A stretch of 64,000 bases of DNA from Diacronema lutheri. Lineage: Eukaryota; Haptophyta; Pavlovophyceae; Pavlovales; Pavlovaceae. Below, one piece after another: positions 1 to 64,000 of this stretch. The position numbers and the translations under genes were made by a program. The first letter of the stretch is position 1. The number at the start of each line of letters is the position of its first letter. The notes under the pieces are model-generated. The model saw nothing but the letters and a program-made list of their open reading frames with translations, searched no databases and was not told the origin of the DNA. The stretch covers positions 620,001 through 684,000 of the forward strand of contig JAGTXO010000015.1 in assembly GCA_019448385.1 (NCBI GenBank), read 5' to 3'.

Positions 1-290
1 CGAGAGATGCGATACTTTGCGCCCGGCGAGTGCGTGCCGTAGAACGTGTGGTTGTGCTCAGTCGAAATGAAGACTGCCGGAGCGCACCGCGCGCGCGTCG
101 CACGTCAGCGCCGCGGGTGCGGCGCGAGCGACGCTCCTTCGCGCGCGCGCGTACTTTTGGCGTTCGGGCTCTTGTCCGCGTGGCCGAATGAGTAGGCGGA
201 CGCGGACTTGCGGTTGGACGGAATCTGCTTGCCGAGCGTCGAGCTGAGCTGCCCGATGTGCGCCTGCGGGTCGAAAGCGCCCGCGTACAT
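1..290 (-). CDS. Probable flagellar/ciliary PG-repeat protein, 5' part only
   Basis: The ATG is at 290 and the gene runs off the left edge. Exon 1 (290..155) starts MYAGAFDPQAHIGQ and ends in SPNAK. An 81-bp GT-AG intron (154..74) is removed, and exon 2 (73..1) continues IFISTEHNHTFYGTHSPGAKY. The joined sequence, with an SFG-like stretch, an [IV]FIS-EH segment and an SPG-K-Y motif, resembles algal flagellar-associated and sperm-tail PG-rich repeat proteins that bind axonemal microtubules. The spliced reading frame is seen directly. The flagellar role is inferred from family resemblance. An AG just before the ATG could be an acceptor, so an upstream coding exon cannot be excluded. The gene is divergent from the polycystin-2-like gene. 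Confidence 0.55.
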
Positions 291-411
291 CCTGCGCTAG
301 CGCAGCACCCTCGTCACTCTGTAACAGGCCGCGGGGTCTTGAAACGAAAGAACCGTGCTCACTGCTCATAGGAAAAGTTCGGCGGGATGGCAGCTGTGGA
401 GTGAGGGACGG
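291..411. promoter_or_regulatory. Shared divergent 5' region of PG-repeat and polycystin-2-like genes
   Basis: These 121 bp separate two divergent start codons and must hold both 5' UTRs and promoters. No clear TATA box is visible. An upstream in-frame ATG at 355 exists for the rightward gene, but its 19-residue extension does not look protein-like. Confidence 0.35.
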
Positions 412-3300
412 ATGGAGCCCGCGGGGCAGCTGGCGAGGGGCGGGCCGAAGCCCGACCCGCCGCCGATCGCGCCGACGCGGAGTACAGTATTGCCACCGCC
501 ATCCTCCGCGCAAGCATCGCCCGCTGACGCGCGAGACGCGGGCGCGTCGCCGCCCGCCGCGGCGCTGCGCCCTGGCATTCTGCGCCTGCCGGGCGGCACA
601 TCGTCCGATCACCTAGACGAAGGCTCGACGGTTTTGCAGCGCATTGGCCTGGTGGTCTCGACGCTCGCCGCCCTCCGTTCTGAGGTACGCACCAAAGCGT
701 CCGCCGAGGATCTGCGCGCGACGTTCATCTTCTTGGCCGAGTTCTTCGAGTACGTCCTCTTTCTCTTCTTGCTCCTCGTTGTCGCGCTGAACATGAACGG
801 GCTGCACAAGGCGTATCCGCTCGTGAGCAACGTGCGCGAGCTCGTCCTTGGCTACCCGCGCTACGCGTACGAGGCCGACGGCTCGACCGTGACGAGCAGC
901 TTCATGCTCTACGAGAATGTGCGCACGCGCGACGAGACGTGGGAGTTTGTGCGCGACCAGATCGGCGGTGCGCTCTTCGCTGAGGATGGCGCGGACGACT
1001 CTAGTGCGCGCTTCATCCTCGACGGCGCGCATTTGAAGGTCGGCGCAGTGCGGATCGTGACCGCGCGCGTGCGCGCGACATGGGACAACTGCCCGACCCT
1101 GCCTGCGTACAGAGGCCACACGTCGCAGCCCTTCATCACGACGTGCTACCCGCGCCCGACGGACGACGCGGAGACCTGGGACGATACGCCCTTTGGCACG
1201 CCGCCCGGCTCTTTTGAGATCGACCCGGAGCTTATCGACGAGCGGCGTGTGGCCGAGGACGAGCGTTGGGCGGGCGCCCGGCTCGCGCCGCGCGGCGAAC
1301 GCGGCCGCCGGCTGCGCGCGGGCGGCGGTGGCGACGGCGCGGGGCGGCGCGGCATCGCGGACGGGACGGGCGAGGAGGTTCGCACGCCCGAGGCCAAGCT
1401 CTTCAAGCTCGACGTGCCGAGCGACATGCGGCGCGGAGAGTGGTCTGCATACGTGGATAGACTGCGCGCGCGCGGCTTTATCGACGAGCAGACGCGCGTC
1501 TTCGAGCTGCTCTTCTCGGTGTACAATGTGCCGTCGAACCTCTTCTGCTGCGTGACGATCGACGTGACCTTCCCCTTCACCGGCGGCGCGTTTGGCGCGG
1601 CGACCTTCTACACGATCGAACCGGTCCGTCACCTTGCCTTCCTCACGCGGCGCGGGTTCGAGCTCTTCGGCGCGCCGAGCACTTTGGACGGCGCCAAGCT
1701 GACGGCCGAGATCGTCTTCCTGCTGCTCGTGCTGCGCACGCTTGGCTGGGAGGCGCGCAAGGCGGCCATGGCCGTGGCGCGCGTGCGGCGCGACGCAAGC
1801 AGAATGGACAGCGACGGCACGACGGGCTCGCGGCTGTCGGCCCTGCTCCTCGGTGCGGCGAACGCGCTGCAAAAGGTGCAGTTCTGGTCGTTGCTGCAGG
1901 TCATTTCGCTCGGCCTCCACCTCGTCGTGATCGGCCGCCGATTTAGCGTGCTGCACGAGCTGCTCGGCCTCGAGCTCAACCCGCGCAGCGGCCAGTATGT
2001 CGACCTGCACTACGTGGCCGACCAGCTCTATTTAACGCAAAACATCGTGGCGATCAACGTGCTCCTCTCGTTCCTCTCGCTCTTCAAGTTTGCGACCGTC
2101 GTGCCGCAGCTCTCCATGCTCAACCGGACGATCGCGGTCGCATTCAACGACCTCGTCAGCTTCCTGCTCATGTTCATGATCGTCTTCACCGGCTTCATGC
2201 AGGCGTTCCAGCTCTCGTTCGGGCAGGACCTGCACGAATTTGCAGGCAGCGCCGCCTCCTTCTACACCCTCTTCGGCGTCCTCTCCGGCGACGTCAACCT
2301 CAACGAGCTGAGGGCTGCAAACAAGCTCCTCGGGCCGCTGCTCTTCTTGGGCTATGCCATCTTCATCATCTTTGTCCTCCTCAACATGTTCGTCGCCATC
2401 GTCACCTCCGCCTACGCAAAGGCGCGCCTGTCGCGCGCTCGCTCGCGCGGCCGACACGCGCGCACGCGAGCGCCGCTGCTGACGGGTCTCGCGCCGCGCC
2501 AGCGTTGCCACGCCCGTCGCTGCGCGCGCGTGGCTCAGCCGGTGCGCCGAAATATGCGCCCCCATGGCATCGCGCAGGCAAAGAAGGAGCTCAAGGAGGA
2601 CCCGACGATGGGCAAGCTGTACAAGACGATCAGGTACACGTCGTCCCTCTTTGTCTCCGTCGCGACCAAGCAGTACAAATTCCTCATCCTCGCGATCCGC
2701 TCGCGCAAGACGCAGCGCGAGATTAGCCTGGCGATACGCGACGGCATCGTCACGCTCGCAGAGCTGCGCGAAATCCTCAAGAGCTCAAAGCTCGGCGAGA
2801 AATCGGACAAGTTTCTGACATGGCGGTACTGGTCTGCGGCCGACCTGGTGATGCGCCGCTACGACCCGGACGGCAACGGCTGGCTGACCAAGGACGAGCT
2901 CGAGCGGCTGCGCGCAGACATGGCCGCAGAGTCGGAGCAGAGAAAGCTCATCCTCGAGCTCCACTTCCACGAGCGCGACGAGGCCACGCGTATCGAGAAG
3001 GAGTGCACGCGCAGGATGCTTGTCCACGCGCACCTCACCGCGTGCGCGCACGCGCGGCCGCGCACTGCGTCGCTCCGCGGCCGCGCGCGCGCAGGGTACG
3101 GAGCGCGAGCCGCGCCCGACTGGCGCGCGCACGACTGGCCCCACATGCGCCGTCCTGCGCGCAGCAAAGTGGACACGCTCGTGGGCAAGCACACGGAGCT
3201 GCTACACGAGCTCGCCAAGTCGCGCGCGACGATTCATGCAGCACTTGGCACGCTGACCGGCAAGCTATGGGGCATTTGGGAGCGATGTGACCTGATCTAA
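412..3300 (+). CDS. Polycystin-2-like (PKD/TRPP) cation channel
   Basis: A six-transmembrane TRP-type channel subunit, in polycystins usually a ciliary or ER non-selective cation channel. A first membrane segment lies at 745-800. A long extracellular polycystin (TOP) domain follows, with the family motif near GAATFYTIEPV (1590-1626). Four further hydrophobic segments and the pore region with LSGDVNLNEL lead into the last helix LLNMFVAIVTSAY (about 2375-2416). A canonical EF-hand loop, DPDGNGWLTKDE, begins at 2863, so calcium control is likely. Two introns are predicted: a GC-AG one (2422..2577) and a GT-AG one (3003..3164). Removing them restores AYAKAKKELKED and RIEKDKVDTL. Both are multiples of three and stop-free, so the unspliced frame is also open. 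ATG 412 was preferred over 355. The gene converges on the nucleotide transporter. Confidence 0.88.
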   Translation: MEPAGQLARGGPKPDPPPIAPTRSTVLPPPSSAQASPADARDAGASPPAAALRPGILRLPGGTSSDHLDEGSTVLQRIGLVVSTLAALRSEVRTKASAEDLRATFIFLAEFFEYVLFLFLLLVVALNMNGLHKAYPLVSNVRELVLGYPRYAYEADGSTVTSSFMLYENVRTRDETWEFVRDQIGGALFAEDGADDSSARFILDGAHLKVGAVRIVTARVRATWDNCPTLPAYRGHTSQPFITTCYPRPTDDAETWDDTPFGTPPGSFEIDPELIDERRVAEDERWAGARLAPRGERGRRLRAGGGGDGAGRRGIADGTGEEVRTPEAKLFKLDVPSDMRRGEWSAYVDRLRARGFIDEQTRVFELLFSVYNVPSNLFCCVTIDVTFPFTGGAFGAATFYTIEPVRHLAFLTRRGFELFGAPSTLDGAKLTAEIVFLLLVLRTLGWEARKAAMAVARVRRDASRMDSDGTTGSRLSALLLGAANALQKVQFWSLLQVISLGLHLVVIGRRFSVLHELLGLELNPRSGQYVDLHYVADQLYLTQNIVAINVLLSFLSLFKFATVVPQLSMLNRTIAVAFNDLVSFLLMFMIVFTGFMQAFQLSFGQDLHEFAGSAASFYTLFGVLSGDVNLNELRAANKLLGPLLFLGYAIFIIFVLLNMFVAIVTSAYAKARLSRARSRGRHARTRAPLLTGLAPRQRCHARRCARVAQPVRRNMRPHGIAQAKKELKEDPTMGKLYKTIRYTSSLFVSVATKQYKFLILAIRSRKTQREISLAIRDGIVTLAELREILKSSKLGEKSDKFLTWRYWSAADLVMRRYDPDGNGWLTKDELERLRADMAAESEQRKLILELHFHERDEATRIEKECTRRMLVHAHLTACAHARPRTASLRGRARAGYGARAAPDWRAHDWPHMRRPARSKVDTLVGKHTELLHELAKSRATIHAALGTLTGKLWGIWERCDLI
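2422..2577 (+). other. Predicted GC-AG intron in the polycystin-2-like gene
   Basis: The 156-bp segment begins AAAG|GCGCGCC and ends CGCGCAG|GCAAAG. It interrupts the conserved sequence just after the last pore helix with an Arg-rich stretch of low complexity. Removal gives a smooth polycystin tail. No GT donor in the right place gives as good a join. GC-AG introns are known to be frequent in haptophytes such as Emiliania. Confidence 0.6.
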
Positions 3301-3439
3301 AAATGTAGAGGCGTTGCAGCGACGATAGGGCGATCAGCGCCGCCGCGCTTCCCCTTTGCCGGCCGCATCAGACCGCGTGCATCGCGGATCGCCGCTTCAC
3401 GAAAGGGGCGGGCGCACCTGCGTTGCTGCCGCCGAGTAG

Positions 3440-5611
3440 TCAGGTGTCGTCGTCATCGGCGTCGGACGTGTTGGACGCGAGTGATTTGAGCTCGCTCGCG
3501 CCCTTGTCGCTGGGAGCATAGTGCGAGTGGGGGTCGGCGCCGATGATCGCGCCAGTCGCCTGCAGCTCGTTGAACTTGCGGCCCATCAGCACGGCAATGA
3601 GAAGGAGGATCACGTTGACACCGATGGACGCGAGGTTGCCCCAGAAGAGCAGCAGGCTCATCGACGAGCTGGCCGGCCGGAGGGCGCGCGCGCAATGAGG
3701 CGGGGCACGCGCGCGTGAGCGCGGGCGAGCGGCCGGAGGGCGCGCGCCGCGCCGAGACGCGACCGCGGCGTGAGTATAGCGCGCGACCGCAGCGCGACCG
3801 CAGCGCACCGCAGCCCGTCCGTGATGAGCGAGCCAGCGGCCTTGGCGCCGCGCGAGCCGAAAACGTCCGACCAGCTCTTCGACTTGAACTTGATCGTGTC
3901 TGACGTGGCGAAGTACAGCATCTCGACCGACGGCTTGTTGAGCGCGTACGAGAGGCCCTTCACCGTGACGAGCGCGCAGAAGAAGACGTTGAGCGACGGC
4001 GCGATGAACACGTACGAGAGGACGGTCATCAACATGAGCGGGAAGAGGAGGAGCGTGCTCGCCAGCCCGAGCCGCCGGATGACGAAGGACGTGCCGACGA
4101 GCGAGAAGAAGAGCGAGACCGAGTTGGTCGCCTGCCCGAAGAAGCCCATGAACCGCGCGAACGCCGCCGTGTCCGCGTATTCGGGCTGCGCCTTTGCGAT
4201 CACCTTCATCTCAAAGTCGAGCACCGTGACCACCACCTCGAAGAGGCACGTGATGAAGAAGATGCCCGCCACGTACGGGTGCCTACCGAGCAGGTACACG
4301 CCCTCGACCAGGCCGGGCGCGCCCTTGTCCTTGCCCGGCATCGCCGCCGCCTTGGGCGTGCCTGTGCCGTACAGCGCCACAAACTTGCGCATCAGCACCC
4401 ACACCATCCCCACGACGAGCCCACCGAACGCATACAGGTTCGCCACGCCGAGCGACGACGACATGACCGCGAGCGTCGGCCCGAGGATCGCGCCGATCTG
4501 CGCGCCGGCGATGATGAGGCCGTAGCTCGCCTTGGCGTGCTCGAGGCTAACGGTCGAGTTGACGAACGACCAGAAGAGGGAGACGAAGATCGAGCCGAAG
4601 CTCTCGATCGCGCAGTAGCTCACCCTGCGCGCGAGACGCGCCGCCGCCGTCGCCGCCGCGCGCGACCGCGCCGCGCTTCTCGGCACGCGCGCGCGCGCGC
4701 GCCACCTCGGGGCGGGCTGCGGCCTGTGCGGCGCGCGGCTCGCACCAGCCGATCAGGCGGCTGGGGTCGGTCTGCGTGTTGTCCAGCCCAACGCCTGGCA
4801 TGTGCAGCGCGAGCGCGATTGACAGGAAGAGCGCGCCGTACACGACGGACAGGATGTAAAAGAGCACATGCTTTTCATACCTGGGTTTGCACACGCGGGT
4901 CCACCACCCACCACCCACCCGCCCGTTGGCCGCGCGCGCATAGGCGGGCGGAGGGAGGCGACGATGGCGCAGAGGCAAGCGGCAGGGCGAGAGCCTACGC
5001 GCCGGCGCGAGGCGTGCGCGCGCAGGCCGGCCAGCCGACCAGCGGGCCAGCCGGCCAGCTTGTGTGCCGGCCGCTCACATGTCAATCATCTTGTTGTACA
5101 CGAAGAGCAGCACGAAGACGACGGCGAGCGAGACCATCTTGGCGCGCGGCTGATACTGTATGCCCACGGTCGACGCGAACACCGTGTCCTGCGCGCGCGC
5201 GCGCGCGCGCGCGAGGGTTGCGCGAGCGCCGCGCGGCGGCGCGTCTCGGCACCCAGTTCGCCGCCGCGCACCCGTGCCGCACGGCGCGTGCCGGCGGAGG
5301 CGATGCACGAGGCGCCGCGCGCGCGCTACCTTGAGCGAGCGTAGGAGCCAGTAGACGCCGATGATGCAAAAGAGGATGCCCGAGAGCATCCCCACCTGCG
5401 GCACGTGCGACGATGGCAACTTGCCGTACAGCATCGACATGCACTTGCCCGCGACGCCGTCGCGCGTGTCCACAACGCTGTCGCCAAAGATGGCGCGATC
5501 CACCCCGCCCGCGCGCATGACGCCGTTGATGCGCTTCGAAACGATGCACCAGCCCACCAGCACGACGACGCCAAGCCCGACCAGCACGGAGTTGGTGTTG
5601 TCGTCGGGCAT
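3440..5611 (-). CDS. TLC-family ADP/ATP-type nucleotide transporter (NTT)
   Basis: Exons 5611..5330, 5188..5079, 4880..4746, 4624..3809 and 3668..3440 join through four GT-AG introns (141, 198, 121 and 140 bp) into a 523-residue protein. All junctions keep the frame. Family signatures are WLLRSLKDTVF near the N-terminus and FKSKSWSDVFGSRGAKAAG towards the end, with about ten to twelve hydrophobic segments. Such carriers exchange ATP/ADP or import nucleotides across plastid envelopes or parasite membranes. The N-terminus (MPDDNTNSVLVGLG) enters a membrane helix at once and shows no plastid presequence, so ER, plasma membrane or another compartment is possible. The C-terminus ends in an acidic DADDDDT. 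Substrate is not determined. Confidence 0.9.
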
Positions 5612-5662
5612 GCACGGGGGTAGACGGCCGCGCCGATGCGAAAAACCGAAAGTGCGGCCGCC
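5612..5662. promoter_or_regulatory. 51-bp divergent promoter region
   Basis: Only 51 bp lie between the transporter ATG (5611, leftward) and the coiled-coil gene ATG (5663, rightward). Any core promoters must overlap the 5' UTRs or coding starts. Confidence 0.35.
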
Positions 5663-7552
5663 ATGTCGGACGCCGGTCCGCTGCGCACACCGTCAGCGCG
5701 GCCGGCGAGCGGCGCGCTGCGCACGCCCGCGCCGTCGCGCGAGGCACTCCTCGTGCACGGGCGCAAGTCGCTGCAGCGCCTGCGCAGCGCGCCCGGCAGC
5801 GCGCTTCGGCAGCAGGCGCGCGCGGCGAGCTGCACGACTGCGCCTCGCGCCGCGCCGACCGACGGCGAGAGGGTCGCCGCGCTCGAGCACGTGCATGAGC
5901 GCCTGGAGGGGCTGCACGCCGAGCTCGCCGTTGCCGCTGAGCTCGCCGACCGCGTCTTTTGGGCCGAAATCGCGCCGTCGGCGTCCGCGGGCACGCCGAA
6001 CGGCAAGCCGCCAAACGGCCACGTGGCAGCCGTGGCCAACGGCGGCGGGATGAGCGCGGCCAAGGCCGCGGTGCTGCACGACGCGCTGCGCACGCTGACG
6101 AGCCGGAACGACGAGCTCGAGGGCGAGGTGCTGCGCCTTCGCCGCCAGCGCGACGCGTCCGAGTCGCAGCCCGAGCTGTGCGCCGCGCTGCGCGCCGCGC
6201 TCGACTCGCTCAGCTCTGAGCACGACGAGCTCTTCAGCCGGTACCAGGCGGTGCTCGCGGCCAACGACGAGCTGCTCGAGGCGCAGGCGGCCGCAGCCGC
6301 TGAGCTCGAGGTGACGCGTGGCGCGCTCCGCTCGGCGAGCGATCAACTCGTCGCGCCGCGCGCCGAGCGGGGCGCGCTCCGTGCGCATAATGGCGAGCAA
6401 CGTCAGTCACTCGAGTTTGACGCCGGTGAGGCCGACAGTCAAGGCAAGGCGCACAGGCCAATCTGGAGACACAGCGGCTCCGCGGACCCATCCGCCTCTT
6501 CGCCGGCCACCATCTTGCAGCGCTGGCAGAGCTTCACGCGCGAGGGCGCGCCCGCTGCTGCGTTGGCTCGGTGCCCCGCACCGGACGCAGGCCCCGCACC
6601 GGACGCAGGCCATGCGCGTGCTTCAGCTGGGCGGTGCGACGCGGACCTCCGCACGGACGCCGCGCCGCGCATCGCGAGCTGGGCAGAGCTCTCAGCGGCA
6701 CCCGCCGCCCAGCCGGCAGACGAATCGCTCGTCGGTCTCGCGCGCGCGCAGCCCCCCACGCCGGCTGTGCCATCTACGCCCCCCACATCCGTGCGCCCGC
6801 CCTCCGCGCCGCGCGCGCTCGCCGGCGGCGTGCGCGAGCGCTCGCCGCTCGCCGCGCCAAGCGGCGTGCACAGTGCGGCCCCTGCGACGGAGCGCACGCA
6901 GCCGCCCTCGCCACCCGCGGCGCCGTCGCTCGGCGACGCGCGCCACTCGTCGGCAGAGCCCGTGCCCGTCGCCGAGCCACGCGCACAGCCTGCGCTGCCC
7001 GACGACGTGGCGAAGCTGGAGCGCTTGATCGAGCTGATCATGCACGGCGTCAACGAGCAGCAAGGCTCGACGGCACGCGCGGCGAGCGAGGCGCGCGCGC
7101 AGCTGCAGCTCGTCGGCATTGGCGGCGCGAGCGCGGGCGCGAACTGGGCGTCAGTAGACCTTGGCCAGCCAGTCCTCCCGCCGCACCTCTGCCGGCGGCT
7201 CGACAAGGAGCGCGCGGCGCGCGAAGGGCGCGGCTTTTTCGGGTGGCTGTTTGGCGATGGCGACGGCGACGGCGCGGACGACGGCTTGGAGCGCGCGCGT
7301 ACACAGCCCGCGCGGCGTCGCAGCTCCTCCGCTGCGCGCGCGCGACATGATGAGGCGGCGGGCGGTGGCGGCGGCGACGGTGCGCTCGCCGAGTCGGGCG
7401 AGTGCGGGCAGGAACGCGTCGCCGCGGGAGGTGAGGGCTCGGCGACGATGGCATGCGGAGCGGCGGGTACAGCGCAGCCGGCGCAGGCTGGGACCGTGGC
7501 CCGCCACCGTGCGTCAGGTGCGGGACGTGGGCGGGCGCTCCTTGCGATTTGA
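5663..7552 (+). CDS. Coiled-coil protein of unknown function
   Basis: The start at 5663 lies in a strong Kozak context (GCCGCCATGT); an in-frame ATG at 5636 is weaker. The 629-residue frame begins with a Ser/Pro/Arg-rich leader (MSDAGPLRTPSARPASGAL). It has a heptad-rich segment from about 6060 to 6350 (DELEGEVLRLRRQRDAS, HDELFSRYQAVLAANDEL), then long Pro/Ala-rich disordered sequence with a doubled PAPDAG unit near 6580-6610, and a short helical patch at 7000-7070 (DDVAKLERLIELIMHGVNEQ). The C-terminus is basic and Gly-rich. No family is recognised. Part of the disordered region could be intronic read-through. It ends 21 bp before the stop of the convergent polycystin-1-like gene. Confidence 0.6.
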   Translation: MSDAGPLRTPSARPASGALRTPAPSREALLVHGRKSLQRLRSAPGSALRQQARAASCTTAPRAAPTDGERVAALEHVHERLEGLHAELAVAAELADRVFWAEIAPSASAGTPNGKPPNGHVAAVANGGGMSAAKAAVLHDALRTLTSRNDELEGEVLRLRRQRDASESQPELCAALRAALDSLSSEHDELFSRYQAVLAANDELLEAQAAAAAELEVTRGALRSASDQLVAPRAERGALRAHNGEQRQSLEFDAGEADSQGKAHRPIWRHSGSADPSASSPATILQRWQSFTREGAPAAALARCPAPDAGPAPDAGHARASAGRCDADLRTDAAPRIASWAELSAAPAAQPADESLVGLARAQPPTPAVPSTPPTSVRPPSAPRALAGGVRERSPLAAPSGVHSAAPATERTQPPSPPAAPSLGDARHSSAEPVPVAEPRAQPALPDDVAKLERLIELIMHGVNEQQGSTARAASEARAQLQLVGIGGASAGANWASVDLGQPVLPPHLCRRLDKERAAREGRGFFGWLFGDGDGDGADDGLERARTQPARRRSSSAARARHDEAAGGGGGDGALAESGECGQERVAAGGEGSATMACGAAGTAQPAQAGTVARHRASGAGRGRALLAI

Positions 7553-7573
7553 AACTAGGGTCCGGTGTTGGCG

Positions 7574-10500
7574 TCAGCACGAAGTGCTGATGGTCTCGAG
7601 AATGGTCCACATCCCGCGCACGATCTGCCCGATCCAGCTCTCAAGAAACGAGTGGATGAGCTCAGACACGGCCGGGTTGGCGAGCAGCAATTCGACGATC
7701 ACGGGCATCGACGCGAAGAGCGCGATGAAGATGGGCTCCTGCACGGTGAGCGTGCACAGGATCGTCAGTGTCCAACCAACCATCAAATCAAGGACAAAGT
7801 CATTGTTGAAGGTGCGCCCGAACGAGAGCAGCACGACGACCAGCACGGCGAAGATGCCGGCGTGCACGCACCACGCGACCGCGCCGAAGACCCACGCGGG
7901 CACTCGTCGCACGAGCTGCGCCCTCTCCTTTGCGCTCAGTGCCGCGGCCGTGCGGCGCGCGGCGTCGCGCCTCTCGCGCGCATGCTCGAGAAGCGCGCCG
8001 CGAGGGACGGCGCCCGTGAAGCGGTCGGTGGGCAGGCGGCGGAGGAGCACCGACTCCTCCGCTGATGAGTTGAGCTGGCTGAGCCCAATCTCGAGCGCGT
8101 CGAGCTCGCGCGCGCTGATCGCGCTGATCGAGGCGTCCTGCTCAATGTGCTCGAGCAGGCCAGACAGGAAGAGCTGCAGAGCGCGCGCCTGGTCGCGCGC
8201 GCTCGCCTTGGTGTCCGCGTTGACCAGGCCATGGATCACCGTCATCGCGCGCTTCTGGTGCCGGCGCGCGTCCATCCGGCGGATCTGCGCGGCCGCGGGC
8301 AGCGGCACTCTGAGCGCATCGTGCAGCACGCCCACAGACGCGCCAGACCTCTGCTTCGCGCCGAGCGGCGCGGCGCGGTCGCTCGGCGCGGCGGTCGGCG
8401 CGCGGCCCGCCAACGGCGCGGGCAGGCGCGGCGGCGGCGGCACGGCGGAGAATGGCGGCTCGGTGACGAACGGGATCGAGAAGCGCCGCGCAGACCCCGG
8501 CCGCGAGCCGTTCGACGTGGCGCCCGCCTCAAGATCGGAGGCGGGCGCGTGCACGATCTTTGGCGCGAGCGCGTTGGCCGGCGAGCGCGCGGCGCTCGGC
8601 CGCCACGTCGGCGGCGGCGGCGTCGGCTGCAGCGTCGGAGGCGGCCTGTTGAGCGGCGCGCCGCCCGCTCCCCTCTGCGCGCCCAACGCGCCAAAGCTCG
8701 CGGGCACGCTGCTCGTGCCGCCCGCCACGCCCTCAGATTCGCCCGCGCGCCGGCACGCTTTGAACGAAGAGGTTTCGGATGCGCCCGCAGCGAGGGACGC
8801 GCTGAGGCCGAGCTGCGCCGACGTCCACTCGATGAAGCTCGGCGACGGCCGCGGCGCGCTTGACTCGGCGAGCGCCGACGCGACCGCGGCGGTCGCGCGG
8901 TGCGCGAGCCACAGCGCGAGGTCGTCTGGCGCAGAGCGCCGCTCGGCGACGCGGTTCGCAACGCGGAAGATGGAGCGGAAGACAACGAGCGCGGGAAGCG
9001 AGAGAGCCGCGCACATGAGCGACACGACGAGCACGTACTCAAAAGGCAGCAGCTCCGCCTCAGAGTCGATGGCGTCGCTGCCGGCCGCCGCGCTCGCCGC
9101 GGAGCCGACGCCGCTCGCCTGGAGCCGGCGGCGGCGGAGGCCGACGTCAAAGGTGTCGACGAGGTGCGGGTCGTAAAGGATCGCCTCGACGAGCAGCTGC
9201 AGCATGAGCAGCGAGCACAGGCACTGCGCGAGCTGCGCGCGCCGCAGCTGTGGCCTGTGCGCGAAGAGGACGGAGGAGAGCGGGTGCCGCTCGCGCAGCG
9301 CGTGCAACGAACGTCGCCACAGCCGCGCCCACGTCGAGATGGGGCGCGTGTGCACGTTGGCCGCGCGCGCGGGCGCGCTGCTCGTGCTGATCGCCTCGGC
9401 CGCCGGCGCCGCGGCGCCGCCACTGCCCGGGCTCGCGCCCAGCCAGGCGCGCGACGATCGCCGCGCGAGTGCGCGCGCGGGCCCAACAAAGAGCGCGCCG
9501 AGGTGCAGGCGCACGGCGGTGCGAACGGTGCGCAGCAGGCCGACCCGCTCCGTCCCCGCCCGCTCGCGCGCCGTGCGCGCCGCCGCCTTGCGCACGCGCC
9601 GCTCGCGCGCCATCCGCCGCCTGCGCTCGGAGACGGCCATGTCGACCGCGTCGCGACCGTACCGCAGCGCGCTTACGCGCCGCCTGGCGAGCATCGCGCG
9701 CCCGCCAGCCTGCAGCCGAACGGACGCGTTGACGAGTTGCGCTACCTCCGCGTTGCGCCCGGCCGCGCGCAGCCGCGCGTCGAGCTTGTGCAGCGGGGCG
9801 AGGATCTGCGCGAGGACCGGCGGCGTGCGGCAAGGCGGCGCGCGGCAGGTTGCGCGCGCTGCGTGAGTACGCGGTGCCGCGCGGCGCTGCGCTGCGCGGC
9901 GCGGCGCGGCGCGGCGCGCGCGCAGGGCGAGCGAACGAGGGCGTGCGGCTGCGCGCACGCGCGTGTGCGTCTCCTTGTCGATGGCGCGCAGCTTGTACGT
10001 CGTGCCTCGACGCAACGCCGTCCGCCGCCGCTCGCGCGTGTCGAGCGCGCAGCCGACGAGAACAAGGAGGACGTCGATGGCGACGATCAAGAAGACCGCA
10101 GTGTAGATCACGAGGTTGTCCGCGACGTCGGGCTGGGTGAAGGTGCCGGCCAGATCGTCCGTCGACAATGTGTTCACGCGCAGGTTGTTAATGTTCTCCT
10201 CAAACTCCTCGGCGCTGTTCGGAAAGCGCACGCCGCCAAAGGACGTCAAATGGGTGCACGCGCACAGGAGCACGCCGTACGGCTCGGACGCGGTGCGCGC
10301 GAGCGTCTCGCAGCCCGCGCTCGACCAGACCTCCTCCGCCTCGTCGAAGAAGGCGCACGCCGCCTGCCGCGAGCACGTGGCGCCCGCGAATGGCGACGCG
10401 CATGCACACCGCCCCGCGGCGCATTCGCCCGTGCGCAACCCGGACGCGAGCACGACGCCGCACTCGGCGTCCGACGTGCACGCGCCGCTGTCGCCGAGCT

Positions 10501-13500
10501 GCAGCGGCACGACGAGGCGCACTGGCGTCGAGAGCCCTGCGACTGTGAGCACGCCACCGCCGTCGTCCGGCGCCGCGCGCAGCTCGAGGGAGAAGAGGGA
10601 CGAGAGGAGGTCGCCCACACCGCCGTTTTCGACCGCCGCCTCGCGCTCAACGCCGACCACGTTGCGCTCAAAGAAGACAGAGAGCAGCACGTCGACGGTC
10701 GCGTCGATGTCGGACGAGCCGTCGATGCCCGTCCCTTCGAGCACGCCAGGCGGGAGCAGCGCGCTGCCCAGCTCGGCCGAGCCGTTGACTGCGCCAACCG
10801 TCAAGTTGCCCACCGACGTTGCGCGCGCGCGCTGCGCGGCGATTGCCAGCTGCGTGTCGGCCGAGGCGAGCGCGCCCTCGTCGCCGGTGCTGCCCACAAG
10901 CAGCGCGCGCGCGAGCGCGCTCGCGAGCTCCCGCGCCGCTCCGCCGATCTGCCGCTCGTCGGCGCGCGCGAGGCCGCTCGCATTGCGCGCGAGGACCGAG
11001 CGCAGTGCACCGGCGTGTGCCGCAAAGCTGCCGTCGTCGAGGCCATCGTCGAGGGCGGCGGTGGCGAGCGCGGTGAGCTGCTCGAGCGTCTGCGCCTGCG
11101 TCGGGCCGTCGAGCTCGTTCTCAACAATCGCCTCCGAATCGACAAAGCCGCCGCCATTGCTCCCCTCCGCCGTGTAACGGACGACGTCGGCGAGCGCGCC
11201 GACGAGGAGCCGGCGGAGCGACGCGTCGCCCGCCGTGTCCTCGGCGTCGCCCGCGCGTGCGGCGCGCACGAGCAGCGCGACCATCTGCGCCGCAAGCGCC
11301 GCGAGCTCCTGCGCGTCCGCGCCGCTGTTCGCGCGGAGCGCGGCGAGCGCGCCGCCGGCCGCGAGCGCGCGCACGAGCAGGATGGTGCCCTCGCTGTCTC
11401 CGCCGTCGAGCTCGCGCGACGCGGCGTCGAGCTCGGTCTTGACGAGCGCGGCGCTGCCGAGCGGCTCGGCGGCGGGCACCTCGAGCTCGACGCTCGCGCG
11501 CGCGCGCGCGCCCAGCTGGTCGGAGACGAGGGCGATCAGCGTGTAGTTGCCGCCATGCAGGCGCGCGGCGACGCGCGGCGCGGTCGACTCCGCGCCGAGC
11601 GCGTCGGAGGTCGCCTCCGAGACGGTCTCGCCGGCGGAGGCGAGGGCGTACGAGTAGCGGAATTCGTAGATCAGCGGCAAGCCCTGCTCGTCGTCGTCCT
11701 GCCAGCCCACCGCGCGCAGCTCGACCGTCGAGACGATTGCGCCCTCGTCCCGCGGCAGCACGGCGGCGGCAAGGGAGCCACCAAAGGGCGGGCGATTCAT
11801 CCGCACGTCGGCGCTCGCCTTGGCCGCGACGGAGCCGCCGGCCGGCGTGACCGAGAGGGTGAAGCGGTACGTCGCGCCGGGCGCGAGCACGCCCGAGCGC
11901 AGCGCGAGGGAGAGGCGGCTCGCGCCCGTGCGCGTCACGGTCTGCGCGCTCGACAGGTCGAAGGGCGCGGGCACGAGGCGAGGCGCGGCCGTGCCGTCGA
12001 GGGCGGGCAGCACGAGCTCGGCCGTCCACGCGAGGCTGTACGCGCTGCCGGCCGACGAGAGGAGGAGCGCCGTCGCGTCGCTGTCGAGCCGCGCGCGCAC
12101 CGCCACGCCCTGCGAGGGCACGGACCACTCCGCGTTGTACACGGCGCGACTGAGCGGGTCGAGACGCACAGTCGGCAGGGCCGCCGCGGCAAGGGTGAGC
12201 ACGTGCGTGGCGCTCGACGGCGCGCCGAGCGAGCCGACGGTCATGGGCGAGACCGTCACGGACACCTCATACACGCCCGCTGGCAACGCGCCCGCGCTCG
12301 CGCTCAGCACCGCGCGGCCGGCCGCGCTGGCCGCCAGCGCCTGCGCGAGCGTCGTCACGCTCGCGAGCTGCGTAACGCTAAAGCCCGACGCGTTGGCGAG
12401 CGGCGCGATCGTCCACGCGAAGGTGATGCCCGCGACCGTGACGACCGCGCCGCCCTGGCTCGATACCGTCGGCTGTGCGGGCAGGTTTGGGTCCGTTGAC
12501 GACGACGCGTCGATGCGCCACGCACCGAGCGACGAGACGGTGCGGTCGCCGGTCGCAAAGCTCGCGCGCATCGGCTGCACGTCGACGGCGACGGCGACGG
12601 TGACGCGCGCCGTGTCCGACGGCGCGCCCGCGACGAGCCTCGCGTCGAGCGCGAGCGTGTACGTGAGGCCAGCGCGTAGCGAGAGGCGCGGCAGCCGCAG
12701 CGTCGCGCGGTCCGCCGCGATGACGCCGCCCAGCCCGAGCGATGGCGCCTCGGCGGAGCCGAGCGTGACCGCCGTGCCGCTCGCCGTCCGCGTCACGCCC
12801 AGCACGCTCCACGCGAGCGAGACGGCTGCCGACGTCGATGGGCCGAGGCACGATGGCGGCGACGGCAGCGCGGAGAGGCGAATTGTTGCGTCTGCGCGCG
12901 CGCTCCGCCTGCTCGCGCCGAGCAGCGTGAGCGTCGGTCGTAAGCCTGAGCGCAGGACTGTGTGCGTCGCCGGACTCGACTCAACGCCGAGCGCCGAGCG
13001 GACGCGCAGCACAAAGTCGAAGCGCGCACCGCCGTTGAGATCGGCCGCGCTGAGCGCGACGATTGGCGTGCCGCCCGGTAGCGCGCGCAGCTTTGCGTCG
13101 AGCGCGAGCGCATTGTCGGAGAGCGCGCCGTCCACCGACCACAGATATATGAGCTGGCCTGCACCGCCGGCGGACGAGGTGGAGCCATCGAGCGTGAGCG
13201 TGGAGGCCGGGCATGCGGCGATGGCCGACGGCGCCGAGATGGACGCGACGGGCGTCGGGCAGCCGCCGGGCGCCGCGCTGCCGTCAGCGTCCTCGCACGG
13301 AGCGTCGGTGCTGATCGTCGCGCCGAGGAGTCCGGCGCACAGCTCGTCCGGGCACCCGCCGGAGAAAAGGGCCGGCGCGAGCGTGTCCGGCGCGACCTGC
13401 ACGGTGAATCCGGGCGCGATGGCCGTCTGCTGCGAGAGCTGCGCGATGAGCACCGTGTCCGACCGCCAGTAGCAGAGCGGCGCGGCCGTGCCCGAGCCGC

Positions 13501-15979
13501 GGATCTCGTCAACGGTCGCCGGCGCGAGCACGAGCGCGCACGCGGCGAGGCCGACCATGCCCGCGCGGTTCGTGGGCAGGTCGCCGAAGCGCAGGACGAG
13601 CGCTGTGCCCGTCGCGTCGAAGGCCGCGCGCTGCAGCACCGGCGGGTGCAGCCCGACGAAACTGAAGCGCACGCCGGAAGCCACCTCGCGCTCGGGCTGG
13701 CCGTGGAGCGAGACGGTGATCGGCGCGTCGCCCGTGCCGAAAGGCGTTGTGCCCGTGATCGTCGTGTCCGTGTGGCTGATGTAGGCAAGCGCGCCCGTGC
13801 CGACCAGCACGCTCGGCAGCGGCGCCTTGTTGCCGAGGAGAGCCGACAGCGCACCAAAACCCGCGCCAAAGATGGTGATCACCTCGCCGCCCGTCGCGGC
13901 GCCCGTGCTCGGCACGACCGACGTCACGTTTGGCGGCGCGGCGTACGAGAAGGGCAGGCCGGCGACGGTCGTCGATGCGACCGAGCCCGAGTTGAGCGAA
14001 AGGGCGACCTCCTGAGCGCCCAGCTCCTCGGACGAGGCCGGCCTCGGCGGCAGCTCGCACACGGCACGCGCCTGCTCGCCGTTGCTTGGCAGAAGGAGCG
14101 CAACTGCCGCGCAGCCCGTCGCAGCAGGCAACTGCTCGGACGCGCGCAGCACGCAGCACAGCTCGTTGCGCGAGAACGCGCCGCTCGCCGCGTCAAAGCC
14201 CGCGCCAGCAATCGTCACGAGCGCGCCGCGAGTCGTGCTGCCCGCCGGCGGGTTGATCGACTCGAGCGTGATGCTCTCGCGCGCGTAGACGAGGAGCCGC
14301 GGCTGCTCGAGCGCGAACGGCAAAAAGGACGTGCCGCCGTCGAGGGACGCGCTCACGTCAAACTCTAGGGACGAGGTGGGCGCTGGCCTCGGCTCGGAGA
14401 GCACGGCGATCGGCAGCGGGTCGCACACGACCGCACCGCCGCCCGGCGACACGGTCGCCGGCGTGTGCGCCGCAGCCATGCCGCCGCTCAACTGTCGCCA
14501 GCGGAAGAGGCATGAGGTGAGGTTCTGCGCCGCGCTGCCGTTCACGCTCGGCAGCGGCAGCGGCGCGATGCCGCTGCCGACGATCGTGAGCGATGCGCCC
14601 TGCAAGCTCTCGTCAAACGAGAGCGCCGATGGCGTCGCGTACGCGACTGATGCGCCGTGCACGTACAGATCGGGCGTCGGCTCCGCGCGCACAAAATGCT
14701 GCCCGTCGAGCGTGACGCGCAGCGGCTGCGAGACGAGCAGCGTGCTGCCGTCGATGCGCGCGAGCGCGTCGACGGCAGCTTCGGCGGGCAGCGTGCAGCG
14801 CGCCGTGCCGGGTGAGAGCACGCGCAGCTCGCTCGTGCCCCACGCACCCCACTCGCACCGCGCGCCGCCGTAGTCGGCGAAGCCGGCGCCAAAGAGCCCG
14901 ACCGTCTTGCCGCTCGCAGCCTCGCCGCGGCTCACGGCGAGCGGCGAGAAGGAGTTGAGCGCGAGGTTAGGCAGCGCGTACACGGTGATCGTGCGCCCGT
15001 GCGGCGGATACGCGGCTGGCGGCCAGCTCTCGTCGACGGCCTCGAGGTACGGCAGCAGCGCGCTGCCCGGCGACGCGTCCAAGTCTTCGGCGGCGGCTGG
15101 CGTGAAGGGCGCGCACACGACGGACGTGGGAGTGACAAGGAGCACGTCGACAAATGCTGAGCCGCCCAGCATCGTGCCCAGCAGGTCGAACCGGCAGCGC
15201 AGCCACACCTCGCGGCCGAGCGCGGGCTCGAGCCCCGAGCCAAAGAAGGTGATTGTCGTCGACGCGTCGAATGGCGCACCGGTCGGCGAAACGGAGTCGA
15301 GCACGGCCGCGCCGAGTAGGCCGAACGATGGCGCGGGGGGCGACAGAAAGCCGGCAGGGCTCGGCGGCGGCGGCGAGCGACGCGGCGGGCTCGGCGGGCT
15401 CGGTGGGCTCGCGGTGGCAGGCCATTCGCAGATGACCTCACGCGCCGACGCGCAGTCCTCCGTGATCCAGATCACGTCATCCGTGAAGCGAGCGCACCTG
15501 TCGCCCGCCTGCTCCTGCGACGGCGCAGTGGCCTGCAGCCGGCGACGCGGCGTGACGGCCGCGGGCACTTGCGGCTCAAAGGCGCCCCAGTTGCTGTAGA
15601 TGACGGGCTCGCCCGACGACCATTTGCGAAAGAGGTCGATCGACGACGCGCCGAGCCACGGCGAGAAGCCTTGCACCTCGGCCGCCGCTTCAATGAAGAG
15701 GCCGAGGACAAACTGGTCCTCGGCTTGGTCCTCGATCGAGACGAGGCGTGCGCCAGCCGCGATCTGCGCGCACGCAGCCTTCGCGGTGACAAAGTCCACG
15801 GCCACCAGGTCCACCGAGTAGCAGCTGCCGGCGAATGCGACCGAGCCAGGCGTGCACGTGGGCGACAACGGCGGTGGAGCCGGCGCAAAAATTTGCACGA
15901 GGGCGGACGAGCCGCGCGCGCACAGCAGGCAGATGATGGCCGCCTCGCGGCGCGTGAGATGCACGCGCCGGCGGCACAT
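7574..15979 (-). CDS. Polycystin-1/REJ-like receptor with C-type lectin, IPT, REJ and GPS regions
   Basis: About 2,750 residues after splicing. Order from the N-terminus: a signal peptide (REAAIICLLCARGSSA); a C-type lectin domain, residues about 41-183 (GSCYSVD to REVICEWP); a Pro-rich linker; several IPT/TIG repeats (such as VTSVVPSTGAATGGEVITIF); a PKD/REJ-like region (LTLDGSTSSAGGAGQLIYLW); a Cys-rich EGF-like unit; a GPS autoproteolysis region ending CACTHLTSFGGV (near 10210-10350); then several membrane segments, the last three in 7600-7930. No PLAT domain is evident. One 153-bp GT-AG intron (9958..9806), in frame and stop-free, joins THTR to ILAPLHKL. Relatives act as adhesion receptors that pair with polycystin-2 channels at cilia or gamete surfaces. 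The tight convergence with the upstream neighbour is notable. Confidence 0.85.
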   Translation of the reverse strand: MCRRRVHLTRREAAIICLLCARGSSALVQIFAPAPPPLSPTCTPGSVAFAGSCYSVDLVAVDFVTAKAACAQIAAGARLVSIEDQAEDQFVLGLFIEAAAEVQGFSPWLGASSIDLFRKWSSGEPVIYSNWGAFEPQVPAAVTPRRRLQATAPSQEQAGDRCARFTDDVIWITEDCASAREVICEWPATASPPSPPSPPRRSPPPPSPAGFLSPPAPSFGLLGAAVLDSVSPTGAPFDASTTITFFGSGLEPALGREVWLRCRFDLLGTMLGGSAFVDVLLVTPTSVVCAPFTPAAAEDLDASPGSALLPYLEAVDESWPPAAYPPHGRTITVYALPNLALNSFSPLAVSRGEAASGKTVGLFGAGFADYGGARCEWGAWGTSELRVLSPGTARCTLPAEAAVDALARIDGSTLLVSQPLRVTLDGQHFVRAEPTPDLYVHGASVAYATPSALSFDESLQGASLTIVGSGIAPLPLPSVNGSAAQNLTSCLFRWRQLSGGMAAAHTPATVSPGGGAVVCDPLPIAVLSEPRPAPTSSLEFDVSASLDGGTSFLPFALEQPRLLVYARESITLESINPPAGSTTRGALVTIAGAGFDAASGAFSRNELCCVLRASEQLPAATGCAAVALLLPSNGEQARAVCELPPRPASSEELGAQEVALSLNSGSVASTTVAGLPFSYAAPPNVTSVVPSTGAATGGEVITIFGAGFGALSALLGNKAPLPSVLVGTGALAYISHTDTTITGTTPFGTGDAPITVSLHGQPEREVASGVRFSFVGLHPPVLQRAAFDATGTALVLRFGDLPTNRAGMVGLAACALVLAPATVDEIRGSGTAAPLCYWRSDTVLIAQLSQQTAIAPGFTVQVAPDTLAPALFSGGCPDELCAGLLGATISTDAPCEDADGSAAPGGCPTPVASISAPSAIAACPASTLTLDGSTSSAGGAGQLIYLWSVDGALSDNALALDAKLRALPGGTPIVALSAADLNGGARFDFVLRVRSALGVESSPATHTVLRSGLRPTLTLLGASRRSARADATIRLSALPSPPSCLGPSTSAAVSLAWSVLGVTRTASGTAVTLGSAEAPSLGLGGVIAADRATLRLPRLSLRAGLTYTLALDARLVAGAPSDTARVTVAVAVDVQPMRASFATGDRTVSSLGAWRIDASSSTDPNLPAQPTVSSQGGAVVTVAGITFAWTIAPLANASGFSVTQLASVTTLAQALAASAAGRAVLSASAGALPAGVYEVSVTVSPMTVGSLGAPSSATHVLTLAAAALPTVRLDPLSRAVYNAEWSVPSQGVAVRARLDSDATALLLSSAGSAYSLAWTAELVLPALDGTAAPRLVPAPFDLSSAQTVTRTGASRLSLALRSGVLAPGATYRFTLSVTPAGGSVAAKASADVRMNRPPFGGSLAAAVLPRDEGAIVSTVELRAVGWQDDDEQGLPLIYEFRYSYALASAGETVSEATSDALGAESTAPRVAARLHGGNYTLIALVSDQLGARARASVELEVPAAEPLGSAALVKTELDAASRELDGGDSEGTILLVRALAAGGALAALRANSGADAQELAALAAQMVALLVRAARAGDAEDTAGDASLRRLLVGALADVVRYTAEGSNGGGFVDSEAIVENELDGPTQAQTLEQLTALATAALDDGLDDGSFAAHAGALRSVLARNASGLARADERQIGGAARELASALARALLVGSTGDEGALASADTQLAIAAQRARATSVGNLTVGAVNGSAELGSALLPPGVLEGTGIDGSSDIDATVDVLLSVFFERNVVGVEREAAVENGGVGDLLSSLFSLELRAAPDDGGGVLTVAGLSTPVRLVVPLQLGDSGACTSDAECGVVLASGLRTGECAAGRCACASPFAGATCSRQAACAFFDEAEEVWSSAGCETLARTASEPYGVLLCACTHLTSFGGVRFPNSAEEFEENINNLRVNTLSTDDLAGTFTQPDVADNLVIYTAVFLIVAIDVLLVLVGCALDTRERRRTALRRGTTYKLRAIDKETHTRVRAAARPRSLALRARRAAPRRAAQRRAAPRTHAARATCRAPPCRTPPVLAQILAPLHKLDARLRAAGRNAEVAQLVNASVRLQAGGRAMLARRRVSALRYGRDAVDMAVSERRRRMARERRVRKAAARTARERAGTERVGLLRTVRTAVRLHLGALFVGPARALARRSSRAWLGASPGSGGAAAPAAEAISTSSAPARAANVHTRPISTWARLWRRSLHALRERHPLSSVLFAHRPQLRRAQLAQCLCSLLMLQLLVEAILYDPHLVDTFDVGLRRRRLQASGVGSAASAAAGSDAIDSEAELLPFEYVLVVSLMCAALSLPALVVFRSIFRVANRVAERRSAPDDLALWLAHRATAAVASALAESSAPRPSPSFIEWTSAQLGLSASLAAGASETSSFKACRRAGESEGVAGGTSSVPASFGALGAQRGAGGAPLNRPPPTLQPTPPPPTWRPSAARSPANALAPKIVHAPASDLEAGATSNGSRPGSARRFSIPFVTEPPFSAVPPPPRLPAPLAGRAPTAAPSDRAAPLGAKQRSGASVGVLHDALRVPLPAAAQIRRMDARRHQKRAMTVIHGLVNADTKASARDQARALQLFLSGLLEHIEQDASISAISARELDALEIGLSQLNSSAEESVLLRRLPTDRFTGAVPRGALLEHARERRDAARRTAAALSAKERAQLVRRVPAWVFGAVAWCVHAGIFAVLVVVLLSFGRTFNNDFVLDLMVGWTLTILCTLTVQEPIFIALFASMPVIVELLLANPAVSELIHSFLESWIGQIVRGMWTILETISTSC

Positions 15980-16040
15980 GCACGCAAAGTTGGCGGCAGA
16001 AGCCTGCGCCCACCGGATTTACTTACCAGTTTGAGCGACT

Positions 16041-16050
16041 TAATAATATA
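16041..16050 (-). promoter_or_regulatory. TATA-like element upstream of the polycystin-1-like gene
   Basis: Read leftward the sequence is TATATTATTA, a rare AT island, 61 bp before the ATG at 15979. Spacing suits a TATA box with a start of transcription about 30 bp further on. Confidence 0.4.
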
Positions 16051-16056
16051 CTTGTG

Positions 16057-16106
16057 CCTTTGGTTGCAACCGCAGAAGCTTGGTTGGCCTTTGGTTGCAA
16101 CCGCAG
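16057..16106. repeat. Two copies of a 19-bp motif with a palindromic core
   Basis: CCTTTGGTTGCAACCGCAG occurs at 16057-16075 and again at 16088-16106, a 31-bp period. The core GGTTGCAACC is a perfect 10-bp palindrome. It lies between the 3' end of the coiled-coil gene (stop at 16144) and the TATA-like element, so it could be an operator-like binding site or a 3' processing signal. Confidence 0.6.
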
Positions 16107-16143
16107 TCCGGGGCCGTCCCACGGCGCCGCGCAGCCGCCGGAT

Positions 16144-19100
16144 TCAACGCCTGACTGCGCCGCGCACGGCGCTGCCGGAGAGCGGGTGCGCCGCCTCGCT
16201 GCTGCCCCAGATCGCCTTGGTGCGCGCCATGCCTTGCGGGAAGCCGTAGTTCACCTTCTCGGCGGGCGCGAGCGCGCGCGGCACGTTGGCCTTGCTCACG
16301 TGCCCCTCCTGCTTCTCGCCCACGACAACGAGCTTTGGCAGGCTGCGCGGCTTGTCGGCGGGCGCGTCGATCGATGCCGTCGACCGCATCTGCCCCGCCT
16401 GCAGCACCGCGCTGATCGGCGAGCCAAGGTCGCGCGAGCCGCGTCGGCCCATGCCCAGCTGGCCGATCGCCGTGCCGTGCCGCACGGGCACGAGCGGGAG
16501 CGGCCGGCTGCCGCGGATGTCCCACGCGTACATTTGCGTGTTGCGCGCGAGCGGATTGTACGGCCTGGGCCTGGACGTGCGCCCGCCCACTGAGCGCCCG
16601 CCTGCTGCCTGCCGCTGCGCCGCGTGCCCGGGCGTGTAGTAGCGCATGCCGGGCAGGGCGCGCTCGAGCCGCAAGATGTCCTCGTCGATGGACGTCAGCT
16701 GCGCGCCGAGCGCGCGCGCGCGCGGGGAAGGCAGCGCGCGGCGCAGCGCGGCGCGAGGCGCTCGAGTGGTCAGCCGAGCGCGTGGCGCGCGCTGGCTGTG
16801 CGCGCGCGCACTCGTGCGCACCTGCTCGACCATGTGCTGGTGATTTGAGCGCTGCATCGTGTGCACGCGCGCGGCGACGGCCTTGATGCAGCCGTCGAAG
16901 AGCGCCTCCGAGTACGACTTGGTCAGGTCGGCGCGCTCCTCGAGCAGTCGGCGCGTGTGCGCGGTGTCGCCCGCCGTCGCCGCGAGCATTGCCTGCAGGT
17001 CGGCGACGTGCCGCTCGATCTTTGCGCGCACGTCGCGCTCGAGCTTCCGCGTGTCGAGCACGCGCTTGTTCACCTGCGGCGCGTCGCGCCGTCACGAGGT
17101 CGCGCGTCAGCACGACGGAGCGCGCCGCGCAGGACGGGCGCTCGTCGGGTTGGCGCGGGCGGGGCGATGCGCAGGACGCGATTCGCAGGCGCGCGCGCGC
17201 GCGCGCGCTCGCGATCGCGCGCCGTACGTCGTCCTTGTCCGCCTTGTCCAACACGGTGCGCTTGAGCGCGGCCATCTGCGCGTGCAGCCGCGCGAGCAGC
17301 CCGCCGCGCCCATCAAAGGTGCCGACGAGCTCCTTGAGCGCCTCGATCTCGTGCTCGTGCGCGGCGAGCTGCTCGACGATCATCTCCTGCATCTGCGCGT
17401 GGCCCTGAAGCGCGGCGGCCAGGTTGCGCGCGTGCGGGCCGTCCATCGAGGTGCCGCCGGCGCCGCTTGGCGGCGCGGCTGGCAAGGGCGCGGCCTGTGC
17501 GGCCGCGCGGCGCGCCGGCTGCGCCGGCTGCGCCGGCTGCGCGGGCTGTGGCCTGCCCTCGTGCCCCTCGATCTTGTCGAGCAGCGTCGTCTGCACATTC
17601 TCGACGTGCGCTGCGATCTGTAGCCGCAGCCGGTGCAGCGCAAGGGCGTCCACCTTCACCTTCATCGCCGAGCGCACCTCCTCGATGGTCGAGCGAAGCA
17701 AGGAGAGGTCGTGCGACATGTCGTCTGACAGGCCGCCTCCGCCTCCGCCCCCGCCTCCGTTTCCGCCCCTGCCCCCCTCCTCGCCTCCGTCCCTGCCTCC
17801 GCCGCCGCCTCCGCCCCCGCCCACGCCAAACATTGCGCTCCACGTGGTCGGCTGCCCGTCGGCGTCGACCACGCGCAGCGGCACGCTCGACATCGCCATC
17901 GCCGCCACGACGGCTCCCTCGCTCTCCACGCCGAGATGCGCGGACGGCGTGGCGGGCCTGCGCGGTGATCGCTGCGCGCTTGCATCACTCGCTGCACGAG
18001 GTGATCGCTGTGCGCTCGCGTCACGCACTGCGCGCGGCGATGGCTGCGAGCTCGCGTCGCCCGCCGCGCTCGCGTCACGCACTGCACGAGGCGATCGCTG
18101 CGAGCTCGCGTCGCCCGCCGCGCTCGCGTCACGCACTGCACGAGGCGATCGCTGCGAGCTCGCGTCGCCCGCCGCGCTCGCGTCACGCACTGCACGAGGC
18201 GATCGCTGCGAGCTCGCGTCGCCCGCCGCGCTCGCGTCACGCACTGCACGAGGCGATCGCTGCGACCTCGCGTCACCCTCCGCGCGCGGCGATCGCTGCG
18301 TGCCAGCGTCGCCCATGTGGCGCGGCGACCGCTGCACGCTCGCGTCGTCCACCGCGCGCGGCGACCACTGCGCCGCCGATTCCGCTTGGCTGGGCGGCTC
18401 GGTGCCGGCCTCGCGCAACGCAGTCGCGCGCGCGTGCGTCCCAGACTCTGCCGTGCTCACGCCCGCCACCGGGTCCTCGCCCTCGGCCGCGCCGACCGCA
18501 CCGGCCGTCAGCCCGTCTGCACGCGGTGCCATCCCACCGACGGTGGGCGACACGGGCGGTAGCACAGCGGACCGCGCGGCGGCCGGCGGCAGCACGCGGC
18601 CGGCGAGAGGCGACATGGGCGGTGGCCTGGCGATCTGCGCGGCGGTCGGCGGCGGCGAGCGGCCGGCGAGAGGCGACATGGGCCGTGGCTCGGCGATCTG
18701 CGCGGCGGTCGGCCGCGGCGAGCCGACGGCGACGTCGGTGAGCTGCAGCGTGCCATCCGGGAGTGGCACGGCCGCGAGCCTCGGCTGCCCGTCCGGCCCG
18801 ACCTGGATGACGCCGGTCATCGGCGCGCTCGCGGCCGACCGAGCCTTTGCGCGCGCGAGCGCGTCGGTCGCGGCCTGCAGAGCGTTGAGCTGGTCGACGA
18901 GCTCGTTGACCGCGTCGACCTCGGCCTTGCTCGACACGAGCCCGCGCAGCTCGTCCAGCACCGCCGAGTCGGCGATCGACGTGGACAGCACGGCGATCCG
19001 CTCGGCGAGCGCGCGCAGCTCGGCGTCGTGCAGGTCGGTGGCGCGCGTGAGCTCCGCTTGGAGCGCGCCCAGCTCGTGCTTGTGCTCGTCGGAGAGGGAG

Positions 19101-20176
19101 GCGAGCTCGGCCTGCAGCGCGGCAGACTGCCCGGAGAGCTCGACGCCGAGGCGCTCGAGCCGCGGCTTGAGCTTGGGCTCGGAGAGCTCCTCCATCAGCT
19201 CGCTCACGATCTGCTCCTGCACGGCGTGCTGCACGGCGCCAAGCTGCGCGGCGAACCTCAACTCGAGCGAATCGGCCGACTCGACGATCGATGCGGAGAG
19301 AGTCTCCTTGTCGGCGGTGGTCTGATCCTTGACCTCAACAAGCACGTTCGCCAGCTTGCCCATCTCCTCGCGCGCCTCCGCCGCCGTCTGCTCCACCGAC
19401 TTTTCGCGCGACGCCGCCTCAGCTTGTACCATCCGGTTCGCCTCGGCGAGCATCTTTGCCTCGAGCTCGGCGTTCACGTCGCCCAGCGCGCCGGTCACAT
19501 CCTCGACGCGCTCGAGGCGCGCGGCGAGGTCAACAGCCGTGCGCTCGAGCTCATCGCGCAGCACGCCAACCAGCTCCGCCGACTTTGCGCGCGCCTCGTC
19601 AAGCGCGCCGTCGTGGCCGTCGAGCCGATCGACCGCGGCGACGACTGCCGCCTTGAGCTCGTCCAGCCCACCGCCCGACTCGGCCTTGACAGCCTCGAGC
19701 GCCTCGGTGAGCGTGCTCAGGTCGGTGCGCACCGAGTTGAATTGCGCGTCGCTCCGGCCCGCCGCCTCGGCATGCCGCTCGGCCAGCGCCGCAGCGTCCG
19801 CGTGCAGCGCGCCGATCCGTTCGTCGGCGGTGGCCGCACGCGCAAAGAGCTCCGCGCGCTCGCGCCGACCGACGGCGCGCTCGCCAATCTCGACGGCGTT
19901 GCTGAGCACGTCGAGGAGAAGGCCACCTACCACGTCCTCCGCCGTGATCGCCGCCGCCGCCTCGCGCGCCGCCGACTCCACCTCGGCCGACCTCGCGAGA
20001 AGGCTGTCAATCTGCGCCTGCTGCTTGGCCATCGCCTCGCTCGCCGCCGCGTCGCGCGCCTTGACATCGGCGTGCAATTCGTCGACGCGGATGGCAAGGA
20101 GCTTGAGCACGTCGACGAGCGGCGCCACGTCCACGCTCAGCGCGAGCCCCTCGATGCCCGCCGTCGCCGCCGCCAT
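16144..20176 (-). CDS. Coiled-coil protein with 18-residue tandem repeats
   Basis: The start at 20176 has an ideal Kozak context (CACCATGG). Exons 20176..17228, 17073..16822 and 16698..16144 join through GT-AG introns of 154 and 123 bp, for about 1,251 residues. The N-terminal third is a long coiled coil (AIRVDELHADVKARDAAASE onward). A Pro/Ser-rich middle follows with Ser-Pro-Arg repeats (GDASSQRSPRAVRD), then a poly-Gly tract near 17740-17830. A second helical region (KADKDDVNKRVLDTRKLERD) comes next, and a basic tail with YAWDIRGSRPLPL. The architecture recalls cytoskeletal or ciliary coiled-coil proteins with a helical core domain, but no family is named with confidence. The SPR repeats look like proline-directed kinase sites (inference). 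Confidence 0.75.
17980..18300. repeat. 54-bp coding tandem repeat
   Basis: The word CACGCACTGC recurs at 18022, 18076, 18130, 18184 and 18238, exactly 54 bp apart, encoding 18-residue units on the minus strand. The three central units are nearly identical at DNA level, which suggests recent slippage or unequal exchange. Confidence 0.85.
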
Positions 20177-20247
20177 GGTGACGGGCGGCCCCTCGCCAGG
20201 CCGCTCGCTCCTGCTGGCCCACGAAACGACCCTGGACTGAAACCGTG

Positions 20248-20266
20248 GAGTTGAACTCCTCAACTC
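20248..20266. other. Small inverted repeat upstream of the coiled-coil gene
   Basis: GAGTTGA and TCAACTC are perfect 7-bp arms around a 5-bp loop (ACTCC), 72 bp upstream of the start codon at 20176. It may be a binding site or a 5' UTR hairpin; function is unknown. Confidence 0.35.
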
Positions 20267-20422
20267 CCCGTCTGCAGTTCGGATCGCCGTTCGCTGATCA
20301 TGGAGTTCCGTGCCAAGTCGCGACTCGCGTGTCTCGTCTCAGCGCCTCTCTCACAGCGTCGCCCCCGCTGCCGTCGCGCCGCCCGTCGCTGGCGACCATT
20401 TGAGTCCGCGCTCGTCCGCGGC

Positions 20423-22032
20423 TCACGAGCTGGCCGTCGGACGGCCCGCCAAGCTCGCGGCCGCGGAGGAGCGGCGCGGCGCGGACGCAGGCCGCGACGC
20501 GGCGCGCGACGACGGCTGGGACGGCGCAGCAGACGGCGGCAGCGACGGGCGGCGCGACGCGGTGAGCGAGGCGCTGAGGGACGAGACGCGCGAGCCGCTG
20601 TGCGCGAGCGCGCCGCGCGCGTGCTGCCCCGCCTTGAGCGCTGGCAGATTGCGCGCGCCCCGCCTCGCCACCTCCCACGCCGTGACGGTCTCGAGCGTGT
20701 ACTTGGCGCGGTGTGCGGCGACGGACGCCGTGGTCGGCGATTCGTAATGGTGCGGCCGGGGGGGGTTCTCGCCGGCCGGCGCGGTGCGCACCCACTCGGC
20801 GCGGCCGGCGCGGACATCGCCGTGGCCAAGCTTTCCGCGCGCGCGCCTCGACTTGACGATCGCGGCAATCTCAGCGTCGGAGCGAAGCGTGCGCACGCCG
20901 GTCCGTGGCTCAACCTTGACGATCGTGCTCGTCATTTTCGAGACAAAGCGCTCAAAGGTTGACTCGCTCATCCGCTCGGTCTGCACGTCCGCCAGCTCAA
21001 ACCAGCTGCGCAAAAAGTCGTCGCGGCTGAGCGTCCGCTCAAACGGCGGCGTTGTCGGGTCGGGCCACCCACGCGTGTCGTGCACCCAGTCCGCCTTGGC
21101 GAGGAAGACGGCCTCGCGCGGGTCGTCGTGCCGCATCAGCACCAAGTACACCCTGCGGCTGTGGTGCGCCATCGCGCGCGCGGACGGCGGCGCGTGACAG
21201 CGGCGGTCAGCGGCTCGTGAGACGTGTCGCGGTGTTGTCCGGCGCCAGCGCGACTGTTGGCAGATCCGCGTCGCCGCGCACGGACAGCGCGCACGGGGGG
21301 GTCGTAGGTGGGGTGTGCGATCGAACGTGCGCGCCGCGCAGCCGCGCAGCGAGCGGCGCGCCTGTGCTCGCGCAAGGCGGCGTACGCGTGCGCACACCTG
21401 ATCTCAAAGTAATCTGGCCACGTGAGCACGGACGCATCCCGAACGCCATCGGCCTCAGCGTGCGCGCCGCCGCCGTGCGCCGGACGCCCGCCGTGCGCCG
21501 CGGCGCGCTCGCCGTGGTGCCGGGCGGTCGCCTGCGAGAATGAGTCCCATGCGCCCTGCAGCGCGCGCTGCACGTCTGCGTCGCGCCACAGCCGCTCACG
21601 CCGGATGAGCATCGCGGGTGAGTACCAGGAGTCGCCCTTGCGCGCTTCCGCCCGGTCGTGCTCGTCCGTCAAGTAGCGGGTGCTGAGCGTCTCCATCATC
21701 GCGCGCCAGCGGCAGCGAAGACGATGGGCGCGGAAGTGTCGCTGTATGAGGCTCACACTTGGCCAGGCATGCACCGTGGCCGCACGCGCGCCCACCTCGG
21801 TGGCGACGCTGAACACGCCGAGCCGATGCAGCGAGTGACGCATCGTGCTCCGCCGGAATGCGCGCTGGATGACGGCTGCTGCACGGAGCCGGCGCATGTC
21901 GCGGCGAACGGCCTTGCCGCGAAAGGCAGCCTGGATCTTGGCCGACGCGACCGCCCGAGCGCGGTGGCTGCGCCACACCTCCTGGAGGTAGGCCGCAGCT
22001 TCGCCGCGCCCGTCCTCCGTGAACGTCTTCAT
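20423..22032 (-). CDS. IQ-motif (calmodulin-binding) protein
   Basis: Exons 22032..21398 and 21152..20423 join through a 245-bp GT-AG intron into 454 residues; the junction reads YFEIRVYLVLMRHDD. The N-terminal half carries two or three IQ-type motifs (AKIQAAFRGKAVRRDMRRL, AVIQRAFRRSTMRHSL, SLIQRHFRAHRLRCRW) expected to bind calmodulin. The second half has a conserved-looking helical segment (DDFLRSWFELADVQTERMSE) and a basic disordered tail. An upstream in-frame ATG at 22155 exists, but its extension contains low-complexity sequence. With its neighbours, a ciliary or cytoskeletal calcium-responsive role is plausible but only inferred. Confidence 0.8.
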
Positions 22033-22321
22033 GGGAACTTCCGACTTCGCCCCAACGTCTTCTGCGCGCCCTGGACACTTGGTGTCACCGTGTAGTGTCA
22101 GTGTCACAGTGCCGTGGGATGCGTGCGATCGAGCCAAGCGCCGTGGCCGAGGCATTGCCCATGCTGGCTGCGGACTCCGTCAGCTCGCGCACCTACGTTG
22201 AACGCCCCTTGGCTCCCGCCACCCGCCACGTGTGCGCCGGCGAGGCGCGCAGCGCGCTCGCCGCGTTGCGACGGGAGTCGGGACCCTGGCCGGACCGCCT
22301 TGGCGGCTTGCCGTTCGCGCC

Positions 22322-23827
22322 TCACGCAAGGCGGCGCTTCTTGGTCGGCTCATCGTCGATCAGCCCGGCGCGCGCGAGCGACCTGGCCTCAACCGACTGG
22401 ATCTCCGCATAGCCTGTGTTCGAAAAGCGGCGGGCGCGGAGAGCGCGCGTGGGCGGGCGGCGGGCCGCGCGGCGGCGCGTGCGAGCTGGCGCGCCGCGGC
22501 GCGCGCACGCGCGCTCGCGCGCTTACCCTGCGAGCTGACGGGGTTGAGGCCGTCGCTCTTCTCCATCGACGAGTCCGCCTCGTTGTACAGCGACGCCGCC
22601 ACATCGGAGAGGCCCATAAAGAAGACGTTGCCCTTGTAGCAGCCGACCTTCACCGTGCCCGTCGCCGGGCGCGTGAGCTCCTGGATGGCGATGAGCGATG
22701 CGCGCGTCGACGGGTCGAACCAGCGGCCGTCGTAGATCTGCGAGCCGATGTGCTTGGAGAGGTGCTCGAAGAGCTCCTGCGCGCGCCTGTCCAGCACCGC
22801 CTGGTAGAGGAAGACGAGCGCCGAGCCGAGCAGCTCCATGCCCGGCGCCTCGTAGACGCCGCGGCTCTTGGTGCCGATGATGCGGTTCTCGAGCGCGTGC
22901 TTGATGCCGACGCCGTTGCGGCCGCCGATCTCATTGGCGAGCTTGATCGCCTGGACGGGCGTGAGCGCCTTGCCGTTGATGTGCGTCGCGCGCCCCTCCG
23001 CATACTTGATCGTCACCTCCTCCACCTTGTCCGGCGCCGCCATCGGCCACACGCCCATCTCGGGGTCGACGATCGTCATCGGCGTCTCGACGGACTCGAG
23101 GTCCTCTGCCTCGTGCGACAGGCCGGCGAGGTTGGCGTCGGTCGAGTACTTCTTCTTCGGGCCGACGAACGCCTCGATGTTGAACTTGCCCAAGTAGGCC
23201 GCCATCTCCGACCGGCCGGGAAACTCCTCGAGCAGCAGCGCGTCGCGCCACGGCGCGTAGACGCGCATCTTTGGAGCGAGAACGTTGGTGTAGCGCTCAA
23301 AGCGCATCTGGTCGTTGCCGCGGCCGGTGGCGCCGTGCGAAAGCACAGTCACCTCCTTTTGCTGCATCGCGCGGATGAGCCCGCGACACGTGACGTACCG
23401 GCCGATGCCCGTCGTGTTCCAGTAGCCGCCGTCGTACTTGGCCTGCGCCTGGATCACATCAAAGCAGCCGGCGGCCATGTCGTCCTTGAGGTCGACGATG
23501 ACGGTGTCGACGCCGCACGTGGCCATGCGCTTCTTCACGTTGTTGATGTCCGTCTCATCCGGCTGCCCCAGGTCCGCCGAGAAGGCGAGCACGTCGATGC
23601 CCGCCTCGATCAGCCGCTTGGACACAGTCTTCGAGTCGAGACCGCCTGCACCGGCGTGCGCGCGCGCGTGGCGAGCGGCGCGGGGCCGCGACGAACGTGT
23701 CTTGTCGGCAAGCGCGACGCGCGCTTGCGGACGGGCGCGCGCCCGCGTGCCGCCCGCGCGCGCGCGCACCCGACACGCACACGCCGACCTTCTGGCCCTT
23801 GAGATCCTTGTACGAGACGGCAGACAT
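22322..23827 (-). CDS. ASS1: Argininosuccinate synthase
   Basis: Catalyses citrulline + aspartate + ATP to argininosuccinate, the penultimate step of arginine synthesis and part of the urea cycle. Exons 23827..23770, 23645..22527 and 22413..22322 join through GT-AG introns of 124 and 113 bp into 422 residues, close to the usual family length. The first junction rebuilds the ATP-binding loop VSGGLDSKTV; bacterial forms usually read SGGLDTS. Further family blocks are GATGRGNDQMRFE, EIGGRNGVGI and IYDGRWFDP. The last exon adds GYAEIQSVEARSLARAG and a basic end (PTKKRRLA). No targeting peptide is seen, so a cytosolic location is likely. Confidence 0.96.
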
Positions 23828-23949
23828 TTTTTCGTCACCTCTTGTTCACGTGATTTTCCGTTTCTGATCCGATTTCGGGCCGTTTCGCATCGGGCTCGAC
23901 ACGGCCTCCGCCGCGCGCGGCGGAGGCGTGTCCTGCGCCGGGCGCGCCG

Positions 23950-26900
23950 TCACTTCTTCTTCGCGTCCTTTTTGACCGGCTTCACGGTCGCGACTGGCTC
24001 CTCGTCCGGCGGTTTGCGCTCGGCGCGGAGCGCCTCCCACGTTTGGCCAAATTGCGCGGCCATCGCCGAGACCGCGCTGCGCCACTCAGCGTGGCCCTGC
24101 GCGAGAGAGGCGACGAGCTCGTTTCGCGGCGCAGCGTGCGCCGCGCGCGCGAGCGCGAGGGCCTGCGATGCGTCGCGCGGTGCCACGCGACGAGCGCGAG
24201 CGCGACAACGGCTCGCCATCGGTCAGCCGCACCGAGCCCGCGCAGCCCTCGCTGAGCGCGCGCGCGCGCGCGCGGCTCAGCGCGGCGCGAGCGCAGCGGC
24301 GCGCGCGCACCTCGCGCTGCGCGGCCGCGGCCTGCACGCGCTCAGCGAGGGCTGCACGCGCGCGCTCCTTGCCCGCCTCGTCGACGAGGCGCGCGTCCGC
24401 CGGGCTGGCAGCGCGCCGTACGGTCGGCTCGCGCCACAGGGCCTGCGCGGTCAGGGCGCGCGCGCGGGGGGCATGCCGACGGCAGTGATGGCGCCGCGTG
24501 CGCGCGCGAGCGCGCGCGCAGACGGCGCCACGCGCGCCGGGCACGCACCGCACGGCTGGCGAGCTGATCCCCGCCGAGCGCGGGCGTGTGCGCGCGCGAG
24601 CCCGGTTTGGATGTCGCGCCGGCAGCTCCGCGCAGCGGCGCCTTCGCGCCACCCTTGCCTGCGGGCACCGGCGTCTCCTTGCCGTGCACGAGGGTGGCGG
24701 CGTCCTCGGCGCTCAGGCCACCGGCGCTCACGAGGAACGCCGTGCGCGACGCTCGGCCGCGCGCGCGCCTGCCCGCCTCCTTGGCCTCCCACGCCGCCTT
24801 GAGCGCGTCAAGCTGCTTGGCGCGCTCGTCGTCCGCGGTGAGCGTGACGACGACGTCACTCAGCGCGCTCAGCTTGTACGTGAGCGCCGGCCCGTCGTCG
24901 GCGTCGGCCGGCGGTGCACCCGCTACGCGGTCGCCGAGCGTGCCGTCCCCGGGCGCACGCGGGGCGGCCGATACTGGCGGGCGCGGCGGCGGGTCGAGCG
25001 GATGCGCCGGGTCGGGCGGTTGCGCGCACGGCTCGCGCAGCAGCCCGAGCCGCTCGACCGCGCCGCGCGAGAGCGTCACTTCGACGATGATGCGCGTGCC
25101 GGAAGCCCCCTTGGCCATCTCGGCGAGCTCGAGCGGGACGGCGGCGAGCGTGACCGAGCCGACGCCCTCCTTGCTCTTGAGCAGCTGCCCGGCGGACGGC
25201 GCGGCCGCACCCGCCTGGTGCTTGTCCAGCCGGTAGACACGCACAGTCAGCTCCGCGTCAGGGTCGGACAGCGCGATGCGCATGGCCGCGTGAGAACGCG
25301 TCGCGCCCGTCGCGACGTACCGGCAGAGGACGAAGCGGTGCGCCGCCGTCTGCGCGTACGACGGCACGTAGCGGCCGAGCACGTCGACGGCGGGGAGGAC
25401 CGTTTCAAGGCTCAGCTCCGCGTCGACGGGCGCGCGCACGTCGAGTGCGTAGGTGGCGCGGTCGAGGTTGACGGGCGCGCACGCGTCGACGAGCAGCGTG
25501 TGCTGCGCGCCGGGCAGGCAGCGCATCGCGCCACGCAGGTGCGTGAGGCTGCTCTCGTCGCACCCGTCGTTGTCGATCAGGTGCAGCCGCACGTGCTCGG
25601 CCGCGCGCTCGTCGTGCGGCAGCAGCTCGACGACAACGGGCACGCGGCCCGCTTCGTCCGCGCCGGGCGCGGCCGCGTGCGCCGCCGGCGCCTTGAGCGA
25701 GAGGCGTGCGCGGATGAGCACGCCCCAGCTGTGCGCCTCGAGCGCGGGGTAGACCGCGCGCTCGCCCTCGAGCCGGCCGCCCTTGCGCGCGAGCTCGGCG
25801 GTGAGGACGGTGGGCGCGTCGCCGAGCGCAAGCGCGCGCGTCGCTGCGCAGACGTGCAGCGTGAAGTGGAAGAAGGACGGGTACAGGCTGAGCTCGCTGG
25901 CCGAGTGCACGCTGAGCCGGTACGTGCCCGGCCGGAGCGCGAGCGGCATCGACGCGATCCGCGTCGCGTCGAGGTGGAGCAGCCCAGCGTCGGTGAGCGG
26001 CTCGTCGGGCGAGAAGCGCTCGAGGCGCGCCCAGCACGGCAACTCGGCTCTGCCGCCCGCCGGCGAGACAGTCAGCGCGATGAGCACGGGCGTCGCGCCG
26101 GGCGCGCGCGCGGCATCATCGTGCGCGCCCACCGTCTCGCCCACGCCGGCCGCGCCGCCCTGCGCCGCGCCGGCGCCGCCGTCCGCGCCGTCTGCGGTCG
26201 GCGGCACGGCGCCGACGTGTAAGAGCGCGTCTGCGTGCCCTGGCGAGTATGAGATCCCGGAGAAGCTGCGCGACGCGAGCCAGCCCTGCGCCGTAGGGTC
26301 GCGCCACACAACGAGCTCGCCAAACGTGCTGCAGAGCGACGGCTCGTCCGTCCAAAAGTCGCGCAGCGTCGCGCCCGCCGCCACCTTGCGCAGCCGCTGT
26401 CTCCGCTTCCAGCCGAGCGCGCCGTCGAGCTCGACCGTCCAACTCGCCTCGTCCGTGTCGCACAGCCGGCCGCGCCACTGCACGAGCTCCGACCTGCGCG
26501 CGCAGCGGCCGAGCGGGGACGCGGAGCGACGGCCGTAGCGGCGGGTGCGCCACGCCGCGTCAGCCGCCGGCGCGCGGCGCGGAGGGCTGGCGCGCGCGAT
26601 CCGCGCGCGCGCGCACGTGAGCCGGACGTAATTGCCGCCGAGGGCAGAGCGCGCCTCCACCACGCTGAGCAGCGGCCCCGTGCGCACGCCACTCCGCGCG
26701 AGCTCGGCACGCCGCTCGTCGTCGACGGGCTCGTCCGCCGCGAGCGCAACGATCGTGCCATTTGCGCCGAGCGCGGCGGTGAGAGCGTCCCACGTGAGGT
26801 GGTCGGGCTGCGAGGCGGGCGCGATGGGGAGCACTTGCGGCAGCCAGCCCGTCAGCGCCGTCAGCACGCTCGGGTCGCGTGGCCGCAGCCCGGCCGACGT

Positions 26901-27648
26901 GCGCGCGCCCAGCTTGAGAAGCGCCTTAGTGAGCAAGCTCGGCCACAGCTCGCGCGGCGCGAGCGTGCGCGGCAGCAGGCCGTGGCCGGTGGCGTCGCAC
27001 GGCAGCGTGTCGTCGATGGTGATGGCGCGCCACTGTCCGTGGTCGAAGAGGCGCACGACGTACCGCCCCTTGTCCGAGTAGAGCGGCACGCGCGCGTCCG
27101 TCTGCGGATGAATGAGCTGCCACAGGTAGTCACCGTCACGCAGTGCGGGCGCGTGCTCGGCGATCAGCTGCATTGTCGAGGTGATCCACTCGAGGAGCGG
27201 AAGCGCGCTTTCGGCTTGGCACGTTGGCATCAACAGCCCGTTCGTCAGCTCGCGCGGCTGCCCCGGATCGATCGTCGCCTCGAGCACGTAGGGCGGCGCG
27301 CCCGTGCTGTCGGCCGCGAGCAGCTTGGCGCGCTTCCATTCGGCGGTCGCAGTCTTGAGCACCGCCGGCAATGGGAGCACGCCACCGTCGTAGTCGGCGT
27401 CAGTGTACGGCTCGCCCCCTGCTTTCGCATCCGGCGCGAGCAGCGCTTTCACCTCCGCCAAGTCGAAGACGGGCGCCTGCGCGACGGCACGTGCAGCGCA
27501 GCGCGACGCACGTGCGTCGGCGCGAGGCGGCGCGTGGGGCCGCGGCGCGCGCGACGCGCAGCCGCACCAGCCGGTTGGTCTCGCGGTCGCCAATCCGCGG
27601 GAAGAGATGCCGCTCGAGCGCCGCGGTGCCCTTCCGCGCCGGGGCCAT
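23950..27648 (-). CDS. Androglobin-like protein (calpain-like, no visible globin)
   Basis: Exons 27648..27568, 27476..26617, 26493..24549, 24442..24311 and 24162..23950 join through GT-AG introns of 91, 123, 106 and 148 bp into 1,076 residues. The calpain-like N-terminal region has blocks shared with animal androglobin: KGRYVVRLFDHGQWRAITID, LWPSLLTKALLKLG and ALTGWLPQVLP. The C-terminus matches too: a helix LKAAWEAKEAGRRARGRAS and a Lys-rich end, KKDAKKK. No catalytic Cys is apparent, and GPLLSVVEA stands where active calpains have His, so protease activity is doubtful. Animal androglobin has a permuted globin and IQ motif mid-protein; here that span reads as beta-rich calpain-C2-like sequence instead. 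Animal androglobin is tied to cilia and sperm flagella. The start at 27648 is the first ATG in frame with exon 1. Confidence 0.85.
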
Positions 27649-27744
27649 CGCCTGTCGCGCGCCGGCCAAACGTTGGCCAGCGCGAGCACGGCGACCTGTA
27701 ACAGCCCCACTTGGGCTGATGGCGGTCGCTCGGGCTTGAGCGCC
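27649..27744. promoter_or_regulatory. 96-bp divergent promoter region
   Basis: Separates the androglobin-like start (27648, leftward) from the coiled-coil start (27745, rightward). No clear core promoter motif is seen. Confidence 0.3.
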
Positions 27745-29712
27745 ATGGAGGGCGACGCGCGGGAGGTCGTGGACGCCTACCGCAGCCTACGCTCGGAGAA
27801 TGCGGAGCTCAAGGCCGAAGTGGCACGCCTGCGCCGCGAGGCCGACGGCCTGCGCATCGAGCTCGCCGCCGCGCGCACGGAGGAGCGCGGCGCGCGCGAG
27901 TCCGCCGCGAGCGCGCACTCGGGCGCCCAGCTCGCGCAGGCGCGGCTCGACTCGCTGTGGAGCGCGACGCGGAGTGACGTGCGCGCCGAGCTGCTGCACG
28001 AGGTGCGCGCCGAGCTGCGCGCCGAGCTCGCGCCCGCCGTCGCCGCCGAGCTCGAGGCGCCGCTGCGCGCGCGGATGGAGGCGGAGCGCGACGCGCAGCT
28101 CGCGGCAGCGCTTCAGCGGATGCGGCACGACTTTGACGCGGAGCGCGCGCAGCTGCTCGCAAAGCTGACCGCCGAGCGTCTCAATCTCTCCGAGCGCGCC
28201 GCCGCGCAGCTCCGCGACCTCTCCGACGCTGTCGCGCAGCACGCGGACCAGCGCGCGAGCGAGCGCGAGGCGCGGCTTCACGAAGACGTGCGCGCGCTCG
28301 CCACCGCGCTGCGCGAGCCGCGGCGGCAAAGCGAGCCACCCGCGTTGCCACCGCCCGCGCCACAGCCCGCGCCCACGCCCGCACTGGCACCGCCGACGCT
28401 CAAGGCGTCGGGCGCGCGGGGCGCGCTCGCCGCGTGCACGAGCGCGTTCGGTTCAACTGGCGCGAGCGGTGGCCTGCGGCAGCGCAGGCTGCTCGACTCG
28501 CTTGGTCCGAGGCAGCGCGCCAAGCTGCGGCGCGAGCTGCTCCAGGCCGACGCGGCGGACGGCGCGGCGCATGGCGACGCGCCGGACGACATGGCCGCGG
28601 CGACGTCGGCGCGGTCCGAGCGCGTCGGCCATTCTGCACCAGTCTGTGCGCGCTCGGACCAAAGCGGCGCGCCGTCCACGTTCGTGGCGGCAGCGCTGGC
28701 GGCGGACGAGCGTCCACCCTCATCTGCGCCGCGCGCTGGTTGCCACGAGTCGGCGGCCGCCGCACTCGCGCGCGAGCGCGCGCCGCCCGCCGCGGCTCCC
28801 GCAGTCGCTGAGCGCCGCGACCCGGTCGAGCAGCTCTCCTTGGCCTTGCACCACGAGAGGGCCGTGCGCGCCAGCCTAGAGCGCCTCGTGGCGGATCAGC
28901 TCGGCGGCGCTGTCAACGCCGCCGCCGCCCCGCCGGCGGCGCCGCAGCCGCCGCCAGCTTTGAGCGCGCGCAACATCACGCCGCCAATGCCGTGCGGCGC
29001 GGTGGGCGGTTGGGTGGGTACCGAAGCGATGGACCGCGCGCTCTCCGCGCCCGACGCGTTCTGCGGCCCGCGGCGTGGCTCGCTGTCTGTGGCCAGCGCG
29101 TGGGCCGAGCGCGACGGGACGGCACACGCGCAGCCCTCCGCCTGGGCTGCGCAACCGCCCGCGACGCCATCGTACGCGCAGCCGAGAGATTCGCCGTCAG
29201 TTCAAACGCCAGTCGCGGCGCGCTTCGCCCACGATGGCGTCGCGTGCGGCGCGAGCGCTCCGCGGAGCAGCCACGTGAGCGTGGGCACGCGCGCGCAGCT
29301 TGGCAAGCTGGCGGTCGCGGCCGCCGAGCAGCGCATCGCGCGGTTGAGCCAGGCCGCCGTCGATGCGGCATACGGCTCGCACGCGGCACTCGAGGCATTT
29401 GAAGCGGAGCACGCGGCGGCACGCTGGGTGGAGCTGGGCGGCTATGTGGCCTCAGGCACGCGCGCGGCAAGTGACGCCTCATACGCGCACGCGCGACTCA
29501 GGCAGGAGGCCGAGAAGGGGTTGGCGTCTTTGGACTCCGAAGCGCACGAAGGCGCGCGAGCGCGGCGGCGCGACGGCGGCTGGTCTTGGCGCGACGCCGA
29601 CGGTTCACAGCTAGCCGGCAAGGAGGGTGGCGCCTCTGCTTGGCCGTCGTGCCGCCTCACCTTGGGCTCGGAGTCGGACGCCGTCGCGCAGGCGGAAACA
29701 TGGACCATGTGA
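27745..29712 (+). CDS. Coiled-coil protein of unknown function
   Basis: 655 residues from ATG 27745 (GCGCCATGG context). The first 190 residues form a charged coiled coil (SLRSENAELKAEVARLRREA, RAELLHEVRAELRAELAP, HADQRASEREARLHEDVRAL). A Pro-rich linker follows and then low-complexity Ala/Ser/Arg sequence. A second helical patch, VAAAEQRIARLSQAAVDAAY, lies near 29310-29375. The tail is acidic and Trp-containing. No domain is recognised. It is head-to-head with the androglobin-like gene, so co-expression is possible. Confidence 0.65.
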   Translation: MEGDAREVVDAYRSLRSENAELKAEVARLRREADGLRIELAAARTEERGARESAASAHSGAQLAQARLDSLWSATRSDVRAELLHEVRAELRAELAPAVAAELEAPLRARMEAERDAQLAAALQRMRHDFDAERAQLLAKLTAERLNLSERAAAQLRDLSDAVAQHADQRASEREARLHEDVRALATALREPRRQSEPPALPPPAPQPAPTPALAPPTLKASGARGALAACTSAFGSTGASGGLRQRRLLDSLGPRQRAKLRRELLQADAADGAAHGDAPDDMAAATSARSERVGHSAPVCARSDQSGAPSTFVAAALAADERPPSSAPRAGCHESAAAALARERAPPAAAPAVAERRDPVEQLSLALHHERAVRASLERLVADQLGGAVNAAAAPPAAPQPPPALSARNITPPMPCGAVGGWVGTEAMDRALSAPDAFCGPRRGSLSVASAWAERDGTAHAQPSAWAAQPPATPSYAQPRDSPSVQTPVAARFAHDGVACGASAPRSSHVSVGTRAQLGKLAVAAAEQRIARLSQAAVDAAYGSHAALEAFEAEHAAARWVELGGYVASGTRAASDASYAHARLRQEAEKGLASLDSEAHEGARARRRDGGWSWRDADGSQLAGKEGGASAWPSCRLTLGSESDAVAQAETWTM

Positions 29713-29779
29713 ACAGTGAACTATGTATGGGAATATCTATTCTTTAAGTAGTCATAGCTGCTGTCGAAGAAAAGTGGGT

Positions 29780-30966
29780 GGGTGGGTAGTGACGGTTGTC
29801 GGCGGAGTGGTACAAGACGGGCAACAACCTCACGACGACGCATCTGCTCAGCTCGCGGCGCTGGCAGAGCTCGAATGTCTTCACCTACTCGGGGCTCGTG
29901 CGCCGATTGAAGATGATCGCGGCGAACACTGGCATGCCACCGATGCGCGTGATCTCCTCCTCGCGGCTCGAAGGCCTCGGCGAGATCCCGCGCTCGAACC
30001 TCGGGCATGCGGAGGACGCGCTTGCGGTCGTCGAGCGCTGCGGGCGCGACCGTGACAACAGGCCCAAGGCCGTGCTCGTCAGGTTCTCGCACCGCTGGTT
30101 GCGGCCGATCTGGCCCGATCCGCAACGCCAGGCGCACCCAGACTCGGCTGACGGCGTGAAGGCCAAGGCGATCGTGCAGTGGGCAAAGTGGTTCAAGTGG
30201 TGGCGCCTCTTTGGCGCCGGGCGCGCATCGGTGCATGGCAGCATGGGCTGACGACCGACCCCGAGCTCGAGGTCTACTTTGGATTGATTACTCGTGCGTC
30301 ATCCCGGGCCGGAGATGGCCGGCCTCCCGGCGTACGTGAGCGCGTGCGCCGAAGTGGTCATCTTCCAGACCGTTGGCTACGACGACCGCGCGTGGTGCCA
30401 GGCTGAGCTCATGATGGTGCGCACGCGCGCACGCGCGCGCCCGCGCGCAGCGCGTCGAGGGTGTTGCCCACCGCGCCCTGCCACCCGGTGGCGCACGCCG
30501 AGCCCCGCGTGCCGCACCGCGCCGCGGCGCGCGCAGGCGTATGCATTCATGACGGTGGGCGACAAGGTTTTCCAGATCGCGCCAGGCTTCGAGCACCGCC
30601 GCCAGGTGTCGGTGACAGCACGGCGTTGCCCGATCCGCTGCACCTCCCTCTCTCTCCTCTCGTTTCTGCGGCTGGCTGGGCATCGCGCCCTGGCTCGCAG
30701 CGCGAACCGTCCGGCCGGGACGGTCGACGCTCTACCGCCTGGCGCCAAAGGCGACGTGGCGCGACCAGGAGGCGCTGATTGAGGCGGCAGCGTCCATGAA
30801 TGCTCGCTCGGACGCTCGCGCGCGCGACCCGGGCGCGACGACGCCCGGCTTCACGGGCGCGGGCGCGGCCATGGCCGTCGCACTGGCGCCGGAAGCGAGC
30901 GCTGTGCGCGTCGAGCCTGCGAGCCGTGGCCTCTCCCGAAGCGAAACCGGCAAGGGCCACGCATGA
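29780..30966 (+). pseudogene. TIR-like algal protein, broken or poorly resolved gene
   Basis: Protein-like pieces appear in changing frames: FSHRWLRPIWPDPQRQAHPD (about 30090-30150), IDYSCVIPG (near 30280), MAGLPAYVSACAEVVIFQT and WCQAELMM (30314-30415), AYAFMTVGDKVFQIAPGF (after a likely GT-AG intron, about 30416-30537) and STLYRLAPKATWRDQEALIE up to a stop at 30966. The order SHRWL, W/IDYSC, PAYV, RAWC resembles TIR-like or WIDY domains common in algae. No ATG precedes the first piece. The frame changes between about 30250 and 30320 do not fit a normal intron, so this may be a decayed host gene or contain sequence errors. The CDT1 gene starts 54 bp downstream. Confidence 0.45.
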
Positions 30967-31020
30967 AGCGGCTGCACGCTCGCGACCCCCTTCGACAGTC
31001 AGTTCGTGAGTGTGAGAGAC

Positions 31021-33298
31021 ATGGGCGCGAGATTGCCCGATTTTGGCGCGCAAAGCCGCAAAATGTCGCAACACGTGCTGCCGTACCGCACGCGCAGGCC
31101 GACAGCGCAGCGGACAAAGCGCGGGCGCGCGGAGGTCGAGGCGGAAACGGCGGGTCCTCTCGCGCGCAAGCCGCGCCTCGTCGACGAGCCCCCGCCTGGC
31201 TTCGGCGCGATCGTCTCCAACAAGCCCCGCGGCGCGTTGCTGGTCGCGAGCGTGCGCGGCGACGTCCGGCCGCCGAGCGCCACAGCAAAGCATGTGGCGG
31301 CGGGGGCAGCCGCGTGCGTCGACGAGGGTGAGTCGACGACAAGGCGTGCCTCTCATTCCGAGCCGCCCCACTCCAGCCCGAGCCGCCGCGCGACGCCACC
31401 TCGCGCCGAGAAGGCTTCCGCCCACGTCCCTTCCGCGCTCCCCGCGCGCGCCGCGGATGCGCCCGGCGCGGCGGGCCGGTACGCCGAGGGCAGCGCGGCG
31501 TGCCTGGCCACGCCGCCACGCCGCACATTGCCGGCCAGCCTTACCTCGCCGATCGCCGGCGCGCGCCTCCTCCTGCCGCCGCCGATTCCTTCTACGCCCG
31601 CGCCTCTGCCGGGGACGCCGTCGCGGCGGGCGTGCAGCGCGCCACCGATCCTCGCCGACCGCGCGGCGACGCCCGGCCGCTCGCCGCTCTCTCATGTGCT
31701 GCCGATGAGTTTTCAGCGCGTCGAGGACCAGTACTGCGCGCTCGAGACGGCCATGGCTCTCCTCGCCTCGCGCCGTGAGCCGTGCACACTGACAGCGCTG
31801 CGCGGACCGGTCGAAACGATCACCGGAAGGTTCAAGGCTTCGCGCACCGCGCGCGCGCGTGTGCGCGGTGCGCATGCCCGCCGCGCTGCTCGTCCCTTCA
31901 CGCGCGCACACGCACGCCGCTCACGCGTCTTTCCGCCCGGCCCCGCCCTGCCGCCGCGCGCTGCCGCGTGGCAGGGCCTTCACCCTTGAGCACGTCCGCC
32001 AGCTTATTCGCGCGCTGCCCACCAGCCTCGCAGTGCGCGCGGCGGTCGTGCGCGATCGTCACAGCGCGGCCAACCCAGCGGCGCGAGCAACCGTCGCGGC
32101 CACGGGCAGCAATGGCGGCGTGCGCTCGGCCGGGCCCGGCGCGCGCGCGCCCGATGGTGGCGCGCATGGCGCGCACGCCGCCATTGCCCTGCATAGCGAC
32201 GAGCGCATTGAGTACCTCTTCGAGTGGCTGCCGCTCGGCGATGCCGCGCCGCCCACGCCGGCGGCGGGCGGCCCGCCACTGTCGCAGCAGCGCGCGGCCC
32301 CAGCGGGCGCGCGCGCCACGGCGGCCGGCGGCGGGTTGGCGGAGACGGCGCGGCAGGCGCGCGAGCAGGGCGAGGCGACAGGCGCGACGGTCATGCCGGG
32401 TGGCGCGCCCGTCTGGTCGCAGCGCGATCTCGTGCTCAGCTCAGAGCAGGGCGAGCTGCGCCGCCAAGCTGCACACGCGAACCTTGTCGCCCTCGCCGCT
32501 GCCGCACGCCGCGCCGGCGCGGAGCCGGGCGCGCGCGACGGCTCGCCGGTGCCCGTGCGCCCGCCGCTTGCGCCGCTGCCGGTGCCGCGCGCGCGCGGCG
32601 ATGATGGCGTGCACCCGCGCGACGACGCGCGCGCCGCGTGCGAGCCGTCGCGCGCATATCCCCCGGGCGCCGCGGCGGCGGCCGGCGGCGCGCACGGCGC
32701 CTCCGCCGACGCTGCCGCGCTCGTGCGGCGCGCGGCCGGCGCGGCGCACGCGCCCGCCGGCTCGGCGGCCGTGCGCCGTGCGCTCGAGGCGGCTGCCGCG
32801 GCGCGCCCCGCGAGCGCGGCGACGGCCGCGGTTGCCGAGCGCGCGGCCCCGGCCGCGCACGGCCTCGCCACCTTGCCCGCCCACATCGTCGACGGCGTGC
32901 GCAGGCGGCAGGCAGCGCGGGAGGCGCGCGCGGCCGCGCAGCACGGCAACGTGGAGCTCAACGAGCTGCGCGCGCTGCCCGCAATCGCGAGCGCGGTGCG
33001 CGGCTGCCTGCGCGCGCACGCCAACCGGCGCGCAATGCCGCTGCTGCAAGTGTGCGCTCAGATTGCCGACTCGCCCCTCTCGCGCCACGCCGCGCACGAG
33101 CTCGAACCGTTGATACGGCGGCTCGCGCGCGCAGCGCCTAGCTGGTGCGAGGTGCGCCCGGCCGCCACGTGGCCGGGCAGCCGCGGCCCGGCGCGCGTCG
33201 GCACTGACCTCTTCGTCGAGCTCGCCCCGGAGATGGAGCTGCGCGAGCTGAACGCGCTGCTCGCGCGAGCGCTGCGCGAGGCGGAGGGCACAGGCTGA
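31021..33298 (+). CDS. CDT1: DNA replication licensing factor CDT1
   Basis: CDT1 loads the MCM2-7 helicase with ORC and CDC6 in G1. ATG 31021 (GACATGG) was preferred to an upstream GTG. A 145-bp GT-AG intron (31830..31974) is removed, giving 710 residues. The junction creates VETITGRAFTLEHVRQLIRA inside the middle winged-helix (geminin/MCM-contact) domain, which starts near residue 233 (RVEDQYCALETAMALL). The C-terminal winged helix covers about the last 120 residues (LPAIASAVRGCLRAHANRRA to DLFVELAPEMELRELN). The N-terminal 230 residues and the linker are disordered, rich in Pro, Ser and basic residues with several SP/TP sites, as expected for a cyclin-CDK-regulated protein. No clear PIP-box degron is seen at the N-terminus. 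Confidence 0.85.
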
Positions 33299-33365
33299 CG
33301 GCGCAACTGCAACCTCGTTACTTCACTTGTGAACACCGCCCCCCCCATCCCCACAAGACACGTTC

Positions 33366-34982
33366 CTAGTGCGCTCGCCGCCCAGACGGCGCACGCGCCG
33401 AGTCGCCACGGGCGCGCCGAGCCGACATCGACGGGCCTCCGCCGTGCGCGGCGGGCGAAGCGCGGGGCCGCGGCGCCTCGCGCGCGGCCGTGCTACCGAG
33501 ATCGCCGCCGCGCTTGCTCGTGTCGCGCAGCCTCGCGCGCGCGCGCCGGCCCTCGCCCGCAAGGCCGTGCCCGCGTCGTCCGCCGCACACGAGCGCGCGC
33601 TTGAAGACGAGGCTGATGCGCGCGCCCGCGTTGCGCTCGCCCTCGCCGGGCAGCACGGCATGCTCGTACTCGTCGTTACACGCGCCGACCATGTGCACCA
33701 CATCGCCCGAGAAGAGCGGAAGCACGTGCGTCCACGCGCCCTCGGGCGCGGCCTGCGCGCCGTGCGCGGTCGCCGTTCGCGGCCGCGCCGGGCGGAGCGG
33801 GCGGAAGGCGAAGCGGCGCGTATCGCCCACCGCGACGACGGAAGTGGGCAACGCCCAGCGCGTGCCGTGCTCCGGGTCCGTGTGCCACTTGCACGCCGCC
33901 TCCCCTCCCGGCGGGTACAAGTTGCACAGCGCGCAGTCGAACAACTCGCCGTGCTCAAGGTGAAGCGCGTCGCGCACGCGCCGCACGGACGGCGGCATCG
34001 GCGCGGGCGGCATCAGCTTGCCCGAGTAGGCAAGCGCGCCAATCCCATTGTCCGCCAGCCACGCCGTGTGCCTCCTCTCACGCACTCGCCGCCCGTCCGC
34101 GGTGAGCAGTTCTGACTGGGCGAACGGCACCTCACGGAGCAGACAGTCAACACTCAGCTCGCCCGAGAGCAGCAGTCCGAGCAGCGCGCTCGGCGCCTCG
34201 GCGGGCTCGCGCTCGGCGTGGCCGTCCACCGTCTCGCCGCCGCCGCCGCCCGACGCCGCCGCCGCCGCCGCCGCGGGCAGCGCGATGGCGCCGAACGCGA
34301 TGTCGAAGGGCAGGTGACGCACAGCCTCGTCCAGACGCGGCGTCGGCGCCGTGCGGCCGACGAGCCGGCGCAGCGCGTGGCGCGCTGAGCACGCCTCCGC
34401 GATGCGCATGAGAGGGCTCAGCCGCTCCGCGCGCGCGCCGAGCGCAAGCGCGGCCGCGCGCAGCGGCGCGAGCGTCGGGAGCGCCTCGCGCGCACGCGCG
34501 CGCGCCACTGCGTCCTCGCCGCACAGCGCAGCGAGCGCGGCGAGCGAGGCGATCACTTCGCGCGCCGACGTGGCGTCAAGCTCGTCATCCGCACCATCCG
34601 CACGAGCGCACGACGGCGCTGCCGCGCACTGCGCCGCGTGCGAGAAGCGCTCGTCGAGCATGACTTCGCTCCGCGAGTAGGCGTTGCCCGAGCCGATGAG
34701 AAGCGCGGCGAGGCGCTGAAGTGCGTTGCACGCCAGGCGCTGCCGCCGCCGCTGATGCACGTCGTCTGCCAAATGCGCCGCCGCAAAGGGCGGGCCGGGC
34801 GCCGGGATGCGAGCGGCCGCGGCGAGCACCTCGTCCGCACACGCCGCGCGCTCGATCGCGGCGCCGACCGTCAGCTCGCCGGGCGCGCACGCGACGAGCA
34901 TGGCGGTGCGGGCCGCCGTCGCGGCGCGGTGCGCGCCGCGCGCCGACAGTGGGGCCGCACCGAGGAACAGGAGCGCCCACAT
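33366..34982 (-). CDS. AlkB-type 2-oxoglutarate/Fe(II) dioxygenase
   Basis: 538 residues from ATG 34982. The catalytic core lies in the C-terminal half. It has the iron ligands His and Asp in KWHTDPEHG (33871-33894) and the distal His in NDEYEHAVLPG. The 2-oxoglutarate-binding Arg motif follows in RISLVFKRAL (about 33600-33630). CNLYPPGGE ahead of the HxD is typical of ALKBH2/3-like DNA or RNA demethylases. The N-terminus, MWALLFLGAAPLSARGAHRA, looks like a signal peptide followed by an Ala/Arg-rich stretch. That could be a secretory or a bipartite plastid presequence (inference). The last 70 residues are low-complexity and may include read-through. It converges on CDT1, with 67 bp between the stops. 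Confidence 0.85.
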   Translation of the reverse strand: MWALLFLGAAPLSARGAHRAATAARTAMLVACAPGELTVGAAIERAACADEVLAAAARIPAPGPPFAAAHLADDVHQRRRQRLACNALQRLAALLIGSGNAYSRSEVMLDERFSHAAQCAAAPSCARADGADDELDATSAREVIASLAALAALCGEDAVARARAREALPTLAPLRAAALALGARAERLSPLMRIAEACSARHALRRLVGRTAPTPRLDEAVRHLPFDIAFGAIALPAAAAAAASGGGGGETVDGHAEREPAEAPSALLGLLLSGELSVDCLLREVPFAQSELLTADGRRVRERRHTAWLADNGIGALAYSGKLMPPAPMPPSVRRVRDALHLEHGELFDCALCNLYPPGGEAACKWHTDPEHGTRWALPTSVVAVGDTRRFAFRPLRPARPRTATAHGAQAAPEGAWTHVLPLFSGDVVHMVGACNDEYEHAVLPGEGERNAGARISLVFKRALVCGGRRGHGLAGEGRRARARLRDTSKRGGDLGSTAAREAPRPRASPAAHGGGPSMSARRARGDSARAPSGRRAH

Positions 34983-35078
34983 CGCCAGGCCGGGCCGGCG
35001 TCGGTGCGCCGACGCCTCACCCGTCTGTGCCGGCGCACGCGCCTTGCTTGTTCGCCACGAGCTCAGTGCAGCCGCACT

Positions 35079-35128
35079 CAAGTTACAAGTTGAGTGATGT
35101 CCGTTACAAGTTATAAGTTGAGTGATGT
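35079..35128. repeat. Short tandem duplication
   Basis: AAGTTGAGTGATGTC occurs twice, 28 bp apart (at 35087 and 35115), each preceded by a GTTACAAG-like word. It lies about 100 bp upstream of the AlkB-type gene start. Confidence 0.7.
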
Positions 35129-35361
35129 CGCGCGAGCTGCTGGCGCCCGATCTGTCGACAATGCGGCCTCGCTCGCGGAGCAGCCACTCCGTGAACACGC
35201 CGGCGCGCTGCGCGAGTGGCGGCGGGCCCCCTGACGTTAGTAAACTTGAGCAGCATGCGCACCCGCACGCACACCGGCGTTGCTCGACTGCTACGCCGAA
35301 ATCGACGAGATGCCACATGCCGTGCTCCAGCGCGACGGCGCGGGCCCACTGGCACACCCAA

Positions 35362-35518
35362 ACGCCACAAGTGTCTCCCGTTGTACGGCGCATAGTTCGC
35401 GTCGGACGAAGCTTCGCCGATCAGCTCGCGCATGTCAAAGGCTTCATCTGGACAAAGCTTCGTCGATCAGCTTGTGGCGTCTGGGTGTGCGCCGTACAGC
35501 GGGAGACACTTGTGGCGT
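35362..35518. repeat. 31-bp inverted repeat with internal direct repeats
   Basis: The left arm, 35362-35392 (starts ACGCCACAAGTGTCTCCCG), and the right arm, 35488-35518, are reverse complements at 30 of 31 positions around a 95-bp spacer. The spacer holds a direct repeat, GACGAAGCTTCGCCGATCAG (35405) and GACAAAGCTTCGTCGATCAG (35451). A third, inverted, copy of the CTTGTGGCGT end lies at about 35471. It looks like a non-autonomous element or fold-back repeat. Confidence 0.75.
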
Positions 35519-36136
35519 CGCGGGATGAGCACCGTGCAATCCTCGCCCACGTCCGCGCCGCGCCGCACGCATTCGAGCAGCCATCCGCCTGCGCGCACCC
35601 GGCGCACGATCATCGCGTGCAGTTGCACAGCCCGTCGATATTACCGGGGGGGGAGTCGAGAGCGTGGGCGGCACCGTGGCGCGTTCGAGCGTGCTGGGGA
35701 GCTCGACGGACGCAACAGAAGTCTGCTTGTCCGCCACCTTCTCCCGCAGGTCATCCACCGACTCGCACCGCACGACCTCGCCCGGAAAGCGCCCCGTGAT
35801 CTGCGCCACGTGCGTGTACTATGCGTCGCGATGGGGTCGCGGATGGCGGCCGCCCTCTCAGCATCGCCGCGCAGCAGGCCGCGAGCCGCGGGCCGCGCAT
35901 CCCGCCTTGTACGTCGGGTGAACGATGCCACTTCACGTGCGCAGAGGCGCGTGGCACGTCGCTTTGCGCACGTGGTGCAGCAGCACGCGCAGAGCGCCCG
36001 CCGTGACTTGGGAATTTTCCCGCCAACCGAACAGCTCTAACTGCTCTCGATACTATGTGTACTACTCATACGAGTATACTGACAACGCTTCTACCAAGGG
36101 GCCTGCACGGGGCCGAGGCGTGACGAACAGAATTAT

Positions 36137-36155
36137 CATTCTGATATTAAATTTT
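36137..36155 (+). promoter_or_regulatory. AT-rich putative core promoter of the pepsin-like gene
   Basis: The stretch around 36130-36155 (ATTATCATTCTGATATTAAA onward) is the most AT-rich part of the window and lies 25-45 bp before the ATG at 36179. It resembles a TATA-type promoter or short 5' UTR. Confidence 0.4.
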
Positions 36156-36178
36156 ACGCCAACGGCAGTTCTGTTTCC

Positions 36179-37558
36179 ATGTCGCGCAATGCCGTCGGGC
36201 TCTTCGTGTTCGCGTGTCTCTCGTGCTGCGCGCTCTTCGTGGGCCTCGGCCGCGCGCCCCCAGCTTTGAGCACCAGCGTGCCGCCCGTCCTGTCCGACGG
36301 CGTGCGCCTGCCGCTCAAGGTCGAGTTCCTGTGGAATGGCCCGAGTTCCAAGTTTGGCTACGCCTTCCTGATTGACGTCGCTGCACTCGCGCCCGCAGGC
36401 GCGGCGAGCCTGCCGGCGCAGTGGCTGCTCGTCGATTCGGGCTCGTCCACCGCCTCGTTTTGCAACTCGAGCTTTGCCGCCTCGCTGCAGCCCCTGCTGC
36501 TCACCACTGGCGACCCGTCCAAACTGTCGCGCACTGTCAGCTGCAACAAGTATGGGACCGACCTGAGCGCTCCGGAGGGCTTTTGGGTGAGCGCGCGCGC
36601 GCTGGCGCCGTCCCGCCACACCTCCGCGCCCGCCCTTCTGACCACGCCGGTGGCCGCGCCGCAGGGCTACTTCTACCACGGCGACCTGCAGACGTCTGAT
36701 GGTCTCACGATGCCCGGAAGCTACTACGCCGTCATGGAGGAGTCGATCGGTATGACGTGCTCCAACAACGGATTTGTCGTCCAGGACGGCTCCCTGCTGG
36801 AGGGCATCTTTGGCATCGGCGGCGTCAACCTCGACATGGTGCAGCAGGTCCCTGCCGGAGCGCAGCCGAGCATCGACACGTGCGCCGACTACCCGCTAGC
36901 TGGCTACCAGCCGAGCCCGCTGCGCGAGTTTGCTGACGGCACGCCCGATTCTCCGCTCACGCACCTTGGCATCCGGTGGGAGGGTGGCGTCGGCCCCAAT
37001 CAAGGCACCCTCTTCCTCAACGGCGCTGCAACGGCCAACGAGAATTACCGCGCCGACGACGTCATCGGACCGTTTTTGATCAAGTCTGACCAATGGTACA
37101 CGATCGAGGTGACCGGATTTGAGATGCGCTGCCCGGACGTGGCGACCGCGAGCGTCCCTTTCGCATCCGCCGCTGCCAACAGCATCATGGACACGGGCAC
37201 GCCCTACCTCCAGTTCCCAGCGTCGGTCGGCCAGATGCTCTTCGCGCACGCTGGGGGCCACGCGGGCTGCGAGCTGCTGGTCAACTTGGTGGGCCCGCCC
37301 GGCTCGGGCGCCAATCCGCAGCTCCCCTTCAACGTCGACAAGCTCATGACGCTCATGGACGCGGTCGGCACCGTCGCTGGCAACCCGCTTGTCTCCTTCA
37401 ATGGCAACGACTTTATTCTAGGCGCGATGGGCTTCCTCTTCTTTGACATTCTCGTCTACGATTTGGCCGCAAACGTGGGCACCGCCGTGCCGCGCGCAGA
37501 CGTCGTGATCCCCGCCAACCTCGTTCCGAGCTACCCTGGCGCTGCTGTGGCGAAGTGA
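36179..37558 (+). CDS. Secreted pepsin-like (A1) aspartic protease
   Basis: 459 residues, no intron. The start (CCATGTCGCGC) is followed by a hydrophobic signal or anchor segment, VGLFVFACLSCCALFVGLG. The first catalytic motif is LLVDSGSS with Asp 86; the second is IMDTGTPYLQF with Asp 338. That is the two-lobed A1 pattern, with DSG replacing the usual DTG in lobe one. Several Cys residues (in NSSF, MTCSNN, DTCADY and EMRC contexts) suit an exported, disulfide-bonded enzyme. The gene has fewer CGCG runs than its neighbours and an AT-rich promoter, which could reflect high expression or a different history. Its last 21 bases recur 674 bp downstream. Confidence 0.8.
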   Translation: MSRNAVGLFVFACLSCCALFVGLGRAPPALSTSVPPVLSDGVRLPLKVEFLWNGPSSKFGYAFLIDVAALAPAGAASLPAQWLLVDSGSSTASFCNSSFAASLQPLLLTTGDPSKLSRTVSCNKYGTDLSAPEGFWVSARALAPSRHTSAPALLTTPVAAPQGYFYHGDLQTSDGLTMPGSYYAVMEESIGMTCSNNGFVVQDGSLLEGIFGIGGVNLDMVQQVPAGAQPSIDTCADYPLAGYQPSPLREFADGTPDSPLTHLGIRWEGGVGPNQGTLFLNGAATANENYRADDVIGPFLIKSDQWYTIEVTGFEMRCPDVATASVPFASAAANSIMDTGTPYLQFPASVGQMLFAHAGGHAGCELLVNLVGPPGSGANPQLPFNVDKLMTLMDAVGTVAGNPLVSFNGNDFILGAMGFLFFDILVYDLAANVGTAVPRADVVIPANLVPSYPGAAVAK

Positions 37559-38211
37559 AAACTGCGCCGGCACCACGCAACACACACTTCGCCGCCGTCG
37601 ATGGGTTTGAGAGCGGCGGGGCGCGCGGGCGCGGCTGCACGCGCGGCGGCGGCGTGGTGTGCTCGACGACGACTTCTTCTCTCGCGACGGCTGCGTTCTC
37701 GTGCTCTGGCGACCACGCTCCGCACGCTTCGCCGCCCCTGCCCATCGACTGCGCCGGCACCACGCAACACACACATCTCGCCGCCGTCGATGGGTTTGGG
37801 AGCGGCGGGGCGCGCGGGCGCGGCTGCACGGGCGGCGGCGGCGTGGTGTGCTCGGGGTTGTGCTGCGCTCCGCCGGTGGGGTTGAGCGCCCTCGGTGGCG
37901 TGGCGCCCGGCAGCGGCCGGTAGGTCTTCGCGGCACCGGTGGTGCGCGCAGGGGCGGCGTCGCGTCGTGCGGCCGACCGGGCGGCGGAAGCGGGCGCTGA
38001 CCCGTGCGGTGACCTGGGCGGCGTGTATCGCCTGCACGCGGGCGGCGGCACGCGACCGGCAGCGCGCGGCGGCTAGGCACGTGCGGGCCCTTTGGGCCCG
38101 TCGGGCCTCGCTGCCCGCTCGCTGGTGACCGGGATGCGCGGGGATCGACGACATTGGTACTCGATTCCCCCTGACGTAAGCGCCGTTAGTATACAGGGCG
38201 CACTAAAAGCA
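37559..38211. mobile_element. Possible insertion bounded by 21-bp direct repeats
   Basis: The sequence GGCGCTGCTGTGGCGAAGTG plus A (37538-37558, the end of the pepsin-like gene) recurs at 38212-38232 with one mismatch. The 653 bp between, with one copy, could be an insertion that duplicated its target, or a segmental duplication. It carries two roughly 100-bp direct repeats (37565-37664 and 37751-37856) and no convincing ORF. No transposase is seen. Confidence 0.4.
37565..37856. repeat. Two ~100-bp direct repeats
   Basis: Both copies begin GCGCCGGCACCACGCAACAC and run through CGCCGCCGTCGATGGGTTTG to GGCGGCGTGGTGTGCTCG, with a few substitutions and a 1-2 bp indel. They are separated by about 86 bp of unrelated sequence. 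Confidence 0.85.
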
Positions 38212-38310
38212 GGCGTTGCTGTGGCGAAGTGAGGGGCGCTGCCGTCACGTCTCTCTTCCCTCCCTGACCCCTCTCCTATTCGCCGCCGCCCGACGAAAGG
38301 GTCCGCTCGG

Positions 38311-40676
38311 CTACTCGCCGCCGCCCGACGGCAGCCCGGGGCCGTGTCCCTGCGGCCACGCGCGCAGCACGGCGGCGCACCGCGCGTCGTCGCTCGCCGC
38401 GCCGCGGCCGCCGCCGCCAGCGCCCGGCGCGCCGGCGGTGCGCAGCAGCAGCGCGGCCGCCTCGCGCGCGTGCGCGTCGACGGTCGGGTCGGCTCCGCAG
38501 CCCGCCGCGCCCGCTGCGTCGACGAGCGCGGCTGCAACAGCCGCGTGCGCCTCGGGCCCGCCGCCGAGCGCGCCGCACGCCGCGCGCGCCAGCCGCTCGA
38601 ACGCACCGGCGGCCGCGCCGTGCGCGCCGTCGGCGGCGGCGGCGCCGCCGCAGCCGGCGCGCTCGCGCGCGCCGCGCAGCGCGAGCTGGCCGAGGGCGCC
38701 GCGCGGCAGGGCGGCGGCGGCGACGTCCTCCGCGCCCGCGCCCGCCAGCCGCGCGTCGCACAGCGCCTCGCCCGCCGCGGCGCCGAGCAGCGCGACGCGC
38801 GCGCCGCGCGCGCCGTCGAGCGCGGCGGCCGCGAGGGCGCACGCGGACGAGGCGCGCGCCGACGCGTCGCCGCCGGCGGCGGCGCGCGCAAAGAGCCGCT
38901 GCGCGCGCTCGCCCGCAACGGCGCGCTCATCGCCCGCCTCGTCCGCCGCCGCCGCCGCCGCCGCGACCGCCGCCGTCGGCAGCAGCGGCGAGAGCAGCGA
39001 CGCGACGCCGCGCAGCTCGCCGTCGTCGAGCGCGCCGGCGGCCGCGCGCAGCTCGGCGGACGGCTCCGCGCCGCGCAGCGCGCGCGCGCCGTGCGTGAGT
39101 GGCAGGAGCGCGAACGCGAGCGCGCGCGCGGCCACATCGTTAGGCGCGCCGCCGTGCGCCGCCGCCGCGCGCGAGAGGTCGCGGCCGTCAAGCGGCTCGG
39201 CGGCAAAGACGGCGGCGGCGAGACGCGCGCCCAGCTGCCGGCGCTCGGCGCCGAGCGCCACGCTCACCGCGCCGCGCGCGAGCGCCGCCACCAGCTCGAG
39301 CGCGAGCGCGCGGCAGCGGCCGAGCTCGCGGCTGAGCGGGCTTGTCAACGGCTCTTGCGCGCCGCGCGCGCGAGCCGCGGCACGCTCGCGCTCGAGGGTG
39401 CACGGCGCGGCGGCCACCTCGGCGAGCGACGGCGCCGCGCCGCGCAGCGCGCCGAGCGGCAGAGCGTACACCGTGCACCCTCGAGCGCGCGGCCGCGCGG
39501 TGCGCGCGCAGCGCGCGGCCGGCCGGTCGGGCGCGCGTGCGCGTCGGCAGTGTCGGGCGCGCCGTCGCCGCTGAGCGCGCGCACGAGCGGCGGGACGGGC
39601 GCGTGCACGAGCGCCGCGTACGGCGCGAGCGCCGCCGCGAGCAGCGCCGCGCCCGCGCGCGCGTCGCAGCCCGCGGCCGCCGCGCTCGCGAGCGCGCCCG
39701 ACCCGCGCGCGTCCGCCGCGCCCACCACCGCCGCGCGCGTGCACACCCAGCAGCTCAGCTCGTCGACGGCGATCGAAAGCGCGGCGGCCGCGCCGCGTGC
39801 GCCGGCGGGCTCGGCGCCCGCCGCGCGCTCGAGCAGCGCCGGGCCCACCGCCGCCGACGAGCCGCCGTCTGCTGGCGCGCTGCCGAACGCCGCGGCGGCG
39901 CACCAGAGCGCGCGGCTCGCGCCGAGCGGCGCGCGCTCGGCGGGCGTGGCGAGCGCGGCGCGCAGCCGAGCGCGCGCGCCGCCAGCACGCCGTGCGCGTG
40001 CAGCTGCGCGGACGCTGCGCCCGCGCCCGCGCCCGCGCCCTCGTCGCCGCCGCCGCCGCCGCGGCTGCGCCCGCCCGCCGCCGGCGGCGGCTCGGCGTCG
40101 GCGCAGAGGCGCGCGAGCGGCGGCGGCTGGCCGGCGGCGAGGAACTCGTCCGCCAGCTCGCCGCCCGTGCCCGACGCCATCTCCTCAAAGACGCGCGCCG
40201 CGCGCGCGCTGCTCGCCGGCCAGCCCGTGCGCGGCGCCGCGCACACGAGAAGGGTCGGCCAGCCCGTGCGCGGCGCCGCGCGCACGAGAAGCTGCCGCGG
40301 TCGCGCGGTCGCGGCAGAAGCTGCCGCTGAGCAACGCGGCGAGCAGCGGCAGCGCGGCGCGGAGCACGGCGGCGGCCGGCGTGTCGGCAGCGCGGCGCGC
40401 GGCGCACACTGCCGAGAGCACCTCAGCCCACAGCTGCGCGCATACAGGCCATGCCGGGTCGTCGTCGCCGCCGTCGTCGTCGTCGTCGTCGCCGCCGCCC
40501 TCGCGCGCGCGCGGCTGCGCGGCGGTGAGCGACGCCTTGAACACGAACGAGAGGCACGTCGCCAACAGCTGCGCGAGCTCCGCGCCGCCGGCGGTCGACC
40601 CGGCGGGTAGCGCGAGCGCGCGCGCGTGCGCGCGCCAGAGCGCGAGGCAAGCCCCGAGCAGCGCCTCGCGCCGCAC
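38311..40676 (-). CDS. Uncertain Ala-rich helical protein, possibly multi-exon or decayed
   Basis: Protein-like helical sequence runs leftward in successive frames. First comes GACLALWRAHARALALP with ELAQLLATCLSFVFKASLTA (40600-40480), then VFEEMASGTGGELADEFLAA (about 40185). Next are ALWCAAAAFGSAPADGG and LSIAVDELSCWVCTRAAV (39910-39730), then LVAALARGAVSVALGAERRQ down to a stop at 38311. The pattern suggests HEAT/ARM-like helical repeats. The frame changes near 39960 and 39500 lack room for clear introns, so errors or decay are possible. No ATG is seen; the 5' end abuts a minisatellite, as if truncated. A 35-bp unit is doubled at 40218-40252 and 40257-40291. Coordinates are approximate. Confidence 0.35.
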
Positions 40677-40681
40677 GAAAC

Positions 40682-40738
40682 GTCGTTACTCGGCGTCGTT
40701 ACTCGGCGTCGTTACTCGGCGTCGTTACTCGGCGTCGT
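40682..40738. repeat. 13-bp minisatellite overlapping a stop codon
   Basis: GTCGTTACTCGGC is repeated four times exactly (40682, 40695, 40708, 40721), followed by a partial fifth unit. On the minus strand each unit contains GCCGAGTAA. The sugar-kinase stop codon (TAA) lies in the first unit on that strand. Confidence 0.9.
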
Positions 40739-42716
40739 CATGCCCCGCCAGCGGGGCTGCGTGGAGCGGATGCGCACCCGCCCGCGCCGCCGCGTGCGCT
40801 GCGCCTGCGGCGGCGAGGCCGGCGAACGTCTCGCGCAGCGCGCCGTGCAGGCGCGCGTGCAGCGCGTAGTGCGCGTCGAGGAGCGCGCGGACGGCGGGGT
40901 CGCCCGTCGGACGGAAGGTCTCGCCAAGCGGGCAAAAGCCTGGAGGATCGAGCCGCGAGAACCAGCCGAGGCCGTCGGGCTGCGCGGCGAGGATGGCCGC
41001 GCCGCGCGCGCCCGCGCTCTCGGCAGCCGCGGCGACCGTGACGGGCAGGTCGAGCACGTCGGCCAAGATCTGCGCCCAGATCGCCGACTTGGCCGCACCG
41101 CCGCACAGGACGAGCGCGCGCGCGCGCGCACGCGCAGCAGCCCCTTCATCTGTGCCCGCGTCGAGCAACGCGTCGAGCAGCGCGCGCGTCGAGAAGGCGA
41201 CGCCCTCGAGGACCGCCCGACTCATCTCCGCCGCGCCGCTCGCGTGCGAGACGCCGAGGAGGCAGCCGCGCGCGGTCGGGTCGGTGAAGGGCGAGCGCTC
41301 GCCGGCGAGCCACGGCGCCCAGAGCAGCCCGCCAGAGCCGGGCGGCGCGCGCGCGGCGAGCGCGTCGATTGCGGCGTAGCTCGGGCGCGACGCTGAAGTC
41401 ATTTCCCAGCCGCGGTCAAGCGCCTTCCCGCCCACAATCTCCGGCGCGGCGCATGTGCCCACCGTGCCGTCCGTAACTGCAGCGTGGGCGTGACCAGCAA
41501 GCAGCGCGCGCAGCCACTCGACGTTGCCACCCGCGCTCACGCAGCTCGCCGCGCGCAGCTCCAGCCGCGAGCGTCCGGCCGCCGCCGCTGCGCTCCCGGA
41601 CGCAGCGGCGGCGGCCGCTCGGTGCCCGCCGTCCTCCACGCTCGCTGCCGATGGGTCGGGGCTGGGCGCGCGCGGCGCGTGCGGGCGTGCATGCGGGAGC
41701 GGGTGCGCAAGCGTAAAGATGCCCTCGCGCGGGGCAGCGCGCGCCTCGAGCCGCGCCGCAGCCTCTCGCGTGTGCGCCACCCAACCCGATGTGCCCAAGT
41801 AGGCGTACAACCCACCAGCCGCGCCGGCGCCGACGCCGATCGTGACGGCGCCCGCATCTCCGCAGCTGTGGAAGAGCGGAAGGCGAGCGAGCACGGCACA
41901 GCCGAGCCCCAGCTCTGCCGCCGCGCGCTCGCTCATCGTACCAACCGCTCTGTCGGCACGCACGATGGCGGGCAGCAGGTCCGCCCAGCGGATGGGCGGC
42001 GGTGCGGCCGCCGCACCGCCGGAGCGCGCGCACAGGTGCTCGAGCTGCGCGACCGCCCAATCGCCGGTGGCTGGGTCGACGAGCCCGCACACGCTCGCCG
42101 TCGTGGCGTCGGTGAAGAAGCGCCGCCGCCGCCCTCGGGCGCGAGCGTCGGCGCCGTTCTCGCCCGGCGCCACGCCGTCTGCGGCGAGCAGCCTCGCGCA
42201 GAGGAAGGAGTGGGCGCCGAGGAGAAGGCACGCAGCGCGGGCGAGCGTTCCGGGCTCGTGCGCGCGCACCCACAGCAGCTTGGGAAGCAGCGAGGCCGCG
42301 CCCTTGAACCCGGCGAGCCGCTCGGCCATAGGGCGGCCGCCGTCCGCCGCCGCGCGCGCCGCGACGCCTGCCGCCTCTGCGCGCGCACGGGTGTCCGAGT
42401 AGAGGATGACTCGGCGAAGCGGCCGCGCGAACTCGTCGACGAAGATCGCGTCTTGCATCTGGCCCGAGAGCGCGAGCGCGATTGGCCTGAGCCCCCGCAC
42501 GACGGCCGCCGCGCACAGCTCGGCCATGACGTCGCGGAACGCGCCCCACCACTCGTCCGCACACTGCTCGACGCCGCCCGCCGGGAGGGTGTAAGTGCGA
42601 ATCGGCCGTTCGGCGCTGACTGGCGCGGAGCCGTCGCGTGAGATCGCCGTCGCCTTGAGCGCGGTCGTGCCGGCATCCACCGCGAAAATGACGTCCACCG
42701 CGAGACCGGCGGCCAT
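40725..42716 (-). CDS. FGGY-family carbohydrate kinase, xylulokinase-like
   Basis: Phosphorylates a sugar or polyol with ATP; D-xylulose is the best guess. ATG 42716 gives 663 residues, longer than the usual 500-550. The N-terminal phosphate loop is FAVDAGTTALKA. LALSGQMQDAIFVDE is the FGGY signature-1 region, where xylulokinases typically have GQMHG. Next come LYAYLGTSGWV, GLLWAPWLAGERSPFTDP, AVLEGVAFSTRALLDALL and the second ATP-site loop LVLCGGAAKSAIWAQILAD. About 75 residues of disordered Pro/Ala-rich sequence (around 41590-41740) account for part of the extra length. No introns are needed. The C-terminus (HDDAE) runs into the 13-bp minisatellite. Divergent from the PDI-like gene. Confidence 0.9.
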   Translation of the reverse strand: MAAGLAVDVIFAVDAGTTALKATAISRDGSAPVSAERPIRTYTLPAGGVEQCADEWWGAFRDVMAELCAAAVVRGLRPIALALSGQMQDAIFVDEFARPLRRVILYSDTRARAEAAGVAARAAADGGRPMAERLAGFKGAASLLPKLLWVRAHEPGTLARAACLLLGAHSFLCARLLAADGVAPGENGADARARGRRRRFFTDATTASVCGLVDPATGDWAVAQLEHLCARSGGAAAAPPPIRWADLLPAIVRADRAVGTMSERAAAELGLGCAVLARLPLFHSCGDAGAVTIGVGAGAAGGLYAYLGTSGWVAHTREAAARLEARAAPREGIFTLAHPLPHARPHAPRAPSPDPSAASVEDGGHRAAAAAASGSAAAAAGRSRLELRAASCVSAGGNVEWLRALLAGHAHAAVTDGTVGTCAAPEIVGGKALDRGWEMTSASRPSYAAIDALAARAPPGSGGLLWAPWLAGERSPFTDPTARGCLLGVSHASGAAEMSRAVLEGVAFSTRALLDALLDAGTDEGAAARARARALVLCGGAAKSAIWAQILADVLDLPVTVAAAAESAGARGAAILAAQPDGLGWFSRLDPPGFCPLGETFRPTGDPAVRALLDAHYALHARLHGALRETFAGLAAAGAAHAAARAGAHPLHAAPLAGHDDAE

Positions 42717-42763
42717 CGCATCGACGTGACGCGGCGAGGGCCCGGCCGTGGGGTGGCGCGCAG
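42717..42763. promoter_or_regulatory. 47-bp divergent promoter region
   Basis: This is the shortest gap between divergent start codons in the window, between the sugar kinase (42716) and the PDI-like gene (42764). Core promoters must overlap coding or UTR sequence. Confidence 0.35.
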
Positions 42764-43495
42764 ATGCGGGCACAGCCCAGAGGGCGCGTCGCGCGCGTCG
42801 CGCTTCTCGCGCTCTGCGTCTCGGCCGCGTCTGCGGCCGAGCGCTTCTACGTGGCGTTGGAGAACTCGGACGAGCCCACGTGGGATCAGGTCGCCGACGT
42901 CTTCGAGCGACTCGGCGTCGACCGCCGCGGCGCGGCGGCGCTTGTCGACGAGATGAACGCCAAAGGCGCCGCGCTCGTCATCGAGGGCTCGCGCAGGCGC
43001 TGCAACCGGGCGGCGTCGCTCTTTCGCGAGCTCGGCATGCGCGCCGCCGTCCACTCATCCGCGTCGCTCCCATCGTCCTCGTTTGCCGGGCCGCACGTCG
43101 CGCAACTCGACGAATCAACGATCCGCGCAGCGCTCGGCGGCGGGCAGCTCTGGCTGCTGCAGTTCTACGCGCCATGGTGTGGCCACTGCAAGCGGCTGTC
43201 GCCCGCCTTCAACGCGGCCGCCGCGCTGTCCGCGCCCGCGGGCGCGCGCTTTGGCGTCATCGACTGCGACGCGCACCCGCAGCTCTGCAAGGCGGCCGGC
43301 GTGAAAGGCTACCCGACGCTCAAGGTGGCGACGGGTGGCGTCATCCGCGCCGATTATGCCGGTGGGCGCTCGACCGCCGCGATGGTTCTCTTTGCCGTGG
43401 CGCAATCGGCGATCGCTGGCGTGGGCCGTGTCGTCGGCGGAGCGCTCCGACCGCTCGTGCGCACGCTCGGGCTTCGACGCGCGCCGCAGCGCTAG
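42764..43495 (+). CDS. Protein disulfide isomerase-like thioredoxin protein
   Basis: 243 residues starting with a signal peptide (VARVALLALCVSAASA, cleavage about residue 24). A single thioredoxin domain carries the PDI active site FYAPWCGHCKRLSP (Cys 139 and Cys 142) and the cis-Pro motif GVKGYPTLKV. It likely oxidises or isomerises disulfides of secreted proteins in the ER. The N-terminal 90 residues (ERFYVALENSDEPTWDQVAD) are unlike standard PDI domains. No KDEL-type retention signal is present. The C-terminal segment has a hydrophobic stretch (AAMVLFAVAQSAIAGVGRVV), possibly a membrane anchor. No introns. Confidence 0.88.
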   Translation: MRAQPRGRVARVALLALCVSAASAAERFYVALENSDEPTWDQVADVFERLGVDRRGAAALVDEMNAKGAALVIEGSRRRCNRAASLFRELGMRAAVHSSASLPSSSFAGPHVAQLDESTIRAALGGGQLWLLQFYAPWCGHCKRLSPAFNAAAALSAPAGARFGVIDCDAHPQLCKAAGVKGYPTLKVATGGVIRADYAGGRSTAAMVLFAVAQSAIAGVGRVVGGALRPLVRTLGLRRAPQR

Positions 43496-43617
43496 ACGGT
43501 TGGACGGCACAGCGCTTGCGCGTGAGGTGGTGCGCGGAGACGGCCTCGCGTTCGCATGTGGCGCCGCGAGGTGCGGCGCGACATAGACTGCTTCACATTG
43601 CGGCCTGCGCGGCCTCG

Positions 43618-46477
43618 ATGGACGACGTAAAACATGAGTTGCGTTGGGGGTGTCCCCAGACCCGCCAGATTCAAAAAGGCAGGCCGGAAATGGCGCGAGA
43701 CGAGCTGCGCGACACGTACGGCCTGCGGGGTGCGCACGAGCGGATCGCGCACCTGGCCGCGCGGTGCGCCGAGCAGGAGCGGCATATCGCCACGCTCGGA
43801 TCCCGCGCGCGAGAGCTCGCTGCGCGGCGAGCCGAGGAGGCCGAGCTGCGCGCGGACGCGGAGCGTCGCGCCGCGGATGCCCTCGCGCGCGTCGCCGACT
43901 CGGCGGACGTCGAGCTCGAGGCGGCGGCGCTCGAGGTCGAGCTCGAGGGTTCGCGTGTCGAGCTTCAGGAGCAGTTGCGCGCGCATGCGCGCGCTCTTGC
44001 GCACGCGCACGCGCAGACATCGGCAGAGCGTCGCGCGAGCCGCAAGGCGATCGCGGACGCGGCAGCTCGTGCCGACGCGGCGGCCGGCCGGCTCGCCGAC
44101 GAGGTGCGGCACCGCAAATCGGCAGAGGCGCTCGCCCATGGGCTGCGCGAGAAGCTCGACGGTGCCGCCGCCAGTGCGGCCGCCTCCGAGGCGGCGAGTT
44201 GCGCCGCGCTGCGCGCGCAGCTGCAGGCGGCACAACGTCAACTACGCCAGTCGCACGAGCAGCACGCGGCCGCGCTCGAGGCGTCGCGGCGCGAGCTAGG
44301 CGAGCGGCTGGCCGAGGCAGATCGACGGCGCGCCGCCGAGCTGTCGACTGCGCGCCGTGACGCGCGCGCCGCGCTCGCAAGCGCTACGGGCGCGTTGGCG
44401 GCCGAGACAGCGGCCGCCGCCGCCGCCGCGGCCGGTGCGCAAGGCGCTGTCGCCGCCGAGGCGGCCAGGGCGCGCGGCGCTGCGTCGGAGGCGGCGGCGC
44501 TGCGCGCCGAGCTGCGCCGTGCGCTCGAGCACTCGGACGCGCTCGCCGCCGCGCTCGCCAGCCGTGAGCGCCAGCTCGACGACTTGGCGGCGCGCGCTGA
44601 CGAGGCGGACGCAGCGGCGGTCCGCGCGATCGAAGGGGCGCGTCGCGCGGCGGCCGTCGAGCGGAGCGCCCTGGTGGGCGAGTGTGCGCGTGCAGAGACT
44701 GAGCTCAGCGCCGCGGCGAAGCGGATCGAGCAACGTGACGCCGAGCTTGCGGCCGCGCAGCGCGCACGCGACGACGCGATCGCCGCGGCGAGCCGAGCGT
44801 CCTCCGAGCCGGCCGCGCGGTCGCAGCCGCAGCCGCAGCCGCAGCCGCAGCCGCAGCCGCAGCCGGAGTGCTTGGCACCGCCCGGCTCACCCCAGCGCGC
44901 CGACGATGCCAACCCGTCCGACGACGCAGCGCAGGACGCTCGCTCGCCCTCGCTCGCCGCCGAGCGCGCCGCGCTTATCGCATTGTGCGCGCGCGCGGCG
45001 TGCGCGAGCGCGCTCGCGCCCGCCTCGCCGCGCGGCGCGCTCGCCGGCGGAGGGGCGGGCGGTGCGCTCGCGGCCGTCGCGCTCTCGCAGTCGCCAGCGC
45101 CGCCCGATGCGCGCGCCAATGCGCTGCAGCGCCAACTCGCCGCGACGCAGGCCGCGCTGCGCGAGTTGCGCGTCGAGGCGCGCTCCGAGGTGAAGCGCGC
45201 GAGGGAGTCGGGCGCGGCAGAGGCGGCCGAGGCCGAGCGCAGGTGGCGGGCGGAGGCGGAGGCGCTCGTGCTGGCAGCAGAGCGGCGCTGGCGCTCCGAG
45301 GCGGAGGCCGCTGCCGCCGCAGCTTTGGACGCGCGCGCGGCGAGCTCTGCGCACGCAGCGCGCGCCGTTGGTGCCGAGGCGCACGCCGCGCGCGCGATCG
45401 CCAGGCGCGCGGACGCCGAGCGGCGCGCGGCGGAGGAGACGGCACAGCTGGCGCGTGGGCACGCGGACCTGTGCGACGGCATCGCCGCCGTCACCCGCAC
45501 GCTGCGCGACTCGAGGCTCGTCGCGCTGAGCGTCGCCGCGCGCGCCGCCGGCGCGGGCGCGGATCCAGACCCAGATCGGGATCCGGCGGCTGCGCCGCGC
45601 GCCGACGCGAGCGCCTTGGCGCCGCGCTCACTGCACGAGGCGGTGAACGCGCTGATGGCGGAGGGCGGCGCGAGTGCCGACGCGCTCCGACTTCTTGCCG
45701 ATGACGCCGTCAAGGCCGCGCGGCGCGTCACGGAGCTTGGCGCGCTCGCGGCGCTGCACGAGGCGCGCGCGACCGCCGAGGCGGAGCGTTGTGCGCTCCT
45801 CGGGCACGAGCTTGGCGTACGCGCGCGCGCCGTCGCGCCGCGCTCTTGCTCGGTCGCGCCGCGCGCTGCTCGGCAGCCGCTCGTCTCATGCGCGCGCGCG
45901 CGCGAAGGCGGCCGAGCGGGAGCGCGGCGCGACCAACGCCCGTGCTGCGCGCGCGCGTCAACCCGCGCGCTCGCCGGTTCCCGCCCTGCGCGCTCGCGCC
46001 TCCGCACCGCAGGCCGCGGATCTCGAGCTGCGCCACGCGCGCGCACAGGTGCGCGCGCATGCAGCAGCGCACGGCGCGTTGCTTAGCCGCACGCGCGCGC
46101 TGCACGCCGGCTGGGCAGACGCCGCCGCCGAGCTACGCGCGCCGAGCGGCCGGCGCTCGAGTGCTGCGGCAGGGACGCCACGCCCGGCGCGAGGGGAGCG
46201 TGCGCGCGAGCGTGCGGCTGGTTGCGCCGAGGCGTGGGGCGCGCCGCGCGCCGAGGAGATGGACGACGCGACGATGACGACTGCTGGCCGCTGCGCAGGC
46301 GCGCGCGCTCGAACTGGCTGCATCCAGGGCCAGGGCGCCGTCGCGGAGCACGTGGTCTCGGCAGGCTCTGGCGCGGTCCGCCCTCCGTACGCTGGCGCGT
46401 TGCGCACGCCCGTGCGCAACAGTCCGGCGAGCACGGCCGTCACTCCGGGCGAATGCCAAGCCGCTGGGCTCTTCTGA
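43618..46477 (+). CDS. Long coiled-coil protein
   Basis: ATG 43618; a second in-frame ATG lies at 43690. A 196-bp GT-AG intron (45817..46012) joins LGHELG to AADLELRHARA, giving 887 residues. Almost the whole of residues 25-750 is Glu/Arg/Ala-rich coiled coil. There is a Gln-Pro repeat near residue 405 and a Ser/Pro-rich hinge (44880-44950). The N-terminal DELRDTYGLRGAHERIAHLA faintly resembles the first coiled coil of RPGRIP1-type ciliary transition-zone proteins, but no C2 domain follows, so this is weak. The C-terminal 120 residues are disordered. Stops are 69 bp apart from the convergent ankyrin gene. Confidence 0.75.
44823..44866 (+). repeat. CAGCCG hexamer array (Gln-Pro repeat)
   Basis: About seven uninterrupted CAGCCG units encode alternating Gln-Pro inside the coiled-coil gene, between two helical regions. 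Likely slippage-prone. Confidence 0.85.
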
Positions 46478-46546
46478 TCAGGCTCGTCCCGTGTCAGAGC
46501 TCGGACCCGAGGCCACAGGGCGGGGCAGAGAAGAGCCGCTGCGCCG

Positions 46547-49210
46547 TCAGGCACGCGCGCGCCGTACGATGGCGGTGGATGGGTCCGAAGCGGCGTGCGG
46601 CGCGGACGTGTGTGCGTAGCCGAAGAGCGCCTCATCATCGTCCTCGTCAGCCTCGCCATCCGCCTCGTCAAACTCGCCCTCGCCCTCGCCGTCCGTCTCC
46701 TGCTGCTGCGTCTCCTGCTGCTGCTGCTGCGCACCGTTTGCCGCCGCGCTTTGCACGCCGCCCGTTCGCACGCCACAGCCGCCGGCGAGCCTTACGCCGG
46801 CCGCGGCGAGCGCCTCGGCCGCAGCGTTGGCCGCGACGGCCGCCGCACCGACTCGAACCTCCGCCCGGCGCGCGGCGAGCTCATCCTGCGCCTTGCGCTT
46901 GCGCAGCCGGTGGCCTGGGTCCGAGGTTGACCGCGCGCCGCGCAGCGCGAGTGCTGGCGCGGGCGTCTCGAGCAGGCGCGCGCGCGGCGCGGCGCGGTGC
47001 TCGGCGGCGAGAGCTGTGTGCGGCGCGGCGGGCGAGGGCGGCGCAGCGCGCAGCAGGCGCATCGCGCAAAAGGCGGCAAAGACGCGCGCAGCCGGGCCGG
47101 CGAGCAGCGTGATGCGACCGGCATGCGCGGTCTGCAAGCCGACAACCTCTTCCACCCTGCGCATCGCGGCGCGCCCGAGGCCACGCGGCGCGCGCGTGCG
47201 CATGTGCGCGTGGCCCCCGCCCGCACCGCCCCCTCCCTCGCCGCCGCTGTCGTCGTCCTCCTCCTCCTCCTCGTGCTCATCGTCGAGCGCGCTCACATCG
47301 AGTCCGAGACCGCACGGCGCGCCCGCCGGACACAGCTCTGCAAGCAGCCCGCCCAAGGCGGCGCACAGCGCCTCGGACGCGCGGCGCGCGGCGCTGTCGC
47401 CCGCGCGCGCACCGACGGCAGAGGGCCGGAGCTGCAGCGCGGCGCACGCGATGCCGGGCACAAGCTCGCATAACGATGGCGGTGCGAGGCCCGCCTCTGC
47501 GCACGCGCGCTCGAGCGGGCCAGGGGACGCCGGTGGCGGGTGCGCGCGCTCTGCGAGCGGCTCGTCGAGCAGCAGCTGCTGCTGCTGCCGCAGCTCGGCG
47601 TGCACGAGCTGCGCGGGTAGGAGCAGCGCGCTGCAGCCGATCCCGACCAGGCCCGCGTTGACCGCAGCGCGCAGCCCATTTTGAAAGCGGAGCAGCGAAG
47701 GGAAGGCCACAGGCGCAGGCGCCACAGGCTGCGCGCGGCCGTGCGGCTCGACGGGCTGCTGCTGCGGTGGCGTAGGCTGCGACGGCGCGCCCGCTGCTGT
47801 AGGCGCGGCGAGCTGCTCCTCCTCGCGCGCGAATTGCGGCGCGCCCCGCCCCACCGCGGGCCCTTCAGCAATGGCGGGTGGTGGAGGGGGTTGCGTCGGC
47901 TGCTCGGCGCCTGCCGTTGAATCGGTGGGAAGCGGCGCGAGCGGGCCGGCCGCACCGTCGCGCGCCGTCGGCTGCGCCGCCGCGCCCGCGCCGCGTGCCG
48001 CGCAGCGAGCGACCGCGGCCGCCGAATCGCCCACACGGCCCATCGCCGCCGCCGTCGCCGCCGCCGTCGCCGCCGCGTCCGCCTCAGCCGCGGCCTTGGC
48101 GGCGGCGGCGGCCTGCACAGCGTGAGCGCGCGCTGCTGCCTCCTCGTCCGCCATCGCCGCCGCGCGCCGAGCCGCCGCCGCTGCCGCCTCATCGCGCTCG
48201 CGACCCTGCCGCTGCGCATTGACGCTCGCGGCGTCGGCCGCTTCGCCGCGCGTCGCGTCGGCGTGGCGCGCGAGCGCGCGCTCGTCGGCGGCAGCGCGAC
48301 GGAGTACCTCGCGCTCAAAGGCGGCCGTGCGCTCGGCCTCGGCGGCTGCGAGCTGCTCGGCCTGCTGCCGCAGCAGCTGCGCGTGTGCTTCCGCCTGCGC
48401 CTGGGCCTGCGCCTGCGCCTGGGCCTGGGCCTGAGCCTGGGCCTGGGCCTGCGCCTGCGCCTGCTCCCGCTCCCGCCGCAGCGCCTCCGCCTCCGCCTGC
48501 GCCTCGAGCAGCGCGCGGCGCTGCGCCTCGGCGGCGGCTGCGGCAGCAGCGGCCTGCTGGTGCGCGGCCATGAGCTGGCTGTGCTGGTGCATCTGCAGGC
48601 TGTGCGCATGCTGCTGCTGCTCCGCGCCCCAGCCGCCAGCCCCCGACGCGTGGCCCCAGCCGCCGCCCGGCGCGCCCGCGTTGTGCGCCGGCTGGCCGCG
48701 GCATTCGTCCATGTCCATGCCGCTGGCAGTCAGCGGCTGCGAGCGGGCTGCTCCACCAATGCCATCTTGCACGCTGAATCCCTCGGCGTCGACGGCCTGC
48801 TGCGGCTGCAGCGCGCCTCGCCCCGCGCCACCAGCCGCGCGCTCAGGCGCCGCGCCGCCCACGCTCGGGCCTCCGTGCGCGCGCGGCGCGAGCGCGGCAA
48901 GCGCCTGCGCCTGCTGCAAGCGCGCGGCAAGATCGACAAAGCCTTTGCCCAACGCCAGCTGCGCAGCCGTCTGCCCTTTGCGCGTGAGCGCGCACGCGTC
49001 GGCGCCGCGCTCCACGAGGAGCGCGCACACGCCAAACTGGCCGGCGGCGGCGGCCCGGTGGAGGAGCGTGTGGCCCGGGTACATGCCCGAGTCCTTCACG
49101 TCGTTGACGGAGAGCGAGCCCGCATCGAGCAGCGCGCGCAGGTCGTCCACGCGCCCCGTCGCGGAGAGCGTGTGTGCGTCGATGCACCCCGCCACCCGGT
49201 GCTTCGACAT
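46547..49210 (-). CDS. Ankyrin-repeat protein with long Ala/Gln coiled coil
   Basis: 887 residues from ATG 49210; an upstream in-frame ATG at 49387 adds 59 residues of poor protein character. Two to three ankyrin repeats open the protein (DAHTLSATGRVDDLRALLDA, GHTLLHRAAAAGQFGVCALL, KGQTAAQLALGKGFVDLAAR). A Gln/Ala/Glu-rich helix follows with a pure Gln-Ala run near 48400-48460, then a Pro/Gln-rich linker. A helical block (LLRFQNGLRAAVNAGLVGIG, RRVEEVVGLQTAHAGRITLL) is next, then an acidic tract (HEEEEEDDD), a bipartite-like basic signal (HRLRKRKAQDELAARR) and a Glu/Asp-rich tail. The basic and acidic tracts suggest a nuclear scaffold or regulatory protein (inference). No introns. Confidence 0.75.
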   Translation of the reverse strand: MSKHRVAGCIDAHTLSATGRVDDLRALLDAGSLSVNDVKDSGMYPGHTLLHRAAAAGQFGVCALLVERGADACALTRKGQTAAQLALGKGFVDLAARLQQAQALAALAPRAHGGPSVGGAAPERAAGGAGRGALQPQQAVDAEGFSVQDGIGGAARSQPLTASGMDMDECRGQPAHNAGAPGGGWGHASGAGGWGAEQQQHAHSLQMHQHSQLMAAHQQAAAAAAAAEAQRRALLEAQAEAEALRREREQAQAQAQAQAQAQAQAQAQAQAQAEAHAQLLRQQAEQLAAAEAERTAAFEREVLRRAAADERALARHADATRGEAADAASVNAQRQGRERDEAAAAAARRAAAMADEEAAARAHAVQAAAAAKAAAEADAAATAAATAAAMGRVGDSAAAVARCAARGAGAAAQPTARDGAAGPLAPLPTDSTAGAEQPTQPPPPPAIAEGPAVGRGAPQFAREEEQLAAPTAAGAPSQPTPPQQQPVEPHGRAQPVAPAPVAFPSLLRFQNGLRAAVNAGLVGIGCSALLLPAQLVHAELRQQQQLLLDEPLAERAHPPPASPGPLERACAEAGLAPPSLCELVPGIACAALQLRPSAVGARAGDSAARRASEALCAALGGLLAELCPAGAPCGLGLDVSALDDEHEEEEEDDDSGGEGGGGAGGGHAHMRTRAPRGLGRAAMRRVEEVVGLQTAHAGRITLLAGPAARVFAAFCAMRLLRAAPPSPAAPHTALAAEHRAAPRARLLETPAPALALRGARSTSDPGHRLRKRKAQDELAARRAEVRVGAAAVAANAAAEALAAAGVRLAGGCGVRTGGVQSAAANGAQQQQQETQQQETDGEGEGEFDEADGEADEDDDEALFGYAHTSAPHAASDPSTAIVRRARA

Positions 49211-49607
49211 GATGGCTGCCCACCGGACAGTGCGCACACCGTGAGAGGTGAGACCAAGCTGCAGCAGACTGCGGTGGGGGCTCGGCTCGTCACCCGACGG
49301 GCCGGTGTCATGGGTGGACACTGGACAGCCTTCAATGAGCGACCCGCCGCAAGAGTGTACTGTGAGCCCGCGCAAAAACCCTGCCATGTGCGAGCAGCCT
49401 CTTCACTCGTGGTGATCGCCTCTCGCCTGTCCGTCCCGTCGCTTCCGCACGCAAGTGCGAGCAGAGCACCGACGCTCCCGCGCAATTCGCCGCCGCCGCC
49501 GTGATGCAGCCGCGCCGCCTCAGAAAAGTGCTCGACGAGGGCGGCCGGCAGCGCCGCCCTGCGCCCGCCTTGCCTCGCCGCGGACACTGTGCGCCGCGCG
49601 CTGCCGC
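49211..49607. other. 397-bp gap between two leftward genes
   Basis: Holds the 5' region of the ankyrin gene and the 3' region of the aminotransferase gene. Nothing recognisable was found apart from a GCC-type run at 49489-49502. The terminator and promoter signals it must contain are not identifiable by eye. Confidence 0.4.
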
Positions 49608-51248
49608 TCACTTTCCGCCCATCGGCACTCGCACGGCCACACCCTGCGCCTGCGCCTGCGGCGCGGCGGCGCGCGCGGCGCGCACGGCGGCCCGCGCCGC
49701 CATCAGCTGCGCGGCCGCGGCTGGCGCGTGCGCGCTGCCAAACGTGCCGAGCCGCTCGGCCGCGCGCTCGAGCGTTTCGTCCGTCTTGCAGAAGGCGACG
49801 CGCACGAGCGCCGCGCCGCGCTCGTGCTCCTCGCGCGAGAAGAAGGGGGACGCGGGGATGAGCAGCACGCCGTGCTCGATGGCGAGGTAGCGGCACAGCG
49901 CCCAATCGCGCCGCATGCTCGGCGCGGCGGCCGTCGACGCGCGCATGTACTCGTCGGGCACGCTGATCGAGGATGTCTCACCCATCGTAAAAAAGCCGCC
50001 GGCACACGGCAGCGGCCGGATCCCGCCGGCGCTCAGAGCGTCGGCGAGCGCCTCGCGCTTGCGCGCGTACTGCGCGCGCCGCCACGAGTAGTAGTCCACG
50101 AGCGGCGCGCCGTCGGCGCGCGCCGCGCCGTCGATCGCGTCGCCCGTGAGCGTGCGCACCTGCTCGCCGCCGAGCGCAAAGAGGGGTCGATCGGCGGCGT
50201 CGAGCGCGAGGGAGAGGGCCTCCTGCAGCGGCGTCGCGACGCAAAACTGCGCGAGCGGCAGATATGCTTGCATCGGCGCGATCAGCGCCGGAGGACCTAC
50301 CGCCCAGCCCACCTGCCAGCCCGTCACCGAGAAGGTTTTGCCTGGGCGCCAAGCGTACCGCCCGCGGCGGCGGATGGCGCGGCGAGTGAGCGCGCGAGCG
50401 CGCGCGAGGACGATTGACGACGCGCATGCGCGCTCACCCGCCGAGGAGACGGTGACGGTCCTGTCGTACATGGCCGGCAGCGCGGCAAAGTGGACGTGCG
50501 ACGACCCGTGGCCGTGCACCGTATATTTATACACCTCGTCACTGATCACGAGGAGGCGCGGGTGCGCGCGCACAAAGTCGGCGAGCGCGAGCATCTCGTC
50601 GCGCGAGAACACCTTGCCCGTCGGATTGTGCGGCGAGTTGAGGATGAGCACGCGCGTGCGCGCCGTGACGGCCGCGTCGAGCCGCGCCATGTCGAGGTGC
50701 CACTCGCCGCTCGCGGCGTCGAGGTCCATCGGCACGCCGACGGCGGTCGCGCCGGCCACCCGGATCTGGCCGTAGTAAAGATCAAACGTCGGCTCGATCA
50801 CGAGCACCTCGTCGCCCGGGTTGACCAGCGCCTGCAGCGTGAGGAAGAGCGCCTGCGACGCGCCGACGGTGACCGCGATCTCTGCCGTCGGGTCGATTTG
50901 GCGCTCGAGGTGTGCGGAGTAGCGGCGCGCGAGGACCGACGTGAGCGGCGGGTGGCCGGCTGTGCGCGTGTACTGGTGGCAGTTGCGTGACATGGCCTGC
51001 ATACCCGCCTCGAGCACGAACTGCGGCGGCGCCCAATCGGGGAAGCCTTGCCCGAGGTTCACCGCGCCCGTCTCGCGCGCGAGCGCGCCAAACTCGCTCC
51101 ACACCGTCGGCGCGTCGGCGCCCGCAAGCCGATGCGCCGCCTGTCCCCTCGGATGGCCGACCGGCGCCCCCGAGCTCGCCAGTCCACCGACGCCCTGCAC
51201 GAGCGCGACACCGAGTAGCCCCCGTCCACGCCAGCTGATGCGCTCCAT
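49608..51248 (-). CDS. Class I/II aminotransferase, kynurenine/glutamine transaminase type
   Basis: PLP enzyme resembling KYAT1/CCBL1, which transaminates kynurenine, glutamine or cysteine conjugates. Exons 51248..50438 and 50341..49608 join through a 96-bp GT-AG intron (in frame, stop-free) into 514 residues. Family blocks are VNLGQGFPDWAPP, VTVGASQALFLTLQALVNPG, LNSPHNPTGKVFSRDE and ISDEVYKY. The Schiff-base Lys is in SSAGKTFSVTGWQVGW, which is created by the splice junction. The first 40 residues (MERISWRGRGLLGVALVQGV) are basic and hydrophobic, compatible with a mitochondrial or plastid presequence. An AT-rich patch at 51270-51290 is a plausible promoter. Confidence 0.92.
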   Translation of the reverse strand: MERISWRGRGLLGVALVQGVGGLASSGAPVGHPRGQAAHRLAGADAPTVWSEFGALARETGAVNLGQGFPDWAPPQFVLEAGMQAMSRNCHQYTRTAGHPPLTSVLARRYSAHLERQIDPTAEIAVTVGASQALFLTLQALVNPGDEVLVIEPTFDLYYGQIRVAGATAVGVPMDLDAASGEWHLDMARLDAAVTARTRVLILNSPHNPTGKVFSRDEMLALADFVRAHPRLLVISDEVYKYTVHGHGSSHVHFAALPAMYDRTVTVSSAGERACASSIVLARARALTRRAIRRRGRYAWRPGKTFSVTGWQVGWAVGPPALIAPMQAYLPLAQFCVATPLQEALSLALDAADRPLFALGGEQVRTLTGDAIDGAARADGAPLVDYYSWRRAQYARKREALADALSAGGIRPLPCAGGFFTMGETSSISVPDEYMRASTAAAPSMRRDWALCRYLAIEHGVLLIPASPFFSREEHERGAALVRVAFCKTDETLERAAERLGTFGSAHAPAAAAQLMAARAAVRAARAAAPQAQAQGVAVRVPMGGK

Positions 51249-51765
51249 CGAAAAAAGATCGAGAATCCTCCTCTTTCCTTTTTAAATTGAAATGCGCGCA
51301 AGACTGCAGACTGGCACCGCACTCATGATCACAGCGGCCAAGATCGGCATTCGGTTCCGAGTATAGATGGTCAAGCCAAATCCGATCAGGGGCACGATCG
51401 CGCCCCGAGTGCAGCGCGGGCCGTTCGGAAGGACGTCCTTGTGAGGGAGCTCTTCGCGTTTGGCGAGCGGGGGAGCACGACGCGCAGCGTTGCTGCGGCG
51501 GCGTGCGGGCGGCGAGCAGCGGTCGGGCTGCTCGCGACGAGGCCGGAGCAGACGGCGCCGTGGCCGCCGGCGCAGGTGACGCGCGCCGACGAGCCGTAGC
51601 GAGCGTCCGTGATCCGCACGGCGGTTGGAGCGGGCCGGCTGGCGCGGCGCGCTCGGCCATGGGCGGCAGCGTGCACGGTCGTGCCGCACGCGGCACGCGT
51701 CGCCAGCCGCGCGCGACCTGTGCAGAGCCCGCAAAGCGTCGACCGCTGCGCGGCTCGGCCGTGCG
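51249..51765. other. 517-bp noncoding gap 3' of the Fanzor-containing gene
   Basis: Lies between the aminotransferase start and the stop codon of the giant Fanzor-containing gene. No ORF here looks real. Because TnpB and Fanzor guide RNAs usually overlap or follow the 3' end of the nuclease ORF, this is where a guide RNA and the element's end would be expected. No terminal inverted repeat can be assigned because the other end lies outside the window. Confidence 0.4.
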
Positions 51766-54700
51766 TCAACGCCGGCCGCGCTTCGGCCCGCGCGCGATGC
51801 CGCCGCCGGCACTGGCGCTGGCAGCTCCGCGGGCGGGGGTGCGGGCGCGAGAGCCGCCGCCGCCACCGCCGCCGCGCCCGCCGCCGTCGTCGCCACCGCC
51901 GTCGCCGCCGCCGCCTCCCCCGCCGTCATCGTCGTCGTCGCCGCCGCCGCCTCCGTCGCCGTCGCCGTCACCGTCGCCCTCCTCGCCGCCGCCGTCGCCG
52001 CTGCCGTCGTCGTCGTCGTCGTCGTCGCCCTCGTCGTCGCCCTCGTCGTCGCCGTCGCACTCGTCGTCGCAGTCGTCGCCCTCGCCGTGCACCATGCGCT
52101 CCTCACGCTCCCACACCTCGCCGCGCGCCCACCAGGCGAGCACGAGGGCAAAGCGCTCAGGCGTCGACGTGGTGTCGCGCCCGGCCGCGTGCGCCGCCAT
52201 GTCGTGCACGTCGTAGAAGATGTTGCGCGCGGCGTTGTAGTCGCGGTGCACGGGCTTCTTGCCGCCGTTGCACGCCGGGCAGATGACGAGCGCGTGCACC
52301 GTGCGCGTGCCGCCCTTTGCCACGGGCAGGCGCGGGTTCTGCGCGAGCTCCGCGCCGCAGCGCTGCAGCCTGCCGCCCTTGGCGAGCCGCGGCATCGAGC
52401 AGTGCATCGACGTGTACGGCTCGGGCACGAAGACGGCCGCGACGCCGCGCCGCCGCAGCTCGCGCAGCAGCCCCACCTGGAAGGCGGGCGGCGCGCCCTT
52501 GGGCTGCGCGCCCTTGTGGTCGCGCAGCCACTTGCCCACGCACACGAGCAGCCGGTCGCGCGTCACGCCGTCGACGCAGTGCGCCGCGATGAGCGCCTCG
52601 GCGACGCGCGCCGCGTTGGACCGCCCGCCGCTGTCGCGCCGCCAGCGCTCCTTGCGGCGCGCCGGCGCGTCGTACACGTGCTCGGCGGCGCGCTCGCGCA
52701 CCCGCGCGCTCTCGCGGTGGAAGGCGAGGAACTTGCCCTCGCCGAGCACCTTGGCGCTGTGCGCCTCGCCAAGCCGCGCCTCGTCCGCCTCCACGCTGAA
52801 CTCCTCGCCGCGCCCGTTCTTGCGCACGCGCCGCCGCGCCGCGTTGGTCTTGGCCGTCTCGCGCGCAAAGCCCGCGGCGCGCGCGCGCGCGCGCTGCGTG
52901 AACTGCCGCCAGACGGCCGCCCGCCCGACGTGCGCAGAGTAGGTGGTGATGTTGCCCATGTTCGGGTCGGCCGCGACGACGACCGCCGCCTCGACGTCGA
53001 TCGCCCGCCGCAGCTCGGAGCCGAGCGCGACGGCGATGCGCCCGTCCGGCCGGCGCCAGCGGTGCAGGACGCCCGAGCCGCCGGCCGGCGCCTGCGCCTT
53101 CGGCACGAGGACGGTCCCGACGGCGTGCACGGCGACGCCATCTGTCACCACCGACTTGACGGGCTGCCGGCCCGGGAGCGGCACGCGCGGCAGCGGCGCG
53201 AGGCCAACCCACGAGCGCCGCGCGTGCCACGGCAGATCGGCCGGCGGCCGCTCGCGCCCGGCGTAGTCGAAGACGCGGTTGGAGATGTCGAAGCGCGTCG
53301 CGAAGACCGCGTACCTGACGCGCACGTCCGACATCGGCGGGGTGAGGCCGTTTGTGCCTGTCCACTTGATCGGCTCGCCGTCGTGGTCGCGCAGGTCCAG
53401 CGCCTTGAGCCGCGCGCGCAGCTCTTTGCGCTCGTCGTCCGGGAGCGTCTCCCAGATGGCGCTCGCGGTGAGGCGCACGTTGCGCGGCACCTGCGCGCAG
53501 CGCGCGGCGCGCGAGCGCGCGGGCGCGTGACCAACCTGGCCGCGAGGCGGCGCGCACGGCGGCGGCGCGCGCGCTTGGGCGCTCGGCGGCGGCAGCGTCA
53601 GCCGCGCCTCGCGCGCACATTGTGCGTGCGCAGCGGCGCCACATTGTACCGCGGCGGCCGTCCGGTCAGCTGCGTGTGGATGTGCGCGAGCCGGCAGAGC
53701 AGCGCCTGCCCATCGGCCACGTGCTGCAGGGTGCGGATCTGCACGAGGAAGTAGCGCGTCGTGTGCCGGTCGTAGTTCCACCTTTTCGTGGGCGTGCACT
53801 TGTAGTCGATCTTGTGGAGGACCATGTCGGGCAGGTGGCGGTCGAGCGCGGCGGGGCAGCCGACGCGCGCGCCCTCCACGTCGCCGCGCAGCAGCCGCTC
53901 GCACAGCTCGCGCACGCGCGCGTTTCGCTGCATCTCGGGCAGCGCGACGAGCGCCTCGTCGCGCTCGACTGCCGCGCGGACGACGTCGCGGAGCAGCCCG
54001 TTCACGACGCGCGATGGATGCATCAGGCACGCGGTGGACACCTGCGTCGCCTCCTCCTCGAGGATGCTCTTGAGGCCCACCGCGCAGACGGGCTGGACGC
54101 CCTCGGCCATCTCGCCGACGGCGCGCGCCGTCGCCGCCTTGGTCTGCGCGGCGGCTTGCTCGGCGGGCTTGCCTCGCGGCGCTGCACCGTACGTGCTCTC
54201 GTCCTTGTTCCAGCCGATGGCCGAGAAGATCGCACGGACGGTTCCCTTGTCCATCGTGGTCGACGTGTGCACGCTGGTCGACGGGCCGCCCGACGCCGCG
54301 CCGACGGCCTGCGCGCTCGCCACCGCAGCCTCGTCGCGCACCACCTTGTTGATGACGCGGTACGCCTGTGTCGTGAGCCTGTGCACGGCCGCCGCGATGC
54401 GCCGCAGCTCCTTCCGCGCACCGGGCTGCGCCGTCACCGCCTGCGGCCCCGCGTTGAGCGTCGAGCGCTTGACCACGAAGCCCGGGAGCACGCTGCCGCG
54501 CGTGCGCGCCGTCGCGCCGCCGGCGGCGCGCGCGCTCGGCGCAGCAGGCTCGTCCACGCGCGCGCGCTCGACGCCGCGCGCGCGGGGAACGCTCGGCGCG
54601 CGCGCGCCCGCGGCGTCGCGCGCGCTCGCGGCGGCACCCGCCGCGGCGCGCTTGCCCGCGGCGCCCGACTCGCCGTGCGCGCGAAGCGGCGCCGACGCCA

Positions 54701-57700
54701 ATGCCGACGCCGCGCCCGCGCCGCCGCTGCCGCTGCCCGATACGCCCGCGCGCCGCTTCTGCTCGTCGCGCGTCTTGCGGAACTGGGCGACGAGGTCGCT
54801 GCTCACGTTGGCCTCAGGCTCCCACGTGTCGGCGCTCTCGTCGTAGCCCCGCCACCTGATCCGGAACTGGAACGTCACCTTCTTGCCCGCCTTGCGGCGC
54901 TCGTCGACGACCGCCTCGACCTCGTACGTGCGCGCCTCCTCGTCGACGCTCGCGCCCGCCGCGCTCGCGCCCGTGTCCGGCCACCCAGCGACCGTGCCGC
55001 CCAGCCTCTCGGCGGCCGCGCGCAGCTGCCGCTCGCGCTGGGCGGCCGCGGCGCCTCGCGCGACCAGCGCGGGCAGCATGCCCGCGCCGCCCGCGAGGCC
55101 GTGCGCGCCGACGCTGGCGGTCATCAGCGCGTCGAGGCACGCGAACGTTGCGAGCGCACGCGCGCCATCGTCGCCGCCGCGCGGCTGCGAGCGCACGACG
55201 GGCGATGGCCGCGGCTCCCCCTCGGCCGCGAGCAGCGGCCAGATCGCACTGGCCAGCGCGACGGCATGCGCGCCGACCGCGACGGCCACGTCCGCGTCGA
55301 GCGGCGCAAAGTCGTAGCGCACGAGCGCGGCCGGGCGCGAGTCGTCCGTCGGCCGGTCGGCGACGAGCAGCCCGACCGGGCGCGGCGGCTCGCCGGACGG
55401 CGCGGCGACGGGCACGCAGAGGAGCACGACGAGCAGGCGCGGCGTGCCGCCGAGCAGCGCGCGCGCGGCATCCGCCCCGTCGGCTCCGCCGCGCGCGGCC
55501 GCGGCGAGCAGCTCGGCCGCGCGCGTCGGGCCCAGCGCCGTGCGCGCGTCCTTGCGCGCGCGTGCGCGGGCCGTGTACGCGGCGCAGGCGTCGTCGAGCA
55601 CCGCCGCGCTGGGCGCGGTGCCAGTCGTCGCCCACGCGCGCAGCGCGTCGCGCACCCGCGTGACGATCGCCTGGTCGACCGCCGCCTCGCCGGCAGCGTG
55701 CGCCGGCGCGCACGCCGGCGGTGCGGCGGCAGGCGCGAGCGCGGGCGCGCCGTCGGCGCCGTCAACGCCGACGGCGCCGTCGGCGCGCCGCCACGCGAGC
55801 TTCGCCTCGATCTGCTGCCGGACGGCGTGGCAGTGCCGGTCGATGCCGCGCGCGTCGTCGAGCGCGGCCAGCGCGTCCTCAGCGGCGGGACGGCCGCTCG
55901 CGTCCGCGACGGCCTGCAGGCAGAGCAGCGCGGCCGCACGCGCGTTGCACGCGCTCTGCGGCTCGGGCGCGAGCGCGAGCTCGAGCTCGAGCGGCGACGC
56001 GCCTCGCGCCGCGGCGATCGCCTCCATCAGCACGTCCAACCGCTGCACCAGCGCCCTGTGCGCGTCGCGCGGCGCGCCCGTCGACGGCGCGCGCGAGCGC
56101 GTCGCCACGAGCCCGAGCGCGCGCGCCGGCGCGCCCGCCGGCGTGTGCAGCACGAGCAGCGCCGCGCCCGCCAAGCTCGCGTTGCGCGTGACGAGCGCGA
56201 AGATGCGCGTCGCCTCGTGCGCGCCCACCGACGCCCAGATCGCAGCGCGATCGGCGTCCGTCTGCGCGTCGCACAGGTCGCGCACGTCGTCCGGCGCGAG
56301 CAGCACGCCACCGCCGGCGGAGCGCGCGACGATCGCCCGCGCCTCCGCCACGAAGACGGCCTGTGGCAGGTCGGCGTGGCGCGCGTCGACGATGGCGCGC
56401 GTCGCGTGCACGCCGAGCTCCACGCCGCGGTAGAAGGCGCGCGCGTTGGCCGCGCGCGCGTGCGCCGGCCGGCCGTCCGCGTTGCGCCTCGCGCGCGCCT
56501 GCTTGCTCGTGCGCGCGAGGCCGTCGCGTGGCGGTGGCGGCAGCGTGGCGAGGAAGCGCGCGGCGGGCGGCGGCGCGCGCACGCCGCGCTGCCGCCGTGC
56601 GATGGCCGCGAGCCGCCGGCCCGCCGCGCTGCCGCCCGCGCCGACGTGCTGCCGGCGGCCGAGCGCCGCCGGTGGCGGCGGCGGCGGCGGCGCGGCGGCG
56701 GGCGGCGGCGCGACGGCGGGCGGCGGCGCGGCGGCGGGCGGTGGCGCGGCGGCGGGCGGCGGCGCGGCGGCGGGCGGCAGCGGCGGCGGCGCGGCGGCGA
56801 CGGCAGCACCAGTCGGCTTGTCCACCCACGCACCCGAGACGCTGTCCCAGGCCTTGCCCGGTGGCGCGCGCACGTGCGGCCGCGGGTGGCGGGCTCGAGC
56901 GGCGGGGGGCGGGCGGCCGGCGCGCCAGTCGAAGACAGGTGCAACCGTGGCGGCAGGCGCCGAGTGCAGCGCGTCGGTCACAGAGCGCGTGGTGCGCGCG
57001 GCGACCGTGGCACGCCTGGCGGGCGGGCGGTGAGCAGCGCCCGCCGGCGCGCCGGCGGGCGCGGCAGCCGGTGCGCCGGCGGGCGCGGCCGCCTCGAGCC
57101 CGGCGGAGGCGCCGCGCTTGCGCTTGCGCGTGCCGCCGCGCGTGCGCCTGCGCGCGCGCCCGCCGCGCGCCCGCTCGGCCTGCGCGTCGCCAGCCGCGTC
57201 GCCGGCCGCGTCGCCGCGCCGCACGTAGACGACCGCGAACGCCTCCTCGCCGGTCCCGTCGACGCCGCCGCGCGCGCGGCGCAGGACCGACCGCCACTGC
57301 AGCCGCCGCGCGCGGCCGGGCTCGCACGCAAACCAGCGCCCACCGCGCCTGACGACGGCCACAAAGTCGTCGTCGCGCCGCCCGCGCCGGCGCGTGCGCA
57401 GCAGCACGCACTGCACGTCGAGCCAGCCCTCGTGCCAGTCGGCCGTGCTGGGGGCGACGCGAATCGACTGCGGGAGCTCGACGCCAAAGCCGGCGAGCCG
57501 CACGATGTGCGCGACGATGACGCTCGAAATGGCGGGGGCGCTCGGCGGCTCGCCCGCTGCAGCGAGCCCCGCCCCGCCCCAGTGCTCACGCGTGACGCAA
57601 TCCGCGTCCTCGACGTGCACGTGCGCCACGCTCGCGCCGAGCTGGTGCAGCAACGCGCAGATGTCGGCGTCGACCGTCCTCTCCTCCTCGGCCGCCTCGG

Positions 57701-60700
57701 CCGTGCCGCGGGCGGCGGCGTCGCCTGCCGGCTGCCCGAGGTACGCGATCGCCCGCTCGACGGCCGCGCCCTCCGCACGCGCTGCGCTGGCGATCGCCGC
57801 ATTGCCGACGGGCGCGCGCAGCGCCGCGATCGCGTCTTGCAACGCCGTCGCGTCGCCCGTCGCCGCCGCCGCCGCCACCGCCGCCGCGCTCGCGGTGCCG
57901 TGCGCGACGGCGTGCAGCGCGGCGGCGCGCGCGGCGGGGATGCGCCCGTCCAGCGCGAGCACGAGCGGCGGCCCGGCCGGCGTCTGCTGCCGCCGGTGCC
58001 GCCGGCTTGCAGCCGGGTGGTCGGCGCGCGCGCGCTCGAGCCGCGCGCGCCGCTCGACGACGCGCGCCCAGAAGGCCTGCACCCTCGGCTGCGCGAATGC
58101 AAGCCAGCCGACGCCGCGCGTCACGACGTGCACGACGATCCGGTCCTCGTGCCTGAGGTACTGCACGTAGAGCGCTTTGCGCACGCCGAGGACGTGCATG
58201 CCGAGCTGCAGCTGATCGCGGTGCGGCTGCGGCGGCCCGTCCTCGTGCGCCGTGGCGCCCGCCTTGGTGAGCGTCTTCACCTCGACGAGGACCTGCTCGT
58301 TGTTTTCGGGGAGGATGGCGAGCCCGTCCGGCGAGAAGGCGAACGGCGCGCTCTTGTCGTGCGGGTCCGCACGCACCATCGGCAGGTTGCACACGACGGT
58401 GATGCCGTACGCGGCCGCCAGCTTGCGCAGCGCGACGGCCTCGCCGAGGATGCCCGCGGTCGTCGCCTTGGTCCGCACCTCGCGCCGCCGCCGGTGCACG
58501 TACTCGTCGGTGAGCGTCTCGTGCGCGACGCCGGCGTTGTCGTTCACGACGTCGCCAACCTTGCTGCCCGTGACCTCCTCCCATCGCTCGTCGTGCCAGC
58601 GCGGGCTGCGCTGCGCGGGCGCGCCCGCGCCGACGGCGTCGAGCACGCGGCGCAGCGCTGTGCCGTCGGGCGCAGCAGGCACGCGCGCGCGGTCCGGGGC
58701 CTCGCGAGCGTCGAGGACGCAGCCCGTAGTGGAATCTTGGGGTAGGTCGAGCTTGCTCGCCTCGCCGTAGCGGCTCTCCAGCTGGCGCGGTGCGTCGGCA
58801 GGGCCGCCGTCCGTGCGCGCACCCGACGCGCCCGCCAGTGCACGGGGCGCAGCGTCCGGGGCGCCCGCCGCGCCCGCGCCGCCGCCAATCGCGCCGGCGC
58901 ACGCGCGCGCCGCGACCTGCGGACGGCCAGCCGCAGGGGCCTCGTCCGCTCGGCCGGCCGCTGCGTCGGCCGTCCGCTTGGCCACCTCGCGCACGTCTCC
59001 GAGCGCGAGCGTGGCTGGCGCCGTCCAGCTCCCGTTGCGTTTGTCCCAAAATTTGAGCAGCCCGCCAAGGAAGGGCGTGCCCGTCGGGCAGTCCTCGGGC
59101 ACCTCCGCCAGGATCGCGTCGACGCGCAGCGCGGCCGCCACATCGCAAAACGCGCGCGCGGCGCGCGCCATCCGCTCGGCGCGCGCGCCGCCGTCGTCCG
59201 CCGCGCGGCGGATGGCGTGGCTCACGTGCGCGACGCGGAGCGAGACGACGGCGTGCGCCGGCGCGCCGGCGCCCGTGCCGAGCGTGTGCCGCCGGATGGC
59301 CAGCTGCCCATCGCCCATGCGCGGCGGCAGCGACGCGCACGCCGCGACGGTCGTCGTGCCGGCCGCGCTGTCGCACAGCCAGCTCGCCTCGCCGCCGCCC
59401 GCAAACTCAAAGGTCGCGAAGCCCTCGCGGCCGAAAAGCGCGACGAAGTGGTCGAGCACCGCCTTGTTGATCGCGCGCGCCGCCGGCCGCGTCGATGCGC
59501 CGCGGGCAGCGCCACTCGCCGCGCCGCGCGCATCGCTGCACGTCGCAGGGCAGGTGCAGCCGGACGCGCGCACGCCGTCCGACCGCGTCCGCGGCAGCTC
59601 GAGCTCGCGCACCTTGGGGCAGAACCAGAGCGGGTTGGACGCCTCGAGGCACAGCACGACGAGCCGCCCGTCCGTGCCGGCCAGCGCGCGCGCGTCGCGC
59701 AGCAGCTCGACGGCGAGCTCGGACGTCGCCGCGTGCACCGCCGGCTCGCCCGTCGCGCGGTCGGGCGGGAAGAGGCCGCCGCCGACGAGCGGGCTGGGGC
59801 GGCGACCGAGCATCACGAGCAGCGGCGGCGGCGGCGTCTGCGGCGCCTGCTGCCCGACCGCAGCCGCCGTCAGCCCGGCCAGGTCGGAGCTCGTGCGGAG
59901 GGCCTTGAGCGCGACGCGCGAGCCGGTGCCCGCCTGCTCGGAAAACGTGGCGAGCATGGCGCACGTGCTCGCCCTCGCGCCGCACTGCCAGCTGACGCGC
60001 GCGAGGAGGCCTTCCAGCGTGTCGTTTTCGCGCGGCCGCGTGACCGCGTCGAGCGCCGCCGGGCCGAGCTGGAGGCTGCCGGGCGTGACGCACAGCACCG
60101 CCTCGTGGTAGGCGCGCAGCAGCTCCCTCGGCAGCTGCTCGGCGGGCGTCGCCGCCTGCCCGCCCACCCACCGTGCACCGTGGCCGCCGTCGCCCGCGCC
60201 CGCGAGCCGGACCGCCGGCCCGCCCGTGATCGCCGAGGTCGGTGGCGTGCCGAGCGCGTCGACGAGCGCGCGCACGGGCGCGACACGCCTGCGCGCAGCG
60301 TCCGCGCCGACGGCGAGCGCGGCGATCTGAGCGCCCTCCCATGCGCGCTCCCTCGCGTCGTCCCGCGCGGCCGCCGGCGCGGCGCCCGGCCGCGCGCCGT
60401 GCGGCACCGCGCACGCCGCCGTGACGACCTCCGCGCGCGCGCCGGCGGCGTCGGGCGCGTGCAGCTGCGCGAGCGCGCCAAAGAGCGCGGCGGCCGAGCG
60501 GTAGCGGCCGTGCGCCGCGACGAGCGCGTAGAGCACGCGCAGCGCGGCCACGCCCGCCTGGTCGGGCGCGTCGCCAGCGATTTGCTCGACCTCCCACGTG
60601 CGCGTGGGCGGCGGGCTGCCGTCGGCCGGGTCCGGACGCAGCGCCCACGCGCGCTCGACGATCGCGTTAAACACGCCGTGCGCGGCGCCCTCGTCAAACT

Positions 60701-62307
60701 CGGCGGCGCCCGCCGCGTGCGCGCACCACCCGTGCACGCGCGACGTGGGCGCATCCACGGCGCGCTGCACGACGAGCACCGCCGGCCGGTCGACGCAGCC
60801 GAGGCTCACCGCCGCGTGCTTGCCCTCGAGCAGCGCCGCCGCCGCAGCCTCGACCAAGGCGTCATCAGGCGCGTCGCCGACGGCGACGGCACAGCCGTCG
60901 TCGTACTCGGCCTGCATCGCGGCGACGCACGACGCGACAAAGTCGCCGCCCGCGGCCGCCGCGTGTCGCGCCGCCAGCATCCGGCGCGCGATGGCAAGCC
61001 AGACGTACTCGGCCGGCGCGCGCGCGGCGCGCGCGCGAGGCGCGCCGGCCGCGCCGCGTGCGCCCGCGCGTGCGCCTCCAGCGGCCGCAACGGCCGAGGC
61101 GGCTGGAGCGGCGGTGAGCGTGCGCCGCGCGCGCTTCGCCGGCCGCGTGATGGGCGATGCACCCGCCATCGCACCGCCCGCAGCAGCCGGTGCGGCCGCC
61201 ACAGCGCCCGCCGCAACGCCGCTCGTCACGACGCCCGTGGCGGGCGGCGCGGCGTCGGACACGGCCGCCTCGACGGGCGTCGCGCAACTACCGCCAGCGG
61301 TCGCGGACGCGCCCGGCGACGCGTCGGCGAGGAGGTGGCGCAGCACGCCGCGCGCGAGCGCGACTCGCACGGCGAGCGTCAGCGCGCGCAGGCGGTCGGA
61401 AGGCGAGGCGTCGCGCTCGGCGTCGGCGGACGTGGCGGCAGCAGGCGGGGCGGCGGGCGGCACGGCGGCGGACTGGGCGGCCGCCGGCGCAACCCCGTCG
61501 GCCTTGGCCAGCCAGACGAGCCCGGCGACTGCGAGCACGACGCTGTACGCGCCGACATCGTCACCCGCAACGCGCGCCAGCCGGGCGTGGGCGTCGGCCT
61601 CGGACACGGCGACGCGGAAGAGCACGTCGTCGCGGGCAGCTTGCTCGGCAAACTGACGCAGCTGCTTGGCCATCGTCACGCCGGCGACGGACGCCTCGCC
61701 CGCCTCTGCCTCGACCTGCTCGTCCTGGCCGATGGCGGACGCGCCGGCCTCGGCGCCAGCGTCGAGTGTCCGGCGGCGCTCGAGGGCAAAGCCACGCACA
61801 CAGACGCTCTGGAGGCCGCCGAGCGCGCCCGCCTTCTCGTGCAGCGCGCACGACAGCTCGACCACCGAGTCCACGCGCGTCGCGGCGGCGCCCCCCCGCT
61901 CGCCGCGCGTGGCCGCGCGCACGACGAACACCGTGAATTGCGCGCGCTTCGCCGCGCGCGCCGACGCGCACGCGTGCTTCAGGAGCCGGCAAAGCGCGGG
62001 CCTTTGCGCCGCTGCGCCCCGCGTGCACAGCAGCAGTTGGCCGCGCTCGTCGCCCAGCTCCTGCTCGACGGCGGCCTCGAGCGCGTCGTCCGTCAAATCG
62101 CCGTGCTCCGTCGAGGCGAGCGCGCGCGCAGCCGCGAGCGCCAGCTCGCCTGCGCCCGCGCGCCGCCGGCGGCGCGCACCGGCGGGCGCGTGCGGCGCCG
62201 ACGCGTGTGACGACGCCGCCGCGTCCGCGCGCGCACACGCGGCGCGCAACGCCTCACGCGCCGAGGCGGCCGCGCGCGCCCTGGGCGCGAGCTTCAAGAA
62301 CGTGCGC

Positions 62308-62379
<72 letters not shown>

Positions 62380-63929
62380 TCGCCCGCGTCGCCGGCCGGC
62401 GGCGGCGGTGGCGGCGGTGACGGCGCGGCCACGGCGGCGGCAGCAGCGGCGGCGGCGGCGGTGGCGGCGGCGGCGGCGCCCAGCGCGGGCGGCGGCGGCG
62501 TGGCGGCGGCGGTGGCGGCGGCGGTGACGCCAGCGGCGGCCTTGGCGACGCGCGTCTGCGGCGGCGCTTCGGCGCGATCGGGGCTGCCCCCGCCACGCAC
62601 CGCGCTCGTGCCCGCGCAGACGCCGCCCGGCGCACGATCGCTGGCCGCGCCGGTCAGCGCGACGCGGAGGCGCTCGCCGACAGCGTACATGTCCGCCACG
62701 CTGAACGTGCGCGGCGCGGACGAGCAGCCCGCCGCGGCGAGCGCGTCGTTGAGCGCGCCCACTATCGCGAGGCCGCACGTCGCGCCACGCTGCGCCGCCT
62801 CGTCGAGCAGCCGCGCGCGGCGCACGCGCGAAATGTCGAGACCCGCCGCGTGCAGCGTGGCAGTTATCGCCGTGGCGAGCACGAGCGCCCGCCTGCAGGG
62901 CGACGCGAGCGTGTCGACGAGCACCGCGTCGTAGCGACGCTCGCCCGCGCGCGCGACGCGCACAAGGCGCAACGCGGTGAAATGGCCGGAGGCGAGCTGC
63001 GCGCCGTCGTCACCGCCCGCGCCGCCGCGCTCGTCCGACGGGCTCCACACGCCGATGACAGCCTGCGTCGTCGCCTCGCTGCGCAGGCGGTGCAGCAGCG
63101 CGGCGCGCTCGGCGCCGTCCTGGAACACCGCGGGTTGCGCGGCGAGCGGCACGTGGCAGACATGCCCGCCGCCGGCCTGCCCGTGCACGCGCAGCACGAC
63201 CTCGCAGCACGCGTCGACGGTTGAGGCGAGCATGTCGCCGCTGGCGATGCGCTCCACCTCTGCCTGCGGGAGGCCGGCGCTCGCGGCGGCGGAGGCCAGC
63301 CGGCGCGCAGCCGCGTCGCCCGCCCACGCAAGCAGCGCCGAGTTGGCGGGTTGGAGGGGAAGCTCAAGGGCGGCTGGTTCGGTGGCGGTAGCCTCGTTGG
63401 CAACGGGCACGTTGGCGGTGCGCACGTTGGCGGCGGGCGCGGCGGCGATGGCTGGTGGGGCGGAGGACACGCCCGCGGCGGCAGGCGCGGACGCGACAGC
63501 GGCAGCGGCTAGCGGGGCGGGGAAAACGCCGTCGGTGGCTGGCGCGGAGGCGAGTGCAGGAGCAACTAGTGGGGCGGGAAAATCGGCGGCAGGCGCGAAG
63601 GCGGATGCAGCAGCGGCTAGCGCGGCGGGGAAAACACCGTCGGCGGCAGGCGCGAAGGCGGATGCAGGAGCGCCCAGTGGGGCGCAGAAAACACCGTCGG
63701 CGGCAGGCGCGAAGGCGACAGCAGCAGCGGCCAGCGGAGCGGAGGCGCAGGGCCACGCGCGCGCCAGCCGTGCAAGCCCAAGCCGCGCGCGAGCGACGCA
63801 CGCGCCGATGGCCGAGGCGGCGGCGCAGGCCACGACGTGGCCTGGCACCGGTGTGGCCAGCCGCTCGCGGGTGTGCACGTCGAGCCGCGCCCCACGCCAA
63901 GAGCGGCGGCGCGCTGAACGGAGGCGCAC
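51766..63929 (-). CDS. Giant fusion: ULP1-like protease, YqaJ nuclease, chromodomain, Fanzor nuclease (5' end outside window or unresolved)
   Basis: One frame is open from about 63915 to 53619. A 128-bp GT-AG intron (53618..53491) joins PLRTHN to VPRNVRL, and exon 2 runs to a TGA at 51766. The whole is about 4,000 residues. Order: Ala-rich repeats; ULP1/SENP-like protease (63230-62730; His 62984, Asp 62915, Gln 62792, Cys 62777); several look-alike modules without a full triad; YqaJ/lambda-exonuclease domain (58640-58100: SPRWHDERWEEVTGS, AFSPDGLAI, VLVEVKTL); further modules; chromodomain (54933-54790: FRIRWRGYDESADTWEPEAN); Fanzor region with RuvC-I Asp (AADPNMGN, 52968), PEPYTSMHC, a four-Cys zinc finger and RuvC-III Asp (HRDYNAARNI, 52242). 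The tail is Gly/Asp-rich. Basic signals (KRARR, RKRKRG) suggest nuclear action. The open frame's first residue is GTG-encoded, so upstream exons are likely. Confidence 0.75.
51830..52075. repeat. GCC/GTC triplet-rich tract (Gly/Asp tail)
   Basis: Interrupted CCG and GTC triplet runs encode alternating poly-Gly and poly-Asp blocks at the C-terminus of the Fanzor part. Such acidic/Gly tails are absent from typical TnpB proteins. Confidence 0.8.
56690..56800. repeat. Ala-Pro 18-bp repeat array
   Basis: GGCGCGGCGGCGGGCGGC-type units recur about six times, encoding PPPAAA repeats on the minus strand. They form a flexible linker between the YqaJ-like region and a downstream module. Confidence 0.75.
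62308..62379. repeat. 24 uninterrupted GCG triplets
   Basis: A 72-bp perfect GCG array, followed by interrupted copies to about 62525, gives long poly-Ala tracts just C-terminal of the ULP1-like protease. It is the longest pure microsatellite in the window. Confidence 0.9.
63460..63745. repeat. Tandem ~57-66 bp coding repeat at the N-terminal side of the giant gene
   Basis: Units around GGGGAAAACACCGTCGGCGG recur four to five times (near 63520, 63630, 63680) with changes, encoding SAFAPAADGVFPAPLAAA-type peptides. Unit length varies because some copies lack DGVF. Confidence 0.75.
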
Positions 63930-64000
63930 GACCCCGATCGATCCGCCCGCGCACGCGCGCGCCGGCTCAGTGTGGCCAACGCGCGCCGCTATGCAAGGCG

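Follow-up and report, generated by a model that had tools for sequence, protein, structure and literature searches.

Fanzors are RNA-guided nucleases of eukaryotic transposons, and the characterised ones, including SpuFz1 and GtFz1, are stand-alone nucleases. The lambda exonuclease/RecE/YqaJ enzyme of phages is a separate recombination protein. The presence of Fanzors in Helitrons is already known: Fanzor1 has been described in the Helitron2 elements CRe-1, CRe-2 and CRe-3 of Chlamydomonas (Bao and Jurka 2013, PMC3627910). According to the passages of that paper dealing with these elements, they are non-autonomous, their targets follow TTTT, their ATIRs are clear and their 3' ends are intact. 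The element considered here resembles them as a Fanzor-bearing, Helitron-type element of an alga with intact 3' ends. It differs from them in its size of about 31 kb, in that no Rep was found, in its ATIRs, which appear weak, and in the fusion of its Fanzor to YqaJ and a chromodomain; 5'-truncated copies, often with TSDs of 7-19 bp, are a further CRe trait that sets the two apart (PMC3627910, same passages). A chromodomain in a mobile-element polyprotein is also described, in part of PMC6338049, for chromodomain LTR retrotransposons, whereas reverse transcriptase and integrase have no Pfam match in the fusion gene.

The DNA analysed is a stretch of 64,000 nucleotides of Diacronema lutheri (contig JAGTXO010000015.1, positions 620,001 to 684,000), hereafter the window. 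On its minus strand lies a fusion gene that is the 3' (last) gene of a mobile element, which measures about 31 kb when complete and is present in about 200 nearly identical copies in D. lutheri. A Fanzor-YqaJ-chromodomain fusion and such a Rep-less gene set were not found in the literature searched, and the word YqaJ does not occur in the text of PMC3627910. Nowhere in the published account of the D. lutheri genome does a word beginning with "transpos" occur, and those of its passages that were consulted describe no such element. The main features of the gene are listed below, "extended" coordinates being the window numbering carried past 64000.

53619..64000, minus strand: window part of exon 1 of the fusion gene, its ORF continuing to extended 66656 (C29:686656)
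63476..63742, minus strand: tandem repeats of 57 bp (19 aa), in frame
62724..63251, minus strand: ULP1/C48-like candidate region, from an H...D...Q...C motif seen by eye only
58047..58619, minus strand: YqaJ/lambda-exonuclease domain, from profile matches, with SPDG, VEVK and Q motifs by eye
54774..54926, minus strand: chromodomain, HP1/CDY-like (Pfam E 3.9e-12)
53619..54458, minus strand: Fanzor N-terminal part at the end of exon 1, placed by its position adjoining exon 2
53491..53618, minus strand: intron of 128 bp, GTGCGC...GCAG, its junction matching the annotated protein KFE25_006464
51766..53490, minus strand: exon 2 with the stop, Fanzor C-terminal half (Pfam TNB above cut-off)
52966-52968, minus strand: RuvC D, in exon 2
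52420-52422, minus strand: RuvC alternative E, in exon 2
52240-52242, minus strand: D of the RD motif, in exon 2
51361..51765, minus strand: 3' region of 405 nt from the Fanzor stop to the element end, defined by position only

The ORF scan gave a minus-strand frame at 53598-63998, open over 3,466 codons and continuing beyond the window edge. When the neighbouring 10 kb of the contig (L009) are included, this first ORF reaches 4,352 codons (extended 53601-66656), with its first in-frame ATG at extended 65468; a second minus-strand ORF occupies 51766-54813. Over the two exons the fusion ORF comprises up to about 4,900 codons, or 4,524 if the first ATG is the start. Two or more separate genes might have been misread as one, stop codons being rare at 79% GC, a reading that we consider improbable. 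ORF length alone is indeed poor proof of a single gene, because long antisense ORFs (1,757 and 1,154 aa) also occur at about 79% GC. Moreover, fused relatives were absent among 2,327 and 8,000 scored candidates, relatives being recovered for the Fanzor part only, and the gene model KFE25_006464 begins within the Fanzor part, although this model is a chimera containing just a fragment of the fusion gene. Against separate genes, third-position GC marks a single coding frame across nearly the whole YqaJ-chromodomain-Fanzor stretch. Computed in 450-base blocks, it peaks in the fusion frame between 63,371 and 53.5 kb, with a single exception at 56.6-57.1 kb, where the block is rich in repeats, and then favours the exon-2 frame from 53.5 kb on to 52.1 kb; it is mixed at 63.4-66.5 kb (extended). 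A frame-matching splice also leads from the chromodomain exon to the RuvC exon: removal of the intron joins ...PLRTHN to VPRNVRL, and KFE25_006464 (P0004) reads across the same junction as ...PLRTHNVPRNVRL. Gaps between copies, finally, are in-frame only. The ORFs, third-position GC and intron junction thus agree with the layout given in a preliminary description of this DNA, namely a single strand with one uninterrupted frame plus one spliced exon.

The C-terminal half of the Fanzor matches Pfam Cas12f1-like_TNB with 27.4 bits, just over the cut-off of 26.3. The RuvC D, an alternative E located six residues ahead of the zinc finger and the RD motif are all present, an arrangement described for Fanzors in part of PMC10711439; D, E and D recur in characterised Fanzors, SpuFz1 and GtFz1 among them (PMC10432273, in part). 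The D, E, R and D are invariant in an alignment with two metagenomic relatives (P0002 and P0003), as are three cysteines of the candidate C4 zinc finger carried by exon 2, with an altered C-x-x-C spacing of the first pair. At RuvC-I the window Fanzor has DPN and the two relatives have DTG and DPG. This is a departure from the usual DPG but no exclusion, because a passage of PMC10711439 calls DPG "near exclusive" among Fanzors and because SpuFz1, according to part of PMC10432273, coordinates metal through D383 and N385, an arrangement that DPN resembles. The N-terminal part may be REC/WED-like; it has no separate profile match and no relatives in 8,000 scored candidates. By analogy, the 405-nt 3' region would be the expected place of a guide (omega) RNA scaffold, with the guide in the 3' host flank, the source of the guide published for Fanzors (PMC10432273, in part). 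This region has no match in Rfam, and its RNA folding is no better than that of shuffles (z -0.39). Unlike the characterised Fanzors, that of D. lutheri is the last part of a protein about 4,500 aa long.

Upstream of the Fanzor, the chromodomain assignment is firm, with PDB matches to 2dnt (E 5.4e-9) and HP1 (E 4.5e-7); the Y/W/Y residues, recognised by eye, presumably form the aromatic cage known from HP1. The YqaJ region matches the RecE-like exonuclease of PHROGs (E 2e-14), NCBIfam TIGR03033 (E 1.6e-5) and Pfam YqaJ (E 0.024), the latter two under their curated cut-offs. Its resemblance to lambda exonuclease, RecE and YqaJ, carried by these profiles and the motifs, includes a PD-(D/E)XK exonuclease core (PHROGs and NCBIfam profiles, residues by eye), whereas in phages the enzyme is not fused; a sequence search for solved structures returned no relative of this domain. 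For the ULP1-like region, neither the profile searches (Pfam, PHROGs, NCBIfam) nor the search for solved relatives gave a match, and a single-sequence structure model has a mean pLDDT of 40. The four-part fusion initially proposed is therefore borne out by profile matches along one spliced frame for the YqaJ exonuclease, the chromodomain and the Fanzor with its RuvC part; its ULP1-like protease is made plausible by the motif, with no support from profile and fold tests.

The Fanzor, YqaJ and chromodomain parts might also be captured domains that ride as passengers in an open frame and contribute little to transposition, which seems unlikely to us. Relatives were indeed found for the Fanzor part only, and exon 1 has a dN/dS of about 1.16 between the window and copies L082 or L083, with shifted frames at 0.84-1.33; no purifying selection is therefore visible there, and dN/dS was dropped as evidence of exon 1 constraint. 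Yet over about 10 kb both copies show zero frameshifts and zero stops in the first ORF despite 98 substitutions each. All four gaps in each are multiples of three, and a 2-bp insertion of L083 is located in the intron. This intact frame is weak support, because the gaps sit in repeats and shifted frames gain only 0-3 stops. The passenger explanation is further opposed by exon 2, where dN/dS against three copies is 0.42, 0.51 and 0.47 (20-23 substitutions each), compared with 1.26-2.31 in shifted frames, by the intact catalytic residues, and by the YqaJ site, kept in at least 56 of 59 paired copies (two of the other three are on contig C43). The 544-codon Fanzor C-terminal piece is free of stops in 79 of 80 scored genomic copies, and the chromodomain has no substitution between the window copy and L082.

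A search for other copies, suggested in the preliminary description as a way to define the element ends, has served that purpose. Pattern counts in the genome gave 215 3' ends (at most one mismatch), 235 5' ends and 215 YqaJ sites. The main size class is about 31 kb, and the element makes up, by estimate, about 14% of the 43.5-Mb genome. The corresponding features in the window are the following.

51361..64000, minus strand: window part of the element, this copy extending to C29:703878 (32.5 kb)
51389..51406, minus strand: near-palindrome GGGGCGCGATCGTGCCCC, by eye, 28 nt from the 3' end, a Helitron-like position
51361..51374, minus strand: element 3' terminus, ...GACCATCTATAC, where copies with unrelated flanks end

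The 3' end is exact, host DNA starting from window base 51360, and the 5' end is slightly variable. The window copy is not 5'-truncated, its 5' end being at C29:703878 with a Copia-like insertion (RVT_2 E 1.1e-29) inside it, beyond the window. Several contigs (C1, C12, C3, C8, C14, C32 and C33) stop exactly at the element 3' end or no more than one base from it, and C32 begins at the 5' end. Telomere capping by the element was rejected, because TTAGGG telomeres occur at the ends of C15, C29 and C30; such contig ends are rather read as points where a long repeat broke the assembly. In addition, the element contains a PIF1-like helicase of RepHel type and a USP-like stretch upstream of the fusion gene. 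The earlier reading was made outside this context of about 31 kb, Helitron-type helicase and USP-like stretch.

The helicase links the element to Helitrons. Its best PDB match is the Helitron transposase Helraiser (E 4e-25, 92 bits, versus 28 bits for cellular PIF1), which is also matched by its Walker A exon (E 1.2e-6); in Pfam it matches PIF1 (1.8e-24) and 2B (6.2e-13). Other shared traits are the 3' subterminal near-palindrome and the absence of a clear target duplication in 22 of 23 testable insertions, as in Helitrons and in CRe insertions with a full 5' end (PMC3627910, in part). The remaining insertion has a 13-bp duplication, and one of the 22 (C36) shares five bases close to both ends. 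The near-palindrome forms a 7-bp hairpin in the RNA centroid; when folded as DNA, the region favoured a different structure, with z -1.0 and 30 of 200 shuffles scoring equally well. Palindromes of 18 nt lie near both ends, with DNA folding z of -1.8 (5') and -1.0 (3'), and by eye 8 of 10 bases match between the ends, a candidate ATIR.

Unlike Helitrons, the element has no detected HUH Rep, and its ends (5' CTATATAC..., 3' ...CTATAC) show neither the TC/CTRR termini of Helitron1 nor its A/T insertion. The ORFs scanned yielded neither an HUH Rep nor another transposase, though a very divergent Rep could escape, and no Rep match lies in the part preceding the helicase. None of seven HUH-like motifs checked is followed by Y..K. 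The only genome-wide Helitron_like_N match, on contig C63, has no blastn match to the element; tblastx gave short scattered pieces only (best E 5e-8), read as composition, and tblastn with its frames a best E of 0.32. Canonical Helitron membership was rejected, as Rep was not found in the ORFs scanned, and the Helitron is retained as nearest relative because the helicase best matches Helraiser. A Replitron was also rejected: no HUH was found, the size is about 31 kb and there is no clear TSD, to be compared with the HUH endonuclease, 0.9-4 kb and TSD of 2-8 bp given in part of a review. The helicase Walker A site is absent in 24 of 59 paired copies, including that of the window, yet these were amplified and must therefore move in trans or otherwise.

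The failure to find a Rep leaves some room, though clearly a minor share, for an unrecognised recombinase, tyrosine or other, moving a circular form with the short core CTATAC/CTATATAC, in which case the element would not be Helitron-related and its helicase would have been captured. The 3' core CTATAC is constant in the copies examined, with varied flanks, and resembles the 5' core: among 36 distinct 5' junctions, partly biased towards ...AC by the search query, the 8 nt preceding GGCGCGG are CTATATAC in 21, CTATATAG in five and other forms in 10. However, integrase and transposase families have no match in the ORFs scanned (Pfam, PHROGs, NCBIfam), and where the element occupies a repeat, the core stands after differing positions of one and the same target, so that an element-borne core suits better; a target-derived 5' core was judged less likely on the same sites. 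Helicase, YqaJ, proteases and Fanzor also form a gene set reminiscent of large DNA viruses. That the locus is an endogenous viral remnant instead of a transposon is nevertheless very improbable: capsid and DNA polymerase families are absent from the ORFs scanned, viral contigs yielded no confirmed relative of the Fanzor, helicase or YqaJ pieces, and there are about 200 copies with exact ends.

The explanation that we prefer, with about an even chance of being right, is that the fusion gene stands last in a giant Helitron-related transposon of Diacronema lutheri, which would work as follows. The element would be copied replicatively with its own helicase. By analogy with TnpB/Fanzor, a guide RNA would be made from the element 3' end and its guide read from the host flank. 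The guided Fanzor may then cut empty target or sister sites, after which resection of the break by the YqaJ exonuclease would let repair copy the element in. The chromodomain could tether the fusion protein to methylated chromatin, and the ULP1-like and USP-like parts might trim this large protein or strip SUMO/ubiquitin. The self-contained system for finding chromatin, cutting and resecting that was first suggested for this gene thus stands as a coherent hypothesis only. A more specific version, which we regard as a long shot, is that a giant Helitron-derived element that lost its HUH nickase moves by RNA-guided copy-in: the Fanzor would break a guide- or chromatin-chosen site, YqaJ would resect it, and the helicase and a putative ssDNA-binding protein would drive copying.

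A recent, high-copy element of D. lutheri thus unites a Fanzor, a chromatin reader and a predicted 5'-3' exonuclease in one fusion, and the role of Fanzor in transposition therefore becomes directly testable. The element accounts for about one seventh, by estimate, of a genome described as streamlined. If the copy-in reading is true, an RNA-guided nuclease would be part of a eukaryotic transposition machine.

An ORF scan of the window gave two long frames on the minus strand, the first (53598-63998, 3,466 codons open) leaving the window at its right end and the second (51766-54813) having 1,015 codons. With the adjoining contig DNA added, the first frame comprises 4,352 codons, up to position 66656 in window numbering continued beyond 64000 (extended numbering). 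An intron of 128 bp (53491-53618) joins them in frame, as expected for the single gene of the preliminary description, and its junction is identical to the one used in the annotated D. lutheri protein KFE25_006464, a SAM-domain protein carrying a fragment of such a Fanzor fusion gene. Third-position GC in 450-base blocks marks a single coding frame between 63,371 and about 53.5 kb (all blocks but a repeat-rich one at 56.6-57.1 kb), then the exon-2 frame from about 53.5 to 52.1 kb; it is mixed over 63.4-66.5 kb. Directly upstream of the long frame lies a different frame, terminated by a stop at 66657. The earliest in-frame ATG of the long frame is at 65468, and the spliced product would have 4,524 residues if started there.

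The chromodomain of the predicted protein matches Pfam at 3.9e-12 and PDB chromodomains down to 5.4e-9. The YqaJ part matches a PHROG RecE-like exonuclease (2e-14) and TIGR03033 (1.6e-5, yet under the curated cut-off of that model); its Pfam match (0.024) is under cut-off, and a sequence search of the PDB gave no solved relative. We infer the putative roles of these two domains from family membership. The Fanzor part scores 27.4 bits with Pfam TNB, against a cut-off of 26.3, and matches NCBIfam guided_TnpB at only 0.023; its PDB search was weak, the top nuclease match being Cas12f1 (E 0.31), not the first-ranked match overall. Among 7,999 candidates scored, the Fanzor protein search found four matches: a near-identical piece (P0001), two relatives (P0002, 45% identical over 89% of the query, and P0003, 43% identical over 61% of it), both retaining the D, E and RD residues in the alignment, and KFE25_006464 (P0004). 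The alternative E lies six residues ahead of the first zinc cysteine, an arrangement reported for Fanzors (PMC10711439). The H, D, Q, C set of the ULP1-like part was recognised by eye only; this part had no Pfam, PHROGs, NCBIfam or PDB match, and its predicted structure model was uninformative.

Over about 10 kb, the window copy was compared with two others (L082 and L083). Exon 1 shows 98 substitutions in each comparison, zero stops and a dN/dS of about 1.16; shifted frames give comparable values (0.84-1.33, with 0 to 3 stops), so that the true exon-1 frame does not stand out. Every exon-1 gap is a multiple of three, all lying within repeats. Against L082, the chromodomain has zero substitutions, and the ratio of replacement to silent changes is 4:0 for YqaJ, 8:2 for the ULP1-like part and 8:1 for the Fanzor N-terminal part. 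Exon 2, compared with three copies, has dN/dS values of 0.42, 0.51 and 0.47 (20-23 substitutions each) versus 1.26 to 2.31 in shifted frames; the exon-1 portion present in the same copies gives 1.14, 1.14 and 1.51. The frame is thus kept, with amino-acid constraint seen in exon 2 only.

The fused gene is borne by a recent, high-copy element. Its Fanzor end matches at 99-100% in all 80 genomic copies scored (of 450 first-look candidates), 79 of them without a stop. Copies having unrelated flanks break at window base 51361, the 3' end. Genome-wide pattern counts (at most one mismatch) gave 215 3' ends, 235 5' ends, 215 YqaJ sites and 191 helicase Walker A sites, with 0 matches for reversed-pattern controls. 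On contigs C1-C43, pairing each 3' end with the nearest same-strand 5' end at most 40 kb away joined 59 of 88 3' ends (98 5' ends being among the matches listed there). Paired copies average 27.96 kb: 24 measure 30.95-31.08 kb, 13 21.4-22.2, 8 29.1-29.4, 7 26.0-26.9, and 7 have other lengths. Among the matches listed, a YqaJ site lies inside 56 of the 59 (two exceptions, on C43, are beyond the YqaJ matches listed and one was missed by the pattern) and a Walker A site inside 35, the window copy having none. If unpaired copies resemble paired ones, 215 copies would represent an estimated 6.0 Mb or so, 13.8% of the assembly, which totals 43,492,796 bases (103 contigs, of which the longest seen has 3,042,068). 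Contigs C1, C12, C3, C8, C14, C32 and C33 stop at element termini or at most 1 base away, a sign that the assembly breaks at this repeat; element copy numbers close to contig ends are uncertain. The window copy (C29:671361-703878) has a Copia-like insertion inside.

Features within and beside the window copy
46547-49402, minus strand: ankyrin-repeat protein with long low-complexity stretches
49609-51281, minus strand: aminotransferase class I/II gene (Pfam 3e-49)
Extended 79887-83003 (L010:5887-9003), plus strand: Copia-like reverse transcriptase ORF within the window copy

Other genes were examined in an element piece (L017) and in the adjoining contig pieces L009 and L010. The helicase matches Pfam PIF1 (1.8e-24) and Pif1_2B (6.2e-13); in the PDB, its closest solved relative is Helraiser (4e-25, against 6e-6 for cellular PIF1 chains), which is likewise the match picked for the Walker A exon. 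The stretch preceding the helicase may resemble a single-strand-binding protein. A USP-like stretch matches Pfam UCH at 4e-4, under cut-off, and the upstream 1,346-codon frame had no match in Pfam, PHROGs, NCBIfam or PDB. No Rep domain was found in the larger ORFs scanned. The sole genome match to Helitron_like_N (L041, C63:35738-36019) showed no similarity to the element by blastn; its tblastx matches were short and scattered (best E 5e-8), read as a composition effect, and tblastn with the frames of that locus reached E 0.32 at best. The 5' part (L017:1-3200) contains inverted repeats, and antisense ORFs that by eye resemble captured host gene fragments, without Pfam match.

Element 3' ends read ...GACCATCTATAC. 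At 36 distinct 5' junctions, the bases ahead of GGCGCGG are CTATATAC in 21, CTATATAG in 5 and other forms in 10, part of these loci being biased to ...AC through the query used to find them. Among 25 flank pairs examined for target duplication, 2 were cut by contig ends; one of the 23 testable pairs has a 13-bp duplication and 22 lack any shared run of at least 6 bases adjoining both ends, one of these (on C36) having 5 bases common close to both. By reading, 6 of the 36 junctions lie at the end of a different repeat, TAAGCGYCGTTAGTAT (L104-L111), with 486 exact sites genome-wide, its left side fixed and its right flank variable in ten occurrences read. With this pattern, TAAGCGYCGTTAGTAT resembles the 3' terminus of a further high-copy mobile family, at which several of the present elements are inserted.

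The Fanzor gene is the last of the element, with 405 nt from stop to element end, the position occupied by guide-RNA scaffolds in such systems (PMC10432273); this region gave no RNA family match and no unusual fold. Fanzor1 within Helitron2 elements of Chlamydomonas is already published (PMC3627910). No account of a YqaJ-chromodomain-Fanzor fusion, or of the element, was found in the titles and abstract openings of the mostly open-access literature searched.

Only about 80 bp separate the aminotransferase ORF from the 3' end of the element, which is upstream of it and shares its strand; the promoter of this gene may therefore be affected by the insertion. The N-terminus of KFE25_006464, on contig C69, is built from Fanzor-gene exons; by its sequence, this SAM-domain protein is a chimeric host gene derived from an element fragment.
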